The translations under genes and the position numbers were made by a program. Source: Nautiliaceae bacterium (GTDB taxonomy: Bacteria > Campylobacterota > Campylobacteria > Campylobacterales > Nautiliaceae). From it: a DNA stretch of 47,165 bases. The stretch spans positions 31,831 through 78,995 of the forward strand of contig JALVTJ010000052.1 in NCBI GenBank assembly GCA_027036005.1, given 5' to 3'. Below are positions 1-47,165 of the stretch, piece by piece. How positions within the stretch are numbered: the stretch's first letter is position 1; each line of letters begins with the position of its first letter. The notes below the pieces were generated by a model. That model was not told where the DNA came from, did no database searches, and was given only the letters and a program-made list of their open reading frames with translations.

Positions 1-1157
1 TGAAGTTTATTAGTGGAAATTCCAACCTCAGCACCAAATCCGAAGACCCCTCCGTCGGTAAATCTCGTCGAAGCGTTTACATACACGCAGGCACTATCGA
101 TTCTATTCAAAAATTCTTCTGCAATCGAATAATTTTCCGTTACGATTGCATCGCTATGACCGCTGCCGTATTTTTGAATATGTTCGATTGCATCTTCAAT
201 ATCATCAACCACTCTGATAGATAGAATTTTATCGAGATATTCCGTATTCCAGTCTTCTTCGATTGCAGGTTTTATATCAATATATTCAAGCGTTATTTCA
301 CACCCTCTAAGCTCGACTTCGTTTTTTTGCATTTCTTCTTTGATTTTCGGCAAAAATTCGCCCGCTATTTGTCTATCAACAAGCAATGTCTCCATTGCAT
401 TGCAAACACCGGGTCTTTGGACCTTGGCATTAATTGCTATTTCTGCGGCTTTTTGCAAATTCGCATCTTTATGAACATAAACATGGCAAAGCCCCTTGTC
501 ATGCTTAACTACCGGGACTTTGGAATTTTCGCTGACAAATTTTATTAACTTTTCCCCGCCTCTTGGAATAATCAAATCTACATATTTATCTTGTTTTATA
601 AGCCACTCGACCCCTTTTCTCGAATAATCTGGAAGAAGAGAAACGGCATCTTTTGGAAGTGAGTTTTTTTCCAACACAAATCTTAAAATTTCAATAATTA
701 TACTGTTTGAATGATATGCTTCTTTTCCTCCTTTAAGTATGCACGCATTCCCGCTCATAAAACAAAGCCCGGCCGCATCACTTGTTACATTCGGACGCGA
801 TTCGTAAATAATGCCTATTACCCCTATTGGAATTTTAACTTTTTGAATTTCAAGTCCGTTATCGATTTTCCATCCTTCAATAACTCTTCCGACAGGATCT
901 TTCAGTTTAGCGATATCCCTCAGCGCATCTGCCATAGATTTTATTCTTTTTTCATCTAAAAACAGTCTATCCATTAAAGCGGAATTTAAATTTATCGATT
1001 TTGCATATTCCATATCCTTTTTATTCTCTTCAATTATCTCAAAAACGTTTTTTTCCAAAGATTTAGCCATTTCATTTAATACCGCTCTTTTTTCTTCTCC
1101 TTTTAACCCGGCAATTATTCTACTTGCTTCTTTTACATTTTGTAACACATTCTCCAT
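1..1157 (-). CDS. proA: Glutamate-5-semialdehyde dehydrogenase (gamma-glutamyl phosphate reductase), C-terminus cut by window edge
   Basis: Manual minus-strand translation from ATG at 1157: [32 protein letters not shown]...[39 protein letters not shown]...[26 protein letters not shown]; open at window start. Not in the ORF track because it is truncated. Confidence 0.95.
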   Translation of the reverse strand, partial: [385 protein letters not shown]

Positions 1158-1234
1158 TTCTCTCCCTTTTTTTGGTTATATTTTAACATAAATAATTATG
1201 GAGGACAAAAAGTCTCATTTTTAGGCTATTTTAA

Positions 1235-1248
1235 TGAATACTCATTCA
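1235..1248. promoter_or_regulatory. Dyad TGAAT-ACTC-ATTCA (ARG-box-like or Crp/Fnr-like operator)
   Basis: Perfect 5-4-5 inverted repeat in the proA / flavoprotein intergenic region. Confidence 0.35.
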
Positions 1249-1377
1249 AAGTAATAACTTATATATTTTTGTTTTGTTACTTTTTTACACATAAACAAAA
1301 AATTTAAATCATATTACAATTTTAACTATTCATTTAAGTTTCTTTTAGTATTATAATAAACAAAAAAAGGAGAAATA

Positions 1378-2385
1378 ATGTCTGCTTGTGATAAATTAAA
1401 CGATTTAGTAATAATAGGAGCTGGACCGGGAGGTATTGCATCGGGAGTAGAAGCTGTAATAGCCGGTATTCAAAAAAAAATAATTTTGGAAAAAGCGGAT
1501 AACCATAATGACGTTATCAGAAAATTTTACAAACAAGGCAAAAGAGTAGACAAAGACTGGCAAGGAAAAAAATTTGAATTCTTGGGAAACGTTACTTTTA
1601 AAGAAGGGACAAAAGAATCTTATTTGCAAGAAATGGACGAACTTATAAAAAAATATAAACTTGAAGATAAAATTTATTATAACCATCATATCTATGCCGT
1701 AAAAAAATTATGTGATGACGTTTTTGCCGTTGCAAGCGATAAAGAACTCGGAGCGATTTTGGCTAAAAAGGTAATAATAGCAATAGGAAGAATGGGAAAA
1801 CCGAATAAACCTTCTTACAAATTCCCAGCAAAAATAAGACCGAGACTTAATTTTAACCTTGATAAAGTTCAAGCAAATGAAAAAGTTTTGGTTGTCGGAG
1901 GAGGAGATACTGCGGGAGAATATGCCTACGGACTTGTTGATATGCATATAGGCTGCGATGTTACGCTTAATTACAGAAGGTCTGAAATAAAAAGAATGAA
2001 TCATTTAAATAAAAGCATTCTCGAAGAGTATGCAAACACAGGAAAATTAAAACTCAAACTTGGAGTTGATATTGAAAATGTAGAACCTGTTGAAAATGAT
2101 AGCGTTACTCCTCCAAGAGTAAAAGTTAATTTTAAAGACGGAACAAGCGAAATTTACGATAGAGTAATTTATGCACTTGGCGGAACAACACCAACTGATT
2201 TTCTAAAAAATGCCGGAATAGAACTAAACGAATGGGGAGAGCCTGTTTATAATCCGGAAACATTCGAAACAAATATCAAAGGATTGTATGTAATAGGAGA
2301 TGTAGCTGTAAGCAGTGGAAGCATTGCACTTGCATTCAATCACGCCTATCAAGCTATTCAAGACATTTCCAAAAAATTAAAATAA
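1378..2385 (+). CDS. FAD/NAD(P)-dependent oxidoreductase, thioredoxin-reductase-like / YpdA-like
   Basis: N-terminal GAGPGGIASGVEA, second Rossmann VVGGGDTAGEYAYG, C-terminal GLYVIGDVAVSSGSIALAFNHAYQAI; RBS aaggagaaata. Confidence 0.85.
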   Translation: MSACDKLNDLVIIGAGPGGIASGVEAVIAGIQKKIILEKADNHNDVIRKFYKQGKRVDKDWQGKKFEFLGNVTFKEGTKESYLQEMDELIKKYKLEDKIYYNHHIYAVKKLCDDVFAVASDKELGAILAKKVIIAIGRMGKPNKPSYKFPAKIRPRLNFNLDKVQANEKVLVVGGGDTAGEYAYGLVDMHIGCDVTLNYRRSEIKRMNHLNKSILEEYANTGKLKLKLGVDIENVEPVENDSVTPPRVKVNFKDGTSEIYDRVIYALGGTTPTDFLKNAGIELNEWGEPVYNPETFETNIKGLYVIGDVAVSSGSIALAFNHAYQAIQDISKKLK

Positions 2386-2447
2386 TTTTTTTTACAAATT
2401 TTTTCTTTTTTCTTATATATGCCCTATTTAAAAAGTATCTCAATATC

Positions 2448-2476
2448 ATAATAGAGGTAATTTTAACCCCTATTAT
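2448..2476. terminator. Hairpin between convergent genes, candidate terminator
   Basis: ATAATAGAGGT-7 nt-ACCCCTATTAT; 11-bp stem with one G.U pair when read on the minus strand; no clean U-run. Confidence 0.4.
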
Positions 2477-2486
2477 TTAAATCATT

Positions 2487-3350
2487 TTACAAATTAACAT
2501 CAACTATATGATGATTTAATCCCAACTCTTCTTTTGAATATCCAAATGCAAGTCCTAAAAGCTGAGGCAGGTGTAAAACGGGAATATTAATGTTTTTATT
2601 TGCTTCTTTTGCGGCTGAACGCTGTTTTACGTCAAGATTCAAATGACAAAGCGGACACGGAGTTACTATGGCCTCCGCCCCATTATTATCGGCATCTATT
2701 AAAATATCAGCCGTTAGTTTTTCGCTTAAAGGAGTATTTTGCAAATCAACATGAAACCCGCAACACCTTGTTTTTGAATCATATTCTATGCTTTCACCCA
2801 TTAATATTTTAATCAAATTCTCAATTGCATTTGGTTTATACGGATTTTCATTCAGGTTATCTCCGTCGTGAGTTTTGGAAGGTCTTATTATATGACATCC
2901 GTAAAACGGTGCGATTTTTAAATTAAGAGGTCTTTTTACATGTTTTGATATCTCTTCCAATCCCACATCTTCCAAAATAGCATACAAAAAATGTTGAATT
3001 TTACTACTTCCTGTATATTTGTATCCTATTTCGGAAAGTTTTTCATTGACTTTTTCTTTTAAATCTTCATTAGAATCAAGTTTTCTTTTTGTATTTTCAA
3101 GCATTAATTGACAAGTGTTACACAAAGTAACAAGTTTTAAACCTCTTTTTTCGGCAAGAGATATATTCCTTGCGTTTATCGTTAAAGACAAAAATTCGTC
3201 AAAATCCTGTAAATGTCCCGCCCCGCAGCAACTTGCTTCGTTTAACACTTCTATTTCAATTCCAAGCTCTTTTGCCACCGTTAAAGTCGATTTTAAAAGT
3301 TCAGGTGTTGATTCTCTTGCAGTGCATCCGGTATAAAGTGCATATTTCAT
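2487..3350 (-). CDS. sdhE: SdhE/MfrE-type (HdrB-like) CCG-domain subunit of class-E succinate dehydrogenase/fumarate reductase
   Basis: Two CCG cysteine motifs (SCCGAGHL...[14 protein letters not shown]...TPCPLCHL); directly follows SdhB and SdhA. Confidence 0.88.
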
Positions 3351-3351
3351 T

Positions 3352-4326
3352 TTAATCCTTTAACTCATGCGTTTGTGATATTTCTACAAGTTTTTGAATC
3401 TCTTCCAATTGATCCGATTTTGGCATATTCCAAGGAAATTTGATTTTTCCTTTTGCAAACATTGAAAAAGCTTCTGGCAAATGTCTTATGACATTTACGC
3501 CTTCACTGTATAAAACGAGCATTCCTTCATCCAAAATTCCGTGTTTTTTAATTGAATGAACAAATCCTTCGGCGTGTTTTGTAGCAACGTTTTTCTTTGC
3601 AATTCCTTCTTCGAAAATCTGATTATGCAAATGCGTAATTTTAGTAAAAGGGTCTACTCCTTTCGGACATACTTCGATACAAGCTTGACATTTTACGCAA
3701 TCCCACACTCCTATTCCAAGCGAATCAACCAAACTTAGTCTCTCTTTTTTTGCATTATCTCTTTTATCGGCACTAAATCTGTATGTTTTGGCAAGAGCCT
3801 GCGGTCCTAAAAATTCCTTATTCTCCCTTAAACTCTCGCACGCATAATAACAGCACCCGCATGCTATACAATAATCCGCTTCTTCCAACGCTTCAACTTC
3901 TTCTGGCTTGATTAAATTCTCAGTTTTAGGATGTTCGTCTATTTCGGCTATAAGGAAAGGTTTAACTTTATGGTTTTTATCCCAAAAATCCTTTTTATCT
4001 ATTACCAAATCCTTAATTATTTTTTCCTTTTTATTACTCAAAGGCTCAACTACAAGCTCTTCACCGAAATCTTCAATCGCCTTTTTAAGAGGTGTTTTAC
4101 AAGCAAGCACGTTTTTTCCGTTAAGTTTAACCGCACAGCTTCCGCAAATTCCGTGCCTGCAACTTCTTCTGTAACTTAGAGTGCCGTCAATTTTCCATTT
4201 TATTTCATTCAAAGCATCAAGCAAAACGGCATCTTCTCTAAGGTCCAGCTCATATTTTTCATATTTTGGCTTATCTTCGTTTTCCGGATTAAATCTAAAA
4301 ACTTTTAAAACGACCTTCATTCCCAA
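3352..4326 (-). CDS. sdhB: Succinate dehydrogenase/fumarate reductase iron-sulfur subunit (long C-terminal form)
   Basis: 2Fe-2S motif [29 protein letters not shown] and [17 protein letters not shown]. Confidence 0.93.
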
Positions 4327-4330
4327 TCCT

Positions 4331-6037
4331 TTAATACTTACGCTCTTGCGGTTCGAATTTTGTAATTTTTACATCGGAATATTCTATATCTATTTTATTT
4401 TCATTTAAATATGCAAACGTATGTTTTAAGAAATTTTCATCATCTCTTTTTGGATAATCTTCCCTAAAATGAGCTCCTCTTGATTCTTTTCTATTAATTG
4501 CTCCTTCAACGATAAACAAAGCGTAATCAAGCATATGCCCAAGTTCAATTGCTTCTTGCAAATCCGTATTGTAAGCATTGCTTTTGTCGTCAAGTTTAAT
4601 GTTTTTAAATCTTTCTCTCAGTTCAAGAAGTTTTTCTCTTGCTTCAATCATTGTTTTTTCTTCTCTGAATACCCCTACCTTTGTGCTCATTGTCTCTTGA
4701 AGTTCTTCTCTTATGTTTGAAACTCTCTCGTTTCCGTTATTGTTTAAAATAGTGTTAATTTCGTCAAGTAATTTTTGTGCATCTTCATTTTTGGCTTCTT
4801 TTAAGTCCAAATTATCCAAATCTTTAAGAATATTCGCTCCCGTCCATCTTCCATAAAAAAGAGCTTCAAGCAATGAATTAGCACCAAGTCTGTTTGCTCC
4901 GTGAACGCTCACGCAGGCACATTCCCCTGCTGCATAAAGCCCCTGTGTTAATTCATTAGGATTTTTTCTGACATGTCCGTTTATATCAACAGGAATTCCC
5001 CCCATTGAATAATGCGCCGTAGCGGAAATTAAAATAGGCTCTTTTACCATATCCCTGCCTAAGAACGTGAGTGCCAAATCCCTAAGCTCAGGCAATCTTT
5101 CGTTTATTTTCTTTTCCCCCAAATGTGTCAAATCAAGATAAACAGCAAAAGGATCCTCTTTTGCACCCCTGCCTTCGATTATCTCTTTCATAATTGCTCT
5201 GCTCACAACATCCCTCGGAGCAAGTTCCATTTTTTCAGGAGCATATTTTTCCATAAATCTTTCGCCCTTGCTATTATAAAGTCTTCCGCCTTCGCCCCTT
5301 GCAGCTTCACTCATCAATATTCCGCTACCTGCAAGACCTGTCGGGTGAAACTGAACAAACTCCATATCTTCAAGAGGAAGACCTCGTCTGGCTAAAATTG
5401 AAAGTCCGTCTCCCGTATTTGCATGAGCATTAGAATTTATCTTAAACGCCCTTGCATATCCTCCCGTTGCAAACATCACGGCTTTTGCGTTAAAAATAGC
5501 AGGCGTCAAATCTCTTATATTATAAGCTACAACTCCGTATGCTTTGCCGTTTTCATACAGCAAATCACCCACATACCATTCATCAAGCATTAAAACATTT
5601 TCCCTTACACATTGCTCGTATATTGTTTGAAGAAGGGTAAGCCCTGTCCTATCTTTTGCAAAACACGCTCTTGGTCTGCTTTGTCCCCCAAAAGGTCTTT
5701 GTGCAATTCTTCCATCTTCTTTTCTGCTAAAAACCGCTCCCATTCTCTCAATCCATCTGATTGTTTCGGGAGCTTTCGAGCACATAAGCTCGACTGCGTC
5801 TTGATCCGCCAAATAATCACTTCCTTTGACGGTATCAAACATATGAAGCTCAACATCGTCATCATCCGCAAGCGCAGCATTAATTCCTCCTTGCGCAGCA
5901 CCGGAATGAGAGCGCAAAGGATGAAGTTTTGTAAGAACCGTAACTTTTTTACCGGCTTTTGTAAGTTCTCTTGCAGCAGCCAAACCTGCAAGCCCCGCAC
6001 CTACAATAACAACATCACTGACATAAACAGGTATCAT
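4331..6037 (-). CDS. sdhA: Succinate dehydrogenase/fumarate reductase flavoprotein subunit
   Basis: [97 protein letters not shown] before ATG. Confidence 0.95.
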
Positions 6038-6038
6038 A

Positions 6039-7451
6039 TCATACTCCTAAAAATTCCTTTATTTTTTTTGCGGCTTCCCTGCCGTCTCTTGCCGCCGTTA
6101 CCGCCAAATCGGCACCTCTTATAGCATCACCTCCCGCAAATATCTTAGGATTGCTCGTTTGATAGTTTTTCACCAGCGGACATCCCCATTTATCTGTTTC
6201 GATACCGGCGCTTTCATACCATTCGAATTTTACATTGTCAAAACCAAGCGCTAATATAATTATATCACAATCTATTTCAAAATCGCTACCCTCAACAACC
6301 TTAACTCTTCTTCTGCCGCTCTCATCAGGTTCTCCAAGTTCTGTTTTTTGACAAACAAGCCCTATTACTTCATTATTTTCATTTACTTTCACTTCTTTTG
6401 GTGCCGTATAAAATTTAAATTTAACTCCCTCTTCTTTTGCGTTAATAACCTCTTTTTTACTTCCCGGCATATTTTCTTCATCTCTTCTGTATACGCAAGT
6501 AACCTCTTTTGCTCCTCTTCTAACAGCCGTTCTAACGGCATCCATAGCGCTGTCCCCTCCACCGAGGACAACAACTCTTTTGCCTTCCAAATCACATTCG
6601 TCAAAATCTTCAAAAATTATTTTTTGAGATCTTGTCAATACATCCATTACATGATATACGCCTTTTGCGTCTTCATTTTTCATTCTGGCACTTCTGCCGC
6701 TTGGAGCTCCTACTCCGATAAAAACCGCATCAAATTCATCAAGGATTTTTTTCATATCTTCTTTTGTTTCGATAGATTTGTTTAAATGAAGTTTAAGCCC
6801 GGCTTTTTTCATCCATTCGAATCTTCTGAAAATAACGTTTTTGTCTATTTTGAAATTAGGAATTCCATAAGTTAAAAGCCCTCCGGGTCTATCGCTTTTT
6901 TCAAAAATTTCCACATTAATTCCTTCTCTTAGTAAAAATGTGGCACAACTCATCCCCGCAGGTCCGCTGCCTATTACGGCAACCCTTTTTTTTCTTTTTT
7001 TATCTTCTCCGTAATAAGGCTTTAAGCCCATTTCAAACGCTCTTTCGTTTAAATATACTTCAATCGCACCTATTGCAACACTTCCGTGTTCCGTTTTGGC
7101 AATAGTGCAGCTTCCCTGACACAAATTGTCATGAGGACAAACCCTTCCCAAAATTTCAGGAAAAGGAGACATTTCATTGCTGAGTTTAAACGCTTTTTTG
7201 ATATCGCCTTTTTTTACGGCTTTGATCCATTGAGGGATATAATTATTAAGAGGACAGCCGGTTCTGCAAAATTCAAATTCGCTATTTAAACCTCTCATTA
7301 TGTCAATAGGACAGGTAATACATCTTTGAGCTTGATTTTTAGCTTCTTCGTCGCTAAATTCAATATAAACCGGGTAAAAATCATTTACTCTCTCCTCGGC
7401 GGGTCTTTTTCTTTGGATTTGTTTTGGAATTTCTTTGAATTTTCTTTTCAT
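6039..7451 (-). CDS. GltD-like NAD(P)H oxidoreductase (glutamate synthase small-subunit family)
   Basis: N-terminal Cys-rich domain (RCITCPID...[14 protein letters not shown]...[13 protein letters not shown]), [57 protein letters not shown]. Confidence 0.88.
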
Positions 7452-7454
7452 TAA

Positions 7455-7790
7455 TCACTCCTTTATCTCTATGTATTCTATATGCATCTCTTCTCCGGAT
7501 ATAATTTCGGTTTTCAAACTTCCGCACACGGGACAAGAAAAATCAAAATCCTTAATTTCGTTTTCCGCTCCGCAGGATTTGCATTTTATTTTTATTTCGC
7601 ATTCTATTATTTCGAGTTCAGCGTTTTTACAAACGGTGTTTTCTTTGAAAAAATCAAAACTTTCTTTCAAAAAATAAGGTTCAATTCCGCTCATTTTGCC
7701 TATTTTAACCGCAACTTTTGCAACTTCTTTATTTTTTGCGTGTTTTTCAATAATCTTCATCATTGATTGGACAACACTTAATTCATGCAT
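7455..7790 (-). CDS. hypA: Hydrogenase nickel incorporation protein HypA
   Basis: MHELSVVQSMMKIIEKHA N-terminus; zinc motif CKSCGAE...CPVCGS. Confidence 0.95.
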   Translation of the reverse strand: MHELSVVQSMMKIIEKHAKNKEVAKVAVKIGKMSGIEPYFLKESFDFFKENTVCKNAELEIIECEIKIKCKSCGAENEIKDFDFSCPVCGSLKTEIISGEEMHIEYIEIKE

Positions 7791-8304
7791 TTAATCTCTC
7801 GAATGCCGCTTCTTGTTTTCTTTTTTTATATTCATCGTAATCGATAAGCTCTATCGCTTCGGTAGGACAAACGTTAACACACGCTTGTTTGCCTTCCTCT
7901 CCTCCGCACAAATCGCATTTCATAGCCACCAAATCCGTTACATTTTGGTTATGAACTTCTCTATTCGCCATTACAATGGCTCCGAAAGGACAAACAACGG
8001 CACAACTTCGACACCCTATACAATCATCCTCATAAATTTTGACATAATTGTTTTCATATACGATGATATTTATGGGACACGCTTTAACACAAGGAGCGTC
8101 TTCGCACTGCATACATTGCATAGGTGCTGTTAAATTGGCTTTTTTTATAACCTCATTTCTGTGAATCAATTTTTCGCCTTCAAGCCCTTTCTCATATGCT
8201 TCATCCAGGCTGACACCCATATGACTTGCGGCACAAGCAAGCTCGCAATTTAGACATCCTATACATTTTTTAGCATCTGCAAAAATAAATTTATTAGCCA
8301 TCAA
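7783..8304 (-). CDS. 4Fe-4S ferredoxin subunit (CooF/HycB-like)
   Basis: Four ferredoxin clusters: CIGCLNCELAC, CMQCEDAPCVKACP, CIGCRSCAVVCPFGA, CDLCGGEEGKQACVNVCPTEAI. Confidence 0.88.
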   Translation of the reverse strand: MMANKFIFADAKKCIGCLNCELACAASHMGVSLDEAYEKGLEGEKLIHRNEVIKKANLTAPMQCMQCEDAPCVKACPINIIVYENNYVKIYEDDCIGCRSCAVVCPFGAIVMANREVHNQNVTDLVAMKCDLCGGEEGKQACVNVCPTEAIELIDYDEYKKRKQEAAFERLNA

Positions 8305-8358
8305 ATCTCCTTTATTATTGATTTATCGGTTACATATTTTTAAATATTGATTGTCATA

Positions 8359-9444
8359 TTATCTTTCCGTGCAAGAAATACAAGGATCGATACTATTGAA
8401 AATAACGGCAACGTCCGTAAGTTTATTACCCGGAATCATCACTCTTAAAGATTCCCAGTTCATATATGTAGGAACTCTCCATCTCATTCTTTCAGGTTTT
8501 TGCAAACCGTTTGTTTTTAAATAATATATTAGCTCGCCCCTTGGAGCTTCACTTCTGCTTACGGCTTCTCCGGCAGGAATATGAGGTCTTTTTTGCAAAA
8601 CGACTTTTCCTTGGGGAAGATTTTTCAAAGCCAATCTTATAAGCCTTATCGAATCTTTAACCTCTCTCCATCTTACTTTCGTTCTTGAATAAACATCGCC
8701 GTCTTTTTCAATAATGATTTTAGGTTTTAATTCGTCATACGCTGCATACGGGGCTTTAATCCTTACATCGTTCATAACCCCGCTTCCTCTTGCGGTAGGA
8801 CCTGTTACACCAAGTCTAAGCGCATCTTCATAAGGCAACACTCCGACGCCTTTCGTTCTTGCTTTTACAATTTTATTATTAAAATAAACATCCATAATTT
8901 CATCGACTTGCGGTTCAAGCTCTTTTAATCTTTTTAAGATATAATCAATCTGCTCTTTATCCACATCATATTTCACACCCGTTAAGGTATTGGCGCTCAT
9001 ATCCATCCTATTACCCCAAATGGATTCTTTTATATCCTGAACAATTTCCCTTGCTTCCATTGTTTGCGTCATTAGGGTATGAAATCCGACCAAATGCGCA
9101 AGCATACTCAAATTAAACATATGCGAAGCCACTCTTTTGACCTCATCTGCAACCACTCTTAAATAAAGAGCTCTTTTAGTAGGCTTTATATTCGCTATCT
9201 TCTCAACCGCCATAACATATGTAAAAGGATGGTTGTTCGAACAAAGTGAACACACCCTCTCCGTTAAAATCAGATTTTGAAAAAAGTTTTTCTGCATTGC
9301 AAGATATTCAATTCCTCTATGAACAAAGCCGTTTATCATATCAACATTTTTTACACTCTCGCCTTCAATATCTATTTTGAAATAAATAGGCTCTTCAAGT
9401 CCAATATGAAAAGGACCAATCGGTATTTTAGTTATTTTGCTCAT
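8359..9444 (-). CDS. cooH: [NiFe] hydrogenase group 4 large subunit (CooH/EchE/HycE-type)
   Basis: N-terminal Ni ligand motif TERVCSLCSNNHP and C-terminal DPCISCTER. ORF track starts at 9459; ATG at 9444 (MSKITKIPIGPFH) has a better SD (GAAAGG). Confidence 0.92.
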   Translation of the reverse strand: MSKITKIPIGPFHIGLEEPIYFKIDIEGESVKNVDMINGFVHRGIEYLAMQKNFFQNLILTERVCSLCSNNHPFTYVMAVEKIANIKPTKRALYLRVVADEVKRVASHMFNLSMLAHLVGFHTLMTQTMEAREIVQDIKESIWGNRMDMSANTLTGVKYDVDKEQIDYILKRLKELEPQVDEIMDVYFNNKIVKARTKGVGVLPYEDALRLGVTGPTARGSGVMNDVRIKAPYAAYDELKPKIIIEKDGDVYSRTKVRWREVKDSIRLIRLALKNLPQGKVVLQKRPHIPAGEAVSRSEAPRGELIYYLKTNGLQKPERMRWRVPTYMNWESLRVMIPGNKLTDVAVIFNSIDPCISCTER

Positions 9445-9952
9445 CTTTATGCCTTTCACTTTCTATTTTTTCCCACATACTACAAGTAGCCGCTCCGTTC
9501 ATTGCTTGAGAAAGCGGCATATATTCCCCTAAAATTCCCTCGGCTATACTCTCATCCAAAAACAGCCGTTTAGGATTCGGATGATTTAAAAGTTTTATTC
9601 CGAACATCTCTTTAAATTCCCTCTCAGTCCAATCGGCAGATTTTAAAATAGGAGTAATTGAATCAACAGTGTTATCGAAAAGTTCAACTTCAACGTTTAG
9701 TAAAATTCCGTCAATATCCAGATGATAAACTAAGACATGATGGTCATCTTTTTTATAAGCGCTGATAATTACGCACCTACCGCCGAAATCCTTTACAATT
9801 TGAGCAATATGAAGGATATCTTTTCTATCATAAAGTTTAAGCCATATCTGAATATTTCCATATAAATCAAGTTCGTCTTTGATATCGTATTTGTCTTTGT
9901 CAAGCCTCTCTTTTATTTCCGCTATGATTTTTCTTTTTAATGTTTCTTTCAT
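9428..9952 (-). CDS. cooU: NuoC/CooU-like hydrogenase subunit
   Basis: SADWTEREFKEMFGIKLLNHPNPKRLFLDE, the 30-kDa complex I subunit signature; gene order. Confidence 0.88.
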   Translation of the reverse strand: MKETLKRKIIAEIKERLDKDKYDIKDELDLYGNIQIWLKLYDRKDILHIAQIVKDFGGRCVIISAYKKDDHHVLVYHLDIDGILLNVEVELFDNTVDSITPILKSADWTEREFKEMFGIKLLNHPNPKRLFLDESIAEGILGEYMPLSQAMNGAATCSMWEKIESERHKDEQNN

Positions 9953-10479
9953 TGATACAACCTTTCAAAAGCAGCTTTTTTTCTGCATTCGGGACACAGT
10001 TTCATTAAATTTTTTATTTCGTCGTTTATATGTGGATACGATTTTTCAATCAAAGGAAGCGTAGCAGGGACAAATTTATTACCGCATACAGGACACTCTT
10101 TTTCACTTATTGCGGCAATTGTTACAAATTTGAATTTTTCTTCTTTCGTATTGGCAGTGTGAAAATCATTTGTCAATTTTATTGCGCCGGTAGGACAAAA
10201 AAATTCGCAGTTTCCGCAAAAACAACATGTGTTATACCATGTGGTATGAACATATACGTCATTTTCTTTTTTTATATATATCGCACCCGATGGACAAACT
10301 TCCTGACACGTCCCGCAAGCCGTGCAAATCGATGCGTCCACTTTTAATTTACCTCTTAATTTTTCGGGAATGAATGTTTTACCAAACGGATAAGGATCCG
10401 TTACAGGTCCTTTTAATAAATTTCTTATCGCAATTTTTAAAAATCCGCTCATTTTTGATTCCTTATTTTTTGTTTCCAA
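9949..10479 (-). CDS. cooX: NuoI/CooX-like 2x[4Fe-4S] hydrogenase subunit
   Basis: CTACGTCQEVCPSGAI and CCFCGNCEFFCPTGAI plus C-terminal CPVCG...CPECR pair. Confidence 0.88.
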   Translation of the reverse strand: METKNKESKMSGFLKIAIRNLLKGPVTDPYPFGKTFIPEKLRGKLKVDASICTACGTCQEVCPSGAIYIKKENDVYVHTTWYNTCCFCGNCEFFCPTGAIKLTNDFHTANTKEEKFKFVTIAAISEKECPVCGNKFVPATLPLIEKSYPHINDEIKNLMKLCPECRKKAAFERLYQ

Positions 10480-10877
10480 ATTTCAAGAGCTTTTGCAACT
10501 CCGTCTATTATCGCCTGAGGTCTTGGAGGACATCCCGGAACGTTTACATCAACCTGAACATATTTATCAAGCGGTCCTTCTATTGCATACGAATCTCTAA
10601 ATATCCCGCAACTCGTAGGGCATGTTCCTACCGCAACGACTACAAAAGGATTTGGAAGTTCGTCCAACACTTCAACCAAATAGGATTTGCTTCTTGCCGT
10701 AATAGGCCCCGTTACAAGTAAAATATCCGCATGCTTGGGACTTCCCGTATATCTGCATCCGAGCCTTTCAACATCGTATCTCGGAATCATCGCCGTCGTG
10801 GCAAGCTCAACATCACAACCGTTACAGCTTCCCGTATTAATTCTGAATAAAAAGGGACTTCTTGTTATAATACTCAT
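10449..10877 (-). CDS. cooL: [NiFe] hydrogenase small subunit (NuoB/CooL-like)
   Basis: NTGSCNGCDVELATTAMIPRYDVERLGCRYTGSPKHADILLVTGPIT; VAVGTCPTSCGIFRDSYAIEG; VPGCPPRPQAI. Confidence 0.93.
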   Translation of the reverse strand: MSIITRSPFLFRINTGSCNGCDVELATTAMIPRYDVERLGCRYTGSPKHADILLVTGPITARSKSYLVEVLDELPNPFVVVAVGTCPTSCGIFRDSYAIEGPLDKYVQVDVNVPGCPPRPQAIIDGVAKALEIWKQKIRNQK

Positions 10878-11833
10878 ATTAATCCTTTAATGCTTAATAA
10901 AACAAGAATTAGAGAAATTATTGCCAAAACCAAAGGAACTTTAAGTAAAAATTTAAATCCTTGATCGGCTCTGTATGAAGCAAATGTGGCATGAGTTATT
11001 CCTATAAAGCCCAAAAGAATAATCGTTTTGAGAATAAACCATAAAAAGTTTATAAATAAATCCCCGCTTAATGTGCTCGGCCAGAAAAATATTTGAAACA
11101 CAATACTTAATACCAAAAGTTTCAAAGCTGATGTTATTTCAAAAAGAGCCAAAGGAGCTCCGCTATATTCAATCAAATATCCATCCATTATATCCGCATC
11201 ATTATGATGAGCAATTTCAAAAGGAGGTTTTTCCAACGCCGCCAATAAAACAATCAAAAAAGCCACAAAAGCCGGCCACATTTTCCAATCGAACAAAAAA
11301 GCTCCGTGTTGCAGTTGGTAATCGACTATCTTTTTAAGAGAAAACACACCTTTGCCATCCCCCACATATAAAGCTATTGTTATTGCAATAATAATAAAAG
11401 CGCTCTCATATGCAAGCATAAGTTTTAATTCCCTGCTTACGCTTATCGCCGCATAAGGAGAAGAACTCGCTCCTCCTCCTATAATATAAGAAATTGCCGG
11501 AAGCGCCAAAAAATAAATCAAAATTATTAAATCGTAATCGCCTTTAACCCCGCTATAAACTCCCGGTATAGGAAGAAAATATATTAAAACGAGCATTCCG
11601 GAAAATCCGAAAAGCGGAGCGAATTTAAATACAAAATCCTTAGCGTCTTTTGGAATTAACGTCTCTTTATTAAAGAGTTTGACAATATCGATTATATTCT
11701 GATAAAAAACAGGTCCAATTCTTCCTTGAAGCCTTGCAACCAGTATTCTTTCAAGCGAAACCAAAATAAGTGCAAAAAGCACTGCAAAAACTCCTCCCGG
11801 GAATATCAAAAAATTAATAATATTAGCGCTCAA
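10874..11833 (-). CDS. cooK: NuoH/CooK-like membrane subunit
   Basis: RILVARLQGRIGPVFYQNIIDIVKLFNKE and KPPFEIAHHNDADIMDGYLIEYSGAPLALFEI, hydrophobic. Confidence 0.92.
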   Translation of the reverse strand: MSANIINFLIFPGGVFAVLFALILVSLERILVARLQGRIGPVFYQNIIDIVKLFNKETLIPKDAKDFVFKFAPLFGFSGMLVLIYFLPIPGVYSGVKGDYDLIILIYFLALPAISYIIGGGASSSPYAAISVSRELKLMLAYESAFIIIAITIALYVGDGKGVFSLKKIVDYQLQHGAFLFDWKMWPAFVAFLIVLLAALEKPPFEIAHHNDADIMDGYLIEYSGAPLALFEITSALKLLVLSIVFQIFFWPSTLSGDLFINFLWFILKTIILLGFIGITHATFASYRADQGFKFLLKVPLVLAIISLILVLLSIKGLI

Positions 11834-14800
11834 CGTATCCTCCTTTTAAACCGAAAATCCTTTTGGTGATTTTGATAACAAATGAAATCAAAGCAATTAA
11901 CGGTTCGTAAAAATTTCGAGCATTTAAATGAATATCCCTTTCGCTTAAATCCCTTACACCAGAGAGGAAAATATGAGTTTTTCTCTCTTTTGAAAAATAT
12001 GCGATAAGAAAATATCCTATTGCAATTGCAATTATCAAATATAAGGCAAGTGAGCCCATATTTAACGTGTCAACCCCTACTTTTACGGAAGTTAAAGAAT
12101 ATGCAACGCCTTTAAATCCGAATTGTTCGATTATAGTATTTATTGGAGCAAGAGCAAATGAAGGGAATATACCTATAATAACGTTTAATACGGCCAAAAT
12201 TACCATAGGCACATACATATAAGGGGAAACTTCGGTAATTTTTTCGAATTTTTTGTTTAATTTTCCAAAATAAGCGCTGTGTAAAAATTTAACGAAAACA
12301 AGTAAAATCATTATACTTCCAAGCAATGTCAAAATAGCCAAAAATACATAACCTTTTTGTAAAAGGGCATGATATATCATCCATTTTGATACGAATCCGC
12401 TGTATAAAGGAACACCGGCAGTAGAAAAGATGGCAACCAAAAACGTTATAAATGTAATCGGCATTTTTTTTGCAAGTCCGCCTATTTCATCAAGAGAATC
12501 AACGCCCGTTTTATAAAAAATCGCACCGGCACTTAAAAACAAAAGATCCTTGAAAAACATATGATTTATCAAATGCAGCATTCCCCCCGCAAAACCTTCG
12601 GATGTTAAAAGGGAAATACCGGTAATAATATAACCTATCTCTCCTACTGTTAAAAATATCAATAATCTTTTCATACTGTTTGTAAGAAGACCGAAAGACG
12701 CTCCCATAATTATGGTTATAGCACCGATTATTGCAGCAAAATGAGCTATCGGTTCAATAGTAGCCAATCTTAAAAGCGCTATTGAAAAAGCTACTAAATA
12801 AAACATTTTTATAAGCATAAAAGGTCCGGTTTTAAGCATAACGGATGAGATATATCCGCTTATAGGAGTAGGAGCCGGTTTCGGATGCATTTGATAATCT
12901 ATCCTAATCGGAAACTGTGCTGCTTTTGCCAAAAATCCAAGAGTTAACAAAACTATCGCTACAAGCGTCCAGTTATTTAAAGGAATGGTTTTAAATACAT
13001 CAAAGGTAAAACCGTATTTTAAAATCGTAGCAAAACCTATCATTAAAATACCGGCACCAGCCAAATTGTAAATTAAATATTTGCTTGCTTCTCTTATAGA
13101 ATAAGCATCTTCTTCATGAACGAGGGCTATATATAACGCCCATCCGCCCATTATTTCCCAGTAAAAAAAGGCGGAATAGATATTTTTACTTAAAACAACA
13201 CCCAAAATTCCCACTATCATAATCATAAAATTAGCAAAAAATCTGTAAGGTTTATGATAATGATCCATATATTTTGCCGCATACGAAAAATTGAGTATCG
13301 CCATAAAAAGAGTTAAATCCGCAAAAAAACTGCCTAAATCAAATGAAAGCGTCAATGTATTAAGCAAAGCTAAAAAAGAAAAAAACGCAGCAGTAATTCC
13401 TGCTATTTTCGCTTTTTTCCCAAAGAAAAATACAATTATCGCTCCAAGTGTCATAATCAAAACACTTGTTGGCATTAACAAATCAAAATGAACATCAGGA
13501 ACATTTAAAATAAACGTTTTATAAATTGCGCCGTTTATAAACTTTATTATGTAATTCGGGAATACTCCTAAAAGAAAAGTGCTAAGCGCTAATAAATAAA
13601 CACTAAACAGTTTAAATCCGCCTACTTTTTCAAATTTTTTAATCGGTTTTAACAAAAATATGTATCTAAACACTCTCAACATACCTATAAACCCGATAAC
13701 CGAACCGATAATAAGTCCGAAAGCCACAACATAATTATTAGCGTGCATTGCTGCTGTAATCATCAAAAATTTCGAATTGAAATTACCAAAAGGCGGGAAT
13801 GCGCTTATTGCAAAAATTCCAATTCCCAAAGGAAAAGCAATAAAAGGAAGTTCTTTTCCGATACCTCTTAAATCTTCAAGATTTCTGCTTTTAGCGCTAA
13901 CAATCAAAATACCTGCACTTAAAAACAATAAATCTTTAACAACGGCATGATTAATTACATGATAAATTGCTCCACTCAAAGCAAGGGAATTCATAACGCC
14001 TAAAACAGTTACAATTTCACCTATTTGACCGATTGTAGAGTATGCAAAAAGCCTTTTAATATCTTTTTCATAAAGTGTTCTTATTTCTCCATAAAACAAC
14101 GTAACAAGACCGACTGCAATTAAAAGATATGAAAAATAGATATTTTTAAAGCCAAACATATAAATAACCAAAATAATTCCGAAAATACCTGCTTTTGTCA
14201 AAATACCGGAAAGTGGTGCAGATATACTGCTCGGAGCTTCCGGGTGAGCAATAGGAAGCCACTCATGAATAGGAACAATACCAGCTTTAACACCGAACCC
14301 GAGTAAAAACAATATAGCAAGAGTCATGGAAATAGTTTGAATCGAAGCGAAATTTTCTATTCCAGCTGCATAAAATTGAGAAAACGCAAGTTGAAGCAAA
14401 TAAGCACCGCCTATACACATTACAAAATAAATTTTTGCAGCGCTTATCGATTTATCACTTCTTGAATTCATAATCAAAAGATAAGAAGAAATTGTCATAA
14501 CTTCCCAAAAAAGATAAAAATGCTCGAATTTATCGCTTAAAGGTATTTGAATTAAAGCCAATGTCAATATAGCCAAAAATGTATAATAAAACTTTTTGTT
14601 TTCTTTAATATAATCAATCGAATAAATAAATATTATTGTCATAACAAATCCAAAAACCAAAGCGAAAATACCTCTTATACCACTATAATCAAACGAAAGA
14701 CCCAATGTGAAAATTTTAATTTCTTTTAATCCCGCAAAAGAAACATAAACTTTCGGATACAAAAACACTAACAATCCCAAAAAGGTAAAAATGCCAATTG

Positions 14801-15305
14801 GAATGATATTTTTGACCTTTTTTATTGTTTCATTTGATTTTTTAAAAACAACCGTTTCTAAAATTGTAATTAAATAAATTGCTTGTAAAATACTTATCGC
14901 AACAATAAAATATCCAAGCTCAAACATACCGTTTTTGGTAAGAGCGTTTAACATAAGCTGTTTTGCTGTAATTAACGAAAATCCCAAACTTCCGAAAATT
15001 GCAAACCCAAAAACAGCCCCCCACAGATTAAACGCTACACCTTTTAAATCACTCAGTTTTGTTGTTGATTTAAATGCCAAAAATTCAAATAACAACAAAA
15101 TAGCCAAAATTCTAAAAACAATCTGGTATTCTATGTGTAAAATACCGGCACCTAATGCTTTTATGCCCAAAATACCAATAAATAAATACAGCAATTCCAA
15201 CAAACTTGCAATAAGAAAAGATTTTTTAATATCTTCTCTAATGTAAAAAGCATAAAATTTACCCAAAAAAATAACGCTGAAAATTAAAATTAACAGAGCT
15301 TCCAC
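11823..15305 (-). CDS. cooM: CooM-like fused antiporter subunit (two NuoL/M-type modules in one 1160-aa protein)
   Basis: Two antiporter modules: first HEWLPIAHPEAPSSISAPLSGILTKAGIFG...INHAVVKDLLFLSAG; second RIDYQMHPKPAPTPISGYISSVMLKTGPF...INHMFFKDLLFLSAGAIFYKTG. Confidence 0.92.
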   Translation of the reverse strand: MEALLILIFSVIFLGKFYAFYIREDIKKSFLIASLLELLYLFIGILGIKALGAGILHIEYQIVFRILAILLLFEFLAFKSTTKLSDLKGVAFNLWGAVFGFAIFGSLGFSLITAKQLMLNALTKNGMFELGYFIVAISILQAIYLITILETVVFKKSNETIKKVKNIIPIGIFTFLGLLVFLYPKVYVSFAGLKEIKIFTLGLSFDYSGIRGIFALVFGFVMTIIFIYSIDYIKENKKFYYTFLAILTLALIQIPLSDKFEHFYLFWEVMTISSYLLIMNSRSDKSISAAKIYFVMCIGGAYLLQLAFSQFYAAGIENFASIQTISMTLAILFLLGFGVKAGIVPIHEWLPIAHPEAPSSISAPLSGILTKAGIFGIILVIYMFGFKNIYFSYLLIAVGLVTLFYGEIRTLYEKDIKRLFAYSTIGQIGEIVTVLGVMNSLALSGAIYHVINHAVVKDLLFLSAGILIVSAKSRNLEDLRGIGKELPFIAFPLGIGIFAISAFPPFGNFNSKFLMITAAMHANNYVVAFGLIIGSVIGFIGMLRVFRYIFLLKPIKKFEKVGGFKLFSVYLLALSTFLLGVFPNYIIKFINGAIYKTFILNVPDVHFDLLMPTSVLIMTLGAIIVFFFGKKAKIAGITAAFFSFLALLNTLTLSFDLGSFFADLTLFMAILNFSYAAKYMDHYHKPYRFFANFMIMIVGILGVVLSKNIYSAFFYWEIMGGWALYIALVHEEDAYSIREASKYLIYNLAGAGILMIGFATILKYGFTFDVFKTIPLNNWTLVAIVLLTLGFLAKAAQFPIRIDYQMHPKPAPTPISGYISSVMLKTGPFMLIKMFYLVAFSIALLRLATIEPIAHFAAIIGAITIIMGASFGLLTNSMKRLLIFLTVGEIGYIITGISLLTSEGFAGGMLHLINHMFFKDLLFLSAGAIFYKTGVDSLDEIGGLAKKMPITFITFLVAIFSTAGVPLYSGFVSKWMIYHALLQKGYVFLAILTLLGSIMILLVFVKFLHSAYFGKLNKKFEKITEVSPYMYVPMVILAVLNVIIGIFPSFALAPINTIIEQFGFKGVAYSLTSVKVGVDTLNMGSLALYLIIAIAIGYFLIAYFSKERKTHIFLSGVRDLSERDIHLNARNFYEPLIALISFVIKITKRIFGLKGGYVER

Positions 15306-15322
15306 ATTAACTCCTTAATAAA

Positions 15323-15336
15323 TAAATAATCATTCA
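15323..15336. promoter_or_regulatory. TAAAT-AATC-ATTCA, imperfect copy of the 1235-1248 dyad, just upstream of cooM
   Basis: 12 of 14 positions identical to TGAATACTCATTCA; lies 18-31 nt upstream of the cooM start codon. Confidence 0.25.
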
Positions 15337-15431
15337 TTAAATTAAACCATAATTAAATTATTTATGTTCACTTATAATTAAATCTTATGATGTTTTTTTA
15401 TTTTTTGTGGATTTTTTACACACAAAGAGAT

Positions 15432-15860
15432 TTAAGGAGTTTTTTTGTCCGATATTTCTTCTATAATTTCTACATCGATAATCTCATCTTCATTTTGAGC
15501 ATTTGTATGTGTATAAATATCTTTTCCGGGCAAAAACTTTCTTGCAACCCATCTTGCAAACGGTTCGAACAAAAACAAAATCCCCAAAATATCGCTGAAA
15601 ACCCCCGGAATTATCAAAAGCAAAGCTCCTACAAACTTAAAAAGGCCTATTGATAGAAACTCCTCCTGAGTAATTTCTTTTTTCAAAACTTTCATCATAC
15701 TTTCATTTAGAGAAAAAGGAAGCAAACGGATTATATATATTCCCACAACAGCAGATATTATAACTTCCAAAAAAAGTCCGAAAGGCGTAAAAATTTTTGC
15801 AAATTCATAACTAAACATTATCTCTAAAAACAGATATATCAAAAAATATATTATCCCCAT
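15432..15860 (-). CDS. fxsA: FxsA family membrane protein
   Basis: Small membrane protein with GALLLIIPGVFSDILGILFLFEPFARWVARKF, typical FxsA core. Confidence 0.85.
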   Translation of the reverse strand: MGIIYFLIYLFLEIMFSYEFAKIFTPFGLFLEVIISAVVGIYIIRLLPFSLNESMMKVLKKEITQEEFLSIGLFKFVGALLLIIPGVFSDILGILFLFEPFARWVARKFLPGKDIYTHTNAQNEDEIIDVEIIEEISDKKTP

Positions 15861-15875
15861 ATTAAACCTCTTTTC

Positions 15876-16136
15876 TTAAATTTTTATTTCCTCAATTTTA
15901 TCTATTTCTTTTTTATCAAAAACCACATCAACCGGTTTGAAAAGAGCTTCTTTTACTCTAAATTTAAAAGCCCCTCTTTTTTCCAAATCACAAATTTCAG
16001 GTTCAATATACAAATCAATATCTCCACCTTTTTTATCAATAAGCCTGCTGCCAAAAATAAATACTTTTGTTTTTTCTCCAAAATATTTTTTTGCTAAATC
16101 AAGAATAATTTTTTTCTCTTTTTCGCTTAATCTCAC
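15876..16136 (-). CDS. MNT-type nucleotidyltransferase (MntA antitoxin-like)
   Basis: VFIFGSRLIDKKGGDIDLYIEPE, GSR-x(n)-GDIDL catalytic motif. Confidence 0.85.
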   Translation of the reverse strand: MRLSEKEKKIILDLAKKYFGEKTKVFIFGSRLIDKKGGDIDLYIEPEICDLEKRGAFKFRVKEALFKPVDVVFDKKEIDKIEEIKI

Positions 16137-16167
16137 AACATTCCTCCTAAAAAATCCAGTAGATTTT

Positions 16168-17889
16168 TTAGGAATTCAAAACCTCTAAAACCTTTTCAAA
16201 CGCCAAATCCTTATCAACCTCAAATTTTTCGCCGGTTTTTCTATTTCTAACTTCTACTTTTCCATTTTTAAGTTTTTTTCCTACAATCACGCAAACAGGA
16301 AATCCTACAAGCTCAAAATCTACAATTTTAGGGCCAAATCTCTCATTTCTATCATCAAGAATGGGCTTTGCTCCAGCTTTTTTAAGCTCTTTATATAACT
16401 TTTCAGCAAAATTTAACTGTTCTTCTTTTTTAATATCACTTACAATTATATCAACTAAAAACGGAGCTATCTCTTTTGGCCAGATTATGCCCTTTTCATC
16501 ATGATTTTGTTCAATTGCTGCGGCTATTAAACGACTAACACCTATTCCATAACATCCCATAATAAAAGGCTTGGCTTTTCCGTTTTCATCAAGAAACGTT
16601 GCATTCATAGGCTCAGAATAAACAGCCCCGAGTTTGAAAATATGCCCTACTTCAATTCCTTTTGTTATTTTTAAAGGTTTTCCGCATTTAGAACATAAAT
16701 CTCCTTCTTTTACAGCCGCAATATCCCTATAAACAGTTAAATTCCCGAGAAGATTCGCATCTAAAAGTCCTGCACCTTTTATATGATAATCCTTTTTGTT
16801 AGCCCCGCACACTAACTCTTCTTCCATTCTTAAATCGTCATCTATTACATATTTGATATTGCTTGGAAGTCCGAAAGGTCCTATAAATCCCGGCACAAGT
16901 CCCGCCTGTTCAACTTCCTCTTCGCTTGCATCTGCTAAATCGACAGCCCCTATTGCATTTTTCGCTTTTGTCTCTTCTAAGGTGTCTGTGCCTCTAAGAA
17001 AGAATACGACTATCTCTTCACATTCATCAAAAATTGCCTTTTTAACCACGGCTTTTACACTAAAATACGGATCAACTCCTAAAAATTCGCAAACTTCTTC
17101 TATTGTTTTTTTATCAGGTGTATAAACTTCTTCTATTGTTTCCGTTTTAATCGGATTTTCTTTTTTAATATGTTTTCTTTTTGCAACTTCAATATTCGCC
17201 GCATAATTACACTCCGAGCAAACAACAATATCATCTTCACCGGTATTTGCCAAAACCATAAATTCACGGCTTCCGCTACCTCCAATAGCACCGCTATCTG
17301 CTTCTACAACTCTAAAATCAAGTCCCATTTTGGTAAATATTTTTTCATACGTTTCTTGCATTAAATTAAATTCCCTATCCAAATCATCACGACTTGAATG
17401 AAACGAATACGCATCTTTCATAATAAATTCCCTGCCTCTTAAAAGCCCAAATCTCGGCCTTGCCTCATCTCTGAATTTAAGGTTTATTTGATATAAGTTT
17501 ATCGGAAGTTGCTTGTAGCTTTTTACATAACTTCTCACCAAATCAACGACTGACTCTTCATTTGTAGGGGAAAGAACAAATTTTTGAGTTTTCCTATCTT
17601 CAATTCTCAAAAGTTCATCTCCATACTTTTTAGCCCTGCCTGTCTCTTCCCAAAGCTCATATGGAGTAACAAAACTTAGCATTACCTCCTGAGCACCTGC
17701 GTTATCCATCTCTTTTTTTATTATTTCTCTTATATTATCAAGCACCATTTTCCCAATCGGAGTAAAATCATAAATCCCGGCAGCCACTTGTTTTATATAT
17801 CCGCCTCTAATTAAATAAATATGACTTGGGGTAACGGCATCTTTTGGCGCCTCTTTTTTAGTATATAAAAAAAATCTACTCCATCTCAT
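16168..17889 (-). CDS. proS: Proline--tRNA ligase
   Basis: MRWSRFFLYTKKEAPKDAVTPSHIYLIRGGYIKQVAAGIYDFTPIG; LSPTNEESVVDLVRSYVKSYKQLPINLYQINLKFRDEARPRFGLLRGREFIMKDAYSFH. Confidence 0.97.
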   Translation of the reverse strand: MRWSRFFLYTKKEAPKDAVTPSHIYLIRGGYIKQVAAGIYDFTPIGKMVLDNIREIIKKEMDNAGAQEVMLSFVTPYELWEETGRAKKYGDELLRIEDRKTQKFVLSPTNEESVVDLVRSYVKSYKQLPINLYQINLKFRDEARPRFGLLRGREFIMKDAYSFHSSRDDLDREFNLMQETYEKIFTKMGLDFRVVEADSGAIGGSGSREFMVLANTGEDDIVVCSECNYAANIEVAKRKHIKKENPIKTETIEEVYTPDKKTIEEVCEFLGVDPYFSVKAVVKKAIFDECEEIVVFFLRGTDTLEETKAKNAIGAVDLADASEEEVEQAGLVPGFIGPFGLPSNIKYVIDDDLRMEEELVCGANKKDYHIKGAGLLDANLLGNLTVYRDIAAVKEGDLCSKCGKPLKITKGIEVGHIFKLGAVYSEPMNATFLDENGKAKPFIMGCYGIGVSRLIAAAIEQNHDEKGIIWPKEIAPFLVDIIVSDIKKEEQLNFAEKLYKELKKAGAKPILDDRNERFGPKIVDFELVGFPVCVIVGKKLKNGKVEVRNRKTGEKFEVDKDLAFEKVLEVLNS

Positions 17890-18134
17890 TGAATCTCCTT
17901 AACATATTCATTTTTTTTGCTTTTTGGAATTGTTTTAGTCTCCGGAAGTTTCAAAACCTCGTATTTTTTTATCCCTTTTAAATAATGTATTTCTATTTTA
18001 TCTCCTACTTTTACGTTTCTGCTTGATTTTGCCTTTTTGCCGTTTATAAAAACGACCCCTTCTTTACACATTTCATCTGCAATACTTCTTCTTTTTACAA
18101 TATTAACACCGTTTAGGAATTTATCAATCCTCAC
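17886..18134 (-). CDS. S4-domain RNA-binding protein (Hsp15/RqcP-like)
   Basis: MRIDKFLNGVNIVKRRSIADEMCKEGVVFINGKKAKSSRNVKVGDKIEIHY. Confidence 0.85.
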   Translation of the reverse strand: MRIDKFLNGVNIVKRRSIADEMCKEGVVFINGKKAKSSRNVKVGDKIEIHYLKGIKKYEVLKLPETKTIPKSKKNEYVKEIQ

Positions 18135-18186
18135 TTAAAACCTTTTTATCAAAATTATACTATAATTGCAATAAAAAAGGATTTGA

Positions 18187-19389
18187 ATGAAAGTTGTTTT
18201 GGCTTATTCGGGAGGACTTGATACAAGTGTTATTTTAAAATGGCTTCAAGATAAATATAATGCGGAAGTTGTAACATTCACAGCCGATATAGGTCAGGGT
18301 GAAGAGGTTGAAGAAGCAAGAGAAAAAGCTCTTAAATTCGGAGTAAAACCTGAAAATATATTTATCGAGGATTTAAGAGAAGAATTTGTAAGAGATTACG
18401 TTTTTCCGATGTTTAGGGCAAATGCCGTTTATGAAGGAGAATATCTTTTAGGAACTTCAATTGCAAGACCACTAATTGCAAAAAGACAAATAGAAATCGC
18501 AAATCAAGTAGGCGCCGAAGCGGTAGCGCACGGAGCAACCGGAAAAGGAAACGATCAGGTAAGGTTTGAACTTGGATATTATGCACTAAAACCCGATATC
18601 AAAGTAATTGCGCCTTGGAGGGAGTGGGATTTAAACTCGCGTGAGAAATTACTCTCGTATGCTGAAAAACACGGTATTCCTATTAACAGACACGGTAAAA
18701 AATCTCCTTATTCCATGGATGCAAATTTACTTCATATTTCATATGAGGGAGGAATTTTGGAAGATCCGTGGGCTGAACCGGAAGAAGATATGTGGAGATG
18801 GAGCGTCTCTCCTGAAAAAGCGCCGAATGAACCCGAATATATTGAAATAGAATTTGAAAAAGGAGACGCTGTTGCAATAAACGGACAAAAAATGACGCCA
18901 GCCGAGATTCTTACGGCTCTTAACGAATATGGAAATAAACACGGAATCGGAAGAATCGATATAGTCGAAAACAGATTTGTCGGAATGAAAAGCAGAGGTT
19001 GTTATGAAACTCCGGGAGGAACAATACTCCTTAAAGCTCACCGAGCGATAGAATCAATTACGCTTGATAAAGGCGAAGCTCACCTTAAAGACGAAATAAT
19101 GCCAAAATACGCAGAACTTATTTATAACGGATTTTGGTTTAGCCCTGAGAGAAAAGCCTTGCAAGAGCTTATCAATAAAACCCAACAAAATGTAAACGGA
19201 ACGGTGAGGCTTAAACTCTATAAAGGCAATGTAATTGTAGTGGGCAGAAAATCTCCAAACTCACTATTTAGCCCTGAATTCGCAACATTTGAAGAAGACA
19301 GTGTTTACAATCAAAAAGATGCCGAAGGTTTCATTAAACTAAACGCTCTGAGATTTATTATTGAAGGATATGTAAGAGGGAAACATTAA
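18187..19389 (+). CDS. argG: Argininosuccinate synthase
   Basis: [55 protein letters not shown]. Confidence 0.98.
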
Positions 19390-20138
19390 TTTCTTAAAAT
19401 ACCGGGTTTATAACCCAGTATTTTTTTAAATATTCTTATCATATGTGATTGGTCGCTAAAACCGCACATCTGAGCAATAAAAGCAAAATTCTCATTCGTT
19501 TTTAAAATCATCCGTTTTGCTTTTTCTACCCTTAAACTCAAAATAAACCTATGCGGGGTAATACCAAAATGTTTATTAAAACTTCTCACAAAATAATATG
19601 GAGAAAGATTAAAAATTCTTGCAATTTTTTCTATACTTAAAGCGGTATCGTTATAATTATTGTAAATAAATTCAATTACACCGGATAATCTTGATTTTTG
19701 ATAATCTATCAAACACTCTTTTTCAAAATTTACATAAACACCCTTTGCAAAATTCAAAAAGCTTTCTTCAAATATCAAATCTTCATCATTTAAAGATTTA
19801 TACAAATCAAAGGCTTTTTTTCTTAATAAATCATTTTTTAATTTCATATTTAAAGAAAATTTTTCAATATCGTTTTGTTTTATATCTTTCAAAACATTTA
19901 AAAGCAAATCATAATCGATATCAAAATGAAGATATTCCCATTTTCCTTCAAATGTTTGATGAAGCTCGTATGGAGAAATGATTCTGATTTCACCGCTTTT
20001 TATACTTTCTTCTTTATTGCCTATTTTATATCTGCATCCTCCCTTTGTAAAAATACCAATACTGAACGTTTCGTGAAAATGAGGCGTAATACCTGCATTT
20101 TGAAATTCTCCGAAAAGTGCATAAATTTTATTTTTCAT
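19386..20138 (-). CDS. AraC family transcriptional regulator
   Basis: Cupin-like N-terminus; C-terminal double [44 protein letters not shown]...[26 protein letters not shown]. Confidence 0.9.
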
Positions 20139-21030
20139 TAAAAAATTTCCTTAAATTAAATTCGTATCCGTTTAACATATAAACACCTGTTATGCTGACA
20201 ATACCTCCGATTATCATAAAAATGTCTATTTTCTCTTTCAAAAACATAAATGCAAAAATAACGGACGTCAAAGGAACAATAAATATATACGCACTTGCTT
20301 TTTTACTTCCCAATATACTGCTGCCTAAAAAATAAGCGGCCGTTGCAAAAGAAGTTCCGAAAATACTTAGTGCAAATAAATTAAAATATATTTTAACATT
20401 AAAAGAAGGAAAATCTATTTTTTTTAAAAAAAACATTGTAATCAAAGATGTAAACAAAAACATATAAAAACTAAAACTCAAAGAATTTTCTTTTTTTACA
20501 TTCGAACTGATAATAGTCAAAACCGGCCAGAGCAACGCACAAATTAAAAAAAACAATATACCTTTATTAATGCTTAAATCAAACCGCCAAATCTTGATAA
20601 TCAAAATAGAACCTATCGCTCCTAAAATCAAAGCTAAAATTTCTTTTTTTGTTAATTTTTTTTTATATATGCGGCTGATTATGAAAAATGTTACAATAGG
20701 ATTTAATGTCGTTACCAAAACACCGCCTAAGGATGCACTCGCAAAATGGTCCCCCAAAAAGAAAAAAAGATTATATAAAGATAAAAAAACACTACTTACA
20801 AACGATTTCAAATAATCTTTAAAAGAAAGTTTTAAAGAAATTCTAAAAATCAAAAGTATAATGAGTAAGCCGAATGCAGCTAATAAAAATCGCCAAAAAA
20901 TCAAATCCAAAGCCGTAAAAGCATTCATTAAAACTTTTGCACTAACCCAATTACTACCCCACGCAACCATAGCAAAGATAAGCAAAAAAGAAGTTCTCAT
21001 AAATTGCCTTTTTAAGGCATTATAACTCAA
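20128..21030 (-). CDS. DMT/EamA family transporter
   Basis: About ten hydrophobic helices, two-repeat EamA layout; AMVAWGSNWVSAKVL N-terminus. Confidence 0.85.
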   Translation of the reverse strand: MSYNALKRQFMRTSFLLIFAMVAWGSNWVSAKVLMNAFTALDLIFWRFLLAAFGLLIILLIFRISLKLSFKDYLKSFVSSVFLSLYNLFFFLGDHFASASLGGVLVTTLNPIVTFFIISRIYKKKLTKKEILALILGAIGSILIIKIWRFDLSINKGILFFLICALLWPVLTIISSNVKKENSLSFSFYMFLFTSLITMFFLKKIDFPSFNVKIYFNLFALSIFGTSFATAAYFLGSSILGSKKASAYIFIVPLTSVIFAFMFLKEKIDIFMIIGGIVSITGVYMLNGYEFNLRKFFNEK

Positions 21031-21104
21031 AAAAGATATAAATTATAGAATATTTTTGCTCTTTTTAAAAATCTTTGACACTTTTATATTTAAATACGGA
21101 AGAT

Positions 21105-21515
21105 TTATTCTTCCGTATGAATTTTATGAGCTTCAATCAAATATTTGATATCATCTACCAATACATAAACATTTTCATATCCCAAAATATCCAAAAGTCC
21201 TTTGATTCTGTTTGCAAAAAACGCTTTTCTACAAGCTATTACAATAGGTTGTGTTTTATCATCCGGTAGCACATCCAGATAATTTGTAAATTCCGGATAA
21301 GGAGTATAATATGCCGTAGGAATTCCAACTTCTTCCGCATTTTCTCCTTCTACCAAATTAGGAAGAGTTACATCAAGTAAAATTGCTCCGGCTATAATTA
21401 AATCCCTTGCTTTTTGCATATCCACATTACCTAAGGAAGGTTTTTCTTTGTTTAATTTTAAAGATTCATTAAATTTTTCTATTACTTCTTGTTCAAACGG
21501 TGTGAATTTTGCCAT
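21105..21515 (-). CDS. Rhodanese-like domain protein
   Basis: DKTQPIVIACRKAFFANRIKGLLDILGYENVYVLVDDIKYLIEA, rhodanese loop with Cys; preceding AGAILLDV element. Confidence 0.7.
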   Translation of the reverse strand: MAKFTPFEQEVIEKFNESLKLNKEKPSLGNVDMQKARDLIIAGAILLDVTLPNLVEGENAEEVGIPTAYYTPYPEFTNYLDVLPDDKTQPIVIACRKAFFANRIKGLLDILGYENVYVLVDDIKYLIEAHKIHTEE

Positions 21516-21619
21516 TTTTTCCTCCTTTTATTTAATTTATTTTATATATTATAACTCAATTTTTTTAATTAGTCAATTCAATATTAAATAAGTTATAATT
21601 TGAAAAAAAAGGAGATGAA

Positions 21620-21946
21620 ATGATAGTGGCTTTTCCTACAAACAATCAAAAAACAATTAATGAAAAAATAGGTTTTTCAAAATATATTTTATTAATAGAT
21701 ACTGATACAGGAGAAAAAAAGCTTCTTGACAATCCAGTTTTTGAAAAAGCCTCTCATTTGGAAAAAGTAAGAGATTGCGGCGAAAACGGGCTTGAAACGG
21801 GGAAAATTCTGCCAAAAACATTAAAAGAATATAATGTTCAAAAATTTTACGGAATTAAATTCGGAGAAGGTCTTTTGGATAATCTTGAAATTTACGGAAT
21901 TGAAGTGGCTTTTACTGACAAAAAAGAGATAGAAGCTAACCTCTAA
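21620..21946 (+). CDS. NifX/NifB-associated dinitrogenase-cofactor-like small protein
   Basis: MIVAFPTNNQKTINEKIGFSKYILLIDTDTG...NVQKFYGIKFGEGLLDNLEIYGIEV; RNase-H-like NifX-type fold pattern. Confidence 0.6.
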   Translation: MIVAFPTNNQKTINEKIGFSKYILLIDTDTGEKKLLDNPVFEKASHLEKVRDCGENGLETGKILPKTLKEYNVQKFYGIKFGEGLLDNLEIYGIEVAFTDKKEIEANL

Positions 21947-22583
21947 TCTCCTTTAAATATTCAATGACTTCATCATCACTTAATTGATGAAAATCCTCAT
22001 ACCATTCTCCTACGCTCATAAACATAGGAGGCGTATGTAAAATCACTAAATTATTACAAACTCCTTTTAACATTTCTTCAATTTCCTTATCGCCCGGTCC
22101 AACCGGTGCGGCAATGGTAATTGAAGATGGATATTCTCTTACAACGGTATTTGCCGCAAGATACATACTCGCCCCCGTAGCAATCCCGTCATCTACAATG
22201 ATTACATCTTTATCTTCGATAGGAATGGGCGTTATATTATATTTTTCTCTTTTTTTTGCCATTTCTTTTATTTTTTCCATTGCTTTTTGCTGAATATAAT
22301 CTTCATCTACATGTATTCCTCTCGCATTTAAATAATCAACGGCGTTTTTATTAATAAAAACAAGTCCGCTTTCACTTACACTCCCAATTGCCGCTTCATC
22401 ATTAAGAGGAGATGGTATTTTTTTTACAAATAAAATATCCAAAGGAGCGTTCAATTCTTTTGCTATTTCCGCTCCCACCGGCACACCTCCCCTTGGAAGC
22501 GCCAAAACCAGCGGATTTTTCAAATTAAGCTCTTTTATTCTCTTTGCAAGATCTCTTCCAGCTTCAATTCTGTTTTTAAACAT
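21936..22583 (-). CDS. Phosphoribosyltransferase domain protein
   Basis: PRPP loop DVIIVDDGIATGASMYLAA; ALPRGGVPVGAEIAKEL; PLNDEAAIGSVSESG. Confidence 0.9.
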   Translation of the reverse strand: MFKNRIEAGRDLAKRIKELNLKNPLVLALPRGGVPVGAEIAKELNAPLDILFVKKIPSPLNDEAAIGSVSESGLVFINKNAVDYLNARGIHVDEDYIQQKAMEKIKEMAKKREKYNITPIPIEDKDVIIVDDGIATGASMYLAANTVVREYPSSITIAAPVGPGDKEIEEMLKGVCNNLVILHTPPMFMSVGEWYEDFHQLSDDEVIEYLKEIRG

Positions 22584-22678
22584 ATCAATCCTTTTTATAT
22601 TATAAATTATTAAATTATATCAAAATATGTTATAATTATATATTAAGCGAGGTATAAGAATCAATTAAGGAGTTCAAA

Positions 22679-23287
22679 ATGAAAGATTTGATTTTAAAAA
22701 TGACCTCAAGCAAATGGAACTATTATTTTTCAATAGCTTGCGATTTTTTAACCGCTGTTGTTTTTTTGGCTCTTAGTCTTTATTATACAAAAGACATATG
22801 GGCTAGTATTGCACTATTCGTTGTAGGTGTTTTATTCTTCACATTTTTGGAATATGCGGTTCACGCTTGGCTTTTTCATAAAAATCATCCGTTAAAGGTA
22901 TTCATAGAAGGTCATGCGCACCATCATCAAAACCCTTTCAGTTATGATGCCATGCCGTTTTTTATGAGCGCCGTAATTGCCGCAATTTTTGCTTGGATAT
23001 TTCATTTTTTTATGCCAAGTGCCGATGCTTTGGCAATAGTCGGAGGAATGGCGCTTGGATATTTTAATTACGGAATAATGCATCATATTATGCACAGACG
23101 TGAATTTGCAAGCAAATATTGGAGATATATGCAAGAGTTTCATTTTGTTCATCATAAAAAACCGAAATTAAATCATGGAATTACAACGGATATTTGGGAT
23201 AGAGTATTCGGAACATATTATCAATGGAGTGAAGAGGATTTAAAAGGAATAGAAAAACTCAAAAGAGTAAAGAAAAAAGCCAAATAA
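22679..23287 (+). CDS. Fatty acid hydroxylase / sterol desaturase family membrane protein
   Basis: Histidine boxes HAWLFHKNH, HAHHH, HHIMHRRE, FHFVHHKKPKLNHGITTDIWDRVFGTY. Confidence 0.88.
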   Translation: MKDLILKMTSSKWNYYFSIACDFLTAVVFLALSLYYTKDIWASIALFVVGVLFFTFLEYAVHAWLFHKNHPLKVFIEGHAHHHQNPFSYDAMPFFMSAVIAAIFAWIFHFFMPSADALAIVGGMALGYFNYGIMHHIMHRREFASKYWRYMQEFHFVHHKKPKLNHGITTDIWDRVFGTYYQWSEEDLKGIEKLKRVKKKAK

Positions 23288-26200
23288 GCTCTTTTTTGTA
23301 ATCTCTTTTCCCGCTTTGTATTTCATCCATTATATTTTCGAGTTCAGCCGTAAATTCTTCGCTTACAAATTTTTTATATTTTATATTATCGATTATTTTA
23401 AGAACTTTGAATCCGAGATATGTAGCAAATAAAAATCCGTTTTTTTCAACAATATACTTTCTCTCAATCAGTTTTTCTATTGTTACTGCGTATGTAGAAG
23501 GCCTTCCTATATTTTTATTTTTCATCTCTTCTATAACCTCGGCGTATGTATAAGGAGAAATTTTTGATTTTTTGTATATATTTTTAACAATTTTATTTTC
23601 GTTTTCGTTTATTTCATAAACTTTCAAAGGATAAATCAAATTAAATCCGTCTTTTAAAATTTTCGTAATTATTTCAATCCTTTTACCAAAAATATCAAAA
23701 GTTTCTTTTTCAACCACGACTTCTTTCATTTGCGATGCAACAAATTTCCTAAAAATCAAATCATAAAGCCTGAAATGCTTGAAAGTTAAACTAATTCCCT
23801 TCAGCATACAAAAGCTTTTCATATCTTCAACGTCCATTGAGGTTGTGCTTCTTATCGCCTCATGCGCTCCCGCCTCTTCAAAACTTCTGGGTTTGAAAAA
23901 TTTTTCGCCGAATTTATCTTTTATATATTCCTTTGCAACTAAAATACCAAAAGGCGAAATTCTATGCGAATCGCTCCTGTGATATGTGATAAATCCGCTT
24001 TCGAACAATTCTTGTGCGAGTTTCATTGTTTGCTGAGGCGAATATTTAAGTTTAATCGCCGCTTCTTTTAGTAATTCGGAAGTATTAAACGGTTTTTCAT
24101 AAATTGTTTCTTCTTTTGAAGAGATGAATTTTATTTGCCCTTTTTCAATATTTTCAAAAAATCTGCTCGCCTCTTCTTCGTTTTCAAAATCAAATTCAAC
24201 TCTTAAATCCTTTATTCTAACACTAACGACATAAATTTTCTTTTTTAATCCTTCTGTTCTTTTGGCAATCCATCTAAGCACGGGAGTTTGCACTCTGCCG
24301 GCAGAGAGATGCGGCTTTTTAAGTCTTTTTTGAATGATTTGAGATATCAAAAACCCTATCCATCTATCGGCTGTGCGTCTTACAAATTGAGCACCTACAA
24401 GATATTCATCAATTTCTCTTGGATTGTTAATAGCCTTTTCAAAAGCGTTTTTTGTAATTTCGTGAAATTCAATTCTTTTGATATTTAAATTATAAGGTTT
24501 GTTGTTTAATATCAGATCGAATGCAATTTTTTCCCCTTCCCTATCGGGATCGGTTGCAATAAAAACCTCATCGACCTCAAAACTTTCAATATTCAATGCC
24601 TTTAAAATTTTCTCTTTTTCTTCCAATACTTTAAATACCGGAATATACTTTTCAATTACGCCCCACCTACCCTCATTTTCATCCAAATCAAAATCATGCC
24701 CTATGCTTGCGGTAATAATTAAATTTCTATTTTCCATCAATATTTCATTTACAATAACATCTCCCACTATTCTTCTTGACGGATTTCCGAAAAAAGAGCA
24801 TATTGTTTTAGCTTTTGTAGGAGATTCGACTACCACAAAAGAAGTTTTAATCTCTTTTTTTTCAGTTTCACTCCTGCTTTTGTCAATCTTTTTTAAAATT
24901 TCATCAATATCAAGAGATTTAATATCCAAAAAATCGCTATCGCCAAACCATTTGAGTTTTTTTCGAAGCGAATAAAAAGCTTTTTCATTATCAACCAAAA
25001 TAAGAGAAAGCCCTTTTGTTAAATGCCCTTTGTAAAATCTGCTACTTCTTCCACTTGATTGAATATATCCCGTGATATCGGCTATAATTATTTTTTCTCC
25101 GTCAAAACTTATATCAGGTGAATTTTTAATTTCATCGGAAAATTTACCTATAAGAGAAAAAATATTTTCTTTTATTTTTCGGAGTTTTTCCTCTACTTTC
25201 GGATGAATTTCTTTAAAAAACACATATTTTTTCATAAAATTGATATAGTGCTGATATTCAAGCAAACTGTTAAAATCAAGGTTTTTTGCAAAAAACGGAT
25301 AAAGAGAAATTGCTATAAAATACATCGAGCGAAAATCATCGCTTTTTAAATAAAATTCCATTTTCGGCACGCCTATAAAAAGCGTATATCTAATGGCCTC
25401 AGGCAAATCGATCCCCCGTGCCAAAGGATTACGATAACTTGCAAACCCGGCAAAATAACACTCTCCTTTTTTAAATTCCTCCAAATGAAAATTAAATTCT
25501 TCATAAGAATATGTTTTAATGCCGTTTGAATTTAAAAATTCGATATATTCATTTAACTTCTCTTTTGTTTCATTTCCCGGTAAAAATAAAAGCCCTCCTT
25601 TTCCAAGTCTTCTTATCCATTCAAGCGATCTCTCCCATGAATATTCCTTATCAAAACTATCTATTACTTCTCTTAATGTTAAATTTGGCCTGCTAATTTC
25701 AAATCCAAGTAAATACTTAAAAAGATATATTCTTTTTGATTTTGGATTGGCAGTAGCACTCGATACAATAAGTTGCCCTTTTTTATCAGAGGAAATTTCT
25801 TTTATTTTTTCATATTCTTTATTCTCAATCAACTCTATTGCTTTTTGAATCTCTTCTTTACTAAATCCTAAAAGTCTTAAAACCGTGTCTATTTTTTTCC
25901 CCGATTTTAAAATGGAATCGACATCATCCACAAACACCAAAGAAAAAATTTTTTTAATATTATCTATATTTTTATAAAGAAACTGTGTAGTGGTAATAAT
26001 TATTTCACCATCACCGTTTAAAATTTTTTCTTTTTCATCTTTTTTACCGGTATATGCCAAAACATCAATACCCCACTCTTTGAATCTCCGAAGAGCTTGC
26101 AATACAAGAAGTTTTGTAGGAAAAACAATATAAGAATTTTTCACAAAAGCACAAAGAAGCATTCCGAATGTGCTTTTTCCTATGCCGGTGGGAGCAAGAA

Positions 26201-26468
26201 GCGAAAATGAATTTTTAAGAAAAAATCTCTTTGCCCACATTTTTTGAATGGATGTAAGCTCGTTTGAAACGTTTTGTTTAAAAAACTCGTTAAATTTATT
26301 TAATTTTTCCTCCGTTTCACAAAATATTTTATAATTTTTTAGTTCGACTTCGCATTTATTTTCATTTTCATCCATACATTTTTCACAAAAAATTCCCTTT
26401 TCAAGCCTTTTGGAGCTTATATCTCCTGAGCAATTTGGACATCTTTTTTTATAAATTGAAAGCGGCAT
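23259..26468 (-). CDS. rgy: Reverse gyrase
   Basis: Helicase part: N-terminal zinc finger CPNC..CEKC, Walker A APTGIGKSTFG, FVDDVDSIL, SSATANPKSKR. Topoisomerase IA part: VVESPTKAKTICSFFG, ATDPDREGEKIAFDL, active site FITYHRSDSHRIS. 1069 aa. Confidence 0.97.
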   Translation of the reverse strand: MPLSIYKKRCPNCSGDISSKRLEKGIFCEKCMDENENKCEVELKNYKIFCETEEKLNKFNEFFKQNVSNELTSIQKMWAKRFFLKNSFSLLAPTGIGKSTFGMLLCAFVKNSYIVFPTKLLVLQALRRFKEWGIDVLAYTGKKDEKEKILNGDGEIIITTTQFLYKNIDNIKKIFSLVFVDDVDSILKSGKKIDTVLRLLGFSKEEIQKAIELIENKEYEKIKEISSDKKGQLIVSSATANPKSKRIYLFKYLLGFEISRPNLTLREVIDSFDKEYSWERSLEWIRRLGKGGLLFLPGNETKEKLNEYIEFLNSNGIKTYSYEEFNFHLEEFKKGECYFAGFASYRNPLARGIDLPEAIRYTLFIGVPKMEFYLKSDDFRSMYFIAISLYPFFAKNLDFNSLLEYQHYINFMKKYVFFKEIHPKVEEKLRKIKENIFSLIGKFSDEIKNSPDISFDGEKIIIADITGYIQSSGRSSRFYKGHLTKGLSLILVDNEKAFYSLRKKLKWFGDSDFLDIKSLDIDEILKKIDKSRSETEKKEIKTSFVVVESPTKAKTICSFFGNPSRRIVGDVIVNEILMENRNLIITASIGHDFDLDENEGRWGVIEKYIPVFKVLEEKEKILKALNIESFEVDEVFIATDPDREGEKIAFDLILNNKPYNLNIKRIEFHEITKNAFEKAINNPREIDEYLVGAQFVRRTADRWIGFLISQIIQKRLKKPHLSAGRVQTPVLRWIAKRTEGLKKKIYVVSVRIKDLRVEFDFENEEEASRFFENIEKGQIKFISSKEETIYEKPFNTSELLKEAAIKLKYSPQQTMKLAQELFESGFITYHRSDSHRISPFGILVAKEYIKDKFGEKFFKPRSFEEAGAHEAIRSTTSMDVEDMKSFCMLKGISLTFKHFRLYDLIFRKFVASQMKEVVVEKETFDIFGKRIEIITKILKDGFNLIYPLKVYEINENENKIVKNIYKKSKISPYTYAEVIEEMKNKNIGRPSTYAVTIEKLIERKYIVEKNGFLFATYLGFKVLKIIDNIKYKKFVSEEFTAELENIMDEIQSGKRDYKKELIWLFSLLF

Positions 26469-26501
26469 CTTTTTCCTTTATTTTAAAAAATCCGGTTTGT
26501 A

Positions 26502-26515
26502 TTGATTAGAATCAA
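26502..26515 (+). promoter_or_regulatory. FNR-type box TTGAT-TAGA-ATCAA upstream of hcp
   Basis: Perfect palindrome matching TTGATN4ATCAA, 55 nt upstream of the hcp ATG. Confidence 0.7.
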
Positions 26516-26569
26516 TGATTAATTACAAAATAATAACTAAAATACTCCAAAACAACAAAGGAGAAACAA

Positions 26570-27988
26570 ATGTTCGGACTATTTGGAAAAAAAGAAACAC
26601 AACAAAAACCTCAGGCTTGCGATTTGCCGTTTCTTTGCTGGCAATGCGAAATGAGTGCGCCGGGAGGATGCGGAAGCCATGGCGAGAGTAAAGGTGTTTG
26701 CGGTAAAACGGCTACAAAAGCAAGACTTCAAGATTTGATGACTTACGGACTAAGAGGTCTTAGTGCTTACAGAGAACACGCAAATGAATTAATCGAAACA
26801 GAAGAAGATTACAAAAGATTAAAAGAAATAGACGATGTTAATGCAGAGACTCTATATTTCACACTTACAAACGTGAACTTTAATTTTGACGAGCATATAG
26901 CTCAACTTATGAAAGTCGGAAACGCCGGCGTAAAAGTTATGGATTTACTTAGCGATTTACATACAAGAGCACTCGGAGTTCCTACACCAATCGAAGTTAC
27001 TCAAAACAAAGCCGAAGGAAAAGGTATTTTGGTTTCTGGTCATAATCTTGATATGCTTGAAAAACTTCTAAAAAGAATAGAAGAAAGAGGTTTGAGTGAT
27101 AAAATAAATGTATATACACACTCAGAAATGCTACCAGCTCACGGTTATCCTCATTTGAAAAAATATAAAAACCTAAAAGGAAATATCGGAAAAGCATGGT
27201 ATGATCAAACAGATGTATTTTCAAAATGGCAAGGAACTTGTGTAGTTAATACTAACTGTATCGTTCCACCGGAAAAATCACCGAAAGTTAAAAATTACGT
27301 AGACAGACTTTATACTTATAAAATTACCGGAATCGAAGGTGCCAAAAAAATAGAAAACGACAATTTCGATCCGTTAATTGATCAAACATTAGAATTACCA
27401 GATATTACAGGATTTGATAGTGATGAAAAAATCGTAACAGGTCATCATTACAAAACTGTCCTTGAAGCTTACGGTGCAAAAGTATTGGATGCGATTAAAG
27501 AAGGCAAACTTAAAAGAGTATGGGTTATTGCCGGATGCGACGCACCTGGAAGAAAAAGAAATTATTTCAGAGAATTGGCTCTTGCCCTTCCGAAAGATCA
27601 TTTAATTATAACAAGCAGCTGCGGTAAATTCAGATTTAACGATGTGGATTTCGGAACAATTCCCGGAACAGACATTCCAAGATATATAGACCTTGGGCAA
27701 TGTAACGACTCTAACGGTGCCGTTCATATTGCATTAGCGGTAGCACAAGCACTTGGAATCGAAGATGTAAATGAACTTCCAGTTTCAATTGCGCTTATGT
27801 GGATGGAGCAAAAAGCGATTATTATTCTTTTGGCACTTCTTAGCCTTGGAATTAAAGATATCTATATCGGACCAAACGCTCCTCAATTTGCAAATGAAGA
27901 TATAGTTAATTTCTTGGTTCAAAATTTCAATCTCGGAGTTATAAGCGGAGATATTCATAAAGATTTCGGAAAAGAGCTTGCAGGATAA
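26570..27988 (+). CDS. hcp: Hybrid cluster protein / hydroxylamine reductase
   Basis: CWQCEMSAPGGCGSHGESKGVCG N-terminal cluster; GHNLDMLEKLLKR, VVNTNCIVPP, VIAGCDAPGRKRNYF, TSSCGKFRFN, DLGQCNDSNGAVHIALAVA, EQKAIIILLALLSLGIKDIYIGP. Confidence 0.95.
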   Translation: MFGLFGKKETQQKPQACDLPFLCWQCEMSAPGGCGSHGESKGVCGKTATKARLQDLMTYGLRGLSAYREHANELIETEEDYKRLKEIDDVNAETLYFTLTNVNFNFDEHIAQLMKVGNAGVKVMDLLSDLHTRALGVPTPIEVTQNKAEGKGILVSGHNLDMLEKLLKRIEERGLSDKINVYTHSEMLPAHGYPHLKKYKNLKGNIGKAWYDQTDVFSKWQGTCVVNTNCIVPPEKSPKVKNYVDRLYTYKITGIEGAKKIENDNFDPLIDQTLELPDITGFDSDEKIVTGHHYKTVLEAYGAKVLDAIKEGKLKRVWVIAGCDAPGRKRNYFRELALALPKDHLIITSSCGKFRFNDVDFGTIPGTDIPRYIDLGQCNDSNGAVHIALAVAQALGIEDVNELPVSIALMWMEQKAIIILLALLSLGIKDIYIGPNAPQFANEDIVNFLVQNFNLGVISGDIHKDFGKELAG

Positions 27989-28002
27989 ATTCTTTTTGAT
28001 AT

Positions 28003-28030
28003 AAAGGGATTTAATTCCCTTTTTAATTTT
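28003..28030 (+). terminator. Rho-independent terminator after hcp
   Basis: AAAGGGA-tttaat-TCCCTTT followed by a T-rich tract. Confidence 0.65.
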
Positions 28031-28065
28031 ATTTTTTCGTCTTACTACCTATTCATCCACTCCCA

Positions 28066-28701
28066 TTACCAGTTATAATAATCTTTAATTTTTTCCCAAT
28101 TAACAATTTTAAGTTTAGATCCTACATTTTTTATAATACCTAAATTTTTAAATTTTTTAAGCTTTCTGCTTAATGTTTCGGGTTTGATATTTAAAAGCGC
28201 GGCAATAGAATGCTGTTTTAATTCTTCAAAAGCGTCAGGATTATCATAAATAAATTTTGCAATTTTAGTTTCGGTATCAAAAATAAGATTATCCTGAATT
28301 ATCCCGTCTAAATATTTCATTTTTCTAAGAAGAGAGCTTAAAATTTCAATACAAATACCTCCCTTTTGTATAAATTTTCTAAACTTTTCAAATTCGATTT
28401 TTAAAATAATTCCTTCGCTTTCCATTGCACAATTTGCCGGATAAGGCATATTTTCGAAATTTGCAAGTTCGGCAATGAGGGCGACAGGTTTAAACTTATG
28501 AATTATAAGCTCGTTTCCTTTATTATCAACCTTATAAACTCTTGCTTCGCCTTCCACTAAAAGATGTAAATAATTCGGTTCTTCTTTTTCATAAAAAACA
28601 ATACCGTCTTTTTTTAATTTTTTAACAATAGTAAATTCTTTAATTTTTTTTATATCTTCATCATCAAGATTTTTAAAAAGAAAATACTTTTTTAAATCCA
28701 T
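28066..28701 (-). CDS. Crp/Fnr family transcriptional regulator
   Basis: Cyclic-nucleotide-binding-like fold; HTH HSIAALLNIKPETLSRKLKKFKNLGII; no N-terminal FNR-type Cys cluster. Confidence 0.88.
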   Translation of the reverse strand: MDLKKYFLFKNLDDEDIKKIKEFTIVKKLKKDGIVFYEKEEPNYLHLLVEGEARVYKVDNKGNELIIHKFKPVALIAELANFENMPYPANCAMESEGIILKIEFEKFRKFIQKGGICIEILSSLLRKMKYLDGIIQDNLIFDTETKIAKFIYDNPDAFEELKQHSIAALLNIKPETLSRKLKKFKNLGIIKNVGSKLKIVNWEKIKDYYNW

Positions 28702-28795
28702 AAATCGCCTTTTTTAAAAAAATTATACCATTTCTTAATCTATGTCAATTTTTTTATATTGCTATTTTGTTAAAATCATATAAAAAAGGATTGTT

Positions 28796-29173
28796 ATGAA
28801 TATTAAAATATTAAATTTCGAGCCTATGAACAACGTTCATTTAAATGAAATTAAACTTCTTGAAAAACTGATAAACGAACTTAATGAAAATAAAAATGTA
28901 ACAGATACACTTGAAGAGTTTATAAAAGATGTCGAAGAGCATTTTGCTTTCGAAGAATCTCTTATGAAAAAATATAATTTTTTTGCTTATATTCCTCATA
29001 AAATGGAACACGACAAAATCCTAAACGAACTTTATACCCTTAGGGACAAAAACAACGAATATCTGAAAAAATACTTCAACGAAAGATTTATTCCGTGGTT
29101 AAACAATCACATTGAAACAATCGACACCGTAACTGCGGGTTATTTTAATATGATAGGAGCGGAAGTTAAATAA
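28796..29173 (+). CDS. Hemerythrin-like domain protein
   Basis: 125 aa; EEHFAFEESLMKKYNFFAYIPHKMEHDKILNEL and LNNHIETIDT match the His/Glu spacing of bacteriohemerythrins. Confidence 0.8.
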   Translation: MNIKILNFEPMNNVHLNEIKLLEKLINELNENKNVTDTLEEFIKDVEEHFAFEESLMKKYNFFAYIPHKMEHDKILNELYTLRDKNNEYLKKYFNERFIPWLNNHIETIDTVTAGYFNMIGAEVK

Positions 29174-31022
29174 TCTGATATTTTTTCAGCTCCTCTTCAT
29201 TTATTCCTTCAATTAAACCGAGATTTTTAAGCTTTTTAATAACCTCCTTGGTTGTATCGACATCAGGAGGCCACTCTCTCGTAAATCCGTCAAGCGTGTT
29301 TTTGTTACTACCGTCAATTCCTATAATTTCATCAATCCAAACATCTCTAAGGGCGTCAATATTATTTGTAACTCTCCAAACCAACATATAAGGATTATCT
29401 ATTTCATTCGTATTTATAAAAACGACTATTCTTAAATTTTCTTTAAATTGTTTTATTTTTTCAAAAATCTCTTTTGCTCTTTTTTCTTTTTTAAACTTAA
29501 TTACACATATCGGATTTTTTGTATCCGTAAAATACTGTTTAACCTCCTCAATCAAAGGCTCAACTTTTTGAAGTTTTTTTAATAGTTCTTTATCTTGAAG
29601 TAGTGAAGTTGGAAAGTTGGGAAGTTGGGAAGGAGTGTTTAATTCTCCATTTTCCATTTCTTTTAACTTTTCACTTTTCACTTTACATTTTTCACTTACA
29701 TCTATACCGAGTTTCCCGCCCACAAGCTCATCAACGCTTGAATGATCAAGCTCATCTACTATGCCTTTTGAAATAAGCACTTTTTGCGGATCAAAATTAT
29801 TTAAAATATATTTTGTCAAATTTTCATAATCTCTTAGTTTAGGTGCATTTTCACCTACAAAAACGGCATGTTTAACAAAACTCATCTGTCCCGCTCCCCA
29901 TAAAGCATGCATTATTTGCATACTTTCACCCGGATATCTCGGTGCGATTTTACAAAGTATTAAATTATGAAAAACTCCATTCTCAGGCATTGCATAATCA
30001 ATAAGATCAGGTGCGGTGGTTTTAATTAACGGCAAAAATATCCTCTCTGTCGCATATCCCATATATTTATCTTCAAGAGGCGGTTTTCCGACTACCGTCG
30101 CAAAAAAAACAGGCTTTTTTTTGGTAGAAATAATCTCCACTTCCATAACAGGAAACGGTTTTTTAAGCGTATAATACCCCGTATGATCGCCAAACATTCC
30201 CTCAATTTCCATTTCACCCGGATCGCACCACCCCTCAATCACTATATCCGAATCGGCCGGAACTTCAAGGTCGTTGCTGATACATTTTACCAATTTCGGA
30301 TTTTTACCTCTTATAAATCCGTAAAGCATAACTTCAAAAATACCCGGAGGCATAGGAGCAGTAGCACACCAAGTCCAAAGAGGATCTCCCCCTATCGCAA
30401 CGGAAACAGGCATTTTTTTATTTGCTTTTTTATATTCCCAAAAAAGATGAGCGGAATCTTTATGAATTTGCCAATGAAGCCCAAGACGTTTTTCATCATA
30501 GACTTGAAGCCTATACATTCCAACGTTTTTGATATTCCCGTCCAAACTTTTGGTATAAACCTGCCCCATAGTAATAAATTTTCCGCCGTCTTTCTCCCAC
30601 GTTTTAAGAATTGGCAAATTACTAAGCTTTGCCGCTTCTCCTTCATAAATATGATACTGACATTCAGCCGATTTTACGGTTTTCGGTATAGTGTTTTTAA
30701 TAGCAAAAAGTTTTCCGAATGCCTTTAATTTTTCGCTTAATGTTTTAGGAGGTTTCATTTTAATTAAATTCTCTATCTCACCGGCGATTAAATCAAGTTT
30801 TTTGCCAAAAATTTTCTCAACCACTTCATCGTTTGCAAAAATATTCATAACAACAGGTATTTCGAATTTCTTTTCACCTTCAACTGGATTTGTAAACATC
30901 AGGATTTTAGGTTTTTTCTTTTTGGCTTCTATATATGCCAAATGCGGTATTTCGAGATTGACATCAAGAGGCGTATCTATAATTTTTATATATTCTTTCA
31001 AATCAAACAAATTCATTCGCAT
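29166..31022 (-). CDS. UbiD family decarboxylase (menaquinone-biosynthesis type by lineage)
   Basis: MYRLQVYDEKRLGLHWQIHKDSA, VAIGGDPLWTWCATAPMPPGI, GEMEIEGMFGDHTGYYT, HALWGAGQMSFVKHAV, DELDHSS, DGFTREWPPD. Confidence 0.88.
   Translation of the reverse strand: MRMNLFDLKEYIKIIDTPLDVNLEIPHLAYIEAKKKKPKILMFTNPVEGEKKFEIPVVMNIFANDEVVEKIFGKKLDLIAGEIENLIKMKPPKTLSEKLKAFGKLFAIKNTIPKTVKSAECQYHIYEGEAAKLSNLPILKTWEKDGGKFITMGQVYTKSLDGNIKNVGMYRLQVYDEKRLGLHWQIHKDSAHLFWEYKKANKKMPVSVAIGGDPLWTWCATAPMPPGIFEVMLYGFIRGKNPKLVKCISNDLEVPADSDIVIEGWCDPGEMEIEGMFGDHTGYYTLKKPFPVMEVEIISTKKKPVFFATVVGKPPLEDKYMGYATERIFLPLIKTTAPDLIDYAMPENGVFHNLILCKIAPRYPGESMQIMHALWGAGQMSFVKHAVFVGENAPKLRDYENLTKYILNNFDPQKVLISKGIVDELDHSSVDELVGGKLGIDVSEKCKVKSEKLKEMENGELNTPSQLPNFPTSLLQDKELLKKLQKVEPLIEEVKQYFTDTKNPICVIKFKKEKRAKEIFEKIKQFKENLRIVVFINTNEIDNPYMLVWRVTNNIDALRDVWIDEIIGIDGSNKNTLDGFTREWPPDVDTTKEVIKKLKNLGLIEGINEEELKKYQII
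29604..29698. repeat. Octamer/heptamer phased repeat island inside the UbiD coding sequence
   Basis: 8-mers tgaagttg gaaagttg ggaagttg ggaaggag (29604-29635), then 7-mers ttctcca ttttcca tttcttt taacttt tcacttt tcacttt acatttt tcactta (29643-29698). Confidence 0.75.
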
Positions 31023-31474
31023 CCTTTTAAGTGTTTATAAGAAATCAACGCTTTTAATATATTTTCCTCAATTTCGACCAGTGATGGTTTTGAAAGTTTT
31101 ATTTTAAGATTCGGAGCATACATAAGCGATTTTATAATTTCCTCTATATCGGGCTGATGAGCCACTATTGCCAAAATTCCGTTTTTGTTTGCAACTGTTT
31201 CTTTAAATTCTTTAATTCCGGCACCCGGAAGTAATTTAGCAGTTTTTATAAATTTGGATTTCGGATAAAAGTTTTTTAAAATTTCAGCGGTTTGTAATGC
31301 TCTTTTGGCGTTGGAAGTTATAATATAATCAATATCGGGATATATTTTTTTTACTTCTTTAAAAAATTTTTTTGCCCTTTTAACCCCCTTTTCACTCAAA
31401 GGTCTGTCAAAATCATGTCCTAAAAACTCTTCCCTCTCAACAGCTAAGGAATGCCTGATAAAAAGATATTTCAT
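31013..31474 (-). CDS. sixA: SixA-like histidine phosphatase
   Basis: MKYLFIRHSLAVE N-terminal RH motif, AKRALQTAEIL, VAHQPDIEEII. Confidence 0.85.
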   Translation of the reverse strand: MKYLFIRHSLAVEREEFLGHDFDRPLSEKGVKRAKKFFKEVKKIYPDIDYIITSNAKRALQTAEILKNFYPKSKFIKTAKLLPGAGIKEFKETVANKNGILAIVAHQPDIEEIIKSLMYAPNLKIKLSKPSLVEIEENILKALISYKHLKGCE

Positions 31475-32613
31475 AATGTTTCCTTTCTTAATAGAATTCC
31501 CGTTAAATACAAAGAATTCGGAATATTGATTAAATACGGATGATCAATATCTTGTTTTAAAAATTCAACCGCTTCCAAAAAAGAGCCATCAATTACAGAG
31601 CTACTTAACGCCAAATCAAGCAAATCTTTCTGATTAATAGCATTAGAACAGCTAAAAAGCGCCAGATATCCACCCTCTTCAAGAAGTTTAAGAGAATTTA
31701 CAATCAAATATTTCCAGCCTTTAAGAGCTCCTTTTTTGGCGTTTTTGTTTTTTGCAAAAGCCGGAGGATCTATAATTATCAAATCATATTTCTCTTTTTC
31801 ACTTTCCAAAAATTTGAAAACATCCGTTTTTATAATTTCGTAATTTTTAAGATTATTAAGTTCGCAGTTTTTTTCTATTAAAGAACAGGCACTTGCGGAA
31901 ATTTCAACAAACTTTGTAAAAGGAGCATTCGCATATATCCCAAACCCGCCTGCGTTGGAAAAAAGGTCAAGAGTTTTTTTACCTCCGTATTTACCCACTA
32001 TTTTTCTGTTTTTTCTTTGATCAAGAAAAAATCCGGTTTTTTGCCCGGTTATCAAATTGGTTATAAATTTTTTGTTGTTTTCGATAATTTCAAATTCATC
32101 AACCATTTCGCCGTATAAAATTTCGTTTTCGTTTTCAAGCCCTTCTTTAAGTCTGATTTTATCCGCTTTTTGATAAATCCCTTTCGGATTAAATATTTCT
32201 ATAAGAATTTCTAAAATTATTCCTTTAAAATTTTCCATTCCCGCCGAGGTAATATCCACAACCAGATAATCTGCGTATTTATCTACAATCAGTCCCGGCA
32301 AAAAATCGGCTTCCGAATGAACAAGCCTATAAGAATTGGTGATTTTTTCCAAAAAATTTCTTTTTTTTATAGCTTTTTTAATTCTGTTTTTAAAAAATTC
32401 TTTATCGATATGCGTTTTTTCAAAACTCAAAACCCTTGCACTTATTTTGCTTAAAGGATTTAAAAAAGCGCTTGCGACATATTCGTTTTTATATACCAAA
32501 TCGACAATATCCCCGGGGATACATTCGGGAAATTTTACTATTTCGTTTTTATATACCCAAGGGGCTTTTTTCCTTAATTTTTCAAAAGCGCTTTTGGTTA
32601 TTTCAACTTTCAT
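31471..32613 (-). CDS. rlmI: Class I SAM-dependent rRNA methyltransferase (RlmI/RlmK-like)
   Basis: PUA-like N-terminus (PWVYKNEI), TGFFLDQRKNR, LDLFSNAGGFGIYA, DLIIIDPPAFAKNKN. Preferred start is the ATG at 32613 (MKVEITKS); the upstream ORF extension belongs to an out-of-frame pseudogene. Confidence 0.88.
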   Translation of the reverse strand: MKVEITKSAFEKLRKKAPWVYKNEIVKFPECIPGDIVDLVYKNEYVASAFLNPLSKISARVLSFEKTHIDKEFFKNRIKKAIKKRNFLEKITNSYRLVHSEADFLPGLIVDKYADYLVVDITSAGMENFKGIILEILIEIFNPKGIYQKADKIRLKEGLENENEILYGEMVDEFEIIENNKKFITNLITGQKTGFFLDQRKNRKIVGKYGGKKTLDLFSNAGGFGIYANAPFTKFVEISASACSLIEKNCELNNLKNYEIIKTDVFKFLESEKEKYDLIIIDPPAFAKNKNAKKGALKGWKYLIVNSLKLLEEGGYLALFSCSNAINQKDLLDLALSSSVIDGSFLEAVEFLKQDIDHPYLINIPNSLYLTGILLRKETL

Positions 32614-32966
32614 AATTTTCACTCCATTTGAAAATATCAAGTATAATTATTTTATCTTTTTCAATTTTATAAATTATTGTATATCCTTAATAGGTTTGTC
32701 TTTTTTTATGTATTCATATATTGAGTGAATTTTCCTTAAAATTATCTTTAATTATTATCATTTAATAATTTTTCAATAAAAACTTCAAACTCTTTTTCAT
32801 CAACATATTCACCCTTTTTTCCGCTTCAAAAACTCTTTTTCTAACTTCTTCCACGCTACTTACAACTATTTATCCGGATAAGAGCTTATAATTTTAGCAT
32901 CTACTTTTTTTATAAAATCCTTAAACTCGTTAAATTTTGAATCATCTATTTTTATTACAACTTCCA
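32603..32966 (-). pseudogene. Decayed type II toxin-antitoxin remnant (RelE/ParE-like toxin plus antitoxin)
   Basis: Minus-strand fragments: MEVVIKIDDSKFNEFKDFIKKVDAKIISSYPDK*, AWKKLEKEFLKRKKG/GEYVDEKEFEVFIEKLLNDNN*, IHSIYEYIKKDKPIK, GYTIIYKIEKDKIIILDIFKWSENYES*, broken by stops, frameshifts and an apparent internal deletion. Confidence 0.65.
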
Positions 32967-32968
32967 TT

Positions 32969-34927
32969 TTAATCCTTTAAGGCAATGAATTTGCCATTTT
33001 TCTTAATATATTCTATCAAATTTTTGTATGTTTTATTATTCGAAAGTGTTTTGGCATCCCCTATTATTATCAGTTTTCTTTTTGCCCTTGTAATCGCCAC
33101 ATTCAACCGTCTGATATCGCTTAAAAACCCTATTTCCTCTTTTTCATTTGCCCTGACTAAACTCAAAATTATTATCTCTTTTTCTCTTCCTTGAAACCCG
33201 TCAACGCTTTTAACTTCCAAATCTTCACTTTTTACTTTACACTTTTCATTTTTCATTATATTTTTAATATACTCTTCGTGGTCTTTATAAGGTGTAATAA
33301 CCCCGATATATTCCTCATTTGCCCCTGCTTTTAGCAAATTTTTTATCAGTTTCACGACAAATTCTGCTTCAAGAGGATTATATTTCGAAGGGGAGCCCTT
33401 TTTGACTTTTTCCAAAAATTTACCCTTAGTATCGAAAAAAACAAGCGGAATATACCCTCCAAAACTATCATTCTCATCCATTCCCAAGTCTTTTATTGTT
33501 ATGTTTTTGATTTTTTCATATGTTTTAACTTTGCATTCGTAAAATTCGCAGCTTGGGAAATAGTTTATTTTTTCATTCATTCTATATTGAATTTCAAGCG
33601 TACGTAAAGCATTCGGATATAAAGAACCAAATCTTTCAAACATACTGATTTTTAATTTTTCATCGTTACTGAGAATAGTGGGGGGCAATTGTTTGTGATC
33701 CCCTGCAAAAATTACCTTCTTAGCCTTCAAAAAAGGAATAAGAGAGCTTGGCTCCATTGCTTGTGCGGCTTCATCGATAAAAACAACATCAAAATCCCTT
33801 CCTTCCAAAAACTCTCCTCCCGCAGCCGAATTGGTGGCAAAAACAACATCGGCACTATCTAATACATCATTCATAATCTCTTCAAAAAGCAAATTTTTTT
33901 TATCGTAAAGTTTATTTATATTTTGTTGAATCTTAATCCATTCCGCCATCTCTTTTATCCACTCGGCTTTAATCCCTCTTTTGCCTTTGTTTTCTCTTGC
34001 AAGAGTTAAAATCTCTTCGTCGCTCATTCCTCTTCTTCTGCCGGGTGTAGGTTTTTTTGTTCTTTTTTCCTGCAAATGTTTCAAATCGTCTATTTTTTTA
34101 TTGATTTTTTCTATCTCTTTATATTGTTTGTCTCTTCTGATTTTCACATCCAAAGAATATTTCATCAGATTACTCTCAATCTTGGCTGGATGCCCGATTC
34201 GAACACAATTAAAATCCTTTAATTTTTCCAAAACGTTATCAACCGCAACATTCGAATCTGCCGTAACCAGCAATTTTTTTCCGATATGTTTTTTGATAAC
34301 CTCTGCCAAAGTAGTCGTTTTTCCAGTCCCCGGAGGACCGTGAATTAAAAACATTTCAGAATTTATACATTTGCTAAGCGCTTCGTTTTGAGAAGGGTTT
34401 AAAATTTCGCTTTTTTCATTAACTTCAATAACATTAGGCTCTTTTTTTCCTAAAAGTATTTCAATTGCGTTTTCCATTTCACATTTTCTATTTTCCACTT
34501 CATCAAGCGCTTTTAGCATTCTTTTAAAAGTGATATCGTTTACAAACAAATCGAGCCTGTAAAGTTTGGAACGAAAAATCGGCTCTTTTGAATAAACTTC
34601 TATAAAATTTCTCCCAACCGCACTAACAGTGGCTTCTTGATTAAATTTTAGCGGTTCTCCTTTGCTTATTAAAACAATATCACCTACTTTTATTTGATGT
34701 TCGGGCATATTATTGCGATTAAATCTATATATTTTAAAATCCAAAAATTCCCCGATATATTTCATTCTTAATCCAAGAATAGCCCTGCCTCTTTTTTGCC
34801 TTTCAACTGCGCTTAATCTTTTAATTTCATTTAAATGAAATTCCTTTTCAGCCTTGCGTTCTTTTTCTATCAATTCCGAATAATAATTTTTATATTCTTT
34901 CGTGTCATTAAATTTTAATTTATACAA
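32969..34927 (-). CDS. UPF1/DNA2-like superfamily 1 helicase
   Basis: FLIHGPPGTGKTTTLAEVI, VVFIDEAAQAMEPSSLIPF, FAGDHKQLPPTI, QYRMNEKI, VKSVDGFQGREKEIIILSLVRAN, RRLNVAITRAKRKLIIIGD. Confidence 0.93.
   Translation of the reverse strand: MYKLKFNDTKEYKNYYSELIEKERKAEKEFHLNEIKRLSAVERQKRGRAILGLRMKYIGEFLDFKIYRFNRNNMPEHQIKVGDIVLISKGEPLKFNQEATVSAVGRNFIEVYSKEPIFRSKLYRLDLFVNDITFKRMLKALDEVENRKCEMENAIEILLGKKEPNVIEVNEKSEILNPSQNEALSKCINSEMFLIHGPPGTGKTTTLAEVIKKHIGKKLLVTADSNVAVDNVLEKLKDFNCVRIGHPAKIESNLMKYSLDVKIRRDKQYKEIEKINKKIDDLKHLQEKRTKKPTPGRRRGMSDEEILTLARENKGKRGIKAEWIKEMAEWIKIQQNINKLYDKKNLLFEEIMNDVLDSADVVFATNSAAGGEFLEGRDFDVVFIDEAAQAMEPSSLIPFLKAKKVIFAGDHKQLPPTILSNDEKLKISMFERFGSLYPNALRTLEIQYRMNEKINYFPSCEFYECKVKTYEKIKNITIKDLGMDENDSFGGYIPLVFFDTKGKFLEKVKKGSPSKYNPLEAEFVVKLIKNLLKAGANEEYIGVITPYKDHEEYIKNIMKNEKCKVKSEDLEVKSVDGFQGREKEIIILSLVRANEKEEIGFLSDIRRLNVAITRAKRKLIIIGDAKTLSNNKTYKNLIEYIKKNGKFIALKD
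33210..33258. repeat. Heptamer phased repeat island inside the helicase coding sequence
   Basis: ttaactt ccaaatc ttcactt tttactt tacactt ttcattt ttcatta; encodes NEKCKVKSEDLEVK. Confidence 0.65.
34470..34497. repeat. Second heptamer island in the helicase gene
   Basis: ttttcca tttcaca ttttcta ttttcca; encodes VENRKCEMEN. Confidence 0.6.
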
Positions 34928-36104
34928 ACATTCCTCCTAAAATCAAACTAAACGCCAATATATTTATACCATAAAAAGCCCATCTTTTATAAAAAGCAAC
35001 CAAACTAAGCCCAAAAAATAAAATACCAATCCACAAAGAAATTTTATAAACATAAAAATTATCCCCCAGATGCAAATAAACTCCAAGAATATTATCTGAA
35101 ATCCCCCCTATCCCTAACAGATGCAATACAAAAGCCAAAGGATAAAAAACAATAAACAAAAGCGTTGCAAAAGGCGAGAGAAACTGATAAATATTTATAT
35201 TTCCAAAGAATATATGCGAAAAAACAAACATCATCATAAATACAAAAAAGTTCATCAAAATCGTATTTTTCAAATCGGGTTTAAAATACCTGAAAAAAAG
35301 CATAATATAAAACACCCCTGAAATACTTAAAAAAAACCCTATTGAAAAAATTTTCGCAAAAAAAATCAAAAAAGAAAAAATTATCGTCAAAAACAAAATC
35401 TTCAAAGAAAAAATATTTTGAAGATTATATGCAAACAAAAACAAAATAATCTCCATTACAAAAGCTCTGATAAGAGAAGGCGGAAATGAAGTTATATAAA
35501 GATACAAAAATTCAAGCGCAAAAACCAATATCCCCAAATCAAAAAATTTGTTTCTGTATGGAAATTTTCGATGAAAAAGATTATAAATCGGAGAAAAAAT
35601 TAAAAACAGAATAAAAGAGATAAATCCCAAATGAAATCCGCTTAAAGCAAAAAGATGGGAAATTCCGAGCGTGCTTAATTCCAACCTTGTTTTATGACTA
35701 ATTGCCTCGCCTAAAAACAATGCCTTATACAAATTAGCAAACTTTTTATCTTTATGCTGTTTTTCTATCCATTTGTCCAAAAAAGAAATGTTTTTTAATT
35801 TCAAGTCATAGCTTATTGCATAAAATTTCGTCAAAAATCCTAAAAAAGATATGTTTTTTGTCAAAATATTCAAAGATAAATTTTCATTCAATAAATCTTT
35901 GAGGTAATCTCTTGAAGTGGTATAAAAAGAAACTTCGTTATTTTTAAGTTTTAAAACATAATAATTTTTCTTTTTATACTGGTTTATAACTTTTACATTT
36001 AAATGCTTTATAGGTTTATTTATAAAATTTATATAATTTAAAAAGGATATTTGAATTCTAAAAATAAAAACTAAAAAGAAAAACAAAATAAACAGTTTTT
36101 TCAT
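34920..36104 (-). CDS. comEC: ComEC/Rec2 family competence protein (short form)
   Basis: Membrane protein with LGISHLFALSGFHLGFISFIL and FPPSLIRAFVMEIILF; no C-terminal beta-lactamase domain. Confidence 0.85.
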   Translation of the reverse strand: MKKLFILFFFLVFIFRIQISFLNYINFINKPIKHLNVKVINQYKKKNYYVLKLKNNEVSFYTTSRDYLKDLLNENLSLNILTKNISFLGFLTKFYAISYDLKLKNISFLDKWIEKQHKDKKFANLYKALFLGEAISHKTRLELSTLGISHLFALSGFHLGFISFILFLIFSPIYNLFHRKFPYRNKFFDLGILVFALEFLYLYITSFPPSLIRAFVMEIILFLFAYNLQNIFSLKILFLTIIFSFLIFFAKIFSIGFFLSISGVFYIMLFFRYFKPDLKNTILMNFFVFMMMFVFSHIFFGNINIYQFLSPFATLLFIVFYPLAFVLHLLGIGGISDNILGVYLHLGDNFYVYKISLWIGILFFGLSLVAFYKRWAFYGINILAFSLILGGMFV

Positions 36105-36118
36105 AGCGTTAATTAGTA

Positions 36119-36179
36119 TATTGGTCTATTTGTATATTTGTATATTGGGAATTTTCCATTCTCTATTTTCCATTCTCCA
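36119..36179. repeat. Intergenic octamer/heptamer repeat island, dnaB-comEC gap
   Basis: 8-mers tattggtc tatttgta tatttgta tattggga (36119-36150), then 7-mers ttttcca ttctcta ttttcca ttctcca (36152-36179), abutting the dnaB stop codon. Confidence 0.75.
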
Positions 36180-37583
36180 TTAATTTATATCAGGAATTTC
36201 TATCCGGGTTTCGGTAGGCTCAATTTCTTTAACCTCTCCGACTTTGTCGGTAAAGAGCGTATATTTTTTATGAAAAAGCATCTCGACTGTTCCGGTTGGT
36301 CCGTTTCTTTGCTTTCCTATAATAATTTCGGCTTCTTCTACTTCTTTTTCTTTAAATTCCACAAACTCTTTTTTGCCTTTTTCAAGCGCTTCTTTTTGTT
36401 TTTGTTTGGCTTCCATCGCTTTATAGACATCATCTCTGTATATAAACATAATCACATCCGCATCCTGCTCAATCGCTCCCGATTCTCTCAAATCGCTCAA
36501 CATCGGTCTTTTGTTTGGTCTGCTTTCAAGCGCTCTGTTTAATTGCGAAAGCGCAATAATCGGAATTTGAAGTTCTCTTGCCAAAAGTTTAAGACTTCTG
36601 CTTATCTCCGCAATAGCCAAATGCCTCTCTTTCAAATCGGAATTAATAAGTTGCAAATAATCCACTATGGCAAGCGATAAATTCGGATTTTGCGCTTTTA
36701 ATTTTCTAAGTTTCGCTCTTATGGTATGAATATTAATATTTCCTTCATCATCTACAAAAAGAGGTTTTTCGGCAAGCTCGTCGCTAATTGCGGTAAGTTT
36801 GCTCCATTCATTTTCACTTAAATTTCCCCTTCTGATATCCTGCAAAGGAATTCTACCGGCAGCGCTCAACATCCTAAGCATAAGTTGCTCAGCAGGCATT
36901 TCAAGTGAGAATATGGCTACACTTTTATCTTGTTTCAAGGAGTTCAAAGCCAGATTAAGTGCAAATGCGGTTTTCCCCATACTCGGCCTTGCTGCAATTA
37001 TTATCAAATCCCCTTCACCAAATCCGCTTGTAATTCTGTTTAGTTCTATAAATCCGCTATCAAGCCCCGTTACGATTTTATTTTTTTTGGCGGCCTGTTT
37101 TTTAATAAATTCAAGCGTATTTTTAACAACAATCAAAGAATTTTTAAAATCGCCCGTTAAATTAGAAGTTGCAATGGAAAAAAGCCTGCTTTGAATTTCT
37201 TCGACTTCTTCAACGGCTTTTTTATCACCCTCCAAAACTATTTTTTTAATCTCGTTCGAAAGATGAATAAGCTCTCTTTTTGTTGAAAGGTCTTTTAGCT
37301 CTTTTGCATAAATTTCGACCGTTTCAATCGGCGCCGTTCCCAAAATTTCCAAAAACAGCTCTTCATCGTATCTGTTTTTCTTTTTTAAGGCGTCTTTTAA
37401 AAAAATTTCATCTATCGGCACGTCTTTTTTATAAAGTTCCTCCATCGTTTCAAACAAAACCTGATGAAAAGGATGATAAAAATCCTTAGGTTTTAGAATC
37501 GAGGCAATTTCTTCATATACTTTTCCGTCAAAAAATATTGCGCTTAATATTCCTCTTTCGATATCCAAATTATATAAATCCAA
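36180..37583 (-). CDS. dnaB: Replicative DNA helicase
   Basis: LIIIAARPSMGKTAFALNLALN, FSLEMPAEQLMLRML, IVDYLQLI, EISRSLKLLARELQIPIIALSQLNRALESRPNKRPMLSDLRESGAIEQDADVIMFIYRD. Confidence 0.97.
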   Translation of the reverse strand: MDLYNLDIERGILSAIFFDGKVYEEIASILKPKDFYHPFHQVLFETMEELYKKDVPIDEIFLKDALKKKNRYDEELFLEILGTAPIETVEIYAKELKDLSTKRELIHLSNEIKKIVLEGDKKAVEEVEEIQSRLFSIATSNLTGDFKNSLIVVKNTLEFIKKQAAKKNKIVTGLDSGFIELNRITSGFGEGDLIIIAARPSMGKTAFALNLALNSLKQDKSVAIFSLEMPAEQLMLRMLSAAGRIPLQDIRRGNLSENEWSKLTAISDELAEKPLFVDDEGNINIHTIRAKLRKLKAQNPNLSLAIVDYLQLINSDLKERHLAIAEISRSLKLLARELQIPIIALSQLNRALESRPNKRPMLSDLRESGAIEQDADVIMFIYRDDVYKAMEAKQKQKEALEKGKKEFVEFKEKEVEEAEIIIGKQRNGPTGTVEMLFHKKYTLFTDKVGEVKEIEPTETRIEIPDIN

Positions 37584-37624
37584 TTTTTCACCTTTATGTT
37601 AAAATTACATATCAAGGAGTTATT

Positions 37625-37867
37625 ATGATAATAAAAATCACGTTTCCGTTTAAAAATTCAATTAACAAAATCGAAACAAAAAACATCTACATACAAACCG
37701 ATGACAAAAAACTGATCAACGATTTGTTAGAAACAAAAAACCCAATCGATATAGGTATTATTTTATCTGAAAATGAAAATAAATTCAAAATTACAAATCC
37801 TCAAAAAGAGGATAAAAAAATAATCATAGAAGATATAATAGCCAACCCTGATTTAAGGTTTTTTTAA
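37625..37867 (+). CDS. Small hypothetical protein, 80 aa
   Basis: RBS aaggagttatt before ATG at 37625 (MIIKITFPFKNSINKIETK...); ORF-track start at 37538 is antisense to the dnaB start and unlikely. Confidence 0.6.
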   Translation: MIIKITFPFKNSINKIETKNIYIQTDDKKLINDLLETKNPIDIGIILSENENKFKITNPQKEDKKIIIEDIIANPDLRFF

Positions 37868-38143
37868 TATATGTTCATTTAAAGCTTTCAAAACTTCTCT
37901 TATATCCTGACTTTCAAGAAGGGTTTTAAGTTTTGTTCTTTTTTTCTTAGGAAGTGAACGGATAATTTTTTTTATTTCCTCTTCATTCAAAGCGTTTTTA
38001 ATTTTTTCAATCTCTTCTTCACCGATTATTTTTATCAATTTTTCTTTTGTAACTTTATTCGGAATTAGAATTAAAATCATAAAAATAAATGCCAAAGAAA
38101 AAATCATTATCCCTACACCGTAAATTAACATTGACGCACTCAT
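37853..38143 (-). CDS. Hypothetical membrane-anchored protein, 96 aa
   Basis: One N-terminal TM helix followed by a charged helical tail; starts 2 nt after the ispG stop. Confidence 0.65.
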   Translation of the reverse strand: MSASMLIYGVGIMIFSLAFIFMILILIPNKVTKEKLIKIIGEEEIEKIKNALNEEEIKKIIRSLPKKKRTKLKTLLESQDIREVLKALNEHILKKP

Positions 38144-38144
38144 G

Positions 38145-39200
38145 TTACTCCTTTGCCTCCTTTTTCACTTCTTTCAAAAATCTATCTAATAATTCGCCCT
38201 CGGGATATTTTCCTAAAATTTCCCCTTTTTTGATTATAAGCCCGTATCCTTTCCCGCAGGCTATTGCCACATCCGCTTCTTTCGCTTCGCCTATTGCGTT
38301 TACTACACATCCCATAACGGCAAGGTTAAGAGGTTTTTTAATATCTTTCGTGGCTTTTTCAACGGCAGCCACGATAGGAGGCAAATCAACTTCTATCCTC
38401 CCGCAAGTAGGACAAGAAATTATATTAACGCCTTCTTCAATAAGACCTAAATCTTTAAGAATAGCTTTCCCCACTCTAATCTCTTCTTCAAGTTCTCCTG
38501 TGATAGAGACTCTAAGAGTATCTCCGATTCCTTCCAACAATAACGCTCCAAAAGCCGCAGCAGATTTAATTGTCGCATGAAATTTCGTTCCGGCTTCCGT
38601 AACTCCGAGATGAAAAGGATAATCAACAAGTGCTCTTAACATTCTATATGCTTCGACAGTTCTAATAACATCACTTGCCTTTAAAGACACTTTAATATCA
38701 AAAAAGTCCAAATCTTCCAAAAATTTAATGTGCCACAAAGCCGATTCAACCATTGCCTTAGGGGTTTGCCCGTATTTTTTTTCAAGATGTTCTTCCAAAC
38801 TTCCTGCATTTACTCCTATTCTAATTGGCAAATTCCGCTCTTTACAAGCCTTAACAATTTCTTTAATTCTTTTCTTTCCACCGATATTACCTGGATTTAT
38901 CCTTAAAGCATCCACATATTCCGCAGCTTTAAGACCGAGTTTATAATTAAAATGAATATCGGCAATTATTGGAAGCGGGGATTTAGAAACTATCTCTTTT
39001 AGTGCGTTCGCATCTCCTTCATCAAGCACGGCCACTCTGACCAGATCCGCTCCTGCGAAATAGAGTCTGTTTATTTGTTCAAGAGTAGATTTTATATCTT
39101 TTGTTTTTGAATATGTCATAGATTGAACGCTTATAGGGGCACCTCCCCCTATTTCAACATCCCTTATTTTTATTTTTCTTGTTGGATATCTATTAATCAA
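38145..39200 (-). CDS. ispG: 4-hydroxy-3-methylbut-2-en-1-yl diphosphate synthase
   Basis: [65 protein letters not shown]. Confidence 0.97.
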
Positions 39201-39897
39201 ATTTTCTCCTTAAATGATAAATATATTCCTTGTTTCCTTCCTTACCTTTAATGTTTGATTCTTCACTTCTTAAAATTTTATAATTTTTACTTGCATAGTT
39301 TTCAAAATTTTCTCTGGCTTTCTCAATAGCTTCTTTATCAATTACAACGCCTCTTTTATCTCTTTTTACATCTTTTCCAACTTCAAACTGAGGCTTGAAA
39401 AGCAAAATCATTTCATCACTAAGCATTGAGAGTTTATCAAAAATTTTAAGCAGTGAAATAAAACTTACATCGCTTACTAATATATCAAATTTAGCGCTGT
39501 ATTCAAAATTCCTGATATCCGTATTTTCATAAACTTCTACTTTTGGATTTTGTCTGATTTTTGGATGTAATTGCTCAGTCCCTACATCAACACAAACAAC
39601 TTTTTTAGCTCCTTTTTCAAGTGCCACTTCGCTAAATCCCCCAGTTGAACTTCCAACATCAATAATATTTTTATTTTCAAACGAAATATTGTATTTATCA
39701 AGATAACTTTTAAGCTTCCATGCCCCTCTGCTTACATAAATTTTTTCCAAAATCTCTATTGATGGATTTTTAACGTTTAATGAAGGTTTCGTTTCTATTT
39801 TTCCGTCAACTTTAATTTTTTTGCTTTTTATCAATTCCTTCGCTTTATTCCTACTCTCTACAAATTTATTTTTTACTAAAAATTCATCCAATCTCAT
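39193..39897 (-). CDS. tlyA: TlyA family rRNA methyltransferase / hemolysin
   Basis: S4 N-terminus [73 protein letters not shown]. Confidence 0.93.
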
Positions 39898-40021
39898 TAA
39901 ATCGCTTTTTTTAAAATTTTATCATTTTTCTTATTTTTTTACTATTATTATGTTTTTAAATATTTTTACTTGTCTTAAATTATTTTTATGATATAATATC
40001 CAAAACAAAAAAGGAGAGAAA

Positions 40022-40123
40022 ATGGGTTTTAGCGGATTTGTAGCGGTATTGTTTTGTGTTATAGCAGCAGGAGTTATGCTTTATTTGGCTGTTGATGCTA
40101 TTAAAAAATCACCTTTAAATTAA
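40022..40123 (+). CDS. 33-aa predicted single-pass membrane mini-protein
   Basis: aaaaaaggagagaaa RBS then MGFSGFVAVLFCVIAAGVMLYLAVDAIKKSPLN*; below the ORF-track length cut. Confidence 0.6.
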   Translation: MGFSGFVAVLFCVIAAGVMLYLAVDAIKKSPLN

Positions 40124-41007
40124 GAAAGTAAATCTTTTAAACTTTCTTTTACTTTTTTATATTCATAAATTATTTTATAAACTTCCGTAGCAATAGGTGT
40201 ATAAATACTTTCTTTTCGAGATATATTAAAAATTGCTTTTGTCGTCCAAACACCTTCGGCCACTTCACCGAGTTCTGTTAATATATCATTAAGCATTTTT
40301 CCCTTGGCAAGATTAAGCCCGACTCTGAAATTCCTACTCATTGTGGAATTTGCTGTCAAAAAAAGATCCCCACTTCCCGCAACACCTAAAAAAGTCTCTT
40401 TTTTTGCTCCGAAATATTCTCCGAATCTTGCCATTTCAACCAGCCCCCTTGAAATTAAAGCGGCTTTTGCATTTTCACCAAGATTAAGTCCTTCACAAAT
40501 CCCCGCCGCAATTGCAATTACATTTTTATAAGCACCCGCAACTTCAACTCCGATTACATCATTATCCGTATAAATTTTAATAAATTTTGGGAAGAAAGAA
40601 GCGAATTCTTTTGCAAGTTTTAAATTTTCGGAAGCGATTACAAGGGCGGTTGGTTTATATTGCATAACTTCTTTTGCAAACGAAGGACCCGAAAGAAAAG
40701 CAAGATTTTTTTTATCAACATACTTTTCAAAAAGTTCGTTTAAAAATTTACATTCCTTATTATCAATTCCTTTACTTGCTATGAGTATTTTTTTGTTTTT
40801 TAAATTTTTGTAATTTTTTTCCAAAAATTCATTAATTGCCTGAGAAGCGATAACAATTATAATATATTCTCTTTTAAAAGCTTCTTCAATCGTTACAAAA
40901 TTTCTTATTTTTCTTTTTTTTCTTGAAGTAATGACAACATTGTTTTTTAAGCTTAAAGCTTTAAACAAAGCACTTCCCCATGCACCAGAGCCAATAATTC
41001 CAATCAT
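40120..41007 (-). CDS. gpsA: NAD(P)-dependent glycerol-3-phosphate dehydrogenase
   Basis: MIGIIGSGAWGSALFKAL, LSGPSFAKEV, EVAGAYKNVIAIAAGICEGLNLGENAKAALISRGLVEM, GSGDLFLTANSTMSRNFRVG. Confidence 0.96.
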   Translation of the reverse strand: MIGIIGSGAWGSALFKALSLKNNVVITSRKKRKIRNFVTIEEAFKREYIIIVIASQAINEFLEKNYKNLKNKKILIASKGIDNKECKFLNELFEKYVDKKNLAFLSGPSFAKEVMQYKPTALVIASENLKLAKEFASFFPKFIKIYTDNDVIGVEVAGAYKNVIAIAAGICEGLNLGENAKAALISRGLVEMARFGEYFGAKKETFLGVAGSGDLFLTANSTMSRNFRVGLNLAKGKMLNDILTELGEVAEGVWTTKAIFNISRKESIYTPIATEVYKIIYEYKKVKESLKDLLS

Positions 41008-41699
41008 TTCTGCATCCTTGCAAAAAAACTCAAATCTTCTTTAAACTGTTCTATATCGAAAATATCTCCCACTACAATTAAAATATCCCCATAATCCAAT
41101 TTGTGATTCAATCCTTTTGTTACAAACTGAACATTTTCGCCCATTTCTTTATCCACTACGGCAATTATTAAAATATTATAATTTTTTGAAATTTCTTTAT
41201 CAACATCTCTTATATATTTTCCATCCAAAAATGAATTTTTAGGAATTTCTATTTCTGCAAAAGAGAGTGTATTATCTTCAAATACAATTTCTTCTATAAT
41301 TTTTAGCGTCAAAGGTTTTTGAAGTATAGTCATAATCCTATTTGCACTTACTTCATAAGGGTTTATAATTTTATCAACTCCTGCAAGTCTGTATTTAAAT
41401 TCGTTTCCTTTTTCTGAAACTTTCGAAATTAGTTCTCTGTTTGGAAAAAGTTCTTTTAAACTTAAACATAAAAAAAGATTTTTATCTTCGTTTTTAAGCG
41501 TTGCAATTGCCAAATCAAACTCTTCCAAATTTTTAAGTTCGTCATCATTTATATCCATAAATTTTATTACATCATATAATTTATCTTTTGCCCTTTGCTC
41601 TTCTTCCGAATTGAAAACTACGACTTTTATATCTTTTTTTTCAATAACTTTTGCTATTTTTTCGCCGTAATCGTCAAATCCGAAAAGCACTATTTTCAT
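41004..41699 (-). CDS. RCK/TrkA-type potassium regulatory protein
   Basis: N-terminal Rossmann-like MKIVLFGFDDYGEKIAKVIE; C-terminal TrkA-C-like domain; translationally coupled to a K+ channel gene. Confidence 0.75.
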   Translation of the reverse strand: MKIVLFGFDDYGEKIAKVIEKKDIKVVVFNSEEEQRAKDKLYDVIKFMDINDDELKNLEEFDLAIATLKNEDKNLFLCLSLKELFPNRELISKVSEKGNEFKYRLAGVDKIINPYEVSANRIMTILQKPLTLKIIEEIVFEDNTLSFAEIEIPKNSFLDGKYIRDVDKEISKNYNILIIAVVDKEMGENVQFVTKGLNHKLDYGDILIVVGDIFDIEQFKEDLSFFARMQK

Positions 41700-43330
41700 A
41701 TACTACTTCTTTCTACAAGATATTTAAAATAATTTACACTAACATTATAACCCATTATTACTATTACATCTCCAGCTTCAAGTCTCAAATCGAAAGGAGG
41801 ATTAAAATAAAAAAAATTCTCTTTTATTTTAAATGTTTCGTTTAAAAGCTCATATGCATTACTTTTAAGAACCCCAAAAAGTATAAGTTTATATTTTTCA
41901 AAATCAATTTCTCCTATTATTTTTCCATCTAAAATCGAATCTTCTATAACCACTATTTCATCAATTACGGCATTTTTTCTTTCATTTAAAATTGCATCAA
42001 TTACCTTAAAAGTAATAGGATGACCTATATATTCGGCAATCAAAAGAGCGGTTGCATTTGTAGGAACCACAACATATTTAGCCCCCGCTTTTTTAAGTTT
42101 TGATATATTTTTTTCATCATTGGCAAGAGCAAGAATATCACTGTTAATATATGCCCTTATACTTAATATCATAAACGCATTGGCAATATCATTGTTTGTC
42201 AAAACAAAAACCTTCGAAATTTTTTTTAGATCAAGTTTTTTTAAAAATTCCCTATCTGTTACATCTCCCTTAATAGCAACATAATGTTTTTGAACGGCTT
42301 TGTTAACCCTTGCCTCATCCACATCAACTATAAAAAAATCATGATTTTCTTTTTTAAACTTTTCGGCAAGAATTTCAGCTTCATTTGAAAAACCGCATAT
42401 CATATAAACATCGTTCATTCCCTTAATTTCTCTGACTACTCTTTGTGATTTAAGCTCTTCTATTCTTTCGGTAAAAGCGGATGCGATAATAGAAGTGGAA
42501 AATGATATAAAACCTACACCAAAAACAATTAATACCATAGTCAAGGCTTTACCCTCAGGCGTTACAGGCGTAATGTCTCCGTATCCTACCGTAGTTATGG
42601 TAACCAATGCCCAATAAAAAGCATCAAATAAATTATCTATTTTTTGATTTATATGAGCCTCAAATACATAAATGACAACTCCGCCTATTACTGTTACAAA
42701 AGAAACGGCAATAAATAATATAAGCAACTCAAATTTTTTATTTGCCAAAACTTCTATAAACGTATTAATGCTTTTTACATATCTTAATAATTTGAATAAC
42801 CTAAATACAACAAAAATTCTAAACATTCTAAGAGGTCTGTATCCGGGCAAAATCGCAAGCAAATCTATAATGGCAAAAGGAGTTCTTATATATTCCCATT
42901 TTTTAAAGATATTTTTTTTCATTATTTTTAAGATACTTACGTCTCTATCTAAAAACGTAGCTTCTTCATATTCGTTTATAATTATTTTATGTATATCGTT
43001 ATAAACCCAAACACGAATAATATATTCAATTAAAAATACCCCTGTTATGAAAAAATAATCGAAATCTTCCAACAAAGGATGTATTTCATGTCTAATGTCA
43101 TAGAGCAAAATTCCAACGCTTATCAATACCAAAAAAAACATAAAAATATCGAAATAATGTTTGTATTTGAAATTATCATCATTCATCAAACGAGAAAAAA
43201 AACGTTTAATTTTTAAATATCTTCTATTCGAATCAAGATAAAAAGCAAAAGCTATTAAAAGTTTAATAATAGCTTCTTTTAAAGGATGTTTTTTTAAAAC
43301 TTCATAACTTTTTTGAAAAGCTTTTTTCAT
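41696..43330 (-). CDS. Voltage-gated-like potassium channel with TrkA-N (RCK) domain
   Basis: Selectivity filter ALVTITTVGYGDITPVTPEGK; S4-like RPLRMFRIFVVFRLFKLLRYVKS; RCK MICGFSNEAEILAEKF. Confidence 0.9.
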   Translation of the reverse strand: MKKAFQKSYEVLKKHPLKEAIIKLLIAFAFYLDSNRRYLKIKRFFSRLMNDDNFKYKHYFDIFMFFLVLISVGILLYDIRHEIHPLLEDFDYFFITGVFLIEYIIRVWVYNDIHKIIINEYEEATFLDRDVSILKIMKKNIFKKWEYIRTPFAIIDLLAILPGYRPLRMFRIFVVFRLFKLLRYVKSINTFIEVLANKKFELLILFIAVSFVTVIGGVVIYVFEAHINQKIDNLFDAFYWALVTITTVGYGDITPVTPEGKALTMVLIVFGVGFISFSTSIIASAFTERIEELKSQRVVREIKGMNDVYMICGFSNEAEILAEKFKKENHDFFIVDVDEARVNKAVQKHYVAIKGDVTDREFLKKLDLKKISKVFVLTNNDIANAFMILSIRAYINSDILALANDEKNISKLKKAGAKYVVVPTNATALLIAEYIGHPITFKVIDAILNERKNAVIDEIVVIEDSILDGKIIGEIDFEKYKLILFGVLKSNAYELLNETFKIKENFFYFNPPFDLRLEAGDVIVIMGYNVSVNYFKYLVERSSI

Positions 43331-44748
43331 TAACCGAGTTTGCTTCTTAAAATTTTATTGACAATTTGAGGATTCGCTTTGCCTCTACTTGCTTTCATAA
43401 CTTGCCCTACGAAAAATCCGAAAAGTTTCTCTTTTCCGGCTTTATATTCGGCTACTTTATCTTCATTTGCTCCTAATACTTCATCTACTATTTTTTCAAT
43501 CGCACTTTCGTCGCTTACCTGTTTAAGCCCCAATTTTTCTATTGCCGCATCTACTTCAATATCCTCTTGCATCAACAAATCCAAAACTTTCTTCCCCCCT
43601 GCCGCGCTTATTACGGCTTCTTTTTCTCTTATTGCAATAAGAGCCAATTTTTTAGCGTTTACGGGTGAATTTTCTATTGATATTCCGGCTTTATTCAACC
43701 TTCCCAAAAGCTCAATTGCAAGCCATCTGTTTGCTAATTGAGGTTCGACTCCGAATTTTATCATTAATTCAAAAAACGCAGCGAGTTCCGGCTCTGCGGT
43801 CAATACACCGGCATCGTATTCTTTTAGTTTAAATTCATTTATGTATCTATCTTTCTTTTGATTCGGAAGTTCAGGTATTTCAATATCAAAAAACTCATCC
43901 GGGACTTCAAGAGGCAATAAATCAGGCTCCGGAAAATATCTGTAATCGGCACTCTCTTCTTTTCCTCTCATACTTCTTGTTTCACCCGTTTTTGAATCGA
44001 AAAGTCTGGTTTCTTGCACAACTTCCGTTTCATATTCACCCTCTTCCCAAGCTTCTATTTGTCTTTCAACTTCATATTCTATGGCTTGTTTTATAAATCG
44101 GAAAGAATTTATATTTTTAAGCTCAACCCTTGTTCCGTATTCTTTTTGTCCTCTTGGTCTTATTGAAACGTTTGCATCGCATCTGAAAGAGCCTTCTTGC
44201 ATGTTCGCATCGCTAATTCCAAGATATTTGACAATCGCATGAAGTTTTTTAAGATACTCAATAGCTTCGTCGCTACTTCTCATATCCGGTTCGCTTACAA
44301 TTTCAAGTAACGGTGTTCCGGCCCTGTTTAAATCGACTTTACTAATTTCCCCGTCGTGTATGTTTTTCCCCGCATCTTCTTCAAGATGTGCTCTTGTAAT
44401 ACCTATTTTTTTACCTGAATCCAATATTATTTCGCCATGCTCGATAATCGGAACAACAAACTGGCTTATTTGATATCCCTTTGGCAAATCCGGATAAAAA
44501 TAATTTTTTCTTTCGAATGTGGAAAATTTATTTATTTTTGCTTTTATAGCTTTTGCGAGCATAACGGCTTTTTTAACAGCTTCTTTATTCATAACCGGAA
44601 GCGCACCGGGTAAACCCAAACACACAGGACACGTGTTTTTATTCGGTTCATCTCCGAAACTTGTAGGACAGCTGCAAAAAATTTTTGTTTTGGTATTAAG
44701 CTGAACATGAACTTCAAGCCCTATTACAACTTCAAAATTTTTATTCAT
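43330..44748 (-). CDS. gatB: Asp-tRNA(Asn)/Glu-tRNA(Gln) amidotransferase subunit B
   Basis: [68 protein letters not shown]. Confidence 0.97.
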
Positions 44749-44773
44749 TTATTCTCCTTGTATTTTATTATAA

Positions 44774-44882
44774 GTTATGAGTTTTGAATCAACACTTAAT
44801 ACTACTCACTTCATATTTAGCGCTTCATATTAAATACTAACGGCTCGTATTTTATTCACCCATCTACCCATTCACCTATTAT
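44774..44882. repeat. Intergenic heptamer/octamer repeat island, ilvA-gatB gap
   Basis: 7-mers gttatga gttttga atcaaca cttaata ctactca cttcata tttagcg cttcata ttaaata ctaacgg ctcgtat (44774-44850), then 8-mers cccatcta cccattca cctattat (44859-44882). Confidence 0.7.
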
Positions 44883-46087
44883 TCCACCACAAACCTGAAA
44901 CCGTTTTTATGCAAAGCTCTTTTTATGGCTTCTTGATGTTCGACTCCTCTTGTTTCAAGAGCAACGGAAACATTCGCATCCCCGATTGCCAAATTTAAAT
45001 CCGTTCTGTCATATCCTATTGAAACTATATTTGCTCTTTGTTCGGATAAAATTTCCGTTAATTTCATTAAAGCCCCCGGTTTATCAACCAATGTTACAAC
45101 CATTTTCATTTTTCTATGTGATTTTAATAAACCTTTTTCTATAATCAAATTAATCATTGTAACATCTATATTTCCGCCGCTTATAACAATTCCCACTTTT
45201 TTCGGAGAGCCAAATTTTATTTTGTGGTGTAAAAGTGCGGCTACTCCCACCGCTCCCGCACCTTCTACGACTATTTTTTGTTTTTCCATCAAAAATAAAA
45301 TTGCATTTGCTATTTCCTCATCGTCTACCTCTACAATATCATCAACCGTTTCTTTAATGATTTTATAAGTGATTGGAGAAGTATCCCTCACTGCAATACC
45401 ATCCGCTATTGTTTTTACATAAGAAGTATCTTGAACGCTTCCGCTAAGAAAACTTAGCCTCATTGCCGGTGCACCTTCCGCAGTTACGCCAACTATTTTT
45501 ATATGCGGATTAATCTGTTTCGCGGCACTTGCAATACCGCTTATAAGCCCTCCGCCGCCTACCGGAACAATTATATAATCCAAATCCGGAATAATTTCCA
45601 ACATTTCAAGGGCGATAGTTCCCTGCCCAGCCATTACTTCCTCATCCGCAAAAGGATGAATAAATTCAAGTCCTTTTTCTTTTGCCAGATTAAGAGCATA
45701 TTCATACGCTTCATCATAATTGTTTCCTGCAAGAACCACCTCTCCGCCGTATTCTTTAACTCCGCTTACTTTCGTTAAAGGTGTGGCTTCGGGCATAACT
45801 ATTATCGAAGGTATATTAAAATAATTAGCTCCAAACGCTACACCTTGCGCATGATTACCGGCACTTGCCGCTATTACGCCCTTTTTCCTTTTCTCTTCCG
45901 GCAAAGAAGCTATTTTATTAAACGCTCCTCTTAATTTAAAAGAACCGGTTGTTTGAAGATTCTCTTTTTTCAGATAAATTTCATTCCCCACTTCTTGCGA
46001 AAGCTTAGGTGCGTTTGGAAAAGGAGTGTTATAAACTATATCTTTTAATCTTTCTCTAGCTTTTTTTATTTTGTTTAGTTCGATCAT
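44879..46087 (-). CDS. ilvA: Threonine ammonia-lyase (with ACT domain)
   Basis: PLP motif TGSFKLRGAFNKI, AASAGNHAQGVAFGA, VPVGGGGLISGIASA, ISGGNIDV, C-terminal ACT-like VTLVDKPGALMKLTEILSE. Confidence 0.94.
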   Translation of the reverse strand: MIELNKIKKARERLKDIVYNTPFPNAPKLSQEVGNEIYLKKENLQTTGSFKLRGAFNKIASLPEEKRKKGVIAASAGNHAQGVAFGANYFNIPSIIVMPEATPLTKVSGVKEYGGEVVLAGNNYDEAYEYALNLAKEKGLEFIHPFADEEVMAGQGTIALEMLEIIPDLDYIIVPVGGGGLISGIASAAKQINPHIKIVGVTAEGAPAMRLSFLSGSVQDTSYVKTIADGIAVRDTSPITYKIIKETVDDIVEVDDEEIANAILFLMEKQKIVVEGAGAVGVAALLHHKIKFGSPKKVGIVISGGNIDVTMINLIIEKGLLKSHRKMKMVVTLVDKPGALMKLTEILSEQRANIVSIGYDRTDLNLAIGDANVSVALETRGVEHQEAIKRALHKNGFRFVVE

Positions 46088-46114
46088 TATTTACTCCATT
46101 TATTTTATTTCGTT

Positions 46115-46561
46115 TTATAATAATCCCTCTTTTTCACATCTTATATGCTCTACCATTATACACTTGTCTTCAACATAGAAAATTCCGGCTTTTTTAGCAA
46201 TTTCTTTGGATTTTTCGTTTTTTATTCCTTCTTGCAAAAAAATACACTTAACCCCCGGAACTTTAACGGCTTTTTCAACTATAAAAGGCGTATCTTCGCT
46301 TTTTCTGAAAATATCGACAATATCAATTTCAAAATCAATTGTCTCCAAACTTCTATAAACTCTCTCGCCTAAAATTTCTTCTTCTCTCGGATAAATTGGA
46401 ATTATTTTATACCCTTTTTCTTGCATATATTTTGCTACCTGATTTGAAGCTCTGTGCGGTTTGGGTGAAAGACCTACAACTGCTATAATTTTGGAATTTT
46501 TTAGAATTTTGCAGATATTTTTATCTGCTTTTTGAGCACTTGGAAGCTCGCATGATTGCAT
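46115..46561 (-). CDS. CoA-binding domain protein
   Basis: KIIAVVGLSPKPHRASNQVAKYMQEKGYKIIPIYPREEEILGERVYRSL; FLQEGIKNEKSKEIAKKAGIFYVEDKCIMVEH. Confidence 0.9.
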   Translation of the reverse strand: MQSCELPSAQKADKNICKILKNSKIIAVVGLSPKPHRASNQVAKYMQEKGYKIIPIYPREEEILGERVYRSLETIDFEIDIVDIFRKSEDTPFIVEKAVKVPGVKCIFLQEGIKNEKSKEIAKKAGIFYVEDKCIMVEHIRCEKEGLL

Positions 46562-46664
46562 TTTTAACCTTTTTTTAGCAAAATTATATCAAATTTCAAT
46601 AAAACTCTTGATTTTTGGGTAAAAAAAAGAGTAAAATTTTTTGAAACACAAAAAAGGAGGAAAA

Positions 46665-46940
46665 ATGAAGAAATCAGAATTAATCTCAGCCGTTGCAGGG
46701 AAATGCGGTTTAAGTAAAAAAGATGTAAATGCAGTTATCGACGCTACAATCGAAGCTATTGAAGAAGCTCTAAAAGCAGGTGAAAAAGTAAGTTTTATAG
46801 GTTTTGGAAGTTTTGAAGTGGTTACAAGAGCTCCAAGAGTTGCAAGAGTTCCAGGAACCGGAAAAGAAATTAAAATACCAGAAACAAAAGCGGTTAAATT
46901 CAAAGTAGGTAAAAAATTAAAAGAATTGGTAAATTCTTAA
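46665..46940 (+). CDS. hup: HU family DNA-binding protein
   Basis: aaaaaggaggaaaa RBS, MKKSELISAVAGKCGLSKKDVNAVIDA...VSFIGFGSFEVVTRAPRVARVPGTGKEIKIPETKAVKFKVGKKLKELV. ORF-track TTG start at 46641 is less likely. Confidence 0.96.
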   Translation: MKKSELISAVAGKCGLSKKDVNAVIDATIEAIEEALKAGEKVSFIGFGSFEVVTRAPRVARVPGTGKEIKIPETKAVKFKVGKKLKELVNS

Positions 46941-46948
46941 TTTATAAC

Positions 46949-46977
46949 TTGATTTTTTCAAGGGAATTGAATATAAT
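46949..46977 (+). promoter_or_regulatory. Sigma70-like promoter of tRNA-Leu
   Basis: TTGATT (46949-46954), 17-nt spacer, TATAAT (46972-46977), 18 nt before the mature tRNA 5' end. Confidence 0.6.
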
Positions 46978-46994
46978 TTCATTCCCTTGACTTA

Positions 46995-47080
46995 GCCGGC
47001 GTGGCGGAACTGGTAGACGCGTCGGACTCAAAATCCGATGAGCCTTGCTCATGTGGGTTCGAGTCCCACCGCCGGTACCA
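46995..47080 (+). tRNA. tRNA-Leu (anticodon CAA), CCA encoded
   Basis: GCCGGCG acceptor, tcgga-CTCAAAA-tccga anticodon arm, long variable arm gagccttgctcatg, GGGTTCGAGTCCC T-arm, CGCCGGTACCA 3' end. Confidence 0.95.
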
Positions 47081-47165
47081 TTTAATCCACATAAAATCCC
47101 TATATTTCGGTAATTTCAAAAAATCTTAAATCTTTGATAGTCCATCTGATAGTCCAAAAATTATT

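Follow-up and report, generated by a model that had tools for sequence, protein, structure and literature searches.

Tandem heptamers and octamers between ilvA and gatB of a Nautiliaceae bacterium: a probable solo arm of intervening-sequence-like elements

The intergenic region between ilvA and gatB in the Nautiliaceae genome G000 raises the question of what kind of sequence can keep a 7-nt phase while its individual units diverge. In the stretch of 47,165 nt that we analysed (hereafter, the window), both genes are on the minus strand: ilvA, encoding threonine ammonia-lyase (44879..46087; TIGR01127 above cut-off), and gatB (43330..44748; NF004014) are separated by a gap of 130 nt (44749-44878). 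Read 5' to 3' on the gene strand, the ilvA stop codon (44879-44881) abuts TAGGTGAATGGGTAGATGGGTGAAT, which is composed of octamers NRATGRGT and is followed by diverged heptamers and by the gatB ribosome-binding site (AAGGAGAA, 44751..44758), the other edge of the island, which is conserved in sister gaps. The octamer array (minus strand, 44853..44878), built on a genus-specific word, reads GAATGGGT AGATGGGT GAAT; a pattern search matched its octamer pair at 44858-44872. The heptamers (minus strand, 44774..44850) read ATATGAA GTGAGTA GTATTAA GTGTTGA, then C-type AAACTCATAACTTATAA, and include a predicted RNA hairpin (minus strand, 44788..44841; whole gap -20.9 kcal/mol), which is weak and not significant alone (z -1.5). 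The island sequence quoted in the original prediction (44774-44882) is as stated, and one edge does lie at the minus-strand ilvA stop codon, which the last 4 nt of this span enter. We found no ORF in the 130-nt gap and no Rfam match at the island, which lies between ilvA and gatB and not inside any 23S rRNA gene. The unit TAACTGA is not present among those of the island.

The 7-nt phase proposed to extend over 77 nt is real but modest. Period 7 exceeds shuffles in the heptamer part (z 3.3, family-wise p 0.0027 over periods 4-15), with family-wise p values for this single period of 0.021 for the whole span and 0.006 for the whole gap, and periods 7, 14 and 21 combined yield p 0.0002-0.0007 against dinucleotide shuffles; nevertheless, single heptamers match poorly. 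The predicted switch to octamers is also real, its word recurring in the genus, but on the gene strand it comprises two full units and a partial one instead of three. The description of this island as the longest holds by length in this window only: stronger arrays occur within the window at 36105-36179 (minus strand; heptamers GAGAATG GAAAATA, then octamers AATATACA) and 29660-29697, and elsewhere in G000 (L066:6282-6503 and L069:4942-5261). Heptamer arrays of CTTTTCA and TTCACTT were also observed within long ORFs of the window (29660-29697, 33224-33255). Several other arrays that seemed to be coding appear to owe this to a start codon placed too far upstream, within the array.

Such arrays are a general feature of these genomes. 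In sampled stretches of G000 (~0.53 Mb, annotated with a simple gene caller), gaps between co-directional genes showed an excess of periods 7, 8 and 9 (z 6.8, 8.2 and 6.9), divergent, promoter-bearing gaps gave z 0.6 for period 7 and a weak z 2.9 for period 8, and coding sequence had no excess at periods 7 or 8. G017 behaved like G000, and periodicity was much weaker in G001. Segment counts favoured units of 7-10 nt over those of 4-6 nt, and the many 7-10-nt arrays of the sampled genomes, built as mosaics of recurring words, were mainly located between co-directional genes, with some in frame in hypF. Their polarity is that of inverted arms, with the G-rich strand directed inwards from both sides; we found this in place of a sense-strand rule. 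A general hairpin or terminator function was likewise rejected, as array gaps overall fold no better than other gaps; half-to-half complementarity is above chance in non-array gaps too. A three-frame stop cassette (7 and 8 not being multiples of 3) was discarded as a general explanation, since some words, CAATATAC among them, lack stops on both strands.

Comparison of 21 Nautiliaceae genomes (G000 and 20 relatives, from five genera, g1-g5) revealed lineage-specific words. RATGRGTN is confined to g1, with 90 matches in G013, 72 in G014 and 33 in G008 and none in g2-g5 (the reversed pattern gave 0-3 per strand). In family-wide pattern scans with reversed controls near zero, AAGTKGNK was confined to g4, AATKGAG occurred chiefly in g4, and AARTGAA was widespread; an 18-mer of the CAATATAC word was also found beyond Nautiliaceae, in three further families of the order (0 for the reversed control). 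Within a genus, one word is common to tens of loci; in g1, 13 of 24 arrays adjoin a stop codon in the gene sense. The unit sequence is common within a lineage and the unit length (7, sometimes 8-9) is kept between lineages. The idea that unit length rather than unit sequence is set consequently applies to the class as a whole, whose words differ between genera and loci, but fails within a genus, as RATGRGTN and AAGTKGNK attest.

The same gap differs strikingly among relatives. It measures only 8-23 nt in nine of them (G001, G003, G004, G006, G007, G011, G012, G015 and G016), whereas octamers RATGRGTN follow ilvA in the sister g1 genomes G008, G009 and G014, and octamer arrays of the word AAGTNGTN occupy it in G017 and G018. 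The gaps of the latter two differ in length by 16 nt, that is, exactly two octamers. Therefore, the array comes and goes, and its length changes by whole units, in agreement with the whole-unit gain or loss anticipated for orthologous gaps, of which this is the one clear case. We also observed that ilvA of G017 consists of two overlapping pieces and stops inside the second (G017:C1:1011134-1012337). At two other orthologous intergenic sites of G017 and G018, array length and hairpin layout are similar and the word changes from AAGTGAA to AATTGAG/AATGGAG; further word-swap pairs were found by inspection, and other arrays exist in one of these genomes only. In hypF of both species (L215/L216), an array hairpin lies in frame; the two conserved motifs around it are separated by 58 and 56 residues, against 29 residues at the short empty site of G003 and G006. 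Given the short gaps of many relatives and the turnover of words from one sister species to another, the suggestion of an ancient array finds no support; a decayed gene is not needed to explain the island either.

The clue to what these arrays may be came from a gene of G018, missing at the same place in G017, which is flanked by inverted GTAGTGA arrays and belongs to PF05635 (E 5.7e-24), the four-helix-bundle 23S rRNA intervening-sequence protein (IVP/S23). We examined 52 PF05635 loci: 19 from Nautiliaceae, 19 from other Campylobacterota and 14 from plasmids of four other phyla (Cyanobacteria, Gemmatimonadota, Bacteroidota and Alphaproteobacteria). Most Nautiliaceae loci have inverted arrays of a single word on their two sides. 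Complementarity between the arms exceeded that of control genes in Nautiliaceae (21.7 vs 13.7 for 421 controls, p 8e-10), other Campylobacterota (23.7 vs 11.6, p 2e-12) and plasmids (28.4 vs 11.9, p 1e-9). Period 7 was the best in 42 of the 52 loci, and the left arm was G-rich in 39 of 42. Predicted RNA duplexes between the arms were also stronger than controls (p 0.0001 in the family, 0.0009 in plasmids and 0.019 in other Campylobacterota, where the excess was weakest). Two loci (L267 and L291) lie inside LSU (23S) rRNA and are classical intervening sequences with the same arm anatomy. In G000 a single IVP gene was found, at C30:12712. IVP genes are far fewer than arrays, which are also present in G015, where no IVP was found.

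Do the two arms change together? At the emrA-IVP-emrB locus (putative names, assigned from sequence), at least three families retain the IVP, with differing words; arms matched their own partner better than that of another species (self 17.2 vs cross 13.0, p 0.002). L238 of G014 and L239 of G013 have common flanking sequence and carry octamers and heptamers, respectively, with arm matches of 26/18 for self and 12/8 when swapped. Across all Nautiliaceae IVP loci together, self and cross arms did not differ (p 0.26), probably because their words are alike, and self versus swapped matches did not discriminate between the hypF arms of G017 and G018. The word changes at some orthologous sites while both arms stay complementary.

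A complete element, as reconstructed from these loci, is composed of a tandem heptamer/octamer arm, an IVP/S23 gene and the same arm inverted. The octamer NRATGRGT of the ilvA-gatB island is the arm word of L238 (in both arms), an IVP element of G014 in genus g1. Our preferred reading is that the island probably represents a solo arm of such intervening-sequence-like elements, lacking an ORF, partly decayed and accompanied by a weak heptamer hairpin. We infer rather than demonstrate this origin, since it rests on the common word at a site with no IVP and no convincing second arm; the heptamer part supports it still less than the octamers. The anatomy, its spread, the common words, the arm complementarity and the co-change at some orthologous sites can be read from the sequences themselves. 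Beyond them, the arms would pair in RNA as a long stem that tolerates shifts of register, its loop holding the IVP or no gene at all, possibly like the stem of those intervening sequences which RNase III excises from 23S rRNA. If so, insertions would be tolerated between cistrons, in protein linkers and in rRNA loops, and tandem units would keep the stem through slippage and permit one word to replace another in both arms. The ilvA-gatB remnant itself would be a near-neutral spacer running from the stop codon to the ribosome-binding site, with at most a role in mRNA processing or uncoupling. More tentatively, IVP/S23 genes with heptamer arms might represent a widespread, unrecognised class of mobile intervening elements (in rRNA, intercistronic regions and protein linkers) that seed ORF-less arm copies and rewrite both arms together by a copying process fixing unit length, not sequence. 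Array polarity also led us to consider, purely as speculation, telomere-like repeat addition to broken ends.

Other origins can be envisaged. Polymerase slippage with a preferred 7-8-nt unit might simply fill low-constraint sites, such as those after stop codons, where IVP genes would sit or survive as passengers. The excess of arrays over IVP genes, the 16-nt change at ilvA, the lack of a 7-nt excess in divergent promoter-bearing gaps and a pure (ATTGAGA)x52 array in G017 all fit this mechanism, as does the report, in work cited in PMC4679880, that heptamers are more common than any other class of long repeat in most of the genomes examined. However, local slippage does not explain why a single word recurs at tens of sites in one genus yet is absent from its sisters, why inverted arms change together or why PF05635 genes are singled out, and we regard it as rather unlikely. 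The array in question (G017:C1:725813-726177, in a convergent gap of a complete genome) is nearly pure, which suggests a recent expansion.

Still less probable, in our opinion, is that the arrays are regulatory sites at which a protein (S1, Csp, CsrA or IVP itself) binds the word in mRNA, selection keeping both word and spacing. A fixed core with free positions, as in RATGRGTN, and the stop codons touched by g1 arrays would agree with such sites, and a role of this kind has been proposed for the TAACTGA repeats in Beggiatoaceae; against it stand the gap being empty in many relatives, the occurrence of arrays in either orientation, inside hypF and inside rRNA, and the wholesale word swaps between sister species. 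Lastly, an AT-rich spacer might look periodic merely by chance. The modest significance of the island (family-wise p 0.003-0.02) leaves some room for this, but the excess of periods 7 and 8 in the tandem gaps of G000 and the genus-wide octamer word make it very improbable. For the island octamers chance is refuted; for the diverged heptamers it retains a slight probability.

The solo-arm reading joins intervening sequences, S23p and heptamer repeats, each of which is already known. The S23p/IVP ORF is present in some 23S rRNA intervening sequences only. REP, BIME and MITE palindromes are dispersed, intergenic and inverted, like the arrays described here, but they have a fixed sequence, whereas what our arrays keep is the unit length, their word being free to vary. 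A second dispersed, REP-like palindrome (AGTGTCTGGCACT and variants, e.g., G017:C1:736272) was observed in G017 and G018 gaps. The closest known anatomy is that of the Coxiella burnetii 23S rRNA intervening sequence, with the S23p gene between inverted arms, a 28-bp inverted-repeat stem and up to three tandem heptamers GACAGAT just 5' of the ORF (PMC4990558); our loci L267 and L291 share its location in LSU rRNA. Unlike classical intervening sequences, most of our loci lie between protein genes. Their arms consist of heptamers or octamers in tandem, the words being lineage-specific, and many arms have no ORF. The TAACTGA repeats of marine Beggiatoaceae, Cyanobacteria and Bacteroidetes (PMC4679880) are likewise 7-nt intergenic direct repeats in dispersed short arrays, but they are described there as one fixed word placed mostly just upstream of start codons, and no link to IVP or inverted arms is seen in that description. 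The heptanucleotide STRRs of cyanobacteria and long simple sequence repeats, also cited in that work, share the 7-nt unit and the dispersed distribution; we set them apart by their description as words or slippage products, not element arms.

In the open-access papers searched, no IVP gene is described as lying outside rRNA with tandem heptamer arms on both sides, although priority is uncertain. Two old loose ends, what S23p/IVP proteins do and where dispersed heptamer repeats come from, seem to converge on one element. That paired, inverted arms flank the IVP/S23 gene in several phyla, both within 23S rRNA and between protein genes, suggests a single kind of element behind many orphan short repeats; if true, the unrecognised class would explain many orphan heptamer repeats of bacteria. 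This reading predicts that PF05635 genes in general are bracketed by inverted heptamer arms and that orthologous arms change word together.

Some IVP genes have recurrent neighbours. They lie between emrA-like and emrB-like genes at L240-L243, L246, L253, L255, L264 and L271, in at least three families of the phylum, and adjoin galE/rmlB-like epimerase genes at L238, L239, L249 and L251, where translation of the right arm would extend the epimerase at its N terminus. On cyanobacterial plasmids, IVP cassettes are found between CRISPR-associated genes, namely cas6/cas4 (L278, L283) and cas10/cmr3 (L280).
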